A DNA stretch of 64,000 bases, from assembly GCF_011064545.1 (NCBI RefSeq), contig NZ_JAAMFG010000034.1, positions 620,001 through 684,000 on the forward strand, written 5' to 3'. This DNA comes from Wenzhouxiangella sp. XN24. GTDB taxonomy: Bacteria > Pseudomonadota > Gammaproteobacteria > Steroidobacterales > XN24. Positions within the stretch are counted from its first letter, which is position 1; every line of letters begins with the position of its first letter. A program made the translations under genes and the position numbers. Below, in pieces: positions 1 through 64,000 of the stretch. Below the pieces are notes generated by a model, which ran no database searches, was not told where the DNA came from, and saw only the letters and a program-made list of their open reading frames with translations.

Positions 1-4
1 CCGT

Positions 5-2623
5 TCACAGCTGGAACGCCCGCTTGCGGAAGCGCTGGCGCACGAGCTCGGCAAGCGTGTTGATGACGAAGGTCATGACGAACAACGTCAGCGCGGCAAG
101 AAACAGCGTGCGGTACAGGGTGCTGTCCTTGACCGCTTCCGGCAGTTCGACCGCGATGTTCGCCGACAGGGTCCGCAGCCCGGAAAAGATGTTCCAGTCG
201 AGTATCGGCGTATTGCCGGCCGCCATGACCACGATCATCGTTTCGCCGACCGCACGCCCCATGCCGATCATGACGGCCGAGAACACGCCGGAGGCCGCCA
301 CCGGCAGGATCACCCACATCGCGGTCTGCCAGGGGGTCGCGCCCGCGGCCAGGGACGCGGCGCGCAGGTGGGACGGCACCGAGTTCAGCGCGTCCTCCGC
401 GAGGGTGTAGATGTTCGGAATGACCGCGAAACCCATGACGAAACCGACCACCAGCGCATTGCGTTGCGAATAGGTGTCGATGACGCCGCCGCGTGGATCG
501 TAGCCCAGCGCGGTCAGCAGCGCCGACAACCCCAGGGAGAGCCCGGACGCCGCGAGGAGGAACACGATCCAGCGAGCGAAATCGAGCCGCCCGGCCTGCT
601 CGCGGCGCCGCTCGCGCAGCATCAGGCGCCAGTGGTGGCCCCAGCCACGACCGAATCCCCAGGCCACGAGCATGAAACTCAGCGGGAAACCGACCAGGAA
701 AAGGAACGGCATCCCGGTGCCCACGTCGCCGTTCACCCAGGCCTTGAAGTCGCCGTAGAAGAACAGTCGCTCGAAAGCGGGCCCGAGGCGGTAAGCGACG
801 TAGCCGAAGACGAAGATCGACAGGATCATGAAGAAGAACTTGGGCACCCCGCCGAGCCTGAGCCCCACCTTCGGCGGCAGCATCTGCCAGGTGAAGGCGC
901 CCAGCATCAGCCCCATCGGGATCGAGACGAAGGCGAGCAACACGGCCGCGATCCACTCCTCGACGATCGGCGCCAGCACCAGCGCCGCCACGAATCCCAG
1001 CACCACCGTGGGCAGCGACTCCATCATTTCCATGACCGGCTTGACGGTGGCGCGCACCCTGCGATGCAGGAACTCCGAGGTATAGATCGCCCCCAGCAGC
1101 GCGATCGGCACGGCGAACAGCAAGGCATAGACCGTCGCCTTGAGCGTGCCGAAAATCAGCGGCACTAGCGAGTACTTCGGTTCGAACACGTCGGTGCCGG
1201 AGGACGACTGCCAGGTGTAGGTCGGCTCGGGATAGCCCTCGTACCACAGCTTGCCGAACAGGGCGCGCAGGGTGGTCTCGGGATGCGGGAAATAAAAACG
1301 CCAGGCGTCCACGGCGCCGGTGTCGTCCGCCAACAGCAGGCCGTCCATGCGCGGCATGAGCATCAGGTTCGCATCCACGTCGGGATCGCTGTCGCGCTGC
1401 AGCTTGAACAGCGTGCGCTCGGCGGTCGAGTAGCGCACCCAGACGCTGCCGTCCGCCCCGAGCGTGGCCATGGCCTTCTTGCGCTGCGCCACCGAAATTT
1501 CGGTGACCGGGGTGCCCTGGTTCTCGTGCACCCGGGCGCGCACCATCTCGTAGCCGTCGGTGGTGCCCGCATCCGGCGCCTCCAGGCGGAAGAACACGTC
1601 CACCGCGCCGTTCGAACCGCCGACCACCAGCGCGTGCTCCGCGTTGAGGAAGTCCATCGCGGTGATGGCCACGCTCTCGTCGAAAGCGCGGGTGGTCTCG
1701 GCCAGCACCGGGTTGTTGAAGTCCCGCAGGTCGTAGCGATAAAGTGTCCCCACGGCCGTGGCGATGATCACCCGATCCGCGGCGCTGTTCATCAGGACGC
1801 GGGTGACCTCCGTGTCCTCCGGCAGCGTCGGCAGTGTGGTGGACGTCAGCCGGACGGTCTCCGCGCCGGTCATGAGGTTGCGCTGGACCACCGCGCGCGA
1901 GACACGCGCCACGCCGACGGCATCCACCGTGACGAACGAGCGCGTCGGTCGTTCATTCGTGCCGCCCACGCGGTAGTCGATGGCGACGATCGCGTGTTCG
2001 GACACCTGCTCCGGCGGGTTCACCCACCAGTTCGGCGACACGGCGCGGTAGTCCCCCGTGTTCAGCAGCCGGTAGACCGTGCCTGCCACCAGGCTGTCCG
2101 TCTCGTTCAAGGGTTCGCGCTGTGCGGGAAGGTCTTCCGCCAGGCGCACCGCGACATCGAAACCCACCCCGCCGAAACGCACGCTGCCGTCCGCGAAGCC
2201 GAACGCCACCTGGTCACGGGTGACGATCCCGCCGACGGCCGTGGCCCGCGTAGCGAAATCGAACTCGGTCGCCGCGACGGCGGCGCCGGTGGGCAGGTGG
2301 AACGCGCTGGCCGTGCCGTCCGCCGTCACGCGGATCCCCATCGTGTTGTACTCGTCCGCGTTCAGCCAGGCGACGCGCTTCGCCGTATCGAGGGTGTAGA
2401 CGCGATGCTGTTCGACGTTGCCGCCGGAAGCGAGCGGCAAGGCCACCGAGACGAGGAACACCATGATAGTGATGACGGCGACGATCACCAGCAGTCCGCC
2501 GATGGTGATCGTCCAGTTGGCGACCCGGTCCCCGACCAGGACGGATTTTTTCGTGCTCTTTTCGCGGCGATGCACCGCGAAGGCATGGGCGTCACCGCTG
2601 TTTTCGCCTGAGCGCTTGTCCAT
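5..2623 (-). CDS. pstC: Phosphate ABC transporter permease PstC, long form with large periplasmic insert
   Basis: Inner-membrane permease of the high-affinity phosphate importer PstSCAB. One membrane segment lies near residues 37-60. It is followed by about 400 residues of beta-rich, probably periplasmic sequence, and then by a typical multi-span ABC permease domain from about residue 490 to the end. The classic E. coli PstC is only about 320 residues, so the N-terminal half is an extension; long PstC forms exist in other gammaproteobacteria. The ATG at 2623 has AGGGA ten bases upstream; a TTG two codons earlier is the alternative. It lies downstream of pstS on the same strand, and pstA and pstB would be expected beyond the left edge. 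Function is sure from the C-terminal half; the role of the insert is unknown. Confidence 0.9.
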   Translation of the reverse strand: MDKRSGENSGDAHAFAVHRREKSTKKSVLVGDRVANWTITIGGLLVIVAVITIMVFLVSVALPLASGGNVEQHRVYTLDTAKRVAWLNADEYNTMGIRVTADGTASAFHLPTGAAVAATEFDFATRATAVGGIVTRDQVAFGFADGSVRFGGVGFDVAVRLAEDLPAQREPLNETDSLVAGTVYRLLNTGDYRAVSPNWWVNPPEQVSEHAIVAIDYRVGGTNERPTRSFVTVDAVGVARVSRAVVQRNLMTGAETVRLTSTTLPTLPEDTEVTRVLMNSAADRVIIATAVGTLYRYDLRDFNNPVLAETTRAFDESVAITAMDFLNAEHALVVGGSNGAVDVFFRLEAPDAGTTDGYEMVRARVHENQGTPVTEISVAQRKKAMATLGADGSVWVRYSTAERTLFKLQRDSDPDVDANLMLMPRMDGLLLADDTGAVDAWRFYFPHPETTLRALFGKLWYEGYPEPTYTWQSSSGTDVFEPKYSLVPLIFGTLKATVYALLFAVPIALLGAIYTSEFLHRRVRATVKPVMEMMESLPTVVLGFVAALVLAPIVEEWIAAVLLAFVSIPMGLMLGAFTWQMLPPKVGLRLGGVPKFFFMILSIFVFGYVAYRLGPAFERLFFYGDFKAWVNGDVGTGMPFLFLVGFPLSFMLVAWGFGRGWGHHWRLMLRERRREQAGRLDFARWIVFLLAASGLSLGLSALLTALGYDPRGGVIDTYSQRNALVVGFVMGFAVIPNIYTLAEDALNSVPSHLRAASLAAGATPWQTAMWVILPVAASGVFSAVMIGMGRAVGETMIVVMAAGNTPILDWNIFSGLRTLSANIAVELPEAVKDSTLYRTLFLAALTLFVMTFVINTLAELVRQRFRKRAFQL

Positions 2624-2676
2624 CTTCAAGATGTCCCTGGGCCTCGACCTGGTGCCACCGCGAGGGCCCTTAAACC

Positions 2677-2711
2677 ATGCAGCGGTGCGGGACGGGCCCG
2701 CACCGCTGCAT
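2677..2711 (-). other. Perfect 15-bp hairpin between pstS and pstC
   Basis: ATGCAGCGGTGCGGG at 2677-2691 is exactly complementary to 2697-2711 with a 5-nt loop. No T-run follows on the minus strand, so it is not a standard terminator. In the pstS-pstC spacer it could protect the pstS transcript 3' end or attenuate read-through, which would give more binding protein than permease. That role is inference. Confidence 0.7.
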
Positions 2712-2731
2712 GCCAGGGTCCTGTAGAACGC

Positions 2732-3703
2732 TTATTTCAAGCCGAAGATCGCGAGATCCTGGTCGGCGAGCGGCTTCAGCACCGGAAAATAACCGTCACG
2801 AACCACGGCCTCCTGGCCCTGCTTCGAGTACACGTAACGAATGAACTCGCCGCGCAACGGGTCGAGCGGCCGGTTCGGGTTCTTGTTGACATAAATGTAG
2901 AGGAAGCGGGCGATCGGATAATCGCCGGATACCGCGTACTCCGCCACGGCGTCGTAGCATGCGCCGTCGGCATCCGTTTGCAGCGGCACCGAGCGCACGT
3001 CGGCGGTCTTGTACCCCACGCCGGAGTAACCGATCCCGCCGATGTCCGAGGCCACGCCCTGCACCACCGTGGAGGAACCGGGCTGTTCCTTGACCTCGTC
3101 CTTGTAGTCGCCGTTGAACAGCGCGACTTCCTTGAAGTAGCCGTAGGTGCCCGAAGCCGAGTTGCGCCCGTAGATCGAGATCGGCCGGTCGGCCCACTCG
3201 CCCGTCAGGCCGACGTCGCCCCAGGTCGTGATGTTGTCCGGATACCCGCCATTCCGGGTCTTGGAGAAGATTGCGTCCACCTGCTGCAGCGACAGGCACT
3301 GGATCGGATTGTCCTTGTGCACGTACACCGCCAGCGCATCCACGGCGCTGCGGACCGGCGTCGGCGGGTAGCCGTAGCGCTTCTCGAACTCCTGGATCTC
3401 CGCGGACTTCATCGGCCGCGACATGGGGGCGAACTGCGCGTTGCCGCCGATCAGCGCCGGCGGGGCCGTGCCCGAACCCTTGCCCTCGATCTCGATCTGG
3501 ACGTTCGGGTACACCGAGCGGAACCCCTCCGCCCAGAGCGCCATGAGATTGTTCAGCGTGTCGGAGCCGATCGACTTCATGCTGCCGGAGACGCCCGAGA
3601 CCGGCTCGTAGGTCGGCAATTCCGGATCAACGGTGAGCGCCTGGCCGAACGCCGAAGCGGAAAGGACCAGGCCGGCGCCCAGCGCGAGAAGCTTGCGGGT
3701 CAT
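2732..3703 (-). CDS. pstS: Phosphate-binding periplasmic protein PstS
   Basis: Periplasmic phosphate receptor for the Pst importer. It has a signal peptide (MTRKLLALGAGL..., cleavage after ASAFG), then the PstS-type phosphate-site segments GSDTLNNLM and SGTAPPALIGG and a later RNSASGTYGYF loop. Length is about 323 residues, normal for the family. The ATG at 3703 is preferred because AAGGAG lies eight bases upstream and the signal peptide starts there; the reading frame stays open 24 codons further upstream. It is first gene of the pstS-pstC unit and lies directly downstream of a Pho box, so it is expected to be induced by PhoB under phosphate starvation. Confidence 0.95.
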   Translation of the reverse strand: MTRKLLALGAGLVLSASAFGQALTVDPELPTYEPVSGVSGSMKSIGSDTLNNLMALWAEGFRSVYPNVQIEIEGKGSGTAPPALIGGNAQFAPMSRPMKSAEIQEFEKRYGYPPTPVRSAVDALAVYVHKDNPIQCLSLQQVDAIFSKTRNGGYPDNITTWGDVGLTGEWADRPISIYGRNSASGTYGYFKEVALFNGDYKDEVKEQPGSSTVVQGVASDIGGIGYSGVGYKTADVRSVPLQTDADGACYDAVAEYAVSGDYPIARFLYIYVNKNPNRPLDPLRGEFIRYVYSKQGQEAVVRDGYFPVLKPLADQDLAIFGLK

Positions 3704-3787
3704 TCGTTGACTCCTTGGGAAATACATGGGGGGGTGTCCTGCCGAATCCGGCATAGATAAGAGACCCGCACACACTAAGGCCCATAT

Positions 3788-3822
3788 GTTACAGAACTAT
3801 TACAGGGATGACAGTGTTACAA
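3788..3822 (-). promoter_or_regulatory. Pho box array upstream of pstS
   Basis: Read on the minus strand, CTGTAATAGTTCTGTAAC (3788-3805) is a near-consensus PhoB site: two CTGTAAY half sites with 11-bp periodicity. Two further half sites, CTGTCAT (3808-3814) and TTGTAAC (3816-3822), extend it upstream. It lies 85 to 119 bp upstream of the pstS ATG, a suitable place for PhoB activation. Confidence 0.85.
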
Positions 3823-3993
3823 GGAGCCATCAGGCGCCATAATCGGCAAGCCCCCACGGGCCGCGACCGGACCGGGACCGGACCGCGCGAGCCGGCCATC
3901 GCCTCGCCGCGAAAAAAGAACGAGGCCGCAGATCCAGCACCCGTGCACGAGCCTGTCCGGGGCCGACGTTGACCGTGAAGAAGGATGAATTAG

Positions 3994-5118
3994 TTGTCAC
4001 AAGTTGTTGAATTAACAAAGGAGCTGGTCGCCAGGGCCTCGGTGACGCCGGACGATGCCGGCTGCCAGGAGCTGATGATCGCACGGCTCGAAGCGGTGGG
4101 TTTCAGCGTAGAGAGGATGCGTTTCGGCGAGGTGGACAACTTCTGGGCGCGCCGCGGCACGACGGGTCCGCTGCTGTGTTTCGCCGGCCACACGGACGTC
4201 GTGCCGTCCGGCCCCGAGACCGCCTGGACCTCTCCGCCCTTCGCCCCCACCGAGCGGGACGGCTGCCTTTGGGGCCGGGGCACGGCCGACATGAAAGCCA
4301 GCCTCGCGGCGATGGTCGTGGCCTGCGAGGAGTTCCTCGCCGCGCACCCCGACCCGGCAGGCTCGATCGCCTTTTTGATCACCAGCGATGAAGAAGGCCC
4401 GGCGCAGGACGGCACCCGCGCCGTCATCGAGACGCTCGAGGCGCGCGGCGAGAAGATCGACTGGTGCCTCGTCGGCGAGCCCTCCAGCAAAGAGCGGCTC
4501 GGCGACATGCTGCGGACCGGGCGGCGCGGCTCCCTGTCCGGCGACCTGGTCGTCACCGGCATACAGGGCCACGTCGCTTATCCCGAGACGGCCGTGAACC
4601 CGCTGCACAAGCTCGCGCCCGTGCTCGCCGAGCTGGTTTCCCTCGAGTGGGACGCCGGCAACGACGCGTTCCCCCCCACCAGTTTCCAGCTCACCAACCT
4701 GCATGCCGGCACCGGCTTTCGCAACGTCACGCCCGGCTCCGCCGAGCTGAAATTCAATATCCGCTACTCCACCGAGCAGACTTTCGAAGGCCTGCAGGCG
4801 CGGATCCACGAAGTGCTGGACCGCCACGGCCTGGATTACCGGGTCCAGTGGCGCGATGCCGGGCGGCCTTTCCTGACCCGGCCGGGCGTGTTCCTCGATG
4901 CGGTTCGTGCGGTCGTCCGCGAGGTGACCGGCATCGACCCCGAGCTGTCGACGGGCGGCGGCACCTCGGACGGGCGGTTCATCGCCCCCACGGGCGCCGC
5001 CGTCGTGGAACTCGGGCCGGTCAATGCGAGCATCCACAAGATCGACGAGCATGTGCGGATTGCGGACCTCGAGCCGCTGAAGGACCTTTACCTGGCGCTG
5101 CTCCGGAAGCTGCTCTAG
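3994..5118 (+). CDS. dapE: Succinyl-diaminopimelate desuccinylase DapE
   Basis: Zinc-dependent M20-family hydrolase that removes succinate from N-succinyl-LL-diaminopimelate in lysine and peptidoglycan precursor synthesis. Zinc-site residues are visible: His66 in GHTDVV, Asp99 in GTADMKAS, the Glu133-Glu134 pair in SDEEGP, and a C-terminal His in ASIHKIDEH. At 374 residues it has normal length. The start is a TTG with AAGGA eight bases upstream; the nearby ATGAATTAG runs straight into a stop. It is transcribed away from pstS. The following 350 bases hold no gene, only the first copy of the TA-flanking repeat. Confidence 0.95.
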
Positions 5119-5183
5119 CGGCGGTTCGCCGGGCCCTGCCGGCTCGCGTGTCTGCCGGCCTGGCGGTCCGCTGGGCCAACTGG

Positions 5184-5467
5184 TCGACCGCAGGCGCGCG
5201 GCGCCACAGGCCGGCCTGCGCTCAGACAAGGAAAAACTCGCTCGGCCGGCCTGTGACACCCCCCGCCCGCTGCCCGGATCGCCAGGGAGACGCCGACGGT
5301 CGCCCAGCCGACGCCGTAGCGGAACCGGGGCGTCATGGGCGCACTGCGCGAGCTCAGATTTCGCCGAGCGAAGGGCGCCCGTGATGACCCGGATCCGCGG
5401 TCGACCGGAACGAAGGCGCTAAGTGACGACCCGGATCCGCGGTCGAACCGAAACGAAGGCGGATCGA
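5184..5467. repeat. TA-cassette flanking repeat, copy 1 (284 bp)
   Basis: Nearly identical over 284 bases, with no net length change, to 7025-7308. It contains a 12-bp perfect inverted repeat CACAGGCCGGCC (5205-5216 against 5244-5255, 27-nt loop). At its right end are two tandem 42-bp units (5381-5422, 5423-5464) with core GACCCGGATCCGCGGTCGA. It has no convincing reading frame. It sits between dapE and the HigBA cassette. Confidence 0.9.
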
Positions 5468-5470
5468 ACG

Positions 5471-6571
5471 TCAGCTGCAGCGATTTGCTAGCTCAAATCT
5501 ATACCGCACTCGACCATGATGGATTGTGTAAGGAAGCAACCCTTCATGGTGAAGCCTTCCCGTAACAATGCCCGGGCCGATATCAAGGTTTGCAGCAAAT
5601 CGCATAATGGCGTCACGCGAAAAGTCGCCGGCAAGAACGAATTTCTGGAACTCTGCAGGAGGGATAAGAGTGACCTGTGCAAACTTGTCAGCTTCTTCTT
5701 CTTGCTTGCGTCTGCCTGGATGGTGACTTCCGTCTTCCAAAAACGTCGATCGCTTGTCATGCAACAAAATATGTCCAAGCTCGTGGAATAGACTGAACCA
5801 GAAAATATCCGCCCAACTTCCTCGAAGAGACATCATAACTACGGCTCTATCCTTCCCGGACCAAAAGGTGGCGCCGTTCGTATAAGTCTTCGGAAAGTGA
5901 GGGATGACGATCAAGGACACCCCGCACTCGCATAGAAGCGATCTAAGCTCGCTGAAGAACTCACTCGGGTCGTTGCGCTTTGTCAGCTTTCTAATTTCTG
6001 GCAGCGCCTGCTCGAGTCGCTTCTTCGAATACTCTGCACAGCCATCCCGCTTTGAGAGCACCGTACCAGCACGCAACCAAGCCGCTAATGCTTCATGGTT
6101 GAGCCCGTCCTTCGAACCCTGCCGAAAGGCCGGACTGTAATCTCTAGTACCTTGGAGGTTGAAAAGAGAAGAAACTCCGAAAAACGAACGGAGATTTTCC
6201 ACCCGCTCGATCTTTGAATTGGTTTTTTCAACAAGGCCCAGCTTGGCAAGAAGAGCGTAAGGAAATTTCGGAACCAGAACTTCTTCCTTTTTCGCCTCCT
6301 TCCTGTCATTCAAGTTCGCTTGAATCAGGCGAAAATCCGCTTCAAGGCGAGACCAGATGTGCGCCGGAACTCCTACAACTTTCTCGAGCTGTATAGACGT
6401 TTCAGGCGTAATGGCCTTCTCCCCACGAATGATTTCGTTAATGGCCTGCGCGGGCCTTCCCATACGACGCGCCAGCTCGGCCTGATTCAGCTCTAAATCT
6501 GCAAGCACCTCCTCGAGGTACTCACCAGGAGGAATGGCCAAGTCAGACATGAAATGCGTTTCAGTCATCAT
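5471..6571 (-). CDS. higA: HigA-type antitoxin/regulator fused to ImmA/IrrE-like metallopeptidase
   Basis: 366 residues in two parts. Residues about 12-75 form a HigA/VapI-type helix-turn-helix (PPGEYLEEVL, NQAELARRMG, INEIIRGEKAIT). Residues about 150-350 form an ImmA/IrrE-type peptidase domain with the zinc motif HELGH at 263-267. The HTH should bind HigB and repress the operon; the peptidase half could cleave a regulator or the partner, which is inference. It overlaps the end of higB by 11 nt, so the order is toxin first. The base composition is clearly more AT-rich than dapE or dsbB on either side, which suggests transfer. The cassette lies between repeat copies 1 and 2. Confidence 0.85.
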   Translation of the reverse strand: MMTETHFMSDLAIPPGEYLEEVLADLELNQAELARRMGRPAQAINEIIRGEKAITPETSIQLEKVVGVPAHIWSRLEADFRLIQANLNDRKEAKKEEVLVPKFPYALLAKLGLVEKTNSKIERVENLRSFFGVSSLFNLQGTRDYSPAFRQGSKDGLNHEALAAWLRAGTVLSKRDGCAEYSKKRLEQALPEIRKLTKRNDPSEFFSELRSLLCECGVSLIVIPHFPKTYTNGATFWSGKDRAVVMMSLRGSWADIFWFSLFHELGHILLHDKRSTFLEDGSHHPGRRKQEEEADKFAQVTLIPPAEFQKFVLAGDFSRDAIMRFAANLDIGPGIVTGRLHHEGLLPYTIHHGRVRYRFELANRCS

Positions 6572-6863
6572 AGTGTTTGCTCACTTCCTCAATCATGACG
6601 ATGTTCATCATGTCGCCTTCGAGAGTAAAAATAAGGCGATAAAAACCAGTCAAATTTACGGCGTACTGACCACGTCTCTTGCCCTTCAGCTCATGGCATC
6701 GAAGTCCCGGTAGGCACTCAACCTCTTCAAAGGTGTTAGCTGCTTTGATCAGGTTGATCCGCTGGATGTACTTTCGAGCGACATCCTTCCCGAAGGCCTT
6801 AACCGCGTGCTTTGACTCTACAAAGCACTTCGCGAGTTTCTTGGTTCGAAACCTGATCTCCAC
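6561..6863 (-). CDS. higB: HigB-like RelE/ParE-superfamily toxin
   Basis: 100 residues with the HigB pattern: basic N-terminus, the LRCHELKGKRRGQYAVNL segment and a C-terminal VMIEEVSKHYDD. HigB toxins are ribosome-dependent mRNA endonucleases. It comes first in the operon and its stop overlaps the start of the HTH-peptidase antitoxin. The 160 bases upstream to repeat copy 2 should hold the promoter, but I see no clear operator there. Confidence 0.88.
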   Translation of the reverse strand: MEIRFRTKKLAKCFVESKHAVKAFGKDVARKYIQRINLIKAANTFEEVECLPGLRCHELKGKRRGQYAVNLTGFYRLIFTLEGDMMNIVMIEEVSKHYDD

Positions 6864-7024
6864 CGTCTTTGATCCGGTCCTGCATGCTGTCCGCCGGAAT
6901 ATTCACCCCATGGGTGAAGACTTTAGCACAAAGGCGCTCCGAAGTTAGGACAACATTCGGGATTGGAGCGCTAACGCGCTCATCGACCGCACTCAACTGC
7001 ACTCAACCGCAACGGAGACGCGAA

Positions 7025-7308
7025 TCGACCACGGCCGCGCGCCGCCACAGGCCGGCCTGCGCTCAGACAAGGAAAAACTCGCTCGGCCGGCCTGTGACAC
7101 CCCCCGCCCGCTGCCGGGATCGCCAGGGACATGCCGACGGTCGCCCTGTCGATGCCGCAGCGGAGCCGGGGCGTCATGGGCGCACTGAGCGAGCTCAGAT
7201 TTCGCCGAGCGAAGGGCGCCCGTGACGACCCGGAGCCGCGGTCCATCGGAACCAAGGCGCTAAGTGATGACCCGGATCCGCGGTCGAACCGAAACGAAGG
7301 CGGATCGA
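7025..7308. repeat. TA-cassette flanking repeat, copy 2 (284 bp)
   Basis: Same length and order of elements as copy 1, including the CACAGGCCGGCC hairpin (7046-7057 with 7085-7096) and two terminal 42-bp units. Differences from copy 1 are scattered substitutions. It separates the HigBA cassette from the CcdAB cassette. No gene is seen between 6864 and 7346. Confidence 0.9.
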
Positions 7309-7346
7309 CCGCGGCGTCACGGCGCTGAAAAATCCGAATCCTTGGA

Positions 7347-7646
7347 TCAAAAGCCCAGAAACAACATATCCAGCGCCGTGGAGATTTCGTCCTGCTTCTC
7401 AGCAAGGCTGCCAACTCGAGAGCGCAATTCGCCTGCGGGAACAGCAGCCATGTACTGCGTTGCCATTACCAGCTCCTGACCCTCGATGCGAAATACAGGA
7501 TTCAGCCGCTGGGCAGGGGACGGCGCGGAAGATTGGGGCAACAAGGGCACGACAACTCGCGTATTCAAGCCGCTGAGAAGGTCTGACTGAACGTCCAGCA
7601 GATAGCCGGCCTCATCCTCGTTTTTGAAGATGTCAAAACGGGCCAT
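7347..7646 (-). CDS. ccdB: CcdB-like gyrase-poison toxin
   Basis: 99 residues matching CcdB along its length: DVQSDLLSGLNTRVVVPL near the N-terminus, a central PVFRIEGQ segment and TQYMAAVPAGEL. CcdB traps DNA gyrase. The E. coli F-plasmid protein needs a C-terminal Trp-Gly-Ile; here the end is Leu-Gly-Phe, so toxicity cannot be assumed. Start and stop overlap with ccdA as TGATG. It lies between repeat copies 2 and 3 on the same strand as the HigBA cassette. Confidence 0.88.
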   Translation of the reverse strand: MARFDIFKNEDEAGYLLDVQSDLLSGLNTRVVVPLLPQSSAPSPAQRLNPVFRIEGQELVMATQYMAAVPAGELRSRVGSLAEKQDEISTALDMLFLGF

Positions 7647-7891
7647 CAGAATTGACGGTGGCGAGCCAGGGGCAAGCCATTCGCTTCAACGTACGAGTTA
7701 GAGCTTGCCAGTGCTGTGGCATTCTCCTTGAGCCACCTCTCCTGCTTGTGCAGTCTCACGGCCTCGGCGATACCCGCCTCCGCGGCCCGCGACACATTGA
7801 TTCCAAGGGCTTTCGCCTCTTTGAGAAGCGCACTATCCAGCGACAGGTTGGTCGGCTTTCGGGTGGATTTGTCAGCTTCAGTAGCCCGCAT
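7646..7891 (-). CDS. ccdA: CcdA-like antitoxin
   Basis: 81 residues: an N-terminal ribbon-helix-helix (RKPTNLSLDSALLKEAKALG) that should bind operator DNA, and a C-terminal tail (ERWLKENATALASSNSYVEANG) typical of the CcdB-binding, protease-sensitive part of CcdA. First gene of the ccdAB pair, coupled to ccdB by a one-base overlap. No gene is seen between 7892 and 8290; that stretch holds repeat copy 3. Confidence 0.9.
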   Translation of the reverse strand: MRATEADKSTRKPTNLSLDSALLKEAKALGINVSRAAEAGIAEAVRLHKQERWLKENATALASSNSYVEANGLPLARHRQF

Positions 7892-8102
7892 GGTCTAGTC
7901 CTTGCTCACCATCATGCGCCTATCCTATGCCCACATGAAATGCCCATCAAGCATGCATGGCGAGCTCATGCCTCACGCAGGCGAATGCTCCAATTCAGTC
8001 GCCTGAAGAACGAAACAAAGTCGCTGGTCGACCACGCTCGCGCGAGCCAAACCCGCCTCGACGACGCGGATCGACCGCAGCGGCCCGAGCCACGCCTGCC
8101 CT

Positions 8103-8270
8103 GCCGACGCCGCAGCGGAACCGGGGCGTCATGGGCGCACTGAGCGAGCTCAGATTTCGCCGAGCGAAGGGCGCCCGTGATGACCCGGAGCCGCGATCGA
8201 CCGTGATGACCCGGATCCGCGGTCGACCGGAACGAAGGCGCTAAGTGACGACCCGGATCCGCGGTCGACC
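8103..8270. repeat. TA-cassette flanking repeat, copy 3 (truncated)
   Basis: Matches the right-hand part of copies 1 and 2, from CCGACGCCG to the 42-bp units, but lacks the CACAGGCCGGCC hairpin. It has gained a partial extra unit: 8177-8202 (short), 8203-8244 (full), 8245-8270 (short). It ends just before the dsbB stop codon, so the array occupies exactly the dapE-dsbB spacer. Confidence 0.85.
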
Positions 8271-8290
8271 CTGACGGGCCGAGCCGTCGA

Positions 8291-8806
8291 TCAGCGCCCG
8301 ACCGCCCGAAAGTTGTTCCAGAGCGCGACCAGCGCCAGCGGCGTGAGGATGATGAGCATCCACCCGGCCATGCTCAGGCCGAGAAACGTCCAGTCGATCT
8401 TCGCGCAGTCGCCCGAACCCTCGAGCACCATGCCGATCGCCTCCCAGAACGGGAACACGTCCATGATGAAGTCCAGCCCGGGCCCGCACTCGGGCACCTC
8501 GTCCGCCGGCAGGCCCTGCAACCAGACCTGGCGCCAGGCGAAGCCGATGCCCGCCGCCGCGGTGACGGCCGCAAGAACGCCGTAGACCCGCGCGCCGCTG
8601 CGTCCGGGGTTGTGCGCATAGGCGGCCAGCAGGACGAAGCCGAGCGCAAGCACGGCCACCCGCTGGAATACGCACAACGGACACGGTTCCAGCCCGAGCA
8701 CGTGCTCGGCATACATGGCATAGCCCAGCAGCCCGCCGCAGAGCAGCGCGCCGGCCCCGTTCACCATGCGGCGATCGAGGCCGCGCAATCCCGTTCTCTC
8801 AACCAT
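8291..8806 (-). CDS. dsbB: Disulfide bond formation protein DsbB
   Basis: Four-span inner-membrane protein that reoxidises periplasmic DsbA and passes electrons to quinone. The first redox pair is Cys42 and Cys45 (EPCPLC) and the second is Cys107 and Cys134 (ECGPG, GDCAKIDW). At 171 residues it has normal length. Its ATG overlaps the phoU stop by 8 nt (ATGGTTGA), so translation is probably coupled to phoU, an unusual partnership. Confidence 0.93.
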   Translation of the reverse strand: MVERTGLRGLDRRMVNGAGALLCGGLLGYAMYAEHVLGLEPCPLCVFQRVAVLALGFVLLAAYAHNPGRSGARVYGVLAAVTAAAGIGFAWRQVWLQGLPADEVPECGPGLDFIMDVFPFWEAIGMVLEGSGDCAKIDWTFLGLSMAGWMLIILTPLALVALWNNFRAVGR

Positions 8807-9515
8807 TCCTGACCTGTCGCTCCGCGTCTTCGAGGCTCACATGGCGGATGTCCTTGCCGCGCACCATGTACACCACATACTCACAGATATTCTTGCCGTG
8901 ATCGCCGATGCGTTCGAGCGCCCGCGCCACCCACAGCATGTCCAGCACCCGGTGAATGCTACCCGGATTCTCGGTCATGAGGGCGATCGCCTGGCGCGAC
9001 ACGGCTTCGTACTCCCGGTCCACCGCCTGGTCCTGGCGCACGACACGCATCGCTTCCTCCGGGTCCATGCGCGCGAAAGCATCCAGGGCACGATGCAACA
9101 TGCCGCCCGCGAGCTCGGCCAGCTGCTGGATGGCCTCGTAGCTGTCGGTCGGCCGCTCCTGCGACGCCAGGCGCGATGCAAGGAAGCCGATCTTTTCGGC
9201 TTCGTCGCCGATTCGCTCGAGGTCCGTGATGGTCTTGACGATGGCCATCACGAGGCGCAGGTCGCCGGCCGTCGGCTGGCGGCGCGCGATGATCCGGCTG
9301 CAATCCTCGTCGATCGCAACCTCCGCCCGGTTGACCTTGTAATCGTCCCGTGCGACGCGCTCGCCAAGCGCGCTGTCGCCCCGGACGAGCGCCTCGACGG
9401 CCCGGCGCAGCTGTTCCTCGACCAGTCCGCCCATCGCCATCACGCTGTTGCGCACGGCTTCGAGTTCGGCGTTGAACTGGCGCGACCAATGGTGGGTGAG
9501 ATCCTGGTGTTCCAT
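8799..9515 (-). CDS. phoU: Phosphate signalling regulator PhoU
   Basis: All-helical cytoplasmic protein that links the Pst transporter to the PhoR kinase and keeps the Pho regulon off when phosphate is plentiful. Two PhoU domains are visible, each with the metal-site pattern E/D-x-x-x-D (TDLERIGDEAEKI and RALERIGDHGKNI). The ATG at 9515 fits the family start (MEHQDLTHHWSRQF). The gene is separate from pstSC but has its own Pho box. It overlaps dsbB downstream. Confidence 0.93.
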   Translation of the reverse strand: MEHQDLTHHWSRQFNAELEAVRNSVMAMGGLVEEQLRRAVEALVRGDSALGERVARDDYKVNRAEVAIDEDCSRIIARRQPTAGDLRLVMAIVKTITDLERIGDEAEKIGFLASRLASQERPTDSYEAIQQLAELAGGMLHRALDAFARMDPEEAMRVVRQDQAVDREYEAVSRQAIALMTENPGSIHRVLDMLWVARALERIGDHGKNICEYVVYMVRGKDIRHVSLEDAERQVRNG

Positions 9516-9571
9516 GGCGGGACTCGACGGACGGCGGAACAAAAAGTGTTGCACGCGAATATGACGCTTGG

Positions 9572-9589
9572 ATGACAGCCCGGTTACGA
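9572..9589 (-). promoter_or_regulatory. Pho box upstream of phoU
   Basis: On the minus strand TCGTAAC-CGGG-CTGTCAT has the 7-4-7 layout of a PhoB site. It lies 57 to 74 bp upstream of the phoU ATG. The match is weaker than at pstS, but the position and the downstream gene support it. Confidence 0.6.
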
Positions 9590-9731
9590 CTGCGCGGAAG
9601 ACTGGAACAATACACCATCGGACACGCCGTTTCCGGAAAAAATCCCGCCAAAACAGCCGTCAGCCGCTGTCACTCCATTGTAATAAACGTGCGCAGCCCG
9701 GCGCTTGATGAAGCACGGGATGACGGTCAAT

Positions 9732-10205
9732 ATGAGCGGCATGCACACCGAGATCGAGCGCAAGTTCCTGGTCGCCGGGACTGAATGGAAATCACGGGCG
9801 GAAGGCCGGCGTATCCGGCAGGGCTACCTGTCGGTGGACCCGGCCCGCAACGTCCGTGTGCGCGTTGCGGGAGAGCAGGCCTGGCTGACCATCAAGGGCG
9901 TCACCACGGGCGTGTCGCGCGCCGAGTACGAGTATCCGATTCCGCCGGACGATGCGGACCAGCTGCTGGAAACGATGTGCCTGCAACCGCTGATCGACAA
10001 GACGCGTTACACGCTGTGCGAAGCAGGGCAGCGCTGGGAGATCGACGAGTTCCACGGGGCCAATGCCGGCCTGGTGATCGCCGAGATCGAACTGGACAAG
10101 GAGGACCAGGCCTTCGATCGCCCCGCCTGGCTCGGTGCCGAAGTCTCGGACGATCCGCGTTACTACAACGCGAACCTGCTGCGCCATCCCTTCAGGGACT
10201 GGTAG
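9732..10205 (+). CDS. CYTH-domain (triphosphate tunnel metalloenzyme) protein
   Basis: About 157 residues that form a single CYTH domain. The signature ExExK is present as EIERKFLV near the N-terminus, followed by alternating charged strands (RIRQGYLS, RVRVAGEQAWLTIKG, EYEYPIP, KTRYTL, WEIDEF, IAEIEL) that make the tunnel. Small bacterial members are inorganic triphosphatases; the true substrate is not certain. ATGs at 9720, 9732 and 9741 are all possible starts. It converges on phoR, and the two coding ends overlap by 14 bases. Confidence 0.88.
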   Translation: MSGMHTEIERKFLVAGTEWKSRAEGRRIRQGYLSVDPARNVRVRVAGEQAWLTIKGVTTGVSRAEYEYPIPPDDADQLLETMCLQPLIDKTRYTLCEAGQRWEIDEFHGANAGLVIAEIELDKEDQAFDRPAWLGAEVSDDPRYYNANLLRHPFRDW

Positions 10206-11595
10206 GCGCGCGCCCTGCTTCCGATCCCGATCCCGATCCCGCTGCGGCCGCCGTCGCATCGCCCGGAACCGCGCCGTCGCCACCGGTGTGTCCGTCCGTC
10301 GCCTCGGGACCGGCGGCAATGCGTCCCGGGGGAAAGCGGCAGGTGAAGCGGCTGCCGGCGCCGATCTTGCTTTCCACCGCGAGGCGCCCGCCGTGTCGCT
10401 GCAGCACGTGCTTGACGATCGCCAGTCCCAGGCCCGTGCCGCCCGTGGTTCGGTCGCGCCCCTTGTGCACGCGGTAGAAGCGCTCGGTCAGCCGGGGAAT
10501 CGCCTCCGCCGGAATACCGATGCCGTCGTCTTCGACCGACATCCAGCCCTCCTCGCCTTCCATCCGCCAGCGGATGCTCACGCGACCATCGGTCGGCGTG
10601 TACTTCAGCGCATTGCCGATGAGGTTGGCGAAGGCCGAGTAGATCTCCGACTCCACGCCGAGCAATCCCGCCTCCGTATCGAGGTGCAGCTCGATGACGC
10701 CGGGGCGCTGCGGACGCGCCAGGGCCTCCTTGCGCAACACGGTCAGCATCGCGGCGACGTCGACGTAGTCGCGCTCCGCTTCCGGCGCGGAGGCCTCGAG
10801 GCGCGACAGGGTCAGCAGGTCCTCGATGATGCGGCGCATGCGCTCCGACTGGCGCGCCATCTCGTCCACCGGCTCACGCCAGTAGTCCGCGAGTTCCGGA
10901 TCGCCGGCGAGCGAATCGAGATATCCGCTGATCACCGTCAGGGGCGAGCGCAGTTCGTGCGAGGCGTTGGCCACGAAGGTGCGGCGCACGGTCTCGAGGC
11001 GCACCTCGTGCGTGATGTCCTTCGCCAGTAACAAGTGCTGGGTCTCGCCATAGGGCACGACCTGCAGCGACAGCTTCACGGCTTCGTCCGGCGGCGAGGC
11101 CATGCGCAGGTTGCTGTCGGTACGTGCGGCGCGGAGAAAGGCAGCGAATTCGGGGGCACGGAGCAGGTTCTCGATGCGCTGGCCGCGATCCGCGGGGCGC
11201 AGTCCGAGGAGCCGTGTCGCGGCCTCGTTCAGCCAGACGATTGCGTTGTCCTTGTCGAGCACCACCCCGGCGTCGGGCAACGCCTGCGTGGACTTGCGAA
11301 ACTCTTTCAACACGCGCGCGAGGCGTTTCTTGCGTGCGCGGCTCTGCAGCCGCAGGCGATGCAGCTGGGCGAACACGCCACCCCACAGGCCGGCCGCGTC
11401 GCGCGGCGGCTCTCCGAGCTTGCGTCGCAGCCACGATTCCAGCTGCCAGAGATGCCACAGGTGCCAGCCGAGATAGGCCAGCAGCGCGGCGGACAACCAC
11501 GCCAGGGGCTGGCCGAAGAGGTAACCGAACAGGGCCGATACGAACAGCAGGGCGAGCAGCCGCCCGGCGACGTAGCCCCACGGGCCCTCGCTCAC
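10192..11595 (-). CDS. phoR: Phosphate regulon sensor histidine kinase PhoR
   Basis: 467-residue membrane kinase that phosphorylates PhoB. Two membrane segments (about 8-48), a basic linker, a PAS domain (about 103-195), a dimerisation/phosphoacceptor helix with His213 in [11 protein letters not shown], then an ATPase domain with N box [17 protein letters not shown] and [12 protein letters not shown]. The last 40 residues are low-complexity Gly/Ala/Ser and probably disordered. The GTG start overlaps the phoB stop as GTGA. It forms an operon with phoB. Confidence 0.95.
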
Positions 11596-12290
11596 TCGTC
11601 GACCTGTTCGGAGAAGCGGTAGCCCGCGCCGCGGACCGTCTGGATCAGGCGATCGCAACCGGACGCTTCGAGCGCCTTGCGCAGGCGGCGGATGTGGACG
11701 TCCACCGTGCGTTCCTCGACATAGACGTTGCCGCCCCAGACCCGGTCCAGCAGCTGGCCCCGGCTGTAGACGCGATCCCGGTGCCCCATGAAGAACTTGA
11801 GCAGGCGGTATTCGGTCGGCCCCAGGGCGATGACCTCCTCGCCCGCCGTGACGCGATGGCTCGCCGAGTTGAGGCGCAGCGCGTTGGCGGCCAGCACTTC
11901 CTCTTCCTCGCCGGGTCCGCCGCGGCGCAGGACCGCCTTGATGCGCGCCAGCAGCTCGCGGGGCGAAAAGGGCTTGGTGATGTAATCGTCGGCACCGCCT
12001 TCGAGGCCGCGGATCTTGTCCTCTTCCTCGGCGCGGGCGGTGAGGATGATGACCGGGACTTCCCGCGTGCCGGAGTCTTTCTTCAGCAGGCGCGTCAGTT
12101 CCAGGCCGCTCATGTCGGGCAGCATCCAGTCCACGAGCACCAGGTCGGGCAACTGGTCGGCCACCGCGATTCGCGCGGCCCGGCAATCCTCCGCCTCCCG
12201 CACGTCGAATCCCGACCTCCGCAGCCCGAATGCGATCATGTCGCGAATCGGCTTCTCGTCCTCGACGATCAGGATCTGCTTGGCAGCCAT
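11592..12290 (-). CDS. phoB: Phosphate regulon response regulator PhoB
   Basis: OmpR-family regulator, 232 residues. Receiver domain 1-120 with acidic pocket Glu10-Asp11, phosphoacceptor Asp54 (LVDWMLP), Thr84 and Lys106 (TKPFSP). Winged-helix effector 135-228 ([31 protein letters not shown]). It activates pst genes through Pho boxes. Its own promoter region carries two such boxes, indicating positive autoregulation. Operon with phoR. Confidence 0.96.
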
Positions 12291-12306
12291 GGTATTGCCC
12301 AGTTGT

Positions 12307-12351
12307 ATGACTGCGTCATTACAGCAACCGCCGGTTACAGATTTGTTAAAG
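12307..12351 (-). promoter_or_regulatory. Two Pho boxes upstream of phoB
   Basis: On the minus strand CTTTAACAAATCTGTAAC (12334-12351) and CTGTAATGACGCAGTCAT (12307-12324) each show the 7-4-7 half-site layout. They end 17 bp before the phoB ATG, so PhoB should control its own operon. Confidence 0.7.
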
Positions 12352-12372
12352 CCCGGCCATCTTACTGATTCT

Positions 12373-13053
12373 TCAACGGCTCGGGCCACCCCCTTGCCAG
12401 GCCACCCGCTCACGCAGGTAGACGGGCAGCGCCTCCTCGGCCGGGACGGCGAGGCCCCGGGCACAGGCATCGGCGGCGATGTCCAGCAGGTCGCGGGCGC
12501 GCGGCGCAAGCGCGCTGTCGGCCGACACCACGCCGGCCGTCGCGGCGAGGCCCGGCCAGGCCGCGAAGGCGGAGCCGGCGCCGCGCCAGTCCCTCCCGGG
12601 AGCGGCGAGATCGCCGGGCGCCAGCAGGGCTTCAGCCCCGACGAGCACCGGCAGGCCGGCCGCATCGATCTCGTAGGCCCCCGCATAGACCTCGCCCATG
12701 CGGGCATCGAACGCGACAAGCACGCGCTGCCAGCCGTGCGCGCGCCCCGCCGCCAAGGCGGCCGCCGCCAGGTTGGACACCGGCACCACCGGCAGGCCGG
12801 CGCCGAAAGCGATGCCCTGCGCCACGCCGGCGGCGATCCGCAGGCCCGTGAAACTCCCCGGCCCGCGACCGAAGGCGATCGCATCGAGGTCCCCGAGGCC
12901 GATACCCGCCTCCGCGAGACAGGCCTCGGCCATGGGCAACAGGGAAGCCGCGTGCTTGCGCGGCGCCGCCTCGTCGCGCTCGATCAATGCGCCCCCTGCG
13001 CGCAGTGCCACGGAACAGCCATCCGCCGCGGTGTCCAGCGACAGGATATTCAC
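12373..13053 (-). CDS. tsaB: tRNA threonylcarbamoyladenosine biosynthesis protein TsaB
   Basis: 226 residues with the ASKHA-fold N-terminus ILSLDTA and the TsaB motif [13 protein letters not shown]. TsaB partners TsaD and TsaE to place the t6A modification at A37 of ANN-decoding tRNAs. The GTG start overlaps the helicase stop (GTGA) and has GGAGG eight bases upstream. The same yoaA-tsaB neighbourhood is known in E. coli. Confidence 0.93.
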
Positions 13054-14993
13054 CCCGCATCCTCCAGCGTGGTCAGTCCGAGGCCGAGCAGGAAATCCAC
13101 GGCCTCGTCCGCTTTGCGCACGATGGGCATCGGCGGCAGGCTGACGAGAAACACCCGCCCGTAACCCTTGCCGAGCAGGCGCGGATCGCACACGACGGCC
13201 AGGCCCGCGTCGTCCACGTCCCGGATCAGGCGGCCGATGCCCTGCTTGAGCGTCAACACCGCCTGGGGCAGCTGCACGTCGCGGAACGGCTCGCGACCCG
13301 CCTCCCGCGCCGCCTCGAGCCGTGCCTTCAGCAGCGGATCGTCCGGCGCCGCGAACGGCAGCTTGTCGATCAGCACCACCGACAGCGCCGGCCCCTTGAC
13401 GTCCACGCCCTCCCAGAAGCTCTGCGTGCCCAGCAGCACGGCATTGCCGAGGCGACGAAAACTCGCCAGCAGGTGGGCGCGCGGTTCGTCTCCCTGCACC
13501 AGCACCGGAAAGCCGAGTTCCGCAGCCCGCGGCCGCAGCAGGCGGGCGGCGGCCTGCAATGCCCGGTGGCTGGTGAAGAGGAGAAAGGCCCGCCCGCCGC
13601 TCGCTTCCAGCAACGGGGTCGCGATGTCCACGACCCGCCGCGTGTAGTCGGGGTCCGACGGCGCCGGCAGGCCTTCCGGGATGTAAAGGCGGGTTCGGGC
13701 ACGGAAATCGAACGGACTGTCGAGGCGCAAAGTCTCGGCCTCCTCGAGGCCGAGACGATCGAGGAAGGCGCCGAAATCGTCGCCGACCGCGAGGGTCGCC
13801 GAGGTGAATACCCAGCCGCACTCGCGCGCGTTGATCTGCGCGGCCAGGGCCCGCCCGGCGTCCACGGGGGCGGCATGAAAACTCGCGCTGCGCCGTCCCG
13901 TCTCCGCCCAGCGCAGCTCGAATCCCCCGCCGCCCTCGCGCACCGTCCCGAGCCGGGTCGCGAAGGCGCGGGCGCGTCGTTCCACCGCGTCCAGGCCGGC
14001 GCTCGCGCCGCCGAGGGTCTCGCAGGCATCCGCCAGCGCGGCGGCCGCGTCTTCCAGCGCGGCGAGCGCCGTGTCGCTGCTCGACGGCAACTCGGGCCAG
14101 GAGATGCGCCCCCCGGCGCCCGCCAGGAGTGCGGCGGCGTCCCGTGCCGCACGCTCCAGCGCATCCACGTCCGCCTCCAGCGAAGCCTGCCAGGCGCCCG
14201 CCTTCAGCGCTTCGGCCCGCGTGTCCGCCACCAGCCCCAGCGCCTGGCGCGTTCCCGCCGAGACACCGAAGAAACGCGCCGCGATCTCCGGCAGCTGGTG
14301 AGCCTCGTCCACCACCACCGCGTCGGCCCCGGGCAGCAGCTCGCCGAAACCCTCCTCCTTGAGCGCGAGGTCGGCCAGCAGGAGGTGATGATTCACCACG
14401 ACCACGTCCGCCTTGAGCGCTTCGCGCCGCGCCTTGACCACGTGGCAGCGCTGGAACTCCGGGCATTCCTGGCCGAGGCAATTGTCCGCGTTCGAGGTCA
14501 CGCGACCCCAGACGGGCGCGTCCTCGGGGATGCCGGGCACCTCGGCGATCTCGCCACGCGTCGTGATGCCGGACCACGCCTGGATTTTCGCCAGCCGCGC
14601 GGTCTCGCGGATGACGCCGGGACCTTCGTCCAGCGCCAGCTCCAGCCGGTGGCGGCAGAGATAATTGCTGCGCCCCTTGAGCAGCGCGACGTGCACCGGG
14701 CGCCCCAGCGCGCCCGACAGGGCCGGCAGGTCGCGGCGGAACAGCTGGTCCTGGAGCGTCTTGGTCCCGGTGGACACCACCACCTTCAGTCCCGCGGCGA
14801 GCACCGGCGCGAGATAGGCGTAGGTCTTGCCGGTGCCCGTGCCGGCCTCGACGAGCAGGATGCTGCGGGTCGCCAGCGCCTCGGCGACGGCCTCGGCCAT
14901 GCGCCGCTGTCCTTCGCGCGGCCGGAATCCCTCGAGCGAGCTTTGCAGGATGCCGTCGGCGTCGAAAGCCGCGCCGATGTCGATGGCGTTCAC
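13050..14993 (-). CDS. yoaA: DinG/XPD-family ATP-dependent DNA helicase (YoaA type)
   Basis: 647-residue superfamily 2 helicase. Walker A EAGTGTGKT is near the N-terminus and the DEAH box is in VVVDEAHQLPE. Four cysteines between them (YLCRHR and NCLGQECPEFQRC) should hold the Fe-S cluster typical of XPD-like helicases. C-terminal motifs FLLFTSH, GTQSFWEGVDVKG and QGIGRLIRD are present. The GTG start overlaps the upstream stop by four bases. Adjacency to tsaB favours YoaA over DinG; YoaA is linked to DNA damage repair. Confidence 0.9.
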   Translation of the reverse strand: MNAIDIGAAFDADGILQSSLEGFRPREGQRRMAEAVAEALATRSILLVEAGTGTGKTYAYLAPVLAAGLKVVVSTGTKTLQDQLFRRDLPALSGALGRPVHVALLKGRSNYLCRHRLELALDEGPGVIRETARLAKIQAWSGITTRGEIAEVPGIPEDAPVWGRVTSNADNCLGQECPEFQRCHVVKARREALKADVVVVNHHLLLADLALKEEGFGELLPGADAVVVDEAHQLPEIAARFFGVSAGTRQALGLVADTRAEALKAGAWQASLEADVDALERAARDAAALLAGAGGRISWPELPSSSDTALAALEDAAAALADACETLGGASAGLDAVERRARAFATRLGTVREGGGGFELRWAETGRRSASFHAAPVDAGRALAAQINARECGWVFTSATLAVGDDFGAFLDRLGLEEAETLRLDSPFDFRARTRLYIPEGLPAPSDPDYTRRVVDIATPLLEASGGRAFLLFTSHRALQAAARLLRPRAAELGFPVLVQGDEPRAHLLASFRRLGNAVLLGTQSFWEGVDVKGPALSVVLIDKLPFAAPDDPLLKARLEAAREAGREPFRDVQLPQAVLTLKQGIGRLIRDVDDAGLAVVCDPRLLGKGYGRVFLVSLPPMPIVRKADEAVDFLLGLGLTTLEDAG

Positions 14994-15517
14994 GATCCGC
15001 CGTCGGCCTGGCGCAACAGGTAGCCGGCCTCGGCGCGCGCGGCGGGATCGCGATCGGCCAGCGTGAGTGCTTTCTGCGCCATGCTGCGCGTCGCGGCGAG
15101 TTCCCCGGCGGCCAGGCGCAACTTGCCGAGCTCGATCCAGATCCACGGGTTCTGGCTGTCGATGCGCAGGGCCCGCTCGAGTGTGGCGCCGGCCGCCGCG
15201 TCCCGTCCGAGGACCCGCTCGCGGCGGGCCTCGTCGATCAACGCCTGGCCGGCGGGATGATAGTCCGGCTCCAGTTCCACGTCGGGTCCCGCACCGCCCG
15301 GCAGCGCCGGAAATTCCTCCGGCGGCGTCTGCGGATCGCCCGGCAGCTCGCTGATCGGCGCCTCCGGGCCCCGGCCATGGCGCGGCTCCTCCGCATCCGG
15401 CGCCGGGACCTGGCCGATCGGCAATCCCGCGCAACCCGCCAGGACGGCGGCCAGCGAGAGACTCATCGCGCGCAGCCAGTGCCGGTCCGCTTGCCTGCGT
15501 CCGTCGTGCCGTTTCAT
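14990..15517 (-). CDS. TPR-containing lipoprotein
   Basis: About 175 residues. A short basic start (MKRHDGRR) leads to a signal peptide with lipobox LAGC, then a Pro/Glu-rich linker, then two to three TPR-like helices (ALIDEARRERVLGRDAAAGATLERALRID and following). The ATG at 15517 overlaps the PBP1B stop (ATGA) and is preferred over further upstream in-frame starts. Sitting between PBP1B and YoaA, it may be an outer-membrane lipoprotein helping PBP1B. No sequence match to LpoB is evident, so this is a guess from position. Confidence 0.75.
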   Translation of the reverse strand: MKRHDGRRQADRHWLRAMSLSLAAVLAGCAGLPIGQVPAPDAEEPRHGRGPEAPISELPGDPQTPPEEFPALPGGAGPDVELEPDYHPAGQALIDEARRERVLGRDAAAGATLERALRIDSQNPWIWIELGKLRLAAGELAATRSMAQKALTLADRDPAARAEAGYLLRQADGGS

Positions 15518-17853
15518 GTTCCGCCCAGCGCTCGCTTCAGCCATTGCAATCCTCGTTCGATCGGCGTCTCGGTCCAGGGGTCGCGCGGCGCGCAATCGCG
15601 CCGTGTTTCCAGCGCGGCGCCCTCGGGCACCGGCACGACCACCGTGTCGGCGCAGTCGCCGCGCGCCAGCAGGCCCGTGGCGTATTCGATCTCGGCCTCG
15701 ACCAGCCCGGTCGCCGCTTCCGGCGCCAGGTCCGATGCACCGAGCCCGGCCATGATATCGGCCCAGATGGGCAGTGCGCCGCTCGCACCGGTCAGCCCGA
15801 CCGGCGCGTTGTCGTCGCGCCCCACCCAGACGACCGCCAGAGTATCGCTCCCGAAGCCCGCGAACCAGCTATCCCTAAACTCGCCTGAAGTGCCGGTTTT
15901 GCCCGCGTACTGCCGTCCGCCGAGGCGCGCCGCCGCACCGCGCGCCGTGCCGCGCTCGAAGACCAGGCGCAGGCCGCGCTGCAGCTGGGCGACGGCCAGC
16001 GGATCCGCGACGGCTTCGATCTCGAGCGGGTAGCGCGACAACGGCGTACCCGTCTCGTCGAGCACCGCCTTGACGGCGCGCAACGGGGCGCGAAACCCGC
16101 CGGCCGCGATCGTGCCGTAAATCTCCGCGACGTCCAGCGGCGCGTAATCGACCGAGCCCAGCAGCAGCGACGGAAACGCCGGCGGCGGCGCCGTCCCGGC
16201 CAGGCGGCCGAGGCGCCGCGCGACGGTCTCCACGCCCAGCTCGAGACCCAGGTTGACGGCCGGGAGATTGAGCGACTCCGCCAGGCTGCGGGCCATCGAC
16301 ACCGGGCCGAGCGGCTCCCCGGAGAAATTCTCCGGCTGCCACGTGCTGCCGTCCTCGAGGACCACGGTCACGGGCTCGTCGCGCAGTGTCGAGGCGAGGG
16401 TGTGGCGTCCGGACTCGAGCGCCGCGAGGTAGGTCGCGGGCTTGACCAGCGAACCGATCGGGCGGCTCGCATCCAGCGCCCGGTTGAGCCCGTCGAAACT
16501 GCCGTGCGCGCCGCCGACCAGTGCCAGGACCTCGCCGGTCGCAGGGCGCGTCACCACCGCGGCGCCCTCGACCTGCGCCAGCGCCTCGCCGCGCCGCCGC
16601 AAGCGCTCGATGCCGTCGCTCACGGCGGCCTGGGCGCTGCGCTGCGCCAGCGGATCGAGCGTCGTGAGCACCACCAGGCCGGCGGAATCGAGGTCGTCAT
16701 CACGATAGTCGCGCTGCAGCTGGCGACGCACCAGGCCGAGAAATGCCGGCTGGTAAGCCGGCCCCGCGGAGGCCGCGCCCCGCAACCCGAGCGGGCGGCC
16801 TGCCGCCGCGCCGGCGCGCTCCGGATCGAGCGCGCCCTGGTCCGCAAGAATCCCGAGCACCAGGTCGCGTCGCTCGCGCACCCGTTCGGGATGGCGCCAC
16901 GGATTGTAGAAGGACGGTCCCCGGACGATCGTCACCAGGGTGGCGATCTCGGCAGCGTCCAGCTCCGCCAGCGGCTTGCCGAAATAAAAGGCGCTCGCCA
17001 GGCCGAAGCCGTGAATCGCGCGGCGCCCGTCCTGGCCCATGTAGACCTCGTTGACGTAGGCGGTGAGGATCTCGTCCTTGCCGTAGCGCCGCTCCAGCAA
17101 CAGCGCCATGGCCGCCTCGGTGAACTTGCGCCGCCAGGTGCGACGGCTGTCGAGGAAATAGCTCTTGACCAGCTGCTGGGTCAGCGTGCTGCCTCCCTGG
17201 CGCACTTCCCCGGCGCGCAGGTTCACCAGCAGCGCACGCCCGATCCCCTCCGGGTCGAGGCCGCGATGGCTTTCGAAACGCCGATCCTCGACCGCGATCA
17301 GGGCGGCGGCGAGCAGCGGCGGAATCTCCTCGGGCGCGAGCACCATGCGATCCTCGCCGTGGGCGGGGAAGATGCTGCCGATGCGCAGGGGGTCGAGCTG
17401 TAAAAACGGCAGCTCCCGGCCCTGCGCGTCGCGGATGCGCAGGATCCCGGTCGCGTCGAAATCGATCTGCGCCACCTGCGCGGCGCGCGGGCCCTCGGCG
17501 AAACGGAAGGCGCGGGTCATGAGACGCACGCTGTTCCCCTGTCGCCACCAGAAGCCGGCGCGCGGGGCGCTGCCGTCGGCCTGCCGATAGCCCTGCGCCT
17601 CGAGCAGTGCCGTGAAACGCTCGATCCCGAGCGGGCGGCCCGCGTAGAGCTCGACCGGCGCGGCGAAGACCTGGGCCGGCTGGTCCCAGCGCCGTCCCTC
17701 GAACTGGCTCGTGATGCGCATGTCGAGCCAGGCGATCCACCCGGCGCCGGCCACCAGCGCCAGCAGGGCGGCACCGATGATCCAGCGCCGCAGACCGCGC
17801 TTCGGGCGCGCTGCGGCGCGCCGCGCTCGCCGGGACGGCTTCCTGCGGGTCAT
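15514..17853 (-). CDS. mrcB: Bifunctional penicillin-binding protein 1B
   Basis: 779-residue peptidoglycan glycosyltransferase and transpeptidase. Basic cytoplasmic tail, membrane anchor about 25-43, UB2H-like region about 60-150, GT51 domain with catalytic Glu189 in AVEDRRFESHRG and the GGSTLTQQLVK motif. The transpeptidase domain has Ser468-x-x-Lys471 (GSLVKP), SLN and KTGTSG. The ATG overlaps the stop of the upstream DUF11-like gene by four bases. All catalytic motifs are intact. Confidence 0.95.
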   Translation of the reverse strand: MTRRKPSRRARRAAARPKRGLRRWIIGAALLALVAGAGWIAWLDMRITSQFEGRRWDQPAQVFAAPVELYAGRPLGIERFTALLEAQGYRQADGSAPRAGFWWRQGNSVRLMTRAFRFAEGPRAAQVAQIDFDATGILRIRDAQGRELPFLQLDPLRIGSIFPAHGEDRMVLAPEEIPPLLAAALIAVEDRRFESHRGLDPEGIGRALLVNLRAGEVRQGGSTLTQQLVKSYFLDSRRTWRRKFTEAAMALLLERRYGKDEILTAYVNEVYMGQDGRRAIHGFGLASAFYFGKPLAELDAAEIATLVTIVRGPSFYNPWRHPERVRERRDLVLGILADQGALDPERAGAAAGRPLGLRGAASAGPAYQPAFLGLVRRQLQRDYRDDDLDSAGLVVLTTLDPLAQRSAQAAVSDGIERLRRRGEALAQVEGAAVVTRPATGEVLALVGGAHGSFDGLNRALDASRPIGSLVKPATYLAALESGRHTLASTLRDEPVTVVLEDGSTWQPENFSGEPLGPVSMARSLAESLNLPAVNLGLELGVETVARRLGRLAGTAPPPAFPSLLLGSVDYAPLDVAEIYGTIAAGGFRAPLRAVKAVLDETGTPLSRYPLEIEAVADPLAVAQLQRGLRLVFERGTARGAAARLGGRQYAGKTGTSGEFRDSWFAGFGSDTLAVVWVGRDDNAPVGLTGASGALPIWADIMAGLGASDLAPEAATGLVEAEIEYATGLLARGDCADTVVVPVPEGAALETRRDCAPRDPWTETPIERGLQWLKRALGGT

Positions 17854-18599
17854 GGCGCATCCTCCGGGGCCGATTCATCGACCATCGGCCGTGCCCGGAA
17901 AGACACGAGACCGGCCGCGCCGGGGGGGAACTCGCCCGGCAGGTCCCAGCGGATGAAAGCGTAATCTTCGGCTGTGGCCCGGCGCGGGGGTGACTGCAGA
18001 TCCTGCTGGAGATCGTCCTGGAGATCCTCCTGCAGATCCTCCTGCCGCGGCTCCTCTGTGACCGGCAGGTCGAGTTCCCCGGCAGGCGCGAAAACGACCC
18101 CGTCCACCGAGTAGGTCACGACCGCGCCCGGCCCCGTGGCGCTTCCCGCGACGTAATGCACGCCCTCCGGCACAGGAATCTCGATCCGCAGACCGGTGGC
18201 GGGCTCCGCGCCGAGGTGACGAAAGCGGCCCGTGTAAAGGATCTCGGCCGAGCCGACCGGCGGCGGCTCGGGCACCAGCCGCTCGGTGCCGTTCTCCTCG
18301 TCCACGAGCAGCCAGCCGGATTCCAGCCTGACGTCGGCCACCGCCAGCAGGCCAGGGCGCGCCTCGACCATCTCGGGCACGACCGACGCCGCGGGGTCCG
18401 CCGATTCCGTCGCCGCAGCCGGCACCACCGCCATGAATGCCACCGCCATGAACGCCACCGCCATGAACGCCACCGCCATGAACGCCGCCACCATGAGCAC
18501 GGCCGCCATGAACGGCCGCGCCAGCAAAGCCGGCCAGGCCGGTGCCCGGCGGCGCACCCGTTCGTCTCCCAGGACCTGCAAAAGCTTGACTCTCACCAC
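17850..18599 (-). CDS. Secreted DUF11-like repeat-domain protein with unstable coding repeats
   Basis: About 249 residues. The signal-sequence core consists of four tandem FMAV(A/V) pentapeptides. One DUF11-like beta domain follows (GRFRHLGAEPATGLRIEIPVPEGVHYVAGS...). A second short repeat of EDLQ/DDLQ tetrapeptides sits near residue 195, encoded by imperfect 12-bp units at about 18000-18050. The GTG start at 18599 has no good ribosome site and lies inside the phasin promoter, so translation may begin further in. First gene of the PBP1B operon; function unknown, probably periplasmic or surface. Confidence 0.6.
   Translation of the reverse strand: MVRVKLLQVLGDERVRRRAPAWPALLARPFMAAVLMVAAFMAVAFMAVAFMAVAFMAVVPAAATESADPAASVVPEMVEARPGLLAVADVRLESGWLLVDEENGTERLVPEPPPVGSAEILYTGRFRHLGAEPATGLRIEIPVPEGVHYVAGSATGPGAVVTYSVDGVVFAPAGELDLPVTEEPRQEDLQEDLQDDLQQDLQSPPRRATAEDYAFIRWDLPGEFPPGAAGLVSFRARPMVDESAPEDAP
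18425..18484. repeat. Four tandem 15-bp units in the signal-peptide code
   Basis: CCACCGCCATGAACG is repeated at 18425, 18440, 18455 and 18470, with one base changed in the first unit and a diverged fifth unit after. Length change by slippage would alter the hydrophobic core of the signal peptide in steps of five residues without a frameshift. Confidence 0.85.
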
Positions 18600-18644
18600 T
18601 ATTCAGCTATATTGTGCATTGCATCAATGCTGCATTGCATCAAT
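18586..18644 (+). promoter_or_regulatory. Phasin promoter with duplicated operator
   Basis: TTGACT (18586-18591), 16-bp spacer, TATATT (18608-18613) form a sigma-70 promoter. Two identical 14-bp sites TGCATTGCATCAAT (18615-18628 and 18631-18644) sit just after the -10, over the expected transcription start and leader. TGC/GCA-rich sites of this kind are typical targets of PhaR, the PHA-responsive repressor of phasin genes, so repression relieved by PHA granules is likely. Confidence 0.75.
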
Positions 18645-18660
18645 TACCGAGGTTATGGAC

Positions 18661-19284
18661 ATGATGAACAAGATTGAACAACTTGCCGACACCCTGAAGA
18701 CCGAGACCCGCCAGCTGGCGGACCGGGCGATTTCCAGCATGCGCAGCGCCGGCCTCGAAACGGCCAGCTTCCTCGCTGCGGCGAAGGGTCCCGTCCACAG
18801 CATCGCGGACACCGGCCTGAAGTTGAACAACCTGTCGCACAAGAGCATCGAACGCCTGCTGAAGCAGCAGGTCGCCGCCCTCGACGACCTGATCGACGGC
18901 AGCACCCACCGGATCGAGAAGGCCTCGCGCGCCCAGACCGTGCGCACGATGGTCGATTTCCAGATCTCCACGCTGCCCAAGAGCCGTGACAAGGCCGTGA
19001 CCAATGCCCGCAAGACCGTGGCGATCGTGCGCGACACCGGCGAAGCTTTCGGCGACCTGGTGAAGGACGTCGTGGTCGACATCTCGAGCGCGAACAAGGG
19101 TCGCAAGCCGGCCGCCAAAAAGGCTGCCGGACGTCCCGCCAAGAAGAAGGCCGCCACTCGCAAGCCGGCCGCCAAGAAGGCGAGCGCGAAGAAGACCACC
19201 GCGCGCAAGACGACCGCCAAGAAGCGCGCCACGAAGTCCGCGGCGAGCGGCGGCCAGACCGGCTCGAGCGCGCAGGCCGCCTGA
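18661..19284 (+). CDS. Phasin with histone H1-like lysine-rich tail (PhaF type)
   Basis: About 207 residues. The N-terminal 140 are amphipathic helices of a phasin domain (granule-associated). The C-terminal 60 or so are Lys/Ala/Thr-rich with AAKK and PAKKKA repeats like histone H1 or AlgP. This two-part build matches PhaF, which coats polyhydroxyalkanoate granules and binds the nucleoid to share granules at division. ATGs at 18655, 18661 and 18664 are close together; 18661 has GAGG at the best distance. No PHA synthase is in the window. Confidence 0.82.
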   Translation: MMNKIEQLADTLKTETRQLADRAISSMRSAGLETASFLAAAKGPVHSIADTGLKLNNLSHKSIERLLKQQVAALDDLIDGSTHRIEKASRAQTVRTMVDFQISTLPKSRDKAVTNARKTVAIVRDTGEAFGDLVKDVVVDISSANKGRKPAAKKAAGRPAKKKAATRKPAAKKASAKKTTARKTTAKKRATKSAASGGQTGSSAQAA

Positions 19285-19391
19285 AAGCCTGCCCGGGCGC
19301 GCGCTGCGGCGGATTCCGGCCAGGCAGTTCCCCGCCAGGGGACGCTGTTCTGAACGGAGTCGACGCTGGCAGTCGCCACGGTCGATCCCGA

Positions 19392-19422
19392 CGAGGCCCT
19401 CTCCGGAGGGCCTCGTTTTTTT
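19392..19422 (+). terminator. Rho-independent terminator after the phasin gene
   Basis: CGAGGCCCTC and GAGGGCCTCG form a perfect 10-bp stem with loop TCCG, followed by seven T. It is about 110 bases after the phasin stop. Confidence 0.9.
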
Positions 19423-19507
19423 GCGGGTTTGCAACACGCGATGCGGTTCAGGGCGCTGCGCTGTCGGACGGACCGGGGCGTCGATGCGGGACTTCCAGGG
19501 CGGGGCC

Positions 19508-20410
19508 CTAGTCTTCCTGGATGAAGGTGATCGCCTGTGCGGACCCCGGCTGGACGACGCGTCCGAGCCCGATGACGCCTTCGCCGGAGATGGGCACGCT
19601 GTCGCGCCGCACGAAGAGCTCCTCGCCCTGTCGCGTGACGACGAAAGAACCGTTCGTGGACTGGTCGATCAAAAGGAAACGGTCTCGGCTCATCTCGACC
19701 CGCGCATGCAGGCGCGAAATCAGGTTGCCCTTGACGACGAGATCGTTGTCCTCGCTGCGCCCGAGCGTGGCATGGGGACGCACCGAATCGACCGTCACTT
19801 CCTTGCCGAGGTAGCGGATCCGCATCTTCCCGCGGGTCTTCTTTTTCTGGTCGCCCCAGGTGATCGTCGGCAGCATGCTGGTGATGTCTTCCGACTGCCA
19901 CAGCGCCTCGTACATCGCCACCTCGCCGCTCTTGCCTTTCAGCGGAGCGAGGTCGATCTGGCGCACGGCGACGCGCCACTCGGCGCCGAGGTTCGCCACC
20001 ATGTTGTCGGTGATCAGCACCTGCGCCGCCTTGGCCTGGCTGGTGACGCGGTTGGCGGTGTTGACGGTCGAGCCGAACACGTCGCGCTGCTCGGGAATCA
20101 CCGGGCCGAAATCGCAGCCCACGCGGATCGCCAGGGGGGCGCCGCCGCCGGACACCACCTCGCCCTTGCTGATCGCCACCTGCATGTCGCGCGCCGCGTT
20201 CATCGCCCCGTCCGCCGTCGGGAAGGTCGCCATGACCTCGTCGCCGATGGTCTTGACCACCCGGCCGTTGTAGGTCTCGGTGGCCCGACGCATCACGTCG
20301 ATACACTGGCCCACGGTCTCGCGCGCCTTGAGGTCGCCGAGGACCTCGTAGAGTTCCGTGCTGCCGACGACGTCGGCAAACAGGACGGCAACTGAAAATT
20401 CGCTAGACAT
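19508..20410 (-). CDS. Class III adenylate/guanylate cyclase fused to FHA domain
   Basis: 300 residues. The cyclase homology domain (1-180) has metal-binding Asp in FADVVGSTEL and a second in TIGDEVMATF, plus the transition-state pair in VNTANRV. A C-terminal FHA domain (about 205-290) has RSEDNDLVV and ISRLHARVEM, which binds phosphothreonine. The product is presumably a cyclic nucleotide made in response to Ser/Thr phosphorylation; which nucleotide cannot be told by eye. It stands alone, converging with the phasin gene. Confidence 0.85.
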   Translation of the reverse strand: MSSEFSVAVLFADVVGSTELYEVLGDLKARETVGQCIDVMRRATETYNGRVVKTIGDEVMATFPTADGAMNAARDMQVAISKGEVVSGGGAPLAIRVGCDFGPVIPEQRDVFGSTVNTANRVTSQAKAAQVLITDNMVANLGAEWRVAVRQIDLAPLKGKSGEVAMYEALWQSEDITSMLPTITWGDQKKKTRGKMRIRYLGKEVTVDSVRPHATLGRSEDNDLVVKGNLISRLHARVEMSRDRFLLIDQSTNGSFVVTRQGEELFVRRDSVPISGEGVIGLGRVVQPGSAQAITFIQED

Positions 20411-20521
20411 GACTCCGCGACCTTATTGGGAGGGCGGGCCCAACTGTGGGCAAATGATGTTGAGCATACTCGCTGGACAGATTATGTATCAACCTTCCGG
20501 GCGCGGTACAGGAAAGCGTGC

Positions 20522-21418
20522 TCAACCCTTCGCGGGACCCTTGCAGGCCGCGACATAGGCGATCCAGGCCGGGTCCGCATCGCCCCGCTCGACGATGGAA
20601 AACTCGCCGCTCGGCTCGCCGTCCTCGTCCTCGCCCTGCCAGTACACGACGGAGCTCGAGAAGCCGGCCTCGGCCAGCAGTTCGCGCACCTCCGGCAAGG
20701 TCCAGAGCCGCCAGTCGTAGCTGTAGGCGCGCGGCAGCTCCGAGCCGTCCGGAAAGCGGAAATGGATGTAGCAGATGTAGCGGGCCGACACCGGGTCGAA
20801 GGCGTGCTGGTCCCACACATAGGTGAACAGGCCGTAGTCCGTCTCCTCCTCCTGCTCGGCATAGGCGTCCGAGCCGCCGTAGATGTCGAGCACGAACAGC
20901 CCGTCGTCCGCCAGCGAATCGTAGGCGCTGCGGAAATAGACCAGCAGCTCTTCGCGGGTCTTGAACGTCCACCAGCTGAAGTTGAAGGCCACCGCGATAT
21001 CGACGGGTTCCGTGCCGGTCTCGCGCACGTCGCCCTCGATGAGACGGACGCGGGCCCGTTGTCCGGCCTTGAGCGCGGCGACGTGGTGGGTCCGGCCCCA
21101 TTCGAGCACGGCCGGGTCGATGTCCACCGCGACGGCCTCGCGCTGCCTGTGGCTGCGCACCCACTCGCAGGCCGCCGCGGCCGTGCCGCAGAAGTCCTCG
21201 CGGAGGGTCACGGGCTTGCGTCCCACCAGTTCCTTGAACGCGCTGGCGAGGAACTCGACCTCGTGGCGCACGCTCTGCACCGAGGCCTCGTAGAGCTCGT
21301 GCCGGTCGGCGAGATCCGCCATCTGCACACGCGCCGGCGCTGCGGTGCCCTTGCCCCGCTGCTTGCGCTTGTTCTTTTTCTTCTTGCCGTCCTTCTTGCC
21401 GTCGCTCTTCGCCGCCAT
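20522..21418 (-). CDS. Class I SAM-dependent methyltransferase with lysine-rich N-terminus
   Basis: 298 residues. A highly basic N-terminal 25 residues (KKDGKKKKNKRKQRGKG) is followed by a Rossmann methyltransferase core: REDFCGTAAAACEWV for motif I, AVDIDPAVLEWG, then LIEGDVRE and AVAFNFSWWTF. The basic tail may bind nucleic acid. Substrate not recognisable. The ATG at 21418 has GGGGA upstream; another in-frame ATG lies six codons before. Divergent from the M28 peptidase gene. Confidence 0.75.
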   Translation of the reverse strand: MAAKSDGKKDGKKKKNKRKQRGKGTAAPARVQMADLADRHELYEASVQSVRHEVEFLASAFKELVGRKPVTLREDFCGTAAAACEWVRSHRQREAVAVDIDPAVLEWGRTHHVAALKAGQRARVRLIEGDVRETGTEPVDIAVAFNFSWWTFKTREELLVYFRSAYDSLADDGLFVLDIYGGSDAYAEQEEETDYGLFTYVWDQHAFDPVSARYICYIHFRFPDGSELPRAYSYDWRLWTLPEVRELLAEAGFSSSVVYWQGEDEDGEPSGEFSIVERGDADPAWIAYVAACKGPAKG

Positions 21419-21542
21419 GACCCGTCCCCGCTCCATGGAAGGCGCGCATTCTAGCGGATCGCGCGCCCGCCATGGCGCTTTTCCGTGCATTGCCTGGTGT
21501 ACATTAGGTGCTCCCCGTCCATCAAAGCCCGGAGTCCGACCG

Positions 21543-22973
21543 ATGTACCGCCGCCTGATCGCGGCGCTCACCCTGTTTTCACTGAGCGCCAGCCCTGCAG
21601 TTACCGCCGAACCGTCCGAGGCCCTGCTCCGCGAGGCCGCGGAATTGCGGGACCTGGCCCTGGCCGAAAGCGACGCCTGGCGGCATGCAGCCTCCCTGAG
21701 CACCGAAGTGGGTCCCCGCCTCGCAGGTTCCAGCGGCGATCGCGCCGCCGTCGCCTGGGCGCTGGCCTACCTGGACGGGTTCGGCTTCGATACGGTCATC
21801 CCCCAGACGGTGACGGTGCCGGCCTGGGAACGGGGCGAGGCCGAATTGCGCATCACCGCGCCGTGGCCCCAGCCGCTCGTCGGTGTGTCGCTCGGCCTCA
21901 CGATCGGCACGCCCGCCGACGGTATCGAGGCGCCGGTGGTGCGCTTCGAGAGCCTTGCAGCCCTCGAGGCGGCGACGTCCGCGATGGTCCGCGGGCACAT
22001 CGTCTTCATCGACGAAAAGATGGAGCGCACGCGGGACGGCAGCGGCTACAGCGCCGCGGTGGCCAAGCGCAGCCGCGGGCCTTCCGTGGCCTCGGAACGC
22101 GGCGCGGTCGCCACGGTGATCCGCTCGGTGGGGACGTCAAGCGAACGTTTCGCATATACCGGCACCACGCGCTTCGCCGAGGGCGTGCGCCCGATCCCGG
22201 CCTTCGCCCTTGCTGCGCCGGACGCCGACATGCTGGCGCGCCAGGTCGCCACAGGGCGCGACGTGCTGCTGCACCTGTATTCCACCGCCCGCCAGCTGCC
22301 GCCGGCCCGGTCCGCGAACATCATCGCGGATATCCAGGGAGCCACGCATCCGGAGGAAATCGTCATTCTCGGCGCGCACCTCGACTCGTGGGACCTCTCG
22401 ACCGGGGCACAGGACAACGCCACGGGCGTGGCCATCGTGCTGGAAGTCGCGCGGCTCATCGCCGCCCGGGAGCGGGCCCCGGCGCGCACCGTGCGGGTGG
22501 TGCTCTACGCCAACGAGGAAGCGGGCCTGGATGGCTCGCGCGCCTACACCGCGGCGGCGCTCGAGGCGGGACTGCGCCACGTGATCGGACTCGAGGCCGA
22601 CGCCGGGGCGGGACGCGTGTATGCGCTGAACAGCGGCGTCGGTGAAGAGGCGTTGCCGGTGGTCGAGGCGATGCGCGGGGTGCTGGCACCGCTCGGCATC
22701 GCGGGCGGCGACAACGCCACGCGCGGCGGCGCCGATCTCTCCACGCTGCGCGACGCGGGCATGCCGTTGCTGCGCCTGGAGCACGACATGTCGACCTATT
22801 TCGACGTGCACCATACGGTCAACGACACGCTCGACAAGGTGGACCCGGAAACGCTGCGCCACGCCGTCGCTGCATATGCTGCGGTGACCTGGATTGCTGC
22901 GAATGTCGAGGAGGATTTCGGGGCGTATCCCGAGACGGTGCCGCCGGTGGATCCGGCCGCTTCGGGGAACTGA
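21543..22973 (+). CDS. Secreted M28-family metallopeptidase (carboxypeptidase Q-like)
   Basis: 476 residues with a signal peptide ending near SPAVTA. After a PA-type insert (about 130-260) the di-zinc peptidase core shows its ligands in order: GAHLDSWD (His, Asp), AQDNATG (Asp), YANEEAG (catalytic and ligand Glu), LEADAGAG (Asp) and FDVHHTVND (His). It should release amino acids from peptides in the periplasm or outside. CGGAG lies upstream of the ATG. Short direct repeats of GGGCGCCTAGGC fill the 60-base gap to dusA. Confidence 0.88.
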   Translation: MYRRLIAALTLFSLSASPAVTAEPSEALLREAAELRDLALAESDAWRHAASLSTEVGPRLAGSSGDRAAVAWALAYLDGFGFDTVIPQTVTVPAWERGEAELRITAPWPQPLVGVSLGLTIGTPADGIEAPVVRFESLAALEAATSAMVRGHIVFIDEKMERTRDGSGYSAAVAKRSRGPSVASERGAVATVIRSVGTSSERFAYTGTTRFAEGVRPIPAFALAAPDADMLARQVATGRDVLLHLYSTARQLPPARSANIIADIQGATHPEEIVILGAHLDSWDLSTGAQDNATGVAIVLEVARLIAARERAPARTVRVVLYANEEAGLDGSRAYTAAALEAGLRHVIGLEADAGAGRVYALNSGVGEEALPVVEAMRGVLAPLGIAGGDNATRGGADLSTLRDAGMPLLRLEHDMSTYFDVHHTVNDTLDKVDPETLRHAVAAYAAVTWIAANVEEDFGAYPETVPPVDPAASGN

Positions 22974-23033
22974 GGGGCGCCTAGGCCGGAGAACTGCGGG
23001 CGCCTGTCGGCTGCGCCGGAGAACCGGGGGCGC

Positions 23034-24008
<975 letters not shown>

Positions 24009-24042
24009 ATACGAATCCCGGTATCGACCCGCAGTGGCAGTA

Positions 24043-24438
24043 TCAATACCGACTTGACGCCCAGCCGACGAATGCGCTCGATAAGCCAGCGATCAGACCA
24101 ACCAGCCCCAAGCTGATTCCGGCCTCATATGCTGAACCGCCTCCGTAGAACCACTCCGCCAGGATCGCAATCGTTGCGCACGCGACGCCAGCCGCAAGAC
24201 CACCATATCCCCAGCGAACCCCGATTAGCTGTGTTCTCGGCTTCGTTTCCAAATTGTGCATGTCAACCTCCAATGCCGATGCTATTGATTTGACGGAATT
24301 CACCGAGCCCGAACCGTCAGACTCAATCCGCTGAACAGTCCGCGTGCTCAAAGCGGATGCGATTGCGAGTTCTTCCTGGGACCAGCCTTTCTCGGTCCGG
24401 AGCCGCTTGACGAGCACGGCATTTACAATACGTTTCAT
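24043..24438 (-). CDS. Xre-family regulator with two membrane segments
   Basis: 131 residues from MKRIVNAVLVKRL. An N-terminal helix-turn-helix (WSQEELAIASALSTRTVQRIESDGSGSV) is followed by two hydrophobic segments (about 75-95 and 105-125). A membrane-tethered regulator is likely. It lies inside the putative dusA island. Target unknown. Confidence 0.7.
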   Translation of the reverse strand: MKRIVNAVLVKRLRTEKGWSQEELAIASALSTRTVQRIESDGSGSVNSVKSIASALEVDMHNLETKPRTQLIGVRWGYGGLAAGVACATIAILAEWFYGGGSAYEAGISLGLVGLIAGLSSAFVGWASSRY

Positions 24439-25010
24439 GGCCAAATCGGCTGCTTTAGTGGATGGCATGATGCCACTGCAGCCCAAAATTGGATACGACA
24501 AACGGACGACACGATACGACAGCCACGAGACAATGATGGCTGCTCGCTACCGGCCGATGTCGCACCGCGCCGCAGCAGCGCTACCCCATCTCTCTTTTCC
24601 ACTCGCCCGGGATAATTCGTGCAGCAGTTCAGTTCACGCCCCATAGCCAGACGGGTGCGAGGCAGCCAATGGCGCCTGCGGGGCACCGACGGTCTGCACC
24701 GGATATCCTTTTCGAACATCTTCGGCTGGATACTCAGCCGAAAGATGTTGCTGAATCGCGGCGCACTGCCCTCGCGGCCGGGTGGACCGGGACCAGCCGC
24801 CTGCCTCCATGACATGAGCGCAGCGGCTGAAGCACGAAAGTAATTGCCTCAGCCGATTCTGGCACTTGACTCGGACACCACATTCTCTTGACAAATGGGA
24901 GTTCTTGGTACCAAGATAGTACCTTAGGGTTTCATTCTGAACAGCTTCGGTATCTATTCGGGCAGCAGCTTTGAAACAATTTCTCGTAGGCATTCACAGG
25001 AGAATCCGTC
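24439..25010. other. Island spacer with inverted repeats and a promoter-like element
   Basis: No convincing gene. An interrupted 13-14-bp inverted repeat (24715-24727 with 24736-24749, AACATCTTCGGCT type) could form a hairpin. Near the end, TTGACA (24888-24893) is followed by a perfect palindrome CTTGGTACCAAG (24904-24915) and a further GTACC half site. It is a plausible Xre-controlled promoter for the pair starting at 25011, although no well-spaced -10 is evident. Confidence 0.4.
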
Positions 25011-25490
25011 TTGAATGATCAACCTAACCGAGCGGAACTGCTTGACCGAATCAATACGCTGATGGCTACCGGAGCCCTGCCCTTCGCGGCCCTTTTGGTG
25101 CTCGACGCGCTGGCCGATGCGGGCGTGGATTCAACGCTGATCACAGTGCTGGATTGGGCGGCCAAGGGCGCCCTGGCTGTGGTCGTCGTGCTTCTCTCAG
25201 TCGCCGTCGCGCGCAAGGCGCGATCTGGCAAACCTGCACTCGACGAGGACAGCTACTCGGCGACCACGCTGCGGAAGGCGCTGGCCGCGTCCTGGGTGGC
25301 GACCTTCGTGGTCCTCACCCAGTTCGACAGCCTTTTCGACGGTGCCGGCATACTCGGCGTGGCGGAGTTGCCGTTGGTTCACGCGGGCGGGATCGTGACA
25401 GCGTTTATGCTGGTCGTGCTCAGCCTGACCTACTTCGGTCTGATGATGCGGGCCAGCGACGAGCCCGACCCCTCGGAGAAAGGGTCTTGA
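25011..25490 (+). CDS. Small multi-span membrane protein paired with an Xre regulator
   Basis: 159 residues with four hydrophobic segments (about 20-38, 45-65, 90-108, 125-145) and charged ends. I do not recognise a family by name. Its stop overlaps the TTG start of a 69-residue Xre protein by four bases. Such membrane protein/Xre pairs are common; the membrane protein may control the regulator's activity. Confidence 0.65.
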   Translation: MNDQPNRAELLDRINTLMATGALPFAALLVLDALADAGVDSTLITVLDWAAKGALAVVVVLLSVAVARKARSGKPALDEDSYSATTLRKALAASWVATFVVLTQFDSLFDGAGILGVAELPLVHAGGIVTAFMLVVLSLTYFGLMMRASDEPDPSEKGS

Positions 25491-25696
25491 GCGACCTCCA
25501 CAACCGCATCCGGGTGTTTCGCGCCGAGCACCGGATGAGCCAGGCCGATCTGGCCCGCGCCATCGGGGTCTCGCGCAAGACCATCAGTACCGTCGAGGTC
25601 GGACGATTCGTGCCATCGACCGTGATAGCGCTGAAGATCGCACGCCATTTCGAGGTTTCCGTCGAGGACGTATTCCAGCTCTCTGACGGGCAATAG
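25487..25696 (+). CDS. Small Xre-family transcriptional regulator
   Basis: 69 residues, essentially a single helix-turn-helix (RMSQADLARAIGVSRKTIST, VPSTVIALKIARHFEVSVEDVF), resembling the small YgzD-like regulators. The TTG start overlaps the upstream stop (TTGA) with GGAG and AGGG just before it. Probably regulates its own operon with the membrane protein. Confidence 0.8.
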   Translation: MSDLHNRIRVFRAEHRMSQADLARAIGVSRKTISTVEVGRFVPSTVIALKIARHFEVSVEDVFQLSDGQ

Positions 25697-25784
25697 CGCC
25701 CAGCGCACGCTTAGATCGGCCACATATTGCGATGCCTATGGGCCGCTGTCACTATCGTCGTTTCGAGGCGCCAGGGAGAACGAA

Positions 25785-26213
25785 ATGCGATCAACAACAA
25801 CGCTAATCGCGTTGCTCCTCTCCTGCCAATCCTGCCAAGTCGTATTCGCCGGCGAGAACGCTGAGACGGTGGAGCGATTCATTGCTGCATTCAATCAGCA
25901 CAACGTTGACGTTATGCTCGAACTCTCCGCAGTTGATATGCGCTGGATGAGCGTTTCGGGTGAACAAATCTCAATCGAGACATCAACTCATGCCGAACTT
26001 CGCGAAGCTATGGGAGGCTACTTTGAGAGTACTCCTAGTGCCAGAGCCGAAGTTCGCTCTATTGGCGAGAGTGGTTCGTTCGTTATCACGCTCGAAGAAG
26101 CCTTCTGGTCATCTGGCGGCGCTGAAAAGAGCCAGTGCAGTATGGCGGTGTATGAGCTTCTCGAGCAGAAGATCCAGAATGTGTGGTATTTCCCGGCCCA
26201 CCAGTGCCCATGA
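25785..26213 (+). CDS. Exported NTF2/SnoaL-like protein
   Basis: 142 residues. A signal peptide (MRSTTTLIALLLSCQSCQVVFAG) precedes an NTF2-like cone fold pattern (VERFIAAFNQHNVDVMLELSAVDMRW...). A close GGGAGA ribosome site supports the ATG. The codon use is less GC-biased than the housekeeping genes. No pathway is evident; it is one of the cargo genes of the dusA island. Confidence 0.6.
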   Translation: MRSTTTLIALLLSCQSCQVVFAGENAETVERFIAAFNQHNVDVMLELSAVDMRWMSVSGEQISIETSTHAELREAMGGYFESTPSARAEVRSIGESGSFVITLEEAFWSSGGAEKSQCSMAVYELLEQKIQNVWYFPAHQCP

Positions 26214-26320
26214 GGTCTGGCGCCCAACACGTCGCCGCATGGTTTCGGCGATCGGGTGGTGAACTGAGTGAGCACCGGCCGCTCGCTCAACCAGCCTTCA
26301 ACTCACGCTATCCGGCCACG

Positions 26321-26455
26321 TCACATGGCAGGAATGTCATTGGGATGCGTAGCCAGCTGGCTCGCAAATTCCACCTGCGCCCTCCCCGCCGGTGCCAGAA
26401 ACTCCTCTAGCAGGATTTCGCCGGGATGGAACGGATTCTTGGGTTGTCTGGCCAT
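26321..26455 (-). pseudogene. Truncated HigA-type antitoxin remnant (44 codons)
   Basis: An open frame reading MARQPKNPFHPGEILLEEF and LAPAGRAQVEFASQLATHP matches the first half of HigA antitoxins (NPxHPGEILxEEFLxPxGxTQxxxA). It then ends early, before the DNA-recognition helix. No higB is left upstream. This is the stump of a second HigBA module in the window. Confidence 0.7.
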
Positions 26456-26464
26456 TACTCGTCT

Positions 26465-26477
26465 CTATCAGTGATAG
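26465..26477. promoter_or_regulatory. Perfect palindrome CTATCA-G-TGATAG (operator-like)
   Basis: 13-bp dyad ten bases upstream of the higA remnant start. It fits an operator for the former HigA. It also matches the core of the tetracycline operator tetO, but no tet genes are near, so that likeness is probably chance. Confidence 0.55.
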
Positions 26478-26604
26478 TGAGCCGCCCTGAGTATGCAGCG
26501 GCCATTCAGTGATCGTCCTCGCACGATCCATATCCCGAAGGGCGCATTTGCCCCCTTATGCTATAGTGCACCAATCGTATGACGCTGTTGCAGGAATCTT
26601 CAAG

Positions 26605-26850
26605 ATGGCTACGGTACGCAAGACGATCACACTCACCGACGCCCAGGACGACTGGATCAAGGCTCAGGTTGCCAGCGGTGATTACACCAATGACAGCGAG
26701 TATCTCCGTGACCTGATCCGGCGGGAGCAGGAAAAGGCCAGCGCACTGAAGGCCGCCATCGACGAAGGTCTCGCCAGCGGCCCGAGCGACCGCAGTCTCG
26801 AGGATATCTGGGCCGCGGCGGAGTCTCGATACCGCGCATCGAATGGCTGA
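26605..26850 (+). CDS. parD: ParD-type antitoxin
   Basis: 81 residues. Ribbon-helix-helix N-terminus (RKTITLTDAQDDWIKAQVASG and SEYLRDLIRREQ) with an acidic/flexible C-terminus. AGGAA lies nine bases before the ATG. It overlaps parE by eight bases. It should neutralise ParE and repress the operon. Third complete type II TA module in the window. Confidence 0.9.
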   Translation: MATVRKTITLTDAQDDWIKAQVASGDYTNDSEYLRDLIRREQEKASALKAAIDEGLASGPSDRSLEDIWAAAESRYRASNG

Positions 26851-27133
26851 CTACCGTTTCTCGAAGCGCGCGGCGATGGACCTCGAGGCGATCGCCGAAT
26901 ACACGATCGAGCGGTTCGGCATCGAACAGGCGCGACGCTATCGCAACGAACTGGCGACCTGCTTCGATCAACTGGCGGCCAATCCCAGACTCGGCCGCCG
27001 CGCCGAGCAGCTCGGGTCTGCGCTGCGTCGCTACGAGCATCGTTCACACATCGTGTTCTACCAGACAACGGATACCGCGATCCTCATCGTCCGTATCTTG
27101 CACTACCGCATGGACGTTACGCGGCAGTTTTAG
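26843..27133 (+). CDS. parE: ParE-type toxin
   Basis: 96 residues of the RelE/ParE superfamily: YRFSKRAAMDLEAIAEYTIERFG, then RLGRRAEQL, the YEHRSHIVFYQ strand and IVRILHYRMD at the end. ParE poisons DNA gyrase. Translation is coupled to parD. It is the last gene before the right boundary repeat of the dusA island; nothing else is seen at 27134-27289. Confidence 0.9.
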   Translation: MADYRFSKRAAMDLEAIAEYTIERFGIEQARRYRNELATCFDQLAANPRLGRRAEQLGSALRRYEHRSHIVFYQTTDTAILIVRILHYRMDVTRQF

Positions 27134-27289
27134 CACGCTGGCGGCCCGGCGGCTTTCCCTCACAAATTCGGCCACCGGCTCTCCGGGCTGCGTCTCGAAC
27201 TATTGCCTTCCAGCGAAGTACGAACTTGCCGATAGACTGAATTTGTACGCGGTTGATACTAAAACGCTATTCCGATTTCTTCCCTCCAA

Positions 27290-27345
27290 TCCATCATCGG
27301 GGCGACCTGGATTTCCCGGCGATGTGGGCCGTGATCCACGTGGCT
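27290..27345. repeat. Direct repeat of dusA 5' end (putative att site, right)
   Basis: Second copy of the 23953-24008 sequence. Extended to 27350 and read on the minus strand it starts ATGAGCCACGTG and encodes MSHVDHGPHRREIQVAP and MMDW, i.e. the dusA N-terminus, then diverges. It marks the far end of the inserted segment. No recombinase gene remains between the two repeats. Confidence 0.75.
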
Positions 27346-27479
27346 CATGGCCATTCGACTACGCTTCGTTGATCGTATTCTACGTCGATGTTGCACGGGC
27401 GATTTGACTTCATTTTGCTGCAGGCGTATAGCCTACTGATGCGAAAACTCCCTACAGGGAAATCAATAGGGAGATTGCC

Positions 27480-29192
27480 ATGAAAAAATCGCTTCTCACG
27501 CCCGCCCTCCTCATCGTGGCCGGCGCCCTTGCATTCTCGGTCGTCAATCTCTCCGATATTTCCGCCAGCCCGGAACGGCAGGCCGACGAACCCGGGACTT
27601 TCATCCCGCCCATCGCGCCGGTGGGCGCGACCCTGCTCGAGGGCCTGGGCGACTACAGCCGCAAGATCACTACCGACAGCGAAGCGGCGCAACGCTGGTT
27701 CGACCAGGCGCTGATGCTGACGTGGGGCTTCAATCACCAGGCCGCGGAGCGATCGTTCCTCCAGGCGGTCTCGGCCGATCCCGAGTGCGCGATGTGCTGG
27801 TGGGGCGCCGCACTGGTTCTGGGACCGCATGTCAACGCCGGGATGGACCCGGCGAACAATGCTGCGGCCTGGGAAAGGCTGCAGACCGCCCGCAGCCTGG
27901 CGAAGTCGGCCGAACCCTGGGAACAGGCCTGGATCGAGGCGCTGGCCGCTCGCTATGCCGAGCTCCCCGGCGATGACCGAACCGCGCTCGACCGCGCCTA
28001 TGCCGATGCAATGAAGCGCGTGGTCGAAACCTATCCGGACGACCTCGACGCCGCGACGTTCTACGGCGAGGCGCTCATGAACATGCAGCCGTGGAACTAC
28101 TGGACGCCCGACGGCGAACCGGTTGGCGAGACGCTGCATATCGTCGAGGTGCTCGAAGGCGTCATCGACCGGGACGGTGATCATGCCGGCGCGCTGCACC
28201 TGTACATTCACGCGGTCGAGGCATCGAACGAGCCGGAGCGAGGCGTCGCCGCCGCCGACCGGCTGCGTACCCTGATCCCGGGCTCGGGCCACCTCGTCCA
28301 CATGCCCGCCCACATCTACGCCCGGGTCGGGCGCTGGCACGATGCCGTCATCGCGAACCGGCGCGCGATCGAGGCCGACGACGCCTACCTCGCCGCATGC
28401 CGGCCGGGACCGGGCGTTTATCCGCTGGGCTACGTGCCGCACAACCATCATTTCCTGTGGTTCGCCGCCACGATGGCCGGTGAACAGGATGTGGCCATCG
28501 AGGCCGCGGCTTCGACGAACGAACGCACCAGCGATCCGGACCTGATGCGCACGCCGGGCTTCGAACCGATGCAGAACTTCGCCCTCACGCCGCTGTTTGC
28601 CCGGGTTCGTTTCGGACGCTGGGATGAACTGCTCGCGATGCCGAAACCGGCCGACGACCTGCCCTACATGGTCGCGATGTGGCACTACGGCCGCGGAGTA
28701 GCCGCGCTGCGGACCGGCGACGTCGAGGCAGCGGGGACTCACCACGCGCGCCTGGCGGAGTTCGCCGGCAGCCCGACGATCGCGGCCATGACGGCCTGGG
28801 ACCGTTACTCGCTGATCCACGGCGTGCGGATCGCCGAACGCACGCTGGCCGCCGAGCTGGCCTGGCACGCCCGCGAGGTCGAAGCGGCGATCGGCGCGAT
28901 GAACAGTGCGATTGCGATCGAGGACGAGCTCCCCTACGACGAACCGCCCGGGTGGCACCATCCCGGCCGCCAGGTGCTGGGCGCGATGCTGCTGGAGGCC
29001 GGCAGGCCTGCGGAAGCCGAAGCGGCCTACCGTGCCGAGCTGAAGCGCAACCCGGAGAACGGCTGGTCGCTCAAGGGACTCGCGCAGTCGCTGGCCGCCC
29101 AGGACCGAGACGACGAGGCCCGCTCCGTGGCCGAGCGCTTCGAGCGCGCCTGGGCGCACGCCGACTTCGAGCTGGCCGCGACGCGGTTGTGA
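27480..29192 (+). CDS. Secreted or membrane-anchored TPR protein
   Basis: 570 residues. A signal or anchor sequence (MKKSLLTPALLIVAGALAF) is followed by tetratricopeptide helices over most of the length, e.g. AQRWFDQALMLTWGFNHQAAERSF, CAMCWWGAALVLG, ALHLYIHAVEAS, HMPAHIYARVGRWHDAV and a C-terminal AEAEAAYRAELKRNPENGWSLKG. The pattern is shared by a widespread uncharacterised family. The function is unknown; probably protein-protein scaffolding in the periplasm. GGGAGA lies before the ATG. Confidence 0.8.
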   Translation: MKKSLLTPALLIVAGALAFSVVNLSDISASPERQADEPGTFIPPIAPVGATLLEGLGDYSRKITTDSEAAQRWFDQALMLTWGFNHQAAERSFLQAVSADPECAMCWWGAALVLGPHVNAGMDPANNAAAWERLQTARSLAKSAEPWEQAWIEALAARYAELPGDDRTALDRAYADAMKRVVETYPDDLDAATFYGEALMNMQPWNYWTPDGEPVGETLHIVEVLEGVIDRDGDHAGALHLYIHAVEASNEPERGVAAADRLRTLIPGSGHLVHMPAHIYARVGRWHDAVIANRRAIEADDAYLAACRPGPGVYPLGYVPHNHHFLWFAATMAGEQDVAIEAAASTNERTSDPDLMRTPGFEPMQNFALTPLFARVRFGRWDELLAMPKPADDLPYMVAMWHYGRGVAALRTGDVEAAGTHHARLAEFAGSPTIAAMTAWDRYSLIHGVRIAERTLAAELAWHAREVEAAIGAMNSAIAIEDELPYDEPPGWHHPGRQVLGAMLLEAGRPAEAEAAYRAELKRNPENGWSLKGLAQSLAAQDRDDEARSVAERFERAWAHADFELAATRL

Positions 29193-29217
29193 TCCAACCG
29201 CCCTTCCCGGCCCGGGA

Positions 29218-29808
29218 TCAGGGCGCGGGCAGGCCGGCGAGATCTTCGCGCAGCATGGCTGCGTCGAAAGGCGGTCGCCAGTAGGCCGCCATTCGGCCCT
29301 GCGCGTCGATCAGCGCGACGGCTGTGGCGTGGTCGAAGGTGGATTCGCCTTTGCCGGTGGGCACGCGCACATGGGCCATCTGCAGGCTTCCCAGCAGGCG
29401 CTCGAGCTGGTCGCGTTCGCCGGTCACCCCGATCCAGTCTTCGTTGAACCAGGCCAGGTACTCGGCGAGGCGTTCCGGCGTGTCGCGCTCCGGGTCAACG
29501 CTGACAAAGACCGTGCGAAACGGGGGGCTCCGGTCGAACTCCTGCTGTGCGGTTTCCAGGATTCCGAGCGTGGCAGGGCAGATGTCGGGGCAGTGCGTGA
29601 AGCCGGAGAACAGGAGTGTCCAGCGGCCTTCCAGGTCATCGCGCGAGAACGAGGCACCCGTGTGGTCGACGAGCTCGAATGTCTCGATCGACCAGGGGGG
29701 ATCGGCGAGGCGGGCATGCTGCAACGAGAGTGAATCGACGCGTTCTTCGCTGCAGCCGACGAGCGCCGACAACGCCACCAGCGCCAGGACCAGGTGAGTT
29801 CTGAGCAT
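29218..29808 (-). CDS. SCO1/SenC/PrrC-family copper chaperone lipoprotein
   Basis: 196 residues. Lipoprotein signal with lipobox LVGC, then a thioredoxin-like fold with the copper-binding CPDIC motif (FTHCPDICP) and the distal His in TFDHATAVAL. Sco1 proteins deliver copper to the CuA site of cytochrome oxidase or handle thiols. The ATG at 29808 follows AGGAGG. It converges with the TPR gene, and a single REP-type repeat end lies just upstream. Confidence 0.9.
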   Translation of the reverse strand: MLRTHLVLALVALSALVGCSEERVDSLSLQHARLADPPWSIETFELVDHTGASFSRDDLEGRWTLLFSGFTHCPDICPATLGILETAQQEFDRSPPFRTVFVSVDPERDTPERLAEYLAWFNEDWIGVTGERDQLERLLGSLQMAHVRVPTGKGESTFDHATAVALIDAQGRMAAYWRPPFDAAMLREDLAGLPAP

Positions 29809-29840
29809 ATTCCGCCCTCCTGCGGCATCCACCGCGATTG

Positions 29841-29947
29841 CCTTAGATCGCATTTTTCGGGTCAAAATATGGCGTCTAAAGCGCCAGAGCAGGGTAATTT
29901 CGCATCTTTTCTTATTTAAATCATGGGGTTATGGCGGTCCGACCCGC
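29841..29947. repeat. RAYT-family repeat, single end (E1)
   Basis: A 40-bp imperfect hairpin unit from CCTTAG (29841) to TCTAAA (29880), then 55 bases, then GGTCCGACCCGC (29936-29947). This is the same geometry as the ends of the complete elements. No partner end is nearby. Its terminus encodes the last residues of the nucleotidyltransferase gene. Confidence 0.8.
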
Positions 29948-30507
29948 TTATTGCCGTTCAGACGCGAAAAAAACAACTGGATGTGCCGATCATCGGCGAT
30001 GCCCTCCTCCAGTATCCATCTCTGCAAGTCCGGCCAGTCGATCCTGTCAGCCTGGGACTCCGCCACCATCACCGCCTGCTCCATCGACTGCGGTTCTTTC
30101 CAGACGGCTGCTGCGATCAGGCGATCCATGACCGAGTGCGTTGGACTGATGATACGTATGTTGCCCAGCCGCGTTGGCATCAACACGCACTGATCCGGAC
30201 TGATGTACCGGCTCCCAAAGCTGATCGGCGATGGAGGGAACTCGAGATACCAGGTGGTCGACGGGTGCGTGAAGACGGACATCCGAGGACGGCCGGAGTG
30301 CGTGAACCCCAAGGGCTGCAGAGCGGCTGCGAGCTCCTTGACCAGGGCGCCCGTGACGAAATCCAGGTCCTCTGACATGTAGCGGTTGCTGGTGTAAAGG
30401 GAAACCGCCGCCCCGCCGGACAGCGTAGCCAGAATGCCGTGGCTTTCGAGTGTCTCGGAAACCATCGCGGCGAGTTCCTGCAGCGATGTCGTCGGCGTGA
30501 TCCGCAT
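29929..30507 (-). CDS. Nucleotidyltransferase-fold protein (AbiEii/MNT-like), partner of a winged-helix protein
   Basis: About 192 residues. The segment LSGGAAVSLYTSNRYMSEDLDFV carries the Gly-Gly and Asp-x-Asp pattern of DNA polymerase beta-like nucleotidyltransferases. It follows a small winged-helix gene whose TGA overlaps an in-frame TTG; the ATG at 30507 is 12 bases further. This pairing resembles type IV toxin-antitoxin or abortive-infection modules (AbiEi/AbiEii, MNT/HEPN), but family assignment by eye is tentative. The C-terminus (KRVGPP) is encoded by the repeat end E1. Confidence 0.6.
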   Translation of the reverse strand: MRITPTTSLQELAAMVSETLESHGILATLSGGAAVSLYTSNRYMSEDLDFVTGALVKELAAALQPLGFTHSGRPRMSVFTHPSTTWYLEFPPSPISFGSRYISPDQCVLMPTRLGNIRIISPTHSVMDRLIAAAVWKEPQSMEQAVMVAESQADRIDWPDLQRWILEEGIADDRHIQLFFSRLNGNKRVGPP

Positions 30508-30515
30508 GCTGGTCC

Positions 30516-30869
30516 TCAATTTTTGCCAAAACGACGCGGGCGGCGGCGCTCCCGGAAATCGCGTTCCATCACCTCCGGAGGAAGTCGAGTGAGCATTTCC
30601 CGGAGAAACGCCCGCAAGGCCTCTGTTATGGGGCTCGGACGGAAATAGAACACGCGCGCGGTCGCTTCGCGCCGGCTCACCAATAACCCGATGTCCTCGA
30701 ATTTGCGCAGCTGGTTCTGGACCTGGCTGAGCGAAAAACCAAATGTCTTTGCGATCTGCGAGGCGTACCCCTGACCGTAGTTTTCCAGGTACATGAGCAC
30801 ACGGTAAGCCGACTCGCTCCCGAACAAGCCGATAAGCGGACCTTCAGAAATCGTTGCTTGAGTCGTCAT
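30516..30869 (-). CDS. Small winged-helix DNA-binding protein
   Basis: About 117 residues. The winged-helix pattern runs YRVLMYLENYGQGYASQIAKTFG, SLSQVQNQLRKFEDIGLLVSR, ARVFYF, followed by a basic tail. The ATG at 30869 has AAGGTGG five bases before it; in-frame GTGs lie just upstream. It overlaps or touches the nucleotidyltransferase gene downstream. Two direct operator-like dyads cover its promoter, so it is probably the autoregulating antitoxin or regulator of the pair. Confidence 0.7.
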   Translation of the reverse strand: MTTQATISEGPLIGLFGSESAYRVLMYLENYGQGYASQIAKTFGFSLSQVQNQLRKFEDIGLLVSRREATARVFYFRPSPITEALRAFLREMLTRLPPEVMERDFRERRRPRRFGKN

Positions 30870-30874
30870 ATTAA

Positions 30875-30914
30875 CCACCTTATATTTGGGTGACTCTACC
30901 TAATATCCGGGTGG
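30875..30914 (-). promoter_or_regulatory. Two operator-like dyads upstream of the winged-helix gene
   Basis: On the minus strand ACCCGGATATTAGGT (30898-30914 region) and CACCCAAATATAAGGTGG (30875-30892) are two copies of a dyad with ACC...GGT ends around an ATAT centre, about 22 bp apart. They flank the expected promoter. Confidence 0.6.
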
Positions 30915-30938
30915 ACTGTCCAGCGGGAGGGCAGGAGG

Positions 30939-31220
30939 GCGGGTCGGACCGTGACAACACTATGTTTCACCTAACTTTTTGTTAAAAAAAGGGCCTTGTT
31001 CGGCGCTTAGCGTGCAAGTTTCGCGGCAGAATTCTGCTTCTAACGACCGATCAGCGACCTGGAGCAAATTGGCGGGATTGAATGGGGTGCTGCGGACTAT
31101 GGGAGAATCTTCTCCTTAGCCCGCGTTTTTCCCGGCCAAAAATAGCGTCTAAGGCTCCAAAACCCGGCTAAAACTTGCTTTTTCCGATTCTTAACAGGAG
31201 GTTACGATGGTCCGACCCGC
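30939..31220. mobile_element. Non-autonomous RAYT-family element (E2, 282 bp)
   Basis: Starts with GCGGGTCGGACC (30939-30950) and ends with its reverse complement (31209-31220). Inside, each end carries a CTTAG...TCTAA hairpin unit (31006-31043 and 31114-31154) 55-56 bases from the terminus. There is no gene inside. It fills the space between the winged-helix promoter and the zinc operon. Its right terminus contains codons 1 to 5 of the DUF2796 gene. Confidence 0.8.
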
Positions 31221-31745
31221 TGTTTCCGTTTTACTCTTGATGGTGGCGTCGGCGCAGGCCAGCGAGCCGCATGTGCACGGACTGGCGCGGCTCACGGTGT
31301 CGCTCGATGAGCAGACCCTGACCATCGCGCTGTCGTCGCCGCTCGACAATCTCGCGGGATTCGAGCATGCCCCGCGTACCGAGGCGCAGAAAGCTGCGCT
31401 CGAGCACATAGTCGCCACGCTGGAACGCCCGGCGGAACTGTTCCTGGCGACCGCCGCAGCGGGATGCACGCCCGCTTCGACGAACATCGAGTCTCCCATC
31501 CTCGAAGACCACTCGTCGCATGACCACGAGCATCACCACGACCACGACCACGACCACCACGCCCACGCCGACCTCTACGCCGAGTACACCTTCGATTGCG
31601 CACAACCGGCCCGGCTCAACAATCTGACCGTCGTCCTTTTCGAAGCCTTCCCCCGCCTCGAACGCATCGACGCCGAAGCCGCCCTCCCCGGTCGCCAGGT
31701 GGCCGCGGGCCTCGAGCCGGACGACAACATTTTCAACCTGCGCTG

Positions 31746-31746
<1 letters not shown>
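31207..31746 (+). CDS. DUF2796 His-rich periplasmic zinc-binding protein (ZrgA-like)
   Basis: 179 residues. Signal peptide, conserved N-terminal EPHVHGLARLTVSLD, then a histidine/aspartate-rich loop (HDHEHHHDHDHDHH near residue 103) and a C-terminal FDCAQPARL...LFEAFPRLERIDAE domain. DUF2796 proteins head zinc-uptake operons such as zrgABCDE of Vibrio and are usually Zur-controlled. AGGAGG lies five bases before the ATG. The start codon and first residues are inside the end of element E2. I see no palindromic Zur box, perhaps displaced by the element. Confidence 0.85.
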
Positions 31747-32509
<763 letters not shown>

Positions 32510-32510
<1 letters not shown>

Positions 32511-33772
32511 TGCCCGGCCTGGCCAAGCTCGCCCTGCTGAGCGCGTGGAATCGCCGCTACAGCCTCGGCCTCACGATGCTCGCCATCGCCCTCGCCGTCA
32601 CGCTGCTGCTCGGCATCGAACGCATCCGCCACGAGGTCCGCGACGGCTTCGCGCAGTCGGTCTCCGGCACCGACCTGATCGTCGGCGCACGCTCCAGCCC
32701 GCTGCAGCTCGTCCTGTACAGCGTCTTCCGCCTGGGCGAAGCCACGCACAACATGAGCTGGCCCAGCGCACAACGCATCGCCGCCCACCCGGCCGTCGCA
32801 TGGACCATCCCGATCTCGCTCGGCGACTCGCATCGCGGCTACCCGGTCGTCGGCACCACGCCCGACTACTTCGTACACTTCCAACACGGCGATCGCCAGT
32901 CCCTGCGCCTCGCCTCCGGCCGGCCCTTCGGCGACCTGTTCGAGACCGTGATCGGCGCCGAGGTCGCCGCGCAACTCGGCTATGTCCAGGGCGACGCGAT
33001 CACCCTGAGCCACGGCCTCGGCGGCACGCGCCTCATGGAACATGCGGGCAAGCCGTTCACCGTCGTGGGCGTGCTCGCGCGCACCGGGACGCCCGTCGAT
33101 CGCAGCGTGCACATCAACCTCGCCTCGATGGAAGCCATCCATCTGGACTGGGTCGGCGGCGCGCCCCTGCCCGGGCTCGAGATCTCCGCCGACCAGGTCA
33201 CGCGCTTCGACCTGGAGCCCAAGAACATCACGGCCCTCCTCGTGGGACTCGAAAGCCGCGCCGCCGTGTTCCGCATCCAGCGAGAGATCAACCGAGACGA
33301 GGAAGAAGCGCTCATGGCCGTGCTCCCGGGCGTCGCGCTTGCGCAGTTGTGGCAGCTCGTCGGGGTCGCGGAGCAGGCCCTGCTGCTGATCTCCGCGCTG
33401 GTCGTGGTGGTGAGCCTCGTCGGCCTCGTCGCAGCCATGTTGACGGGACTCGACCAGCGGCGCCGCGAACTGGCGATCCTGCGTTCCAGCGGGGCGCGCC
33501 CGCGTGACGTGTTCGCCCTGCTCGCCCTCGAGGGCGGCCTCGTGACATTGAGCGGCGTGCTGCTGGGGCTGGTGCTGCTCACGGCGCTGCTGGTGTTCGG
33601 CGCGCCCCTCGTCGAGTCCCGCCTGGGGCTCGGCCTCGAACTCGTCGCGCCGGGCCTGCGGGAACTCCGGCTACTCGGACTGGTCTTGCTGGTAAGCATG
33701 CTCACCTGCCTGCTGCCCGGCTGGCGCGCCTATCGCATCTCCCTGGCCGACGGCCTGACCCCGCGGGTCTAG
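32510..33772 (+). CDS. FtsX/MacB-type ABC transporter permease
   Basis: 420 residues with the FtsX layout: one membrane segment at 17-36, a large periplasmic domain (about 45-270), then three membrane segments at about 285-310, 335-365 and 385-405. Partner of the preceding ATPase. MacB/LolE-type pumps work on periplasmic substrates by mechanotransmission rather than classic import, so the exact role in zinc acquisition is open. Confidence 0.88.
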
Positions 33773-33859
33773 TGCGGCAGCCTCAGGAAAACCGCCCCCA
33801 CGGACACAGACACAGACACAGATACGGACACGGATAGGGATACCCATGAGAGACGCGCA

Positions 33860-34534
33860 ATGACGAAACTTCTCGGATGGCTCGCCGCAGCGGTCGTCGT
33901 CGGTGCGATGGTGTTCCTGCTCGTGCCGGGCGCGCCGGAACTACCGCACGAAACCGCGGGATCGTCTCTCGACGAAGCCGCGCCGCCGTCCGCTCCGCAG
34001 GATGCTTCCGCCGCCTCGGCCGGCACGTCGGAGTTTGCGATCGGCGACCGCCTCCCGCCGGCCATGATGGAGCGCGCCTCGGAGTATCCGGAAATCGAGT
34101 GGGACTCCCTCATGCCCGCGGACTGGAATCCACTGGAAATCTTCGAGGGCCTGGACATCGACGCGCTCGACGACGCCGACCCGCGCGCGATCGAGGCGCT
34201 GGAGACGCTCCGGGCGGCCTGGGACGAGGCGCCGACCAACGAGGCCCTGTCCGGCACCGCGGGGCGTATCGCCGGCTTCCTCGTGCCCCTCGACTGGCAG
34301 GCCGAGAGCTTCCGGGAGTTCCTGCTCGTGCCCTATTTCGGCGCGTGCATCCACACGCCCCCGCCGCCGGCCAACCAGATCATTCATGTCATCGCCGACC
34401 CGCCGGTGACCGAGTACGGCATGATGGAAGCGATCTGGGTCGAGGGCCGCTTCGAGATCGCCGAGATCGACACGGAGATGGGCCGTTCCGGCTACCGCAT
34501 GTACGCCCACGGCGTGACGCTTTACGAGTGGTGA
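33860..34534 (+). CDS. DUF3299 periplasmic protein of the zinc-uptake operon
   Basis: 224 residues. N-terminal membrane anchor or signal (LLGWLAAAVVVGAMVFLLVPG), an Ala/Ser/Pro linker, then the DUF3299 core ending in GFLVPLDWQAESFREFLLVPYFGACIHTPPPPANQIIHV and MYAHGVTLYEW. The GACIHTPPPP motif is the family hallmark. The gene commonly follows a DUF2796-ABC-permease trio, as here. The 87-base gap before it contains another hexamer repeat of the GACACA/GACACG type. Confidence 0.82.
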   Translation: MTKLLGWLAAAVVVGAMVFLLVPGAPELPHETAGSSLDEAAPPSAPQDASAASAGTSEFAIGDRLPPAMMERASEYPEIEWDSLMPADWNPLEIFEGLDIDALDDADPRAIEALETLRAAWDEAPTNEALSGTAGRIAGFLVPLDWQAESFREFLLVPYFGACIHTPPPPANQIIHVIADPPVTEYGMMEAIWVEGRFEIAEIDTEMGRSGYRMYAHGVTLYEW

Positions 34535-34613
34535 ACGCTCGCGACTGACCAGTGGCTGACACTCAGCACTGACGACTGGTGAACGCTCGCGACTGACCAG
34601 TGGCCGACACTCA
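34529..34613. repeat. 37-bp direct repeat pair after the zinc operon
   Basis: TGGTGAACGCTCGCGACTGA and the next 17 bases occur at 34529-34565 and again at 34577-34613 with one change. Each contains an ACTGGT/ACCAGT inverted pair. The first copy overlaps the DUF3299 stop codon. A different imperfect 17-bp tandem array (CGRTTTC cores) fills 35209-35285 after the hemerythrin gene. Confidence 0.75.
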
Positions 34614-34719
34614 AGAACAGCGCCCGGCGGCCGATACATAAAAGGTAACGATGGCCGGGCCATTCGTGCGCCCCTGCGCCGCTGTTTGCCCCTGCCGGGC
34701 AACCACAAGGACAGTCCCC

Positions 34720-35205
34720 ATGCCCGTAGTCTGGCGTTCGCAGATGACGACCGGCAATGACCTGATCGACCAGGACCACAAGTACCTGCTGGCCCTGTTC
34801 AATTCCATCGAGCTCGCGCTGAGCAAGCCCGAACTCATGCGCTACCTGCCCACGTTTTTCCGCCAGCTCGTGGACTACACGGCCGATCATTTCTCGCGCG
34901 AGGAACAGATCCAGCTCAAGATCAACTATCCGAATTACCTGCCGCACAGGCGACAGCACATCGAGATCGTCGCACGGCTCGAAACCCTCCATGCCCGCGT
35001 GATCGAGGAACTCGGGCCGTCGCCCGAAGATGCCGACCAGGACGGCGAGGTGCCGCGACCGACGGCCGAGGACCCCGAGGTAGTGCGCCAGCGGCTGGAG
35101 ACGGAGGTGCTGGCGCTGGCGCGCGAGTGGGTGATCAATCACGTCCTGAAGTCGGACAAGGACCTGCTGCCCTACCTCAAGGCCTACCCGCGCAATTTCA
35201 TGTGA
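34720..35205 (+). CDS. Bacteriohemerythrin
   Basis: 161 residues. The di-iron ligand pattern of hemerythrin is visible: GNDLIDQDHKYLLALFNSIE, the DYTADHFSREEQ segment, PHRRQHIE and a distal HVLKSDKDLLPYL. An acidic insert of about 35 residues (EDADQDGEVPRPTAEDPE) separates the third and fourth helices, making it longer than typical single-domain forms. Likely oxygen binding or sensing in the cytoplasm. AAGGAC lies before the ATG. Confidence 0.88.
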   Translation: MPVVWRSQMTTGNDLIDQDHKYLLALFNSIELALSKPELMRYLPTFFRQLVDYTADHFSREEQIQLKINYPNYLPHRRQHIEIVARLETLHARVIEELGPSPEDADQDGEVPRPTAEDPEVVRQRLETEVLALAREWVINHVLKSDKDLLPYLKAYPRNFM

Positions 35206-35282
35206 CGCACGATTTCACCCGGCCGGCGGTTTCGCGTGGGCCGCGGTTTCGCCTGGCCTGCGATTTCAGCGGGCCCGCGGTT

Positions 35283-36422
35283 TCAGCCGACGCGAGACTC
35301 CTCGATGAGCAGATCCACCACCGCCTCGAGCGCCTCGCGCTGCGAGGCGCCGCCGGCGAGGGCCCGTTCATAGGCGGCGACCTGGCGGTGCGCGCTGGTG
35401 CCGCGCTCGAGAATGGTGAAGGCGTGCTCGACTTCCGCGGTGCAGCCCAAGGCATCCGAATCCTCGCGCACCAGCTCGATCAGCTCGGCGAGATTGTCCC
35501 GGTGCGGCACGATGGCGCCGCGGCCGAGATCCACCAGCCCCTCGTCGAAGCTGTAGCGCATCGCGCGCCAGCGGTTTTCCATCAGCAGCATGCGCGCATA
35601 GGTCCGCCAGCGCTGGTTGTTGACCCGCAGCCGGTAAAGCATGCGCAGCAATGACACGTTGATCGCGGCGATGCAGATCGCATCCTCGATGCGCGTGCAC
35701 ACGTCCATCACACGGGTCTCGAGCGTCGGGTAACGCGCGCTCGGGCGCACGTCCCACCAGATCTTCGTGCCGTCCTCGATCAGGCCCGCGTCCACCATCA
35801 CCTCGATGTGGCGCGCGTACTCTGCCCAGCTGGCGAAGGTCTCCGGCATGCCGGTGCGCGGCAGCGCGTCGAACACCGTGAGGCGAAACGACTTCAGGCC
35901 CGTGTTCTCGCCCTCCCAGAACGGCGAGGAACACGACAGCGCCAGCATATGCGGCAGGAAATAGGCGAACTGGCTCATGAGGTCGATGCGCGTCTCCTCG
36001 TCCTCGATCCCCACGTGCACATGCATGCCGCAGATAAGGAGCCGCCGCGCGGTGGCCTGCAGCTCGCGGCCCAGCGTGTCGTAGCGTTCCTTGTCGGTGT
36101 GGCGCTGGTCGAGCCAGCGCGCGAAGGGATGGGTCGAGGCGGCGATCGGTGCGCAGCCATGGCGCTCGGCGACCCGGCCCACGCACTCGCGCATGCGCCC
36201 GAGCTCCTGGCGCACCTCGGCGATGCTCTCGCAGACCTTGGTGCCGACCTCGATCTGCGAACGCAGGAACTCCGGGCTGACCTGCCCGCGGGCCTCCATC
36301 TCGTGCTCGCAATCCTCGATCATCGACTCCGGCATGTCGGTCACGAGATCGCGCGTCTCGCGGTCCACGAGCAGGTATTCCTCCTCGACGCCGATCGTGA
36401 AACTCGGTTCCTTAGCTGTCAT
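35283..36422 (-). CDS. Carboxylate-amine ligase, YbdK/glutamate-cysteine ligase family 2
   Basis: 379 residues. The family N-terminus is TIGVEEEYLLVD, with STHPFARW, CGMHVHVGI and the metal-binding region WWDVRPSARYPTLETRVMD. YbdK shows weak gamma-glutamylcysteine synthetase activity in vitro; its real substrate is open. The ATG at 36422 lies inside the last codons of the upstream amidohydrolase gene (11-nt overlap), so the two are co-transcribed and probably act on related gamma-glutamyl or N-acyl amino acids. Confidence 0.88.
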   Translation of the reverse strand: MTAKEPSFTIGVEEEYLLVDRETRDLVTDMPESMIEDCEHEMEARGQVSPEFLRSQIEVGTKVCESIAEVRQELGRMRECVGRVAERHGCAPIAASTHPFARWLDQRHTDKERYDTLGRELQATARRLLICGMHVHVGIEDEETRIDLMSQFAYFLPHMLALSCSSPFWEGENTGLKSFRLTVFDALPRTGMPETFASWAEYARHIEVMVDAGLIEDGTKIWWDVRPSARYPTLETRVMDVCTRIEDAICIAAINVSLLRMLYRLRVNNQRWRTYARMLLMENRWRAMRYSFDEGLVDLGRGAIVPHRDNLAELIELVREDSDALGCTAEVEHAFTILERGTSAHRQVAAYERALAGGASQREALEAVVDLLIEESRVG

Positions 36423-37287
36423 CCCCTGTCTCCCCAAATTTCCGGTACAGCGTCTCGTCGGCGAGGATCTCCTCGAGCACGTCCCCGAGAATGCCCGCCC
36501 AGCGGGTGATGCCCTCGGGATGATCGATGAGGTCCTGGCGGATCTCGATGGAAACATGGGGCAGGCCGCCGCCCTCCGCGTGGTGGTCCACCGTGTGGTC
36601 CGCGGGCGCCTTGCCTGAATAGGGTTCGTTGTCGCCGACCGCGATGCCGCGGGCCTGCAGCTTGTCGAGCAGCGGCACGGGGATGCGCGGGTCCTTGTCC
36701 CACAGGATGCCGATCTGCCACGGTCTGCGGACCCGCTTGAAGATCGGCGTGAAGCTGTGGACGGCGACGAACGCCGGCACGATGTTGCGCCGCTCGAAGC
36801 TCTCGAGGCGGCGACGGATCGCCTGGTGATAAGGATAGAAGAATTGGCGGGCGCGTTCCGCCTTGTCGTCCCGGCTCAAGCCCTGGTTGCCGGGAATGAA
36901 CTCGCCGTCGCTGACCGCCAGGATCGAGGTGGGATCGTCCAGGCCGCGGTTGCAATCCACGACGAGCCGCGAGTACCCCGCCAGCACGGCCGGCGCATCG
37001 AGCCGTTTCGAGAGCAGTTCCGCGACCGCGCCCGCGCCGATGTCGCAGGCGATGTGCCGACCCAGCGCCAGCTCGTCCAGGCCGAGATCGTCGAGCGCGG
37101 CCGGAATCCGCCGGCTCGCGTGATCGCAGACCACCAGCAGCCGCGCCCGGCCATGCGGGTTCAGGACGCGAAACGGCCCCGGCTCTCCCGGTCCGATCAG
37201 TGCGCTTTGCCGTCCGGACGCCGCCGTCCCCGCCGATCCTGCGGCCTCGCCTTTGGCGCCGGGCATGGTGCCCGAAATCCTTGTCAT
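36412..37287 (-). CDS. N-formylglutamate amidohydrolase family protein
   Basis: 291 residues from the first ATG; an ATG at 37266 has AAGGA upstream and may be the real start. Family motifs: VVCDHASRRIP, DIGAGAVAELLS, VVDCNRG, FVAVHSFTP and HHAEGGGLPHVSIEIRQDLI. HutG-type enzymes hydrolyse N-formylglutamate, but no histidine-degradation genes are near. Pairing with YbdK suggests another substrate. Confidence 0.85.
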   Translation of the reverse strand: MTRISGTMPGAKGEAAGSAGTAASGRQSALIGPGEPGPFRVLNPHGRARLLVVCDHASRRIPAALDDLGLDELALGRHIACDIGAGAVAELLSKRLDAPAVLAGYSRLVVDCNRGLDDPTSILAVSDGEFIPGNQGLSRDDKAERARQFFYPYHQAIRRRLESFERRNIVPAFVAVHSFTPIFKRVRRPWQIGILWDKDPRIPVPLLDKLQARGIAVGDNEPYSGKAPADHTVDHHAEGGGLPHVSIEIRQDLIDHPEGITRWAGILGDVLEEILADETLYRKFGETGDDS

Positions 37288-37354
37288 CGCCGCAGTGTAC
37301 CGCGCGGGGGGAGATGCCGAAACGGGCAATGACCGCAGCCGGCTCCGGGGATGT

Positions 37355-40300
37355 TCAGGCGAGGCGCAGCGCCGGTTGGCCGCCGCGGGCCTGGAAGCGC
37401 GGAAAGTCCGACACCGGCGCCGGGGCCGCGATGTGGAAGCCCTGCACGTACTCGACACCGATGCCGGCCAGCATCTCGAGCGCATCGCGCGACTCGACAT
37501 GCTCCGCCACCATGCGGATGCCCATCGCCTTCCCGACACGATGAATGGCGTCGATCATGCACTGGTGCACGTGGTTGGTCGTGATGTTGCGCACGAAATT
37601 GCCGTCCACCTTGATGTAGTCCACCGGCAGGTTCTGCAGGTAGCTGAACGACGACAGGCCGTTGCCGAAATCGTCCAGCGAGAACTCACAGCCATGCGCT
37701 TTCAGCTGGTTCATGAAGTGGACCGCGCGGCCGAGATTCGAGATGGCCGCCGTCTCGGTGATCTCGAAACAGATGGTGCGCTCGGGCGGCTGGTGCTCCT
37801 CGATCGCCGCGAGGACGAACTCGAGGAACTTGTCGTCGTTGAGCGAGGTGCCGGAGAGGTTGATGGAGAGCGTGTAGCCTTCATCGTCCCCGCCGTCCTG
37901 CGGCTTGTAGGCCAGTTGCTCGAGCGCCTGGGTGATCACCCAGCGATCGACCATCGGCATGATGTTGTAGCGCTCGGCCGCCGGAATGAAGGCGTTCGGC
38001 GGCACCATGCGGTCGTGCTCGTCGCGCATGCGGATCAACAATTCGTAGTGGCCGCGCCGGTCCGGGTTGTCGCCGATGGCGACGATGGGCTGGAAATACA
38101 GCTCGAGGCGATCCTCGTCGATGGCGCGCGTGATGCGTGACACCCATTGCATCTCGGCGTGCCGTTCGGGCGCGGCGCCGTGCTGGTAGACATGCACCCG
38201 GTTGCGGCCCAGGTCCTTCGCCGAGTAGCAGGCGACGTCCGCTGCGGAGAGCAGGCTCTCGATGCTTTCGGATTCTTCCTGGATCGCCACCAATCCGATC
38301 GAGACGCCGATGTCGAAGGCGGCTTCCTTGGCGACGAAGCGATAATCGCGGATCGCGCTGCGCATTTCGTTGGCGATCTCGACGGCGCGCTCCAGGGAGC
38401 AGTTCTGCAGCAGCACGCCGAACTCGTCGCCGCCGAGTCGCGAGACGGTGTCGGTGCCGCGCACGAAGGTGCGGATGAGGGTCGTCACCTGGCGCAGCAA
38501 CTGGTCTCCGGCCGTGTGGCCGCAGGTATCGTTGACGACCTTGAACTGGTCGAGATCGAGATACAGCAGCACGTGCGACGCGCCGGCGCGGGCGGTGGCG
38601 AGCGCCTCCTCGAGACGGATCTCGAACTCGCGACGATTGATCAGCCCGGTGAGGGAATCGTGTGCAGCATGGTGGGCCAGCTGGCGGCGCAGCTGCCGCT
38701 CCTTGCTGACGTCGTGCAGCACGAGCACCACGCCCGCCACTTCGCCGCCGGTGCCGCGAATCGGCGCGGCGGAATCCTGGATGGGGATCTCGCGCCCGTT
38801 GCGGGATATGAGGATCGAGTGCTGGCCCACCTCGGTGAGAGCCCCGTCGCGCAGGCAGACTTCCGCCGGGTTCTCCAGCGTGTGGCCGCGTGTTTCGTGG
38901 CGCAGCATGAAGACTTCGCGCACGGGGCGGCCGCGGGCCTCGGCGAGCGACCAGCCCGTCAGCGTCTCGGCCACCGGGTTGAGGTAATCGACGCGCCCCT
39001 CGTTGTCGGTGGTGATGACGCCGTCGGCGATCGAGTTGAGCGTGACCTGGGCGCGCTCGCGCTGCGCGTAGACTTCGAGCTCGGCGCGCTTGCGCTCGGT
39101 GATGTCCGACAGGGTGCCCTCGTGGCCGATCATCATTCCGGTCTCGTCGAGCAGGGTACGCGCGTTCTCCAGGACGACGATCTCGCTGCCGTCCTTGCGC
39201 CGGAGGCGCAGCTCGGCGTTGCGCAGGTTGCCCTCGCGGTACAGCGCCTCGAGCATCAGGTTGCGTTCGTCGGGATCGATGTAGAGTTCCGCCGTGCTGC
39301 TGAGCGCCATCAGTTCGCCGGCCGAGTCGTACCCGAGCATCTGCACGAGGCTCGGGTTGCAGGAGATGAATCGCCCTTCCTTCGACACCTGGTAGACGCC
39401 GTCGAGCACTTTCTCGAACAGCCCGCGGTAGCGGCTCTCGCTGACCCTGAGCGCACGCTCGGCGCGCTTGCGGGCGATCGCGATGCCGGCCAGCTGGATG
39501 ATCCGGCTGAACAGGTCGAGGTGTTGCGTCAGGGAGGTCTTCGCGCCCTTGATGTACACGGCGAAGGCGCCGAGCACGCGGCCGTCCGCGTCATGGATCG
39601 GGGCCGACCAGCAACCCGCGTAGCCGTGGCGCAGGGCCCGCTCGCGATGCGCCGCCCACATGGGCGCGGTGCCGATGTCGGCCGTGCACACGGTCTCTTC
39701 CTGCGGACCAGGGAACAGGCCGTGATTCTCGAAATCGCTGAAGCAGATGCGCTCGACTTCGGCGCGGAAGGACTCGGGCAGGTTGGGGCCGGCCCGCATC
39801 TTAAGTTCGTTGTGGCTCTCGTCGAGGACATACAGCGCCGGGTGCAGTTCCGGCACCATGCGGGTCAGCGCCTCGGCCGCCGCGGTCAGGATGTCGGTCA
39901 GCGGGGCGTTTGCCGCGATGCGCTCGAGGATCATGCGCTCGCCGTAGGCCCGCAGCTCGGCGTGCTTGCGCTCGCGGATGTCGAGCACGCTGGCGCGGAT
40001 CATGTGGCGCCCGCCAAACTCGATGCGCGCGAGCCGGATCTCGCAGGGAATCGGTTGTCCTTCAGCGTTGCGGTGCACCCACTCGAACTGCTCCTGGCGC
40101 CCGGCCAGGACCGACTCGATGCGTTCTTTCGAAGCTTCGGGCGTGGGGCGGCCGTCGGGTTGCACGTCGGGGCTGAGGTCTTCGGGCCTGCTGGTGAGCA
40201 GGCGGGCGCGATTGACCTTGAAGAGCTCGAGGGCTTTTTCGTTACCGTCGGCGAAGTACCCGGTCTTGGGGTCGAGGACGACGATGGCCTCGGGTGCGCT

Positions 40301-40918
40301 GTCCACGAGCGAGCGGTAGCGTGCCTCGCTCTCGCGCAGTGCGCTTTCGGCTTCGAGCCGTTCGCTCATGTCGCGGATGGCGAGCACGAAAATCTTGCGC
40401 CCGCCGTTTTCCGTGGCGCTGGCGACGAGGAGATCGACCGGGAACTCCCGATGGTCGGCGCGCCGGCCGGTGCCGCTGGTGGGCGACAGGTCGAGCTGGG
40501 TGTTCTCGCGGACGCGGGCGAGCTCGGCGAGGTAGTCGGTGATGCGGCGGCCTGGCGGCATGACGAGGATCGTGCCGATGCTTTCGCCGACCAGGTCGCC
40601 GGCCTCGCGGCCGAACATGCGCTCGCCGGTGACGTTCATCGAGCGGATCCGGCCGTTGGCGTCCACCGACAGGATGCTGTCCTTGATGTTGTCCAGCAGC
40701 ACCCGCAGGCCGTCCTCGCCCTCGGTCGGCGCGCTTGGCGTGCTTGGCGCGTTATCTTGCCGCTCGTATTCCGCGAGGCGGCTCTCCAGGGACTTCAGCT
40801 CCTTCTCGTAGCTGCGGTACTGCCGATGCACCGACGCCACCAACGCCTCCAGCCGCGCCTTTTCGGGCGAAGCCAGGCTGAGCGCTGACTGGAGTTGCTT
40901 GCGCAGGATCGGATGCAT
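37355..40918 (-). CDS. Multi-PAS/GAF c-di-GMP enzyme with GGDEF and EAL domains
   Basis: 1187 residues with no membrane segment. N-terminal coiled coil (20-55), PAS (about 70-190), PAS (200-320), GAF (325-480), PAS (490-615), PAS (620-745), GGDEF (755-920, RLGGDEF intact) and EAL (930-1175). The EAL signature reads ELL (YELLIR), keeping the catalytic Glu. NLSG, FEITETA and the DDFGNG motif are also kept, so both synthesis and breakdown of c-di-GMP are possible. Four PAS and one GAF indicate small-molecule, redox or light input. It fits the c-di-GMP riboswitches at 47 kb. Element E3 lies 15 bases upstream of its ATG. Confidence 0.92.
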   Translation of the reverse strand: MHPILRKQLQSALSLASPEKARLEALVASVHRQYRSYEKELKSLESRLAEYERQDNAPSTPSAPTEGEDGLRVLLDNIKDSILSVDANGRIRSMNVTGERMFGREAGDLVGESIGTILVMPPGRRITDYLAELARVRENTQLDLSPTSGTGRRADHREFPVDLLVASATENGGRKIFVLAIRDMSERLEAESALRESEARYRSLVDSAPEAIVVLDPKTGYFADGNEKALELFKVNRARLLTSRPEDLSPDVQPDGRPTPEASKERIESVLAGRQEQFEWVHRNAEGQPIPCEIRLARIEFGGRHMIRASVLDIRERKHAELRAYGERMILERIAANAPLTDILTAAAEALTRMVPELHPALYVLDESHNELKMRAGPNLPESFRAEVERICFSDFENHGLFPGPQEETVCTADIGTAPMWAAHRERALRHGYAGCWSAPIHDADGRVLGAFAVYIKGAKTSLTQHLDLFSRIIQLAGIAIARKRAERALRVSESRYRGLFEKVLDGVYQVSKEGRFISCNPSLVQMLGYDSAGELMALSSTAELYIDPDERNLMLEALYREGNLRNAELRLRRKDGSEIVVLENARTLLDETGMMIGHEGTLSDITERKRAELEVYAQRERAQVTLNSIADGVITTDNEGRVDYLNPVAETLTGWSLAEARGRPVREVFMLRHETRGHTLENPAEVCLRDGALTEVGQHSILISRNGREIPIQDSAAPIRGTGGEVAGVVLVLHDVSKERQLRRQLAHHAAHDSLTGLINRREFEIRLEEALATARAGASHVLLYLDLDQFKVVNDTCGHTAGDQLLRQVTTLIRTFVRGTDTVSRLGGDEFGVLLQNCSLERAVEIANEMRSAIRDYRFVAKEAAFDIGVSIGLVAIQEESESIESLLSAADVACYSAKDLGRNRVHVYQHGAAPERHAEMQWVSRITRAIDEDRLELYFQPIVAIGDNPDRRGHYELLIRMRDEHDRMVPPNAFIPAAERYNIMPMVDRWVITQALEQLAYKPQDGGDDEGYTLSINLSGTSLNDDKFLEFVLAAIEEHQPPERTICFEITETAAISNLGRAVHFMNQLKAHGCEFSLDDFGNGLSSFSYLQNLPVDYIKVDGNFVRNITTNHVHQCMIDAIHRVGKAMGIRMVAEHVESRDALEMLAGIGVEYVQGFHIAAPAPVSDFPRFQARGGQPALRLA

Positions 40919-40932
40919 TGAGCCCCTTCGGG

Positions 40933-41156
40933 GCGGGTCGGACCGCCCTAAGTCTATGAGTTATATAAAATAACCCATGTATTTCCCCACAAAAACAGCG
41001 CTTAGAAGCGGTTTTCCCAGCGCTTTTTCGCCATCTAACTGAGGTAAGTAATCGGCCGGAGGGGGCCGAGCTTGAGGCTTAGCGCGCGATAAACCGCGCG
41101 CAAAGTGCGCTCTAACTGCTTAAATCGGCTGAAATTTTGGGAATAGCCTTTGGGGA

Positions 41157-41183
<27 letters not shown>
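40933..41183. mobile_element. Non-autonomous RAYT-family element (E3, 251 bp)
   Basis: GCGGGTCGGACC at 40933-40944 and its complement at 41172-41183 bound the element. Hairpin units lie at 41001-41038 and 41078-41115, 56 bases from each end. No gene inside. The right terminus is coding: it carries the last codons and the stop of typA. The left terminus lies just upstream of the PAS-GGDEF-EAL gene. Confidence 0.85.
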
Positions 41184-42977
<1,794 letters not shown>

Positions 42978-44012
42978 GCGGGTCGGACCGTGGCAAGTGC
43001 CTGTTGCAAAAAAGAAAAGGGCCGAAAAACAGCCCTCGGGAGACCCTTAGGACGCGATTTACCCCCGTAAATTCGCTTTCTAAGGCAGCCGGGTATATTA
43101 CGCTGAAAAGGTTACTTTTTCACCATTTCTATCAATCGTCCGCGCGGCCGGCCGGATGACGTCTCCCCGTCGCGCTGGAGTAATCGGGCGGCGCCTCGCG
43201 CAGGCAGGACACACCCCACGCCTCGTCAATGGCGCGTGACACGGCCCGCGGGCCGAGATCCCCCTTGACCGTGCGCAGGAATCGCTTGCTCCCGACAGCC
43301 ACACTTTCGGTCCACTCGGGCTGGCGGACCGGCGCACTCTCCCCCAGCACACGTTCGGTCCAGGCCCTGGCGCGACGCCTGAGCGCCTCTGGCGACTGGC
43401 ACCCGACCAGCGCGCACAGCGCCGCGGTGTCGATGATCCGGTAGCGTTGCGGCAGCCGTTGCAACTCGCAATAACCACTCTCCGGCCATTCGAACGGATG
43501 CGCCACCACCCCGGCGCGCACCATGTTCAGGTCGATGTAACTCATGCACCGGAGCAGGTGGCCGTCACTCGCGACCGCGGTCGCGTGATACCGGTCCTGC
43601 CAGAAGGCGCCGCTCCGCTTGCGGCGGTCGTTGTGCTCTTGCCCGGTCCGCCCCGCCACGAGCCGCATGGCCGCGGCGATTTCGCCGTTGCGCTGGTCGC
43701 GCACCAGCAGGTGGATGTGGTTGCAGGTCACGATGTAGTTCAGCACGCACAGTCCATAGCGACGCTGCGCCTCGAACAACCAGTAGAGCCAGCGCCGACG
43801 ATCGATCCGCGCCTTCAGCAGGAATTCGCGCTGGTGGCAGCGCTGGGTGATATGCCAGACGTGGCCGGGGATGAATACGCGGTTGGCGCGCGGCATGGGT
43901 CTTGGTTCCTTACAACGCGATTTCAGGCGCTGTATTTGCATCCTAAGCGCCGATCGCGGTGCTTATGAGGGTCTTTATCGTTAGATTGCATGGAGATAAC
44001 GCGGTCCGACCC
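42978..44012. mobile_element. RAYT-encoding element (E4, about 1035 bp)
   Basis: Bounded by GCGGGTCGGACC (42978-42989) and GGTCCGACCC (44003-44012). Hairpin units lie at 43045-43085 and 43909-43948, 55-56 bases from the ends, in inverted orientation. A single tyrosine-transposase gene lies between. It is the only copy in the window with a transposase, so it is the likely source of mobility for E1, E2, E3 and E5. Confidence 0.85.
43132..43896 (-). CDS. REP-associated tyrosine transposase (RAYT, Y1 family)
   Basis: 254 residues from the ATG at 43896. The Y1 transposase core has the HUH motif as His60 and His62 (CNHIHLLV) and the catalytic Tyr120 in MSYIDLNMVRAG. WHITQRCHQREFL at the start is typical of RAYTs. 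A C-terminal helical extension (about 145-254) may recognise hairpin DNA. An in-frame start 15 codons upstream would begin inside the right hairpin unit, which seems less likely. RAYTs are usually single-copy domesticated enzymes linked to REP palindromes, and all active-site residues are present here. Confidence 0.9.
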   Translation of the reverse strand: MPRANRVFIPGHVWHITQRCHQREFLLKARIDRRRWLYWLFEAQRRYGLCVLNYIVTCNHIHLLVRDQRNGEIAAAMRLVAGRTGQEHNDRRKRSGAFWQDRYHATAVASDGHLLRCMSYIDLNMVRAGVVAHPFEWPESGYCELQRLPQRYRIIDTAALCALVGCQSPEALRRRARAWTERVLGESAPVRQPEWTESVAVGSKRFLRTVKGDLGPRAVSRAIDEAWGVSCLREAPPDYSSATGRRHPAGRADD

Positions 44013-44055
44013 GAGGCAAGCCCCGAGGCAGACCCAAAACCGTGACGCACGTCTT

Positions 44056-44151
44056 GTCGACCAGCTTTACGACTACCGCGCCGCGCGCCATCGACACCTA
44101 AGATATTGTCATTATTTATAGATAGTTACGCGTTCTGGCATGATAACTGCA
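44056..44151 (+). promoter_or_regulatory. Sigma-54 promoter and upstream motif for PEP-CTERM gene 1
   Basis: TGGCATG-ATAA-CTGCA at 44136-44151 has GG and GC exactly 12 bp apart, as in -24/-12 promoters. An upstream motif GTCG-ACCAG-CTTTAC (44056-44070) lies 81 bp before the -24 GG. GTGACG at 44042-44047 is a further match shared with the third promoter. It fits control by a sigma-54 activator such as PrsR, which is known to govern PEP-CTERM genes in some bacteria. Confidence 0.65.
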
Positions 44152-44187
44152 TGCCTCACTCAATCACTCATCATCGGATTGACGCGC

Positions 44188-44850
44188 ATGAAGAACCTCA
44201 ATCGTATCGCCGCCGCTCTCGCGCTCAGCTTGTTCGGCTTTGCAGCCCATGCGGCGCCGATCATCACCTTCAACAGCGCTGACGCCTCAGATGGCAGCGG
44301 CCTGACGACACCGGTCGCAGGCGCGACGGTCATCGATTTCAACGATGACAGCCTTCTCAACACAAGAGGTCCTGCAGGTTTCTTTGGTCAAGGCGGTGTC
44401 GTAAAAGGGTCGTCGAGCGGCGCATATGCGGCACCCGCCGGCAACACGACGCAGTACCTGTCCGTGGCCCTTGGCCAGCGCGCCGGTTCCCACACCATCA
44501 CTTTCGATACCGGCGTCACGTACAACTACTTCGGCCTTTACTGGGGTTCGATCGACGACTACAACACGCTGTCGTTCTTCAATGGTGCAACCGAAGTGCT
44601 CACGCTCACCGGAGCACAGGTCATCGCCAACCCGAACTTCTTCGGCAACCAGACGGCCGACCCGGCGAACCGCTACGTCAACATCTTCCTGGGCGCCACC
44701 AGCTACGACAAGATCGTGATCAGCACCACGCAGTTCGCCTTCGAGTCCGACAACCACGCGTTCGCGCAGGTGCCGGAGCCTGGCACATTGGCGCTGCTCG
44801 GCCTCGGCCTCATCGGCGCGGGCGCCCTGCGTCGTCGCCGGAGCCAGTAA
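44188..44850 (+). CDS. PEP-CTERM sorting-domain protein 1
   Basis: 220 residues. Signal peptide (ALALSLFGFAAHA), a beta-rich secreted domain with NYFGLYWGSIDDYNTLSFFNG, and the C-terminal sorting signal VPEPGTLALLGLGLIGAGALRRRR (PEP motif, membrane segment, Arg cluster). Exosortase cuts such proteins during export, often for extracellular matrix. The YWGS(I/V)D motif is shared with protein 2, so the two are related. The start at 44188 gives a normal signal peptide. Confidence 0.9.
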   Translation: MKNLNRIAAALALSLFGFAAHAAPIITFNSADASDGSGLTTPVAGATVIDFNDDSLLNTRGPAGFFGQGGVVKGSSSGAYAAPAGNTTQYLSVALGQRAGSHTITFDTGVTYNYFGLYWGSIDDYNTLSFFNGATEVLTLTGAQVIANPNFFGNQTADPANRYVNIFLGATSYDKIVISTTQFAFESDNHAFAQVPEPGTLALLGLGLIGAGALRRRRSQ

Positions 44851-44907
44851 GACAACGAAGGGGAGGTGCGCCGACCCCGCTCCTTACAGCGACCGACGCA
44901 ACATGAC

Positions 44908-44939
44908 AAAGGGCAGCCGCAAGGCTGCCCTTTTCTTTT
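44908..44939 (+). terminator. Rho-independent terminator after PEP-CTERM gene 1
   Basis: AAAGGGCAGCC/GGCTGCCCTTT, an 11-bp perfect stem with loop GCAA, followed by TCTTTT. Confidence 0.9.
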
Positions 44940-45041
44940 CGTCAATCGATCCCCAGGGCGCCGGTAGCTTGACCGATTTGGCATTTCTCGCCGCCCGACG
45001 ATTGCTATGATGCGAACCCGTCAACTCCCCGGAGAACACAG

Positions 45042-46028
45042 ATGGCGCAAGGGATTCTCGTCACCGGCGGTGCCGGCTACATCGGCAGCCACGTGGCGCG
45101 ACAACTCGGCGAAGCCGGCGAGCGTGTCGTAACGCTCGACAACCTGTGTACCGGGTTTCGCGAAGCCGTGACGCATGGCGAACTGGTGATCGGCGATACC
45201 GGTGACCAGGCGCTCGTGAGCCGCGTCCTGGCCGAGCACGACATCGACACGATCATGCACTTCGCAGCGCATACCGTGGTCCCGGAATCGGTCACCGATC
45301 CGCTGAAGTACTACCGGAACAACACCTGCGCGACGCGGAATCTCCTGCAGTGCGCTGCCGAGGCCGGGGTGAAGCACATCGTGTTCTCGTCCACGGCCGC
45401 CGTGTACGGCCTGCCGCCGGGCGGCGTCGCGAGCGAAGACACGCCGACGGCGCCGATCAACGCTTATGGCACGTCCAAGCTGATGAGCGAGTGGATGCTG
45501 CGGGATCTCGCGGCGGCGGGTGGCCCGTCATACGTCGCGCTGCGTTACTTCAATGTGGCCGGCAGCGATCCCGAAGGGCGCATCGGCCAATCCACGCCGA
45601 ATGCCACGCTGCTGGTGAAGGTCGCGTGCGAAGTGGTGGTTGGGAAACGCGAAGCGCTCACCATTTTTGGCACCGACTACGACACGCCGGACGGCACTGG
45701 CGTGCGTGACTACATCCATGTCGAAGACCTGGCCACCGCGCATCTCGATGCGTTGCGCTGGTTGCGCGACGGCGGCGAACCAAAGGTGCTCAACTGCGGC
45801 TACGGGCACGGCTACAGTGTGCGTGAAGTTGCGCAGGCCTTCGAACGCGTCACTGGCGAGCCGCTGCCCGTGCGCGAGGCCGAGCGTCGCGCCGGCGATC
45901 CGCCGACGCTGGTTGCGAACGCGAGCCGCATCCGCGAGCTGTTTGGCTGGACGCCGAAGCACGACGACCTGGACCAGATCGTCGCCTCCTCGCTGGCCTG
46001 GGAGCGGGCGCCGCGGTACAGCGCGTAG
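45042..46028 (+). CDS. galE: UDP-glucose 4-epimerase
   Basis: 328-residue extended SDR. NAD-binding GGAGYIGSHVARQL, catalytic Ser-Thr region FSSTAAVYG and Tyr-x-x-x-Lys in YGTSKLMSEW, then the VRDYIHVEDLATAH segment typical of GalE. It makes UDP-galactose for polysaccharide synthesis. GGAG lies eight bases before the ATG. Placed between two PEP-CTERM genes and upstream of the exopolysaccharide locus. Confidence 0.92.
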   Translation: MAQGILVTGGAGYIGSHVARQLGEAGERVVTLDNLCTGFREAVTHGELVIGDTGDQALVSRVLAEHDIDTIMHFAAHTVVPESVTDPLKYYRNNTCATRNLLQCAAEAGVKHIVFSSTAAVYGLPPGGVASEDTPTAPINAYGTSKLMSEWMLRDLAAAGGPSYVALRYFNVAGSDPEGRIGQSTPNATLLVKVACEVVVGKREALTIFGTDYDTPDGTGVRDYIHVEDLATAHLDALRWLRDGGEPKVLNCGYGHGYSVREVAQAFERVTGEPLPVREAERRAGDPPTLVANASRIRELFGWTPKHDDLDQIVASSLAWERAPRYSA

Positions 46029-46043
46029 ACCACCCGGCTTTTT

Positions 46044-46138
46044 GTCGAAATTCCTTACAATTTCTGATTCTCGAACGCTGTCGCGCCGCAATAACGGCAT
46101 TTATTTCAGTCGGTTGAGACTATGGTACGAAACTTGTA
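46044..46138 (+). promoter_or_regulatory. Sigma-54-like promoter and upstream motif for PEP-CTERM gene 2
   Basis: TGGTACG-AAAC-TTGTA (46123-46138) follows the -24/-12 layout but has GT in place of the -12 GC. GTCG-AAATT-CCTTAC (46044-46058) lies 80 bp before the -24 GG. The motif and spacing match the other two PEP-CTERM promoters. Confidence 0.55.
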
Positions 46139-46219
46139 TGTCTCTCCACGAACGGGATTCACATCCCGGATGACGGTTTAGAACGAAACTGCGCGGATCA
46201 GGCGCGAGGGAATGAAAAA

Positions 46220-46876
46220 ATGAACTTGACTCAGAGATACAAGACTTTCGGCGCGGCAGCGAGCCTTTTGGCATTGTCTGCGTTGGGGACCGGCGTTGCG
46301 TCCGCTGGGCCGATTTTCGTTGACGACACTTCCAGCGGAATCACAGGCGAATACCTTGGCGAGGACTGCATTGCCGCAACCTGCGTACAACTCGGCGACC
46401 GCTACACCGTAAGCGGTGGCGCTGTTATTGCTCCCGCTGAATTCGAGCCCGGCGACTACAAGACTCCCGGGTGGGACTCGTCCGACCCGGACAAGACGTT
46501 GTCATATAACGTGACCAGCAGTAAAAATGTGCCTCCGGGCGCAATCAGTAAGATCGTCATCTCCGACCTGGACGGCGCGTTCGATTTCTACTGGGGATCG
46601 GTGGACTCGTACAACGTGGTGACGTTCTTCTCCGGCGGTAGCAACGTCCTGGCCATCACTGGCACGACGCTGAGTTCTATTGGTGGGGGCACCGCGAACA
46701 ATTTCGGTTTCGATGCCTACGTCAGTTTCGTCGGCAAGTTTGATAAAGTTGAACTCTCAAGCGCCAACGGCGTCGCCTTCGAGGTGGCAACTGCTGTACC
46801 GGAGCCTGGCACACTGGCTCTGTTGGGACTTGGCCTGATCGGCGTTGGCTTCGCGCGTAGACGCGCTGCTGCCTGA
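46220..46876 (+). CDS. PEP-CTERM sorting-domain protein 2
   Basis: 218 residues. Signal peptide ending ...GVASAG, two cysteines (EDCIAATC), the DFYWGSVDSYNVVTFFSG motif also found in protein 1, and C-terminal VPEPGTLALLGLGLIGVGFARRR. GAGGGA lies nine bases before the ATG. Secreted exosortase substrate, probably part of the extracellular matrix. Confidence 0.9.
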   Translation: MNLTQRYKTFGAAASLLALSALGTGVASAGPIFVDDTSSGITGEYLGEDCIAATCVQLGDRYTVSGGAVIAPAEFEPGDYKTPGWDSSDPDKTLSYNVTSSKNVPPGAISKIVISDLDGAFDFYWGSVDSYNVVTFFSGGSNVLAITGTTLSSIGGGTANNFGFDAYVSFVGKFDKVELSSANGVAFEVATAVPEPGTLALLGLGLIGVGFARRRAAA

Positions 46877-46920
46877 ACTGATTCGGAAGGACGGGTTTCC
46901 GTCGATCCGTAGACCGACGC

Positions 46921-46963
46921 AAAAGCCCCCTGCAACGAAGTTGCAGGGGGCTTTTCTTTTTCG
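46921..46963 (+). terminator. Rho-independent terminator after PEP-CTERM gene 2
   Basis: A 15-bp perfect stem (AAAAGCCCCCTGCAA/TTGCAGGGGGCTTTT) with loop CGAAG, then TCTTTTTC. Confidence 0.9.
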
Positions 46964-47070
46964 AGCCACACCTTTGCAAGAATGATGGCGTCGCTCGCGT
47001 CGGCTATACCAAGGCATTTCACCGCAATGCCCCCCCGGAGTGCGATTCAGGCTTTAAGCGAGTTGACCGG

Positions 47071-47176
47071 CCTTAGAAGCCGTTTTTACCCAAGAGAAAT
47101 CCATTCTAAGCCTTCTAAAAAGGGCGTATTTTGCCCTTTCTCTATTTATTTCATACACTTACTACGGTCCGACCCC
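47071..47176. repeat. RAYT-family repeat, single end (E5)
   Basis: A 40-bp hairpin unit (CCTTAG at 47071 to TCTAAG at 47110), 55 bases, then GGTCCGACCC (47166-47175). The left partner is missing. It lies just upstream of the c-di-GMP riboswitches. Confidence 0.8.
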
Positions 47177-47276
47177 AACCAGCCAACCAGAGTGTGACCC
47201 CCGTCACACTTCCCATCTCTCCCCCCAAACCCGCGCCAAATACCTATTGCACCCCACCCCGACCGGGCGTAGAACT

Positions 47277-47366
47277 ACCCCCACTGACAAGGGCAAACTC
47301 GTCGAAAGGCGGGGACGCAAAGCCACCGGTCTAAGGGACAAGGTCCTACGACAGCGGGGTTGCCAA
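47277..47366 (+). promoter_or_regulatory. Cyclic di-GMP-I (GEMM-I) riboswitch, first of tandem pair
   Basis: GEMM-I core in order: GGGCAAACTC, GAAAGG tetraloop stem, GGGGACGCAAAGCCACCGG, TCTAAGG, a short GGAC/GTCC hairpin, then TACGACAGCGGGGTTGCC. The invariant ACGCAAAGCC and the closing AGCGGGGTTGCC are present. The guanine in the GGGCAAAC segment that should contact c-di-GMP is kept. Confidence 0.88.
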
Positions 47367-47520
47367 AGAACCGGATCGCGCTACTCCCCCTCCCAGGGCG
47401 CCCTCCAGCCAAACGGCAACCTCCTGTACCAAAGACCCCCGAACGGCCAAGCCTCTCGGCGGTTTCCCCTGTCGGTACATCCCGGAAACGGGCGATACGT
47501 AAAGACTTACGAAAGTCGAG

Positions 47521-47614
47521 GCCACTGAAAAAGGCAAACTCACTGAAAGGTGAGGACGCAAAGCCACCGGTCTAAGGAACCCAACGCAGGGTTCTACGAT
47601 AGCGGGGCCGCCAG
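47521..47614 (+). promoter_or_regulatory. Cyclic di-GMP-I (GEMM-I) riboswitch, second of tandem pair
   Basis: Same core as the first aptamer: AGGCAAACTC, GAAAGGTG, AGGACGCAAAGCCACCGGT, CTAAGGAAC, CAGGGTTC hairpin, TACGATAGCGGGGCCGCC. It lies about 155 bases after the first and about 170 before the lipoprotein ATG. I see no plain terminator directly after either aptamer; the long leader may hold the switch. Confidence 0.88.
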
Positions 47615-47786
47615 AAAACATGGAAAGACATTCTTCATATCTCAGGCTGCAACGCCGCTCCAGGTTAGCGAGCCTCTTTCCCTCTCCGGCGCGTCCGATC
47701 CGGCGCGGTCCTGTCCGCGCACTGCAATGCACTGCTACCCGTGAGTTCAACTTTTCCGTGGCCATGATGCGAAGCGAGGTTTCGCC

Positions 47787-49709
47787 ATGGCTACCTGGAA
47801 CACACTTCTAAAGTCGCGTTTCACCGCACTGACGGTTGCATTCCTGCTGACGACGCTGAGCGGCTGCGGCAGCGAGAGCGATGACACCGCGGCGGCCGTG
47901 ACGCCGCCGCCGCCAAGCAGCACGACGCCGCCCCCCAGCACGACCCCGCCAATCGATCCCGAGGTCGAAACCCACATCACCGGCAGCGTCGGCGACGGCC
48001 CCATCATCGGCGCCCGCGTCCGCGTCCTCGCCAACACCGGCCTCCTGCTCAGCGAAAGCACCAGCGGCAGCACCGCCGACTACGACGTCAGGATCAAGAC
48101 CCAGGGCAAGCATTACGCACTCACGATTCGCGCCGACCAGGGCACCGACCTCGTCACCGGACTCGCTCCCGATTTCGAACTGGTCGCCGTCCTGCATAGC
48201 CCGTCGAACCGCACCGTCAAGAACCTGAACCCCTTCTCGACGCTGATCTTCGAAGCCGCCCGCATGAACGGCGGCGTCAGCAACGAGACCGTCACTGCCG
48301 CCAGCCACGCCGTCGTCACGCGCTACGGCTTCGGTCTCGACACGGCGGTGATCGCCGATCCCGTCGAGACCCCGATCACCGACGAAAACATCCACATGAT
48401 CGTCCGCTCCAGCGAAACGCTCGGCGAAATGATCCGTCGCACCCGCGATGCCATGACCGCTACCGGCAGCACCATGGACGGGGACGCCATCATGCAGGCC
48501 CTCGCGTCCGACCTGATCGACGGCTGGATCGACGGCATGGGCGGCCTCGAAAGCCGCTCCCGGATCGCCGCGGTCGCCAACGTCGCCAGCGCAGCCGTCC
48601 TGCTCGAGACCATGAGCAACGAATTGCGCGTGTACGACGTGAATGCGACCGACGCGATGGACCAGGCCGTGCGCCAGGTCCGCCCCAACGCCGACCCGGA
48701 CGCCTCGGTCAGCACCCTGCCGATCCCCGCGACGGCGTTCGTCCAGGCCAGCCGCCTGCTGCGCGCTGCACAACAGATCAACAACGATCCGGCCATCGCG
48801 GCGGCCATTTCGGTCATGGACGCGGCCGCACCCGGCACGAGTCCTGTCGACCTCGCCGCGCAGCTCCCCGCCGACCTGCAGACGGCCCTGCGCCAGGCGA
48901 CGCTCGACACCGCATATGCGCCCGAGGCGCAGGTGGACGCGATCAACGCCCAGGCCCGCGTGGCGGCACCTCAAGAACCGACCCCGGAACCGACCCCGGA
49001 ACCGACCCCGGAACCGACCCCGGAACCGACCCCGGAACCGACCCCTGAGCCCGACCCCGAGCCGACCCCTGAGCCCGACCCCGAGCCGACCCCTGAGCCC
49101 GACCCCGAGCCGACTCCTGAGCCTGAGCCCGACCCCGAGCCGATCCCGGATCCGGTCCCTGTCAACCAGGCTCCCCAGATCTCCGGCACGCCTGCGACCA
49201 CCGAGCTGCAGGTCAACGACGGGTGGAACTTCACGCCAAACGCGTCTGACCCCGAGGGCGATCCGCTGACCTTCTCGGTCACCGGTAAGCCCAGGTGGAT
49301 GAGCCTGAACGCCTCGAACGGACACCTGCAGGGCACCCCCGGCGTCGGCGATGTCGGTACCACCGGACCGATCACGATCTCCGTGACCGACGGCGAGTAC
49401 ACCGTCAGCCTCCCGGCATTCACCCTGACGGTGCTTGCGCCGCCGCCGGTCACCGGCTCGGCCACACTGAGCTGGGCCCCGCCGACCGAGCGCGTGGACG
49501 GCTCGGCGATGGGCACGGTCGCCAGTTACAAGATCTACTACAGCCTCAACGGCTCGCAGCTGGACCAGGTCATCACACTGCCCGGCGGCACGACCAGCCA
49601 CCAGATCCAGGACCTCGGTCAGGGCACGTGGTATTTCGCGGTCACCGCCATATGCGCCGATGGTCTCGAAAGCACCAAGTCAGCCGTCGTGAGCAAGACG
49701 ATCCAGTAA
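47787..49709 (+). CDS. Riboswitch-controlled Ig/FN3 lipoprotein with Pro-Glu/Asp linker
   Basis: 640 residues. Lipobox LSGC near residue 27, a Thr/Pro-rich stretch, a helical domain of unknown family (about 55-390), a rigid linker of PEPT and PEPD repeats (about 397-450, encoded by tandem 12- and 18-bp units), a putative-Ig/cadherin-like domain ([13 protein letters not shown]...[16 protein letters not shown]) and a C-terminal fibronectin type III-like domain ([16 protein letters not shown]). Probably a surface adhesin or matrix anchor on the outer membrane. The last two domains are paralogous to the protein at 51201. Expression should follow c-di-GMP. Confidence 0.85.
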
Positions 49710-49751
49710 CGGTCTCGGGAGCAGTGCAACGGTCCCCTGGGACCGGTTCCC

Positions 49752-49787
49752 ATGCGCGGGCTGCGCGAGTGGCCCGCGCATTTTTTT
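49752..49787 (+). terminator. Rho-independent terminator after the riboswitch-controlled lipoprotein
   Basis: ATGCGCGGGC/GCCCGCGCAT, a 10-bp perfect stem with a 10-nt loop, followed by seven T. Confidence 0.88.
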
Positions 49788-49815
49788 GGCCGGGGAAAAG
49801 TGTGACGTGGCTCAC

Positions 49816-49911
49816 GTCGGCGGACTTTACAGACCCGGCTGCGGGGCGCGATGGGTAAATTCATAAAATGATGTTTTTATTCGTTATTTTCGAGTTGGCA
49901 CGCCTTGTGCA
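49816..49911 (+). promoter_or_regulatory. Sigma-54 promoter and upstream motif for PEP-CTERM gene 3
   Basis: TGGCACG-CCTT-GTGCA (49896-49911) is close to the -24/-12 consensus. GTCG-GCGGA-CTTTAC (49816-49830) lies 81 bp before the -24 GG, the same distance as at PEP-CTERM gene 1. GTGACG (49802-49807) is again 14 bases before the GTCG. Confidence 0.75.
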
Positions 49912-49958
49912 TCATGAAACGCAACTAAGTAATTCGTTCGTGACCCAAGGTAACATCC

Positions 49959-50705
49959 ATGATTCGCAAGTCATCCCTTTTCGCTCTCTCCGCCGTCGCA
50001 GCCCTGGCTGTTGCCGGTGTTGCCCATGCCGGCCCAATTACCTACCAGATCAGCGCCAACGACCTGACTGCTGCCAAGAATGCCGAACTGGCCTTCCTGA
50101 GCACCCTCCAGGCGGGTTACACCACCGAGGATTTCGAAGACGTCGCCGACGTTGACGATAACACCCAATACCTGTCGATCATGACGTCTGTCGGCGAATT
50201 CGTAAGCGAAGTGCCGGGCACGGGCGGGGCGTGCGACAACGTGTCCATGGGCTACGACTGCGATGAGGGCCTCGCCATTCTGAACGGAGACCCCGGCACG
50301 AACCCGTTCTCCGGCCGCTTTAATACCACGGACCCGGGTAACAAGTGGCTCGACAGCTTCGACGCCCAGAAATTCCTGTTCAATGTGGCGGCGGGCAACA
50401 ATGCCGTGGGTTTCTTCATCACAGACCCCAACGATGCTGGCGGGAGCTTCGATTTCGAAACCACTGACGGCACGTTTACCTTGTCGATCGATGACATCTT
50501 CAAAGGCAAGCTTGGCAACAAGGGCGTGTTCTACGTGTCCTTCTTCTCTGAGTTGGACATCGAGAGCATCCGGATTGTCACCAACAACGGGAACGACGGC
50601 TTCGGCGTCGACGACGTTACCGTCGGTCGCGTGCCCGAGCCCGGCACCCTCGCCCTCCTCGGTCTCGGCCTGCTGGGCGCCGGGATGATGCGCCGCCGCG
50701 GCTAG
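49959..50705 (+). CDS. PEP-CTERM sorting-domain protein 3
   Basis: 248 residues. Signal peptide ending VAHAG, a secreted beta-rich domain with one Cys pair (GGACDNVSMGYDCDE), and C-terminal VPEPGTLALLGLGLLGAGMMRRRG. No similarity to proteins 1 and 2 outside the ends is obvious. AAGG lies before the ATG. Confidence 0.9.
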   Translation: MIRKSSLFALSAVAALAVAGVAHAGPITYQISANDLTAAKNAELAFLSTLQAGYTTEDFEDVADVDDNTQYLSIMTSVGEFVSEVPGTGGACDNVSMGYDCDEGLAILNGDPGTNPFSGRFNTTDPGNKWLDSFDAQKFLFNVAAGNNAVGFFITDPNDAGGSFDFETTDGTFTLSIDDIFKGKLGNKGVFYVSFFSELDIESIRIVTNNGNDGFGVDDVTVGRVPEPGTLALLGLGLLGAGMMRRRG

Positions 50706-50743
50706 ACACAGACACGTCTACGACTCCTTGGAGTCGACCTTGC

Positions 50744-50771
50744 AAGGGCCCCTTTCGGGGCCCTTTCTTTT
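50744..50771 (+). terminator. Rho-independent terminator after PEP-CTERM gene 3
   Basis: AAGGGCCCC/GGGGCCCTT, a 9-bp perfect stem with loop TTTC, then TCTTTTTC. A smaller hairpin (CGACTCC/GGAGTCG) precedes it at 50720-50735. Confidence 0.88.
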
Positions 50772-51200
50772 TCGGACTTAGCCGACGCCCACGACGCCCG
50801 GGCCGAGTCGCACCCTCTCATCCTCATCCGCGCTGTCCCAACCCAGCGCCCGCGCAAATCTGCGCACGCCCCAACCACCAAAACGTCCTCGGACACGCGA
50901 AAACACACCCCCAAGGAAGCTGATTTCCGCATAGCAGCACGGATTTGCCCACGACGGTTCATGCCAAATCTAGAAAAACGCCACAACAGCACCTCGACAA
51001 TTGGTTAAAGATTCGCCACAAGCTGCCGATTTATAAGGTGAATCGGGCTTCGAAATCCGACGTTATCCGCGCAACTTTATGTTTGTTAATAAAAATTTCG
51101 CCAAACCCTTGTTGTTTGACTTAATTACTGATGCTAGAAAAGCGCATCTTTCAGCCCTACCTGCGCCGGGTGGCGCCTCCTTCCACCCGACCGAGGTCAT
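50772..51200 (+). other. Leader region of the second Ig/FN3 lipoprotein
   Basis: No gene seen. The last 200 bases are AT-rich; TTGTTT (51112-51117), a 17-bp spacer and TAGAAA (51135-51140) could be a promoter. No riboswitch core like the one at 47.3 kb is present. Confidence 0.35.
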
Positions 51201-51929
51201 ATGGAACAACGGCAAACGAGCGGTTCGCGATTCGTGCCGATCATCGCCTGCCTGGTGCTGGCGGGATGTTTTGGCGACAACGACATTGCTGGTGCGCCGG
51301 GCGGCAACCAGCCTCCCCCGGGCGCCGGACAGCCATCTCCTTCGCCGACCCCGCCGCCTCCGCCAAGCCCGCCCCCGGATACCAATGCGCCGCCGACGAT
51401 CTCCGGCAGCCCGCCCACCTCGGTCACGGTCGGCGAGCCATGGACCTTCCAGCCCAGCATCGCGGATCCGGATGGTGACCAGCTCACCGTGTCGGCGAGC
51501 AACCTGCCGGGCTGGCTTTCACTCGACGCGAGCACCGGCCGGGTACACGGCACCCCCGGCGAGGGTGACGTGCGCAGCTGGAACGGCATCGCGCTCACCG
51601 TCAGCGATGGCCAGGCCACGGCGAGCCTGTCGGCGTTTTCTGTCAACGTGGTGGCCCGGGGTGCGGTAACGGGCAATGCAACTTTGAGCTGGAGCGCCCC
51701 CACCGAGCGCGCGGACGGTTCACCGATCGGTGAACTCGCCGGCTACGAGGTGCTCTACGGCCAGCAATCCCGCAACTACGACATCGTCATCGAGCTCGAT
51801 AATCCCGGCGTCACGCGCTACATGATCGAGGGTCTCGGACCCGGCACCTGGTTCTTCGCGGTCAAGGCCGTGACGAAGGACGGGCTGGAAAGCGCCCCGT
51901 CACAGGAAGTCAGCAAGACGATCGGCTGA
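51201..51929 (+). CDS. Ig/FN3 lipoprotein, short paralogue
   Basis: 242 residues. Lipobox LAGC near residue 23, a Pro/Ser-rich linker (about 35-65), a putative-Ig domain (APPTISGSPPTSVTVGEPWTFQPSIADPDGDQL, LSLDASTGRVHGTPGEGDV) and an FN3-like end (NATLSWSAPTERADGSPIGELAGYEVLYG...). The last two domains match those of the 640-residue protein almost motif for motif; the helical domain is missing. Likely outer-membrane surface protein. GAGG lies six bases before the ATG. Short direct repeats (GCGAAGCCGSCCAACGTG) follow the stop. Confidence 0.82.
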   Translation: MEQRQTSGSRFVPIIACLVLAGCFGDNDIAGAPGGNQPPPGAGQPSPSPTPPPPPSPPPDTNAPPTISGSPPTSVTVGEPWTFQPSIADPDGDQLTVSASNLPGWLSLDASTGRVHGTPGEGDVRSWNGIALTVSDGQATASLSAFSVNVVARGAVTGNATLSWSAPTERADGSPIGELAGYEVLYGQQSRNYDIVIELDNPGVTRYMIEGLGPGTWFFAVKAVTKDGLESAPSQEVSKTIG

Positions 51930-52057
51930 TTTGCGAAGCCGGCCAACGTGCAAGATTCGCCGCCGCGCACCTTGCAAGATGCGAAGCCGCCCAACGTGTA
52001 AGAATCCTCGACACGCGCGCCGAGGACATCCGGGCCAGGGCTAGCGCGACCCCTGGG

Positions 52058-53623
52058 CTAGCGCGATCCCTTCCGCCACAGCACCACCTCGGCGGTCTGC
52101 AACAGGATCACCAGGTCGAACAGGATCGACTTGTTCTTCACGTAGTACAGGTCGTACTGCAGCTTTTCCAGGGCGTCGTGCTCGGACGCGCCATAGGGGT
52201 AGCAGAGCTGCGCCCACCCGGTGATGCCCGGCTTCACGCAATGGCGCTCGCGGTAATAGGGAATCTTTTCAGCGAGCTGCTCGACGAATTCCGGCCGCTC
52301 GGGCCGGGGACCCACGAAGCTCATCCGCCCCGCCAGCACGTTGAACAGCTGCGGCAGCTCGTCGATGCGGGTCGCGCGGATGAACCGGCCGACCGAGGTC
52401 ACGCGCGGGTCGTTCTGCTGCGCCCACTTGGCGCCGTCCTTCTCCGCGTCCTCGCGCATGCTGCGGAACTTGAAGAGCGTGAAGGGCTCACCCTCCAGGC
52501 CGACGCGGGTCTGGGCATAAAACACGTTGCCGCGGAAGCCGGATGAGACCCAGATCGCCAGCGCGGTGAGCAGCATCAACGGGGCGGTCAGCACCAGTAG
52601 TATCCCCGCGGCAATGAGATCGAGGGTCCGCGTCAGCAAGCGCGCCACGCCGCGGCTGTTGATACCCTCGGAGTAAATCAACCAGCTCGGGTAGAGCATG
52701 GACAGCTCGACCTTGCCGCTCTCGCGCTCCATGAAATCCAGTACGTCGGTCACCGGCACGCCAGCCAGCCGGCAATCCAGCAGCTGGTGCACCGGCAGGC
52801 CGCGCCGGCGATCTTCCATAGCGACCACCACCTCGTCCACGTCATGTTCCAGCACGAAGTCGCGCAGGGAATCGCCCGTCTGGACCCGCGCCTCGGGCGG
52901 CACCTTGGCCGTGGAGCCCTCGGTGGGAACATAGCCGACCACCTGGAAATTGCGCAGATCCTGCCGCACGCGCACGTTCTGGACCTCCGCCGCCTTCGCA
53001 CCCGCGCCATACACGAGCACCCGGCGCGCGAAGCGCTCCCGGCCGACCACCTGCACGAACACCAGCCGCGAAGTGGCGAGTAGCGGCAGGGCGATGCAGA
53101 TCGAGAGCGCCAGCGTGCTCCGGTTCAGGGTCAAAGATCCCATGAAAAACATCAGGATGGCCATGGCCAGCGCGCCGATCACGAGCCCTACGACCATGCG
53201 GGCGATCACGGAGGCCGTGCGAGCATCGAGCCGGCGGTTGTAGAGGCCCATGGCGACGAGCGCGGACAGCACCACCCCCGCGAACACCAGTGATTCGGTC
53301 CACGGGGCGCCCACAGCGGCCCGCAGTTGCTCGATGTCACCGGCGTGCAGGACGACGCCCGCAAGGTGGACCGCCACGCACAACAGCAGGAAGTCCACGG
53401 TGCCGATGATCAGGGCCCACAGGTCGATGTTCTGCCCGAAGATCTCCACGGACGTCTTGGAGACGCGCCAGCGGCGATGCTTGGGGGTGTTAGGAGAACC
53501 AGGCAAGGATTCGGTTTTGGTATTCACGGGCTTCAGAACTGGATATTCCTTCGACGAGTCGCGGGGCTCGACTTGCTCGGTGTCTCCCGACTGCTGGAAT
53601 TTAAAAGGATTTCCCCTCGACAC
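52058..53623 (-). CDS. PEP-CTERM/exosortase-associated undecaprenyl-phosphate sugar transferase
   Basis: 521 residues. Disordered N-terminus, four membrane segments (about 67-190), a CoA-binding-like Rossmann domain ([15 protein letters not shown]), a fifth hydrophobic segment near 340, then the catalytic bacterial sugar transferase domain ([68 protein letters not shown]). It should start polysaccharide repeat-unit synthesis by loading a sugar phosphate on undecaprenyl phosphate. The domain order fits the EpsB-type enzymes that accompany exosortase systems. The GTG start has GGGAA upstream. Confidence 0.88.
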
Positions 53624-54023
53624 AACGTGATTCCCGTCACAGGCGGACTGATTCGCCTTCGCCCCGCATAGTTAGTATAGATGCAGGCGGGTTGCACACA
53701 TATGAAACGATGCCACGGTAGTTTTCTATGGCGATAAGATTTTTTTACATATTCCAAGCCGAGAATGACGCGCCGGGTCCGCGGGTTTTCGTGCGAACCT
53801 TTACTCTCCAACCAGACCACGCCTCTCCAACCAGGCCACGCCTGCGAGGAATCACCAAACCAAACCAAAAAAAACCGGCATCATCTCTCACGCCGATCGT
53901 GTTGAAGTGATAGTGTGTCGGATTAGTACTTGGAACTGGATCACAGCCCTAACTGACTCAACGCGTTAGGGTAAACGTCTAAAACCCAGCCAACTAAGCC
54001 GCCAGAAGGCCTCGGGAAATCAC
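53624..54023. other. Divergent intergenic region at the head of the exopolysaccharide locus
   Basis: No gene seen. On the minus strand TATACT (53674-53679) could be the -10 of the sugar transferase promoter. The plus side is AT-rich around 53880-53980. I find no -24/-12 promoter here. Confidence 0.35.
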
Positions 54024-55016
54024 GTGGCGAAAGTGAAAGTCGTGTCTCAAGGATCTGACGACACCCAGGCCAGCCAGCCCAGTTTGTCGGTGGTCGTTCC
54101 CCTTTACAACGAGGAAGAAAGCGCAACGGCGTTGTATGACGCCGTGTGCGCAGCGCTGGATCCTTCCGGGCTGAACTACGAGTTGTTGCTCGTGGATGAC
54201 GGCAGTCGTGACCGAACATGGCAGATAGTCCAGGACATCGCGAGCACCGACGCCCGCGTCAGAGGCATCAGGTTCCGGCGCAATTTCGGCCAGACGCCCG
54301 CGATGGCCGCTGGCATCGAGTACGCGCGGGGTAGCGTCATCGTCACGATGGACGGGGACCTGCAGAACGACCCGAGAGACATCCCGATGCTCGTGGCCAA
54401 ACTCGATGAGGGCTTCGACCTTGTCGTCGGCTGGCGCTTCGATCGCCAGGACAAGCTCGTCAGCAGGAAAATTCCCTCGAAAATCGCCAACTGGCTCATC
54501 GGTCGAGTCACCGGCGTACCGATCAAGGACAATGGCTGTTCCTTGAAAGCCTATCGGGCCAAAGTCATCAAGAATGTCCCTCTGTATTCTGAGATGCACC
54601 GCTTCATTCCCGCCATGGCACGGATTTCAGGTGCGGAGATCGCAGAACTGAAAGTCAGGCACCACGCTCGCCAGTTCGGGACTTCCAAATATGGGATTTC
54701 TCGCACCTGGCGAGTTCTGATGGACCTGGTCGCGATCAAGACCCTGAGCCGGGCGGCCACACAGCCGATGCACTGGTTCAGCCGCTTGTCCTTGCCGCTA
54801 TTGATGATGGGATTGCCACTACTCGGCTACGCCATGTACGAATTCATCGCAGCGGAGGGAAGAAGCCCGGTTGTGTTTGCCGGCGCCGGCCTGCTACTCG
54901 TCTCTTCCGGCGTGATGATGCTTTTCACCGGCGTGTTAGTGGAACTGGCGGTACGCACCGGCGACGCCCGGCTGATTGACGCCACCTATTTCTTGAAAAG
55001 GCTGATTGACAAATGA
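54024..55016 (+). CDS. Family 2 glycosyltransferase with C-terminal membrane segments
   Basis: 330 residues, resembling DPM1/GtrB/ArnC polyprenyl-phosphate glycosyltransferases. GT-A core: SVVVPLYNEEES, LLLVDDGSRDRT, the metal-binding MDGDLQNDP and WRFDRQDKLVSRKIPSKIANWL. Two C-terminal membrane helices (about 255-320). GTG start with only a weak ribosome site. Its stop overlaps the next glycosyltransferase-like gene as ATGA. Confidence 0.88.
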   Translation: MAKVKVVSQGSDDTQASQPSLSVVVPLYNEEESATALYDAVCAALDPSGLNYELLLVDDGSRDRTWQIVQDIASTDARVRGIRFRRNFGQTPAMAAGIEYARGSVIVTMDGDLQNDPRDIPMLVAKLDEGFDLVVGWRFDRQDKLVSRKIPSKIANWLIGRVTGVPIKDNGCSLKAYRAKVIKNVPLYSEMHRFIPAMARISGAEIAELKVRHHARQFGTSKYGISRTWRVLMDLVAIKTLSRAATQPMHWFSRLSLPLLMMGLPLLGYAMYEFIAAEGRSPVVFAGAGLLLVSSGVMMLFTGVLVELAVRTGDARLIDATYFLKRLIDK

Positions 55017-55990
55017 ACGATGTTGTCGGGCAATCGCCAGGCTCCGGACGGATAACTGTTGTGCCTGATCGCCTTACGGTGATCGTGCCCGTGAGCGAGC
55101 GGCATGACGATCTGCGCACCCTGCATGATGATTATCGCAAGGCGCTGCTTACGGTAGAACAGGACCTGGAGTTTATCTACGTCCTCGACGGTCCGAAGCC
55201 GCAAGCTCTGCAACAGCTGCGCGAGCTCCGTTCGCGCGGTGAGGAGTTGATCATCTTGCAGTTCGGCAAATGGTTCGGCGAGGCCGCTGCAATTTCCGCC
55301 GGGTTCAGCGCGTCCTCCGGAACCTGGGTCATGACGCTGCCTTCCTACTACCAGGTTGAGCCGGCTTCGATCGCGGACCTGTGGTCTTCTCGCAAGACAA
55401 GCCATATGACGGTTGCGTGTCGCCACCCCCGTGCGGGGTCGGCCTGGAACCGGGTGCTTGGCCGGGTATTCAACGCTCTGGTCAGGGCGATCACTGGAAC
55501 CCAGCTGAGCGATCTCGGTTGCGGTGCCCGGCTAATGAGCAGAAACGTGCTGGAAGAGATACCGATCTATGGGGATCAACACCGTTTTCTCCCCGTACTC
55601 GCATCGATGCGCGGCTTTTCCGTAACAGAAGTGCCGCTGGCCCAGTCTCCGCGCGACCTGGTTCATCGCCCGTATGGCCCAGGCGTGTTCTTACGACGCA
55701 TTCTCGACCTGGTGTCCGTGTTTTTCCTGGCGCGATTCACCAAAAAACCGCTGCGATTCTTCGGCTTGATCGGCACGGCGATCGCACTGGTTGGCGCCCT
55801 GTGGACCAGCTGGCTGGTTGTTCAACGGGTATTTATGGACCAGGGCCTGGGTGACCGTCCCGCACTAATTCTCGCCGCGCTGCTCATCACTCTCGGCGTG
55901 CAGGTGTTCACGCTCGGGCTTGTTGGCGAGATCATCATTTTTACGCATGCGCGAGATATCCGCGAATATGCGGTTGAGGAAGTGACCTGA
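55013..55990 (+). CDS. Glycosyltransferase family 2-like protein lacking the DXD motif
   Basis: 325 residues that align with the preceding GT2 protein end to end: LTVIVPVSERHDD, GKWFGEAAAISAGF, LSDLGCGARLMSRNVL, IYGDQHRFLPVLAS and two C-terminal membrane segments. The place of MDGDLQNDP is taken by LPSYYQVEP, so the metal-binding Asp residues are gone. It may be a non-catalytic partner in a heterodimer, or use another mechanism. Four-base overlap with the upstream gene. Confidence 0.8.
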   Translation: MNDVVGQSPGSGRITVVPDRLTVIVPVSERHDDLRTLHDDYRKALLTVEQDLEFIYVLDGPKPQALQQLRELRSRGEELIILQFGKWFGEAAAISAGFSASSGTWVMTLPSYYQVEPASIADLWSSRKTSHMTVACRHPRAGSAWNRVLGRVFNALVRAITGTQLSDLGCGARLMSRNVLEEIPIYGDQHRFLPVLASMRGFSVTEVPLAQSPRDLVHRPYGPGVFLRRILDLVSVFFLARFTKKPLRFFGLIGTAIALVGALWTSWLVVQRVFMDQGLGDRPALILAALLITLGVQVFTLGLVGEIIIFTHARDIREYAVEEVT

Positions 55991-56011
55991 CAGGACTTGG
56001 ACACCCTTGCG

Positions 56012-57523
56012 ATGGCTACTCTTGTAATCGATTCTTTTCTAGAAAACGTGGCTGCCAACCCCGAACGCCTCGCGCTCGCCTGCCATGATCGCCATCTTAG
56101 CTATGCCGAACTGCTGGAATCTGCGCTCCGCATAAAAAGGTTGATTCGCCGTCACGCGGAGATAAGCTCCCGAATTGCGGTGGTCGCCGCGGACGACAGT
56201 ATGACTTATGCGGGCATGCTGGCCTGCTGGCTGGCGGGTTGCGCCTACATCCCTCTGAACAAAGGCAATCCCGCCGCACGCAACGAGGAGATCCTGCGCA
56301 GCGCGGAAGTTCCGCTGATCCTTGCGAGTGCAGCTTTCGAAGCTGCCAGCGAGGCGGCAACCGCGATCGGAATCCCGATGGTTTCCACGAACGAGAACGA
56401 CCTCCCGGAACCTGATCGGCGAATCGAACAAGTCACAGCCGATGACATCGCATACATGCTGTTCACCTCGGGCAGCACTGGGACACCGAAGGGCGTGCCC
56501 ATAACCCACGGGAATCTCGCTGCCTTCTTCGCTTCCTGGGATGCGGACCCGACCTGCAGACTGTCAGCGGACGACCGGGTTTTGCAGATGTTCGAGCTGA
56601 GCTTTGACCTGTCAGTTCAATGTTTCTTTGGCCCCCTGCGGTACGGCGCCTCCTGCCACGTTGTACCCCACAGGGGTATTTCATACTTGAATATCGTAAA
56701 AATCCTGCAGAACGAACGAATAAGCGTCGCTGTGATGGTGCCCTCGGTGCTTGCCTACCTGGAACGTTTTTTCAGCGAGTTGCAGCTGCCTGAGCTGAAG
56801 CACTCGATATTCGCCGGCGAAGCGCTGCTGAATAGTTTGACTGAAGGGTGGAGCCGCTGTGTTCCCAACGCGCTTATTCAGAACGCATATGGCCCGACAG
56901 AAGCGACAATTCTCTGCTACATCTACGATTGGGAGCGTGAGCAGGCTGCGGAAGAATCCGAAAACGGGATTGTGCCGATCGGCTACCCCATGATGGGGAA
57001 CGGCCACACGATACTGGACACCGAAGACCAGCCTGTAGGTCCTGGTCAGGAGGGTGAACTATGTATCTCGGGGCCCCAGTTGACACCCGGCTACTGGAAG
57101 AATCCCACGAAGAACTCGGAAGCCTTCTGCAATATCGACGTCGATGGCCTGCCTACTCGCTTCTACCGAACCGGGGACCTCGTGGCGACAATGCCATCGG
57201 GCCCGCTTATGTGGCGCATGCGTAAAGATTTCCAGGTCAAGATCGACGGACACCGGATCGAACTCGGCGAGATCGAAGCCCATACCCGTGCGTTTACCGG
57301 TGCATCGCTGGTCACGGCTCTGGCCCGTCCCGATGCAGACGGGCACCCGGTGCTGGCGTTATTTCTGGAGCCGGGGAGACGATCAGACCGCGAGTTACGG
57401 GACCATCTTGCGAAAGTATTACCGGTTTACATGCAACCGCGGCACATCATTCGGCTCGATGAAATGCCGCTGACCGCCAGCGGGAAGATCGATCGCTCCC
57501 GCTTGATTGAGCAGCTCGTTTAA
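56012..57523 (+). CDS. Amino-acid/acyl adenylation enzyme (DltA/NRPS A-domain type)
   Basis: About 503 residues. ANL-superfamily motifs in order: LSYAEL, MLFTSGSTGTPKGVPITHG (P-loop), NAYGPTEAT, GELCISGPQLTPGYW, YRTGDL, RMRKDFQVKIDGHRIELGEIE and the catalytic Lys near the end in TASGKIDR. It activates a carboxylic or amino acid as adenylate and loads a carrier protein, which is probably the ACP encoded 0.6-0.8 kb away on the other strand. A TTG five codons upstream is an alternative start. Specificity cannot be read by eye. Confidence 0.85.
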   Translation: MATLVIDSFLENVAANPERLALACHDRHLSYAELLESALRIKRLIRRHAEISSRIAVVAADDSMTYAGMLACWLAGCAYIPLNKGNPAARNEEILRSAEVPLILASAAFEAASEAATAIGIPMVSTNENDLPEPDRRIEQVTADDIAYMLFTSGSTGTPKGVPITHGNLAAFFASWDADPTCRLSADDRVLQMFELSFDLSVQCFFGPLRYGASCHVVPHRGISYLNIVKILQNERISVAVMVPSVLAYLERFFSELQLPELKHSIFAGEALLNSLTEGWSRCVPNALIQNAYGPTEATILCYIYDWEREQAAEESENGIVPIGYPMMGNGHTILDTEDQPVGPGQEGELCISGPQLTPGYWKNPTKNSEAFCNIDVDGLPTRFYRTGDLVATMPSGPLMWRMRKDFQVKIDGHRIELGEIEAHTRAFTGASLVTALARPDADGHPVLALFLEPGRRSDRELRDHLAKVLPVYMQPRHIIRLDEMPLTASGKIDRSRLIEQLV

Positions 57524-57554
57524 ACCTTACCCGCTTATCGGATGCAATAATCCG

Positions 57555-58082
57555 TCAGCGTCGCTCGAAAATCGCCTTGGCCGGATTTCCGGTAACGATT
57601 TTCCGGGCTCCAATCTTGCTGGAGACCACTGACCCGGCAGTTACAATGGTTCCCGCCTGGATGCTCGCGCCGTCCAGCACCACGCTATTCGCCCCAATCC
57701 ACACATCGTCGCCGATCTGGATGCCCAGCGAAGTATGGCCCTGTTGGTTCATCGGCACGTCAACCCGATCATAACGATGGTTGTTCGCTACCATGGCGGA
57801 GTTTGCCGCGACCATTACATCAGAGCCGATCGTGATCCCCTGGGTCCCTGAACTGATGAAGCAGCCGGGACCTATTGCGGAACGAGCTCCAATAGTGACG
57901 GGACCATCCGTCGCCTTGAGCTTGGTGAACGCGCTGATCACAACGCCTTTGCCAAGCCGCAGGTTCGGCGTGAAGTCGACTTCCGCGCGTGGGCTGACAT
58001 ACGCTCGGTATTTGAGCCCGTAGATAAGCGTCCGAAGGAATGCCGGCACCAGGAAGCGGCGCGCTGCTTTGACAAGTTTCAT
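57555..58082 (-). CDS. Hexapeptide-repeat acyltransferase (WbbJ/maltose O-acetyltransferase-like)
   Basis: 175 residues. Left-handed beta-helix with repeated I-G-x-x-x-x-I turns (VTIGARSAIGPGC, ITIGSDVMVAANS, IQIGDDVWIGANSVVLDGASI, GTIVTAGSVVSSKI) and the catalytic His region NNHRYDRVDVP. Typically O-acetylates sugars. Its ATG overlaps the ACP stop (ATGA), so it could use an acyl group delivered by that ACP rather than acetyl-CoA. That is inference. Confidence 0.85.
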   Translation of the reverse strand: MKLVKAARRFLVPAFLRTLIYGLKYRAYVSPRAEVDFTPNLRLGKGVVISAFTKLKATDGPVTIGARSAIGPGCFISSGTQGITIGSDVMVAANSAMVANNHRYDRVDVPMNQQGHTSLGIQIGDDVWIGANSVVLDGASIQAGTIVTAGSVVSSKIGARKIVTGNPAKAIFERR

Positions 58083-58324
58083 GGTGTTGCCACTTTGCTC
58101 TCAACGGCGGCAAACAGATCGCCAACGCATTCTAGACCCATGATCTCCATCATCGAAAGCCGTATCTGGAAACGCTCCTCTACCGCGGTAATAAGGCGCA
58201 GATGATTGAGTGAATCCCACGAATCGACATCGTCGGCCGTGGTCTCCGGAGCCACCTTATCCGGATCGATCGACATAACTTCGCCGATTATAGTTGCGAG
58301 TGCCTGGAAGTTTTCGCCGCTCAT
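58079..58324 (-). CDS. Acyl/peptidyl carrier protein
   Basis: 81 residues. Four-helix carrier fold with the phosphopantetheine Ser in DDVDSWDSLNHLRL and an acidic body. GGGAAAA lies before the ATG. It partners an adenylation enzyme on the facing strand and an acyltransferase downstream: a three-part activation, carriage and transfer set as in the Dlt system. Confidence 0.88.
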   Translation of the reverse strand: MSGENFQALATIIGEVMSIDPDKVAPETTADDVDSWDSLNHLRLITAVEERFQIRLSMMEIMGLECVGDLFAAVESKVATP

Positions 58325-58481
58325 AAGTTTTCCCACAACATGAAGTTTCGACTAGCGTCCGCCAAATGCGAAAAACTATCACGAATTGCCTGCCTCCCGT
58401 GTGACCCAAGCCGCAGACAATTCCTGAAACCGGAGTATTCTGCTCCGAGTTTCGGCCGAATGTCGTATCACAGCACTCCAA

Positions 58482-59492
58482 ATGAGCTCCCGAGCTAAAC
58501 AACCGGCGAAGAAAAACCGCGCAGCAGCTCTCTGGCACGCCCTGGTCATTATCCTGGTGGGGCTGGCGGCCTGGTATTTCATCGACTTCGGCGAAGTTGC
58601 AAAGAGTATCGCGTCGATCACCCCGGCTTGGCTCGCTGTAATACTATTGCTAGCGACGATCGACCGCTTTCTTATGGCGGGGAAATGGCTGCACCTTCTG
58701 CGGCACGTTCGCAATCCGGCAAGATTCCCGGCAGTTTTGAGTGCCTACTACCAATCCGCCTTCGTGCAGCGATTCCTGCCCAGCAGCCTCGGAGGAGATG
58801 CGCTCCGCGCGCTCATTATTTCGAGTCGGTACGGAGCGGGTTCCGGAGTTCTCGCCACCATGGTTGTGGAGAAACTCATCGCGATGTTCACCGCGACTTT
58901 CCTGGCCATATGCGGTGGGTTGATGGTGCTTAGCCGTGCGCACGACGACTCCATTGAGATTCTCCTGGTCAGCATCCCGCTGTTGATGATGGTGATGCTG
59001 GTCGTCCTCCGCCTGACACTGCATCGCCCACTCGTGCTTGGCATTATCAACCGGCTGCCCTGGATCCGCGCCCGTGAGGGTCTCATCGCCATATATGACC
59101 ACTACTCGGGTTTCCGACACGCCCCACAGGTGCTCGTAGCTAATTTCATCTACTCGCTGATCGAACAAATATTGCAGATCGTATTGCTGCTCTGCTGCGC
59201 CCTGGCTCTCAACGTCGCTGCCGACATCTTCACGATTATTGCGGCCGTGGCGGTTGCACAGTGCCTGAGAAAACTCGCCATAATTCTCGAGGGCTGGCTG
59301 TTTGGCGAATTCACCGCGGTGTTGGTCTATAGTCTGCTGGGTATTCCCGAGGCGCAGGCACTGGCGTTTTCACTTCTTGGCCATGCGGCACACATCGTCG
59401 CTTCCCTGCCTGGGGCCGTGCTGTTCGCGCGATCCTCGATCAGGCTGAGCGACATTAGAAACCAGTTCAGCCGAGAAAAAAACACGTCCTGA
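58482..59492 (+). CDS. Flippase-like integral membrane protein (UPF0104/LPG synthase membrane-domain family)
   Basis: 336 residues with about eight membrane segments. The family motif FLPSSLGGDALRAL is present, as is LRKLAIILEGWLFGEF. Relatives include AglD/MprF membrane domains and putative lipid-linked sugar flippases. In a polysaccharide locus it may move lipid-linked intermediates or modified lipids. No catalytic LPG synthase domain is attached. Confidence 0.82.
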   Translation: MSSRAKQPAKKNRAAALWHALVIILVGLAAWYFIDFGEVAKSIASITPAWLAVILLLATIDRFLMAGKWLHLLRHVRNPARFPAVLSAYYQSAFVQRFLPSSLGGDALRALIISSRYGAGSGVLATMVVEKLIAMFTATFLAICGGLMVLSRAHDDSIEILLVSIPLLMMVMLVVLRLTLHRPLVLGIINRLPWIRAREGLIAIYDHYSGFRHAPQVLVANFIYSLIEQILQIVLLLCCALALNVAADIFTIIAAVAVAQCLRKLAIILEGWLFGEFTAVLVYSLLGIPEAQALAFSLLGHAAHIVASLPGAVLFARSSIRLSDIRNQFSREKNTS

Positions 59493-59554
59493 ACAGGGGC
59501 GTTTATTCCCCGCCCAGTGTCCAAAGCGGACCATTCTGGACGACTGATCGCCGG

Positions 59555-60538
59555 CTAGATCCGCCCGGTCGAAATATACCAGTCACCGGTGCGCTTCAAC
59601 CCGGTATGGATATCCACTTTCGGCTCGTAGCCAAGCTCCTTTCGTGCCTTGTCGATACGAAATGCACGCACCTGACGAAACCAGTCTACGCGTCGGGGGA
59701 ATATTGGCGGCTCAATACCGAAAGGCTTGCACGCCTTTTCGCAGACGTGTCCGGCTATGATCAGCGGCCAGATTGGATAACGCGGCACCTTCACATCCAC
59801 GTCGATGGCCTTGCCGACATGCTTGACCAGGTCCTGGATAGGAAAGTATTCAGCATCGCCGATGATGTAGGCCTGCCCCGCTCCCTTGCCGGGTTCCATC
59901 GCCAGCACGAAGGCATCCACCAGGTTATCCACGTAGACCGGATGGTAGTAAGTCTGCCCACTGCCAAACATAGGGAAAAACCCCTTCTTGGCTCGCCGAA
60001 AAATCATCTGGAACCGCCCGGGGTCTCCCGGGCCATAGATCGCCGTAGGTCTCAGAGTCGTGTATTCGAGCGGACCTCCGTCGAGCATTTTCAGTTCGAG
60101 TTCGCCCTCGTACTTAGTCTGCTGGTAATAGTCGGCCGGCGCGATCGGGGAGTTCTCGTCACCTGGCGGATTCTCAATATGGCCATGCACGCCCTGGGTG
60201 CTGCAATACACCAGCTTGCGGGCGCCGGCCTTCAAGGCCTCTTCGGCCACGATGCGAGTGCCCTCCACGTTCACAGATTTATAAATCTCATCCGGCACGC
60301 CGACCTCGCGAAAAGCCGCCGCAAGGTGCATGACGACCTCCGCACCTGCGCTGCACTTTGCAACCGCATCCCGATCCGTCACGCTGGCATAAACAAGTTC
60401 AGCGCCCTTGGCCCGGAGCTGGTCGTCGATCAGGCCCGGCTGCTTGTCCAGGGACACTACACTGTGGCCGTCGCGCAACAATCGCTCTACCAACGCAGCT
60501 CCGGTGAAGCCCGTTCCACCCGTTACGAAGATCCGCAT
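59555..60538 (-). CDS. NAD-dependent epimerase/dehydratase (extended SDR)
   Basis: 327 residues. Cofactor motif TGGTGFTGAALVERL, active-site YCSTQGVHG and Tyr-x-x-x-Lys in YYQQTKYEGEL, then the TTLRPTAIYGPGDPGRF segment. A C-terminal hydrophobic stretch (YPIWPLIIAGHVCEKA) is like sterol/hydroxysteroid dehydrogenase-type SDRs. Probably alters a nucleotide sugar or lipid-linked sugar; substrate unknown. Last gene of a four-gene minus-strand run starting beyond the window edge. Confidence 0.85.
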   Translation of the reverse strand: MRIFVTGGTGFTGAALVERLLRDGHSVVSLDKQPGLIDDQLRAKGAELVYASVTDRDAVAKCSAGAEVVMHLAAAFREVGVPDEIYKSVNVEGTRIVAEEALKAGARKLVYCSTQGVHGHIENPPGDENSPIAPADYYQQTKYEGELELKMLDGGPLEYTTLRPTAIYGPGDPGRFQMIFRRAKKGFFPMFGSGQTYYHPVYVDNLVDAFVLAMEPGKGAGQAYIIGDAEYFPIQDLVKHVGKAIDVDVKVPRYPIWPLIIAGHVCEKACKPFGIEPPIFPRRVDWFRQVRAFRIDKARKELGYEPKVDIHTGLKRTGDWYISTGRI

Positions 60539-60589
60539 AACCTCAAGCTCCTTGGCGATTCTCTCAATGTAAGATCCGGGGACCGAACC

Positions 60590-62263
60590 TCAGGCGACAA
60601 CCCTATCCGCGGACGTCCCGCTCGTGACTGGAGCAGTCCGAACACCCATGCGAAACCGTTCGAGGAGCCTGAGGGTGTCAGTGCTCTCGGCTGCCATGCG
60701 TTCCGCCGACCACCCCAGCGACTTTGCCATATGGTCTGCACACCACTCCAGGAGGTCGGCTGAAAGCAATCCACGCTCAGCCCAGTCCGTAGCCCTCAAG
60801 ACCGCATCCGATAGCCGCACGACCATTTCCTGCTCGATCCCGAATTTCACACGCCGGCGAAATACCTCGTCATTCCCCAGGCAACCCGAGGACACGTCGC
60901 CCAAGCACGTGAGTGCGCGGGATCCATAAACCATCGAAGCCCAGCCATGCTCATCGCCGGCACCGAAGCCACTGCAGCCGTCTGCGTCGGCGGCCAGGAC
61001 CGGCGCGCCGCCGGCAGGCTCGCTGAACGATGGCAGCGTCACCGGCCGTCCGAGCTTGCGACAAACTTGCCTGACCACCCTGCCGGCGACCAGCGGTGCC
61101 GTCGTGTACTTGATCCCTGCCACGCTGATCAGGCCATCGACTCCCTGGGTTTCCGCATGATCGATCACGATCGAGCGCTTGGCACGGTTGGTCTCGCTGT
61201 CTTCCGTTGGCGTAAGCCCGATGTGAACGGCGCGAATATCATCGAGCTCGAGCCCCAGACCGGGAGCCGCGGCATTGACCTCCCCAACGAATGTTTCAAT
61301 CACATCGGATGGCGCGCTCAGTTCGTCCGCAGGCGATTCATGCAGGTCGTGCGTGGTGCCGACCACGGTGCACCCATGCCATGGACTGGTAAAAAACAGC
61401 CGTTTCGGCTGGCCGATGGCCGCGCCCGCGGGCCGCCGGCTCGCGATACCCAAGGCATCTTCGCCCGGGTAAAGAGCACGGGTCACCAAGTTGATGTTGC
61501 GGGTCCATGCGGTGATACGGACGCCCCTTAGGGCGGCCGGCCCGCGCGCCAAGAACTCATCGACCCAGGGTCCCGTGGCGTTCAGCGTGACCTTGGCGCG
61601 AACTTCCACTTCCCGACCAGTGATCTGATCGCGGGCCACCACGCCCCTGACACCTCCGGCATCGTGAAGCAGGGATTCGGCACCCAGGTGATTCGCCGCC
61701 ACGGCCCCAGCGTCGACGGCGTCCCAGATACATTCGAGCGTGACCCGCACCGCATCGTGCATCTGGCCGTCGTACCAGAATGCCCCACCCGTCACGTCCT
61801 TGCGCTGGAGCAGCGGATGCAGGCCAACCAGCCGTCCTCGCGTCATGACGCCTGAGCCCGGCAACCGGATCGATTGAGGAATACCGCTATTTCTCCCGAT
61901 GGCAGACAGATGATAGGCCAGCATCCCACCACCGAGCGCCAGGGGACTCCGCGTCCCAAAGCCATAGGTCGGCATCACGAACCGCAAAGGCCGCATCAAG
62001 TGCGGTGCGAAACGGAACCAAGTGCGCTGGGAAACCACGGACTCGCGGATGCGGGGTATATCGAAGTTCTGAATGTACCGCAGCCCGCCATGGACGAGCT
62101 TCGCGGAATTCCGCGAGGTCGCCACGCCGAAGTCCCCTCGCTCGATAAGTGCGACCCGGAGTCCCGCTTGCGCGGCGAGACGCGCGATACAGGCTCCATG
62201 TATGCCGGCACCGACCACCAGCACGTCGAACTCACCAGAGAATGCGTCAAGGTCCCTTTGCAT
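60590..62263 (-). CDS. FAD-dependent GlpD-like oxidoreductase
   Basis: 557 residues. FAD-binding VLVVGAGIHGACIARLAAQ, the GlpD motif RNSAKLVHGGLRYIQNFD, the NATGPWVDEF segment and a GlpD C-terminal helical domain. The ATG at 62263 has GAGG upstream. In a polysaccharide cluster it is more likely to oxidise a glycerol-phosphate-like or sugar-lipid substituent than to serve central glycerol metabolism. Ten bases separate it from the methyltransferase. Confidence 0.83.
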   Translation of the reverse strand: MQRDLDAFSGEFDVLVVGAGIHGACIARLAAQAGLRVALIERGDFGVATSRNSAKLVHGGLRYIQNFDIPRIRESVVSQRTWFRFAPHLMRPLRFVMPTYGFGTRSPLALGGGMLAYHLSAIGRNSGIPQSIRLPGSGVMTRGRLVGLHPLLQRKDVTGGAFWYDGQMHDAVRVTLECIWDAVDAGAVAANHLGAESLLHDAGGVRGVVARDQITGREVEVRAKVTLNATGPWVDEFLARGPAALRGVRITAWTRNINLVTRALYPGEDALGIASRRPAGAAIGQPKRLFFTSPWHGCTVVGTTHDLHESPADELSAPSDVIETFVGEVNAAAPGLGLELDDIRAVHIGLTPTEDSETNRAKRSIVIDHAETQGVDGLISVAGIKYTTAPLVAGRVVRQVCRKLGRPVTLPSFSEPAGGAPVLAADADGCSGFGAGDEHGWASMVYGSRALTCLGDVSSGCLGNDEVFRRRVKFGIEQEMVVRLSDAVLRATDWAERGLLSADLLEWCADHMAKSLGWSAERMAAESTDTLRLLERFRMGVRTAPVTSGTSADRVVA

Positions 62264-62273
62264 TATCCAGTCC

Positions 62274-63071
62274 TCAGCACTGTCTGCAGAACGCGAGCAG
62301 GTGATGGCCGGTCCGGTTCGTCCAGGAAGCCGGCAAGGAATTGAATCCCCCAACGAAGACGCCGTTATACACCAGCGCCTTCAGACCCTTGTGCACCTTG
62401 GTTGGCACGGGGAAGCGCTCCGACCGTAGATCTATCATGGGAAACGGGGCGAGGATACTGCGAAACTCGTCCATCGTCATGTGGCGGAAAACCGGCGAAT
62501 CCAGGTGGTCGATGTCGACCTTCATGACATGACGCAGCCAATTCATCCAGGATTTCCGGTTGACGGTCATCAGGATGGCAACGCCATCGGGTTTAGTTAC
62601 ACGGCGAATCTCGCGCACCATCCGGGCCGGATCTGGCGTGAAATGCAACACGGTGTGGCAATACACCACGTCGAACGCAGCATCCGGGAAGGACATCGCC
62701 TCGCCGTCCATAACCTCGAATCGACCGGCCAGCCCCCGTTGGGAGAAATTGGCACGAGCCAACTCGACGGCACGGGGCGAAATATCAATTCCCGTGACTT
62801 CGCTTCCTCCGGTCGCAAACCGGGCGACGTCGTTACCGAGCCCGCAGCCGACGTCCAGCACGGACCGCCCCGGATACCCCGCAAAATTCACGCGCCTGGC
62901 GAGGTATTCGAGCTTATCGAAGCGGTACTCCTCGATCTCGCGGAAAAACTCGGGCGAGCCCGAAGGATGAGTGGCGATCTTCCAGTCGTCAACATGCGCG
63001 TCCCAATAGGCTCGCACGCGGGTTTTCAACGCCTCGTCGTCCGTCCCGGCATGTTCCTGGGGCGGCTTCAT
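62274..63071 (-). CDS. Class I SAM-dependent methyltransferase
   Basis: 265 residues. Motif I VLDVGCGLGNDVARFA, acidic loop VTGIDISPRAVELA, motif II MSFPDAAFDVVYCHTVLHF. Methyltransf_11-like. Its ATG overlaps the glycosyltransferase stop (ATGA), so the target is probably a sugar or lipid-linked glycan of this locus. Confidence 0.85.
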   Translation of the reverse strand: MKPPQEHAGTDDEALKTRVRAYWDAHVDDWKIATHPSGSPEFFREIEEYRFDKLEYLARRVNFAGYPGRSVLDVGCGLGNDVARFATGGSEVTGIDISPRAVELARANFSQRGLAGRFEVMDGEAMSFPDAAFDVVYCHTVLHFTPDPARMVREIRRVTKPDGVAILMTVNRKSWMNWLRHVMKVDIDHLDSPVFRHMTMDEFRSILAPFPMIDLRSERFPVPTKVHKGLKALVYNGVFVGGFNSLPASWTNRTGHHLLAFCRQC

Positions 63072-64000
63072 GCCGCCTGCTCGACGATATCGCGGAGGCC
63101 CACTAACCCGAGCAGTCGCCGGATTTTCTTTACGTAGGCCGGCCGCGCGTAATCGCGCTCATACAAGCCCCTGGCGTTCCTGGATCGGCGTACCGCTTCT
63201 GCAGGATCATCCAGCGCGGCCTTGAGGCCAGCAGCCATCGATTCCGGCTCGGGGTCGACGAGGAAGCAGGCCGAGTCATCCAGCACCTGCGTATGAGACC
63301 AGATGCGCGTAGCCACCAGCGGCTTGCCGCTGGCCAGTTGCTCGTAGATCTTAAGCGGCGTGTTGGTCCCATGGACCCGGGGAGAAACCAGCACCGTGGC
63401 AGAACGATTGAACTGCAGCGCCTCGGTCTTGGATACACGGCCAGTGAAGCGACAGGCATCTCCGAGCCCCAACGAATCCGCCAGGGCGCGCATGGCCTCC
63501 ACCTGGGCCTCGGTGCCCCCGGCGAGCACCAGCCGGGCGGCGGGCAGTTCCCGATGCACGATTGCGAAAGCCCGGATCAGGACGTCGATACCCTGGTAGG
63601 CCTCGAAGGTGCCCGCATACAGCACTACGGGGTAAGCCTCGAAGTACGCGGCGGCCAGAGGCTCAGCGGACGAAGGCCCGCCAACCGCGTCGCAGGGTCG
63701 CTCCTTCAGCCGTACGTCGTCGAAAATCGAGTTCTCGATCAGGAAGTGCCGTTCCTCGGGGACTCCGGCCGCCAGGGCGTAGTCCCGCAGGTCGGGACAG
63801 ATCGTGATCACCGCATCTGCGGCCTTGAGACAGCTATCCTCCAGGAAGTTGAAGGTTCCTATGAGCAGCTTCGACTTGGTGAAGCGGAAATTCTCCAGTT
63901 GCTGCGGGAGGCTCGAGTGCATGTCGTAGATCAGCCGGAACCGGAAGATCGGCTTGAGATAGCGGCACCAGAAGACTGCCTCCTCATGGGCATGAACCAC
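63068..64000 (-). CDS. Family 4 glycosyltransferase (5' end outside window)
   Basis: At least 310 residues, cut at the window's right edge. C-terminal GT-B half: VVLYAGTFEAYQGIDVLIRAF, ARLVLAGGTE, CRFTGRVSKTEAL, and the sugar-nucleotide site VHGTNTPLKIYEQLASGKPLVATRI. An N-terminal EAVFWCRYLKPIFRFRLIYDMHSSLP segment is also present. It transfers a sugar in exopolysaccharide synthesis. First visible gene of the minus-strand run. Confidence 0.87.
   Translation of the reverse strand: MVHAHEEAVFWCRYLKPIFRFRLIYDMHSSLPQQLENFRFTKSKLLIGTFNFLEDSCLKAADAVITICPDLRDYALAAGVPEERHFLIENSIFDDVRLKERPCDAVGGPSSAEPLAAAYFEAYPVVLYAGTFEAYQGIDVLIRAFAIVHRELPAARLVLAGGTEAQVEAMRALADSLGLGDACRFTGRVSKTEALQFNRSATVLVSPRVHGTNTPLKIYEQLASGKPLVATRIWSHTQVLDDSACFLVDPEPESMAAGLKAALDDPAEAVRRSRNARGLYERDYARPAYVKKIRRLLGLVGLRDIVEQAA

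What the first reader, a model, noticed from the sequence alone, without database searches (positions are those of the whole stretch)
5184..8270. Repeat-separated toxin-antitoxin cassette array in the dapE-dsbB spacer
HigBA(ImmA) and CcdAB, both on the minus strand, alternate with three copies of a repeat of up to 284 bp. The cassettes are more AT-rich than the flanks. The layout is like a cassette array, but the repeats do not look like integron attC sites and no integrase is near. Repeats could let cassettes be gained, lost or swapped by recombination.
Basis: partly seen in the sequence, partly recalled or inferred. Interest (0 to 1): 0.75.

Follow-up and report, generated by a model that had tools for sequence, protein, structure and literature searches.

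The report
Toxin-antitoxin pairs between gene-end hairpin repeats
Two toxin-antitoxin gene pairs sit between duplicated copies of a hairpin repeat that this bacterial genus places mostly where two genes run towards each other, so the 'cassette array' looks like a local duplication around a REP-like gene-end repeat and not a toxin-cassette system; the repeat itself is unusual because its loop is conserved while its stem is free to change.

Summary
HigB-HigA(M78) and CcdA-CcdB, minus strand and AT-richer, alternate with two full (93% identical) copies and one truncated copy of a ~287-bp repeat between dapE and dsbB. The reading changes. Each repeat is a pair of ~80-nt hairpins in inverted orientation. 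A covariance model finds about 92 such hairpins in three congeneric genomes; all 25 stem pairs show compensatory changes, and the apical loop is conserved. They lie mostly between convergent genes, often at orthologous positions. The dapE-dsbB spacer has one hairpin pair and no toxin-antitoxin genes in both congeners. Only 1 of 35 HigB/PIN toxins in the genus lies within 3 kb of a hairpin (1.3 expected), no attC core pair is present, and RAYT-type transposases are not flanked by the hairpins. So this is not a toxin-antitoxin cassette system but a REP/BIME-like gene-end repeat, duplicated locally around inserted operons; a second locus shows the same unit-operon-unit layout with an arsenic operon. 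Recombination between the direct repeats could add or remove operons; direction and mechanism are inferred. The more novel part is the repeat: conserved loop and free stem, the reverse of classical REPs, found in this genus and one other family of the order.

The parts
3994..5118 (+). dapE (left resident gene, runs towards the repeats)
   Evidence: ORF; relatives by tblastn
5184..5470 (.). repeat unit 1 (full): hairpin A(-) + hairpin B(+)
5189..5269 (-). hairpin A1, loop GAGCGAGTTTTTCCTTGTCTGAGCG, next to the dapE 3' end
   Evidence: cmsearch R1 45.9 bits
5320..5399 (+). hairpin B1, loop GAGCTCAGATTTCGCCGAGC, near the 3' end of the higBA operon
   Evidence: cmsearch R1 86.6 bits
5471..6571 (-). 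HigA-family antitoxin fused to an M78/ImmA (IrrE) peptidase-like domain
   Evidence: Pfam PF01381 + PF06114; TIGR02607 above cut-off
6561..6863 (-). HigB-like (RelE-like) toxin
   Evidence: Pfam PF05015 5.4e-08
7025..7311 (.). repeat unit 2 (full), 93% identical to unit 1
7030..7110 (-). hairpin A2; no plus-strand gene ends here, so it looks like a by-product of duplicating the whole unit
   Evidence: cmsearch R1 43 bits
7161..7240 (+). hairpin B2, near the 3' end of ccdAB
   Evidence: cmsearch R1 88.1 bits
7347..7646 (-). CcdB toxin
   Evidence: Pfam PF01845 2.9e-31
7646..7891 (-). CcdA antitoxin
   Evidence: Pfam PF07362 6.7e-26
8027..8271 (.). repeat unit 3 (truncated; left hairpin lost)
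   Evidence: alignment
8116..8195 (+). hairpin B3, near the dsbB 3' end
   Evidence: cmsearch R1 86.6 bits
   Evidence: ORF; same neighbour in congeners

Best explanation
The repeat is a genus-level, REP/BIME-like element: two long hairpins in inverted orientation, one at the 3' end of each of two converging genes. It most likely acts as a gene-end structure, as RNA (3'-end protection, or termination without a U-run) or as DNA (cruciform or protein site). In this genome the dapE-dsbB unit was duplicated locally around two acquired minus-strand TA operons, giving unit-higBA-unit-ccdAB-unit, with a hairpin near the end of each operon. The direct repeats allow loss or regain of an operon by ordinary homologous recombination. 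Shown: anatomy, covariation, convergent placement, orthologous single units without TA in two congeners, no general TA link. Inferred: gene-end function, local duplication, the recombination route.
For: Inverted hairpin pairs of one orientation across three genomes. 25 of 25 stem pairs with double changes, 96.3% of cells paired, covariation score 0.715 against 0.064-0.122 for slid controls. Convergent spacers 36 of 55 against 35 of 198 background. dapE-dsbB spacer in congeners: one pair, no TA. Array copies are 91-100% alike by segment, while copies elsewhere in the genome are 72-91% over shorter pieces. Second unit-operon-unit case: TPP enzyme - unit - acr3/ars - unit - thrC in G000, one unit and no ars in G002. 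Almost no T-run after the hairpins: 2 of 92.
Against: No expression data, so the gene-end role is inferred from position. About 19 of 55 scored sites are not called convergent, partly through rough gene calls of my own script. At the ars locus the third congener (G001) has acr3 without any hairpin, so operon gain there cannot be told from loss. Unit 1 and unit 2 differ at 7%, so the duplication is not recent, or the copies evolve fast. Sites in the three genomes are partly orthologous, so the enrichment P-value (6e-15) is overstated.
Confidence: 0.7

Rival explanations
1. A dedicated cassette system: the unit is a site-specific recombination site at the 3' end of each operon, as attC is in integrons, and an unknown recombinase swaps TA cassettes.
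For: Each minus-strand operon (higBA, ccdAB, dsbB; acr3/ars, thrC) has a structure-conserved palindrome near its 3' end; cassette number differs between congeners.
Against: Most units sit at core-gene ends with no cargo; no attC core pair; 1 of 35 TA toxins near a hairpin against 1.3 expected; hairpin positions are often orthologous, not mobile. An integrase was not searched for genome-wide.
Confidence: 0.08
2. The hairpin pairs are non-autonomous transposable elements of RAYT/REPIN type (inverted hairpins, G[C/T]AG next to the stem), and separate insertions bracketed the TA genes as a composite unit.
For: Inverted dimers with GCAG/GTAG next to the hairpin in 64 of 92; dispersed copies; Y1 transposase genes in G000 and G001.
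Against: No Y1 transposase match in G002, the genome with most hairpins; the Y1 genes of G000/G001 are not flanked by the hairpins; many positions are orthologous; the window copies resemble each other more than other copies.
Confidence: 0.15
3. Chance: the TA operons landed independently in a permissive convergent spacer, and only ordinary tandem duplication is seen; the repeats have no role in operon turnover (compatible with the best explanation's account of the hairpins themselves).
For: No TA enrichment near hairpins; duplicated hairpins without cargo exist (G000 C35, A plus three B).
Against: Three whole or partial units alternate with two operons, and a second operon has the same layout.
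Confidence: 0.3

Closest known systems
REP/BIME palindromic repeats (GTAG- and CGTC-tagged families; PMC3733652)
   Same: Dispersed extragenic palindromes, mostly inverted dimers, partners often with different stems, many between convergent genes and close to both 3' ends; DNA insertion between dimer partners is noted there.
   Different: Stem of about 25 pairs (28-54 bp in G077) instead of 5-13 bp; stem free and loop conserved; tetranucleotide beside the stem mostly GCAG, not GTAG; transposase genes not flanked by the repeat.
REPINs mobilised by RAYT (TnpA-REP; PMC3116915, PMC8266576; details from general knowledge)
   Same: Inverted pair of hairpins as a unit; short G-rich tetranucleotide beside the hairpin.
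   Different: No RAYT linkage; many positions orthologous between species; longer units (about 290-400 bp).
Integron gene-cassette arrays (attC)
   Same: Operon followed by a palindrome whose structure is kept while its sequence varies; TA cassettes are common in chromosomal integrons (general knowledge).
   Different: No attC core motifs; the repeats also serve core genes; no integrase known nearby.
Bidirectional intrinsic terminators of convergent genes (general knowledge)
   Same: Hairpins between convergent genes.
   Different: No T-tract beyond the hairpin and a conserved loop of about 18-25 nt.

Membership tests
GTAG/CGTC REP superfamilies | GTAG or CGTC tag at one end | tested here: not met
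   GCAG in 58 and GTAG in 6 of 92
GTAG/CGTC REP superfamilies | short stem (5-13 bp) characteristic of the family | tested here: not met
   25 paired columns, all with compensatory changes; 28-54 bp in G077
GTAG/CGTC REP superfamilies | inverted dimers in intergenic space, many between convergent genes | tested here: met
RAYT-mobilised REPINs | RAYT gene flanked by the same repeat | tested here: not met
   no Y1 transposase match in G002; no hairpin near the Y1 genes of G000/G001
Integron cassette array | attC core boxes (RYYYAAC / GTTRRRY) | tested here: not met
Integron cassette array | integron integrase in the genome | not tested
   no genome search was left for it
Intrinsic (U-tract) terminator | T-run after the hairpin in the direction of transcription | tested here: not met
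   2 of 92 hairpins; generic scan finds none at the hairpins
HigBA and CcdAB type II TA modules | toxin and antitoxin family domains in adjacent genes | tested here: met
HigBA and CcdAB type II TA modules | toxicity neutralised by the partner | not testable with these tools
   needs expression assays

The most novel reading that the evidence does not exclude
The repeat is a 'conserved-loop, free-stem' palindrome: a loop of about 25 nt (GAGCGAG..TAAGA.TTC..CGAGCGA) is the heritable part and the arms are re-made from local sequence (fold-back copying or template switching), so that the loop spreads among convergent gene ends and builds a new near-perfect palindrome at each, in at least two families of one order.
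Probability: 0.15. Interest if true: 0.8.

Novelty: new variant of a known kind. Interest (0 to 1): 0.45.

Why it matters
It turns an apparent TA cassette array into a testable case of how accessory operons may enter and leave convergent-gene spacers through duplicated gene-end repeats, and it describes a repeat family in which structure and loop, not stem sequence, are what is kept.

Tried and rejected
Integron attC: no core boxes in the units. Known RNA family: only sub-threshold, implausible matches in Rfam. RAYT mobilisation: Y1 genes not flanked by the repeats. General TA link: HigB and PIN toxins genus-wide, 1 of 35 within 3 kb. A second TA cassette array at G000 C28: its repeats are paralogous coding regions, not extragenic repeats. 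Cargo in G002 L132: two separate single hairpins, not one bracketed cargo. Plasmid relatives of HigA(M78) and CcdB exist but are distant (best 49% and 63% identity) and point to no donor. The exact loop pattern was seen in 1 of 369 genomes of the class, a single match taken as chance.

Full report
Check of the observation. Between dapE (3994-5118, plus) and dsbB (8291-8806, minus) lie two full copies of a 287-bp repeat (5184-5470 and 7025-7311, 93%) and a truncated third (about 8027-8271). The conserved core occurs three times in the 64-kb window with none expected by chance. Between the copies lie a HigB-like toxin with a HigA/M78 antitoxin and a CcdA/CcdB pair, all minus strand, in DNA of 48-60% GC against about 62-74% around them.

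What the repeat is. Each full copy holds two hairpins in inverted order, minus then plus. A first alignment of 15 hairpins from the genome and a congener showed compensatory change in 22 of 25 pairs. A covariance model then found 19, 30 and 43 distinct hairpins in the window's genome (G000) and two congeners, G001 (identical hit scores at the same gene pair as Thioalkalivibrio sp. XN8, locus L017, so taken to be that genome) and G002. On 67 aligned hairpins all 25 pairs show changes on both sides, 96.3% of cells are paired and the covariation score is 0.715 against at most 0.122 for slid controls. That alignment was fitted to the model and leans towards it, but the margin is large. The apical loop is the conserved part. 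No Rfam family matches at threshold.

Where it lies. The usual layout is gene(+), hairpin(-), hairpin(+), gene(-). By my own rough gene of 55 scorable sites are convergent, against 35 of 198 neighbouring gene pairs in a 400-kb sample; many loci are orthologous between the three genomes. Hairpins often start within 100 bp of a gene end. There is no T-run beyond them (2 of 92).

The locus in relatives. The dapE-dsbB spacer holds one hairpin pair and no TA genes in XN8 (L017/L175) and in G002 (L135). The window's genome has two and a half units and two TA operons. The three B hairpins resemble each other more than any other copy in the genome, which suggests local duplication. Hairpin A2 serves no plus-strand gene, as expected if whole units were duplicated.

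Is there a TA link? A second locus in G000 (C17, L134) has the same layout with an arsenic operon (acr3-like transporter, an ArsC-like and an ArsR-like reading frame; only the transporter was checked by Pfam) between two units, next to a TPP-enzyme gene and thrC. G002 has one unit and no ars there, and G001 has acr3 but no hairpin, so gain and loss cannot be told apart at that site. In G002 a HicB-HicA pair and a Fic protein lie between the two hairpins of the spacer next to lpxC, where XN8 has a hairpin and no such genes (HicA recognised by reading, not by a search). G001 has a DUF4172-Fic and an RHS/DUF4225 protein between hairpins 7 kb apart. But of 35 HigB and PIN toxins in the three genomes one lies within 3 kb of a hairpin, with 1.3 expected, and five stretches around other TA genes hold no hairpin. 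The repeat is therefore not a TA-specific site.

Mechanism. Most likely the unit is a gene-end element of REP/BIME kind. Each of the three minus-strand transcription units in the spacer (higBA, ccdAB, dsbB) has a B hairpin 71-106 bp beyond its stop codon, and dapE has hairpin A1 70 bp beyond its own. Direct repeats 1 to 2 kb apart would allow deletion or re-insertion of the operon between them by host recombination. This is inference; no junctions were observed.

Comparison. REP dimers of the GTAG and CGTC superfamilies share the dimer form, extragenic placement and convergent preference, and heterodimers are common among them (PMC3733652). They differ in stem length, tag and in what is conserved. 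In G077, of another family in the order, five hairpins share a 25-nt loop and have unrelated stems of 28-54 bp with at most two mismatches. This reverse-of-REP design is the most novel element here. The order scan (246 genomes) found the model at E 1e-6 only in this genus and G077, and of 51 dapE loci from other genomes only XN8 has it. Literature searches found no description of this family; the library holds open-licence papers only.

Limits. Gene calls in the loci are mine and rough; the sites are not independent; E-values of the model are approximate; there are no expression data; an integrase was not searched for genome-wide.

Noticed in passing
L214-L217 (G077): Hairpins with a common 25-nt loop but unrelated near-perfect stems of 28-54 bp in convergent spacers, in another family of the order.
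   Followed up: partly
L223 (G000:C28:250500-270000): TA modules (HigBA-like, several PIN/VapC-like) interleaved with large paralogous proteins starting like AELKRRNVFRV; their coding repeats mimic cassette repeats.
   Followed up: partly
window 43531-43857: Y1 (RAYT-type) transposase gene with no hairpin of this family beside it.
   Followed up: partly
L134 (G000:C17:146000-153500): Arsenic operon between two hairpin units, with 31-48-bp tandem repeats beside and inside the units.
   Followed up: partly
window 48951-49147: 12-bp tandem repeat array (GAACCGACCCCG), which would code for a Glu-Pro-Thr-Pro linker if in frame.
   Followed up: no
window 44770-44838, 46796-46864, 50631-50699: Three similar 69-bp stretches that read like PEP-CTERM sorting signals (VPEPGTLALLGLGL...RRR).
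   Followed up: no
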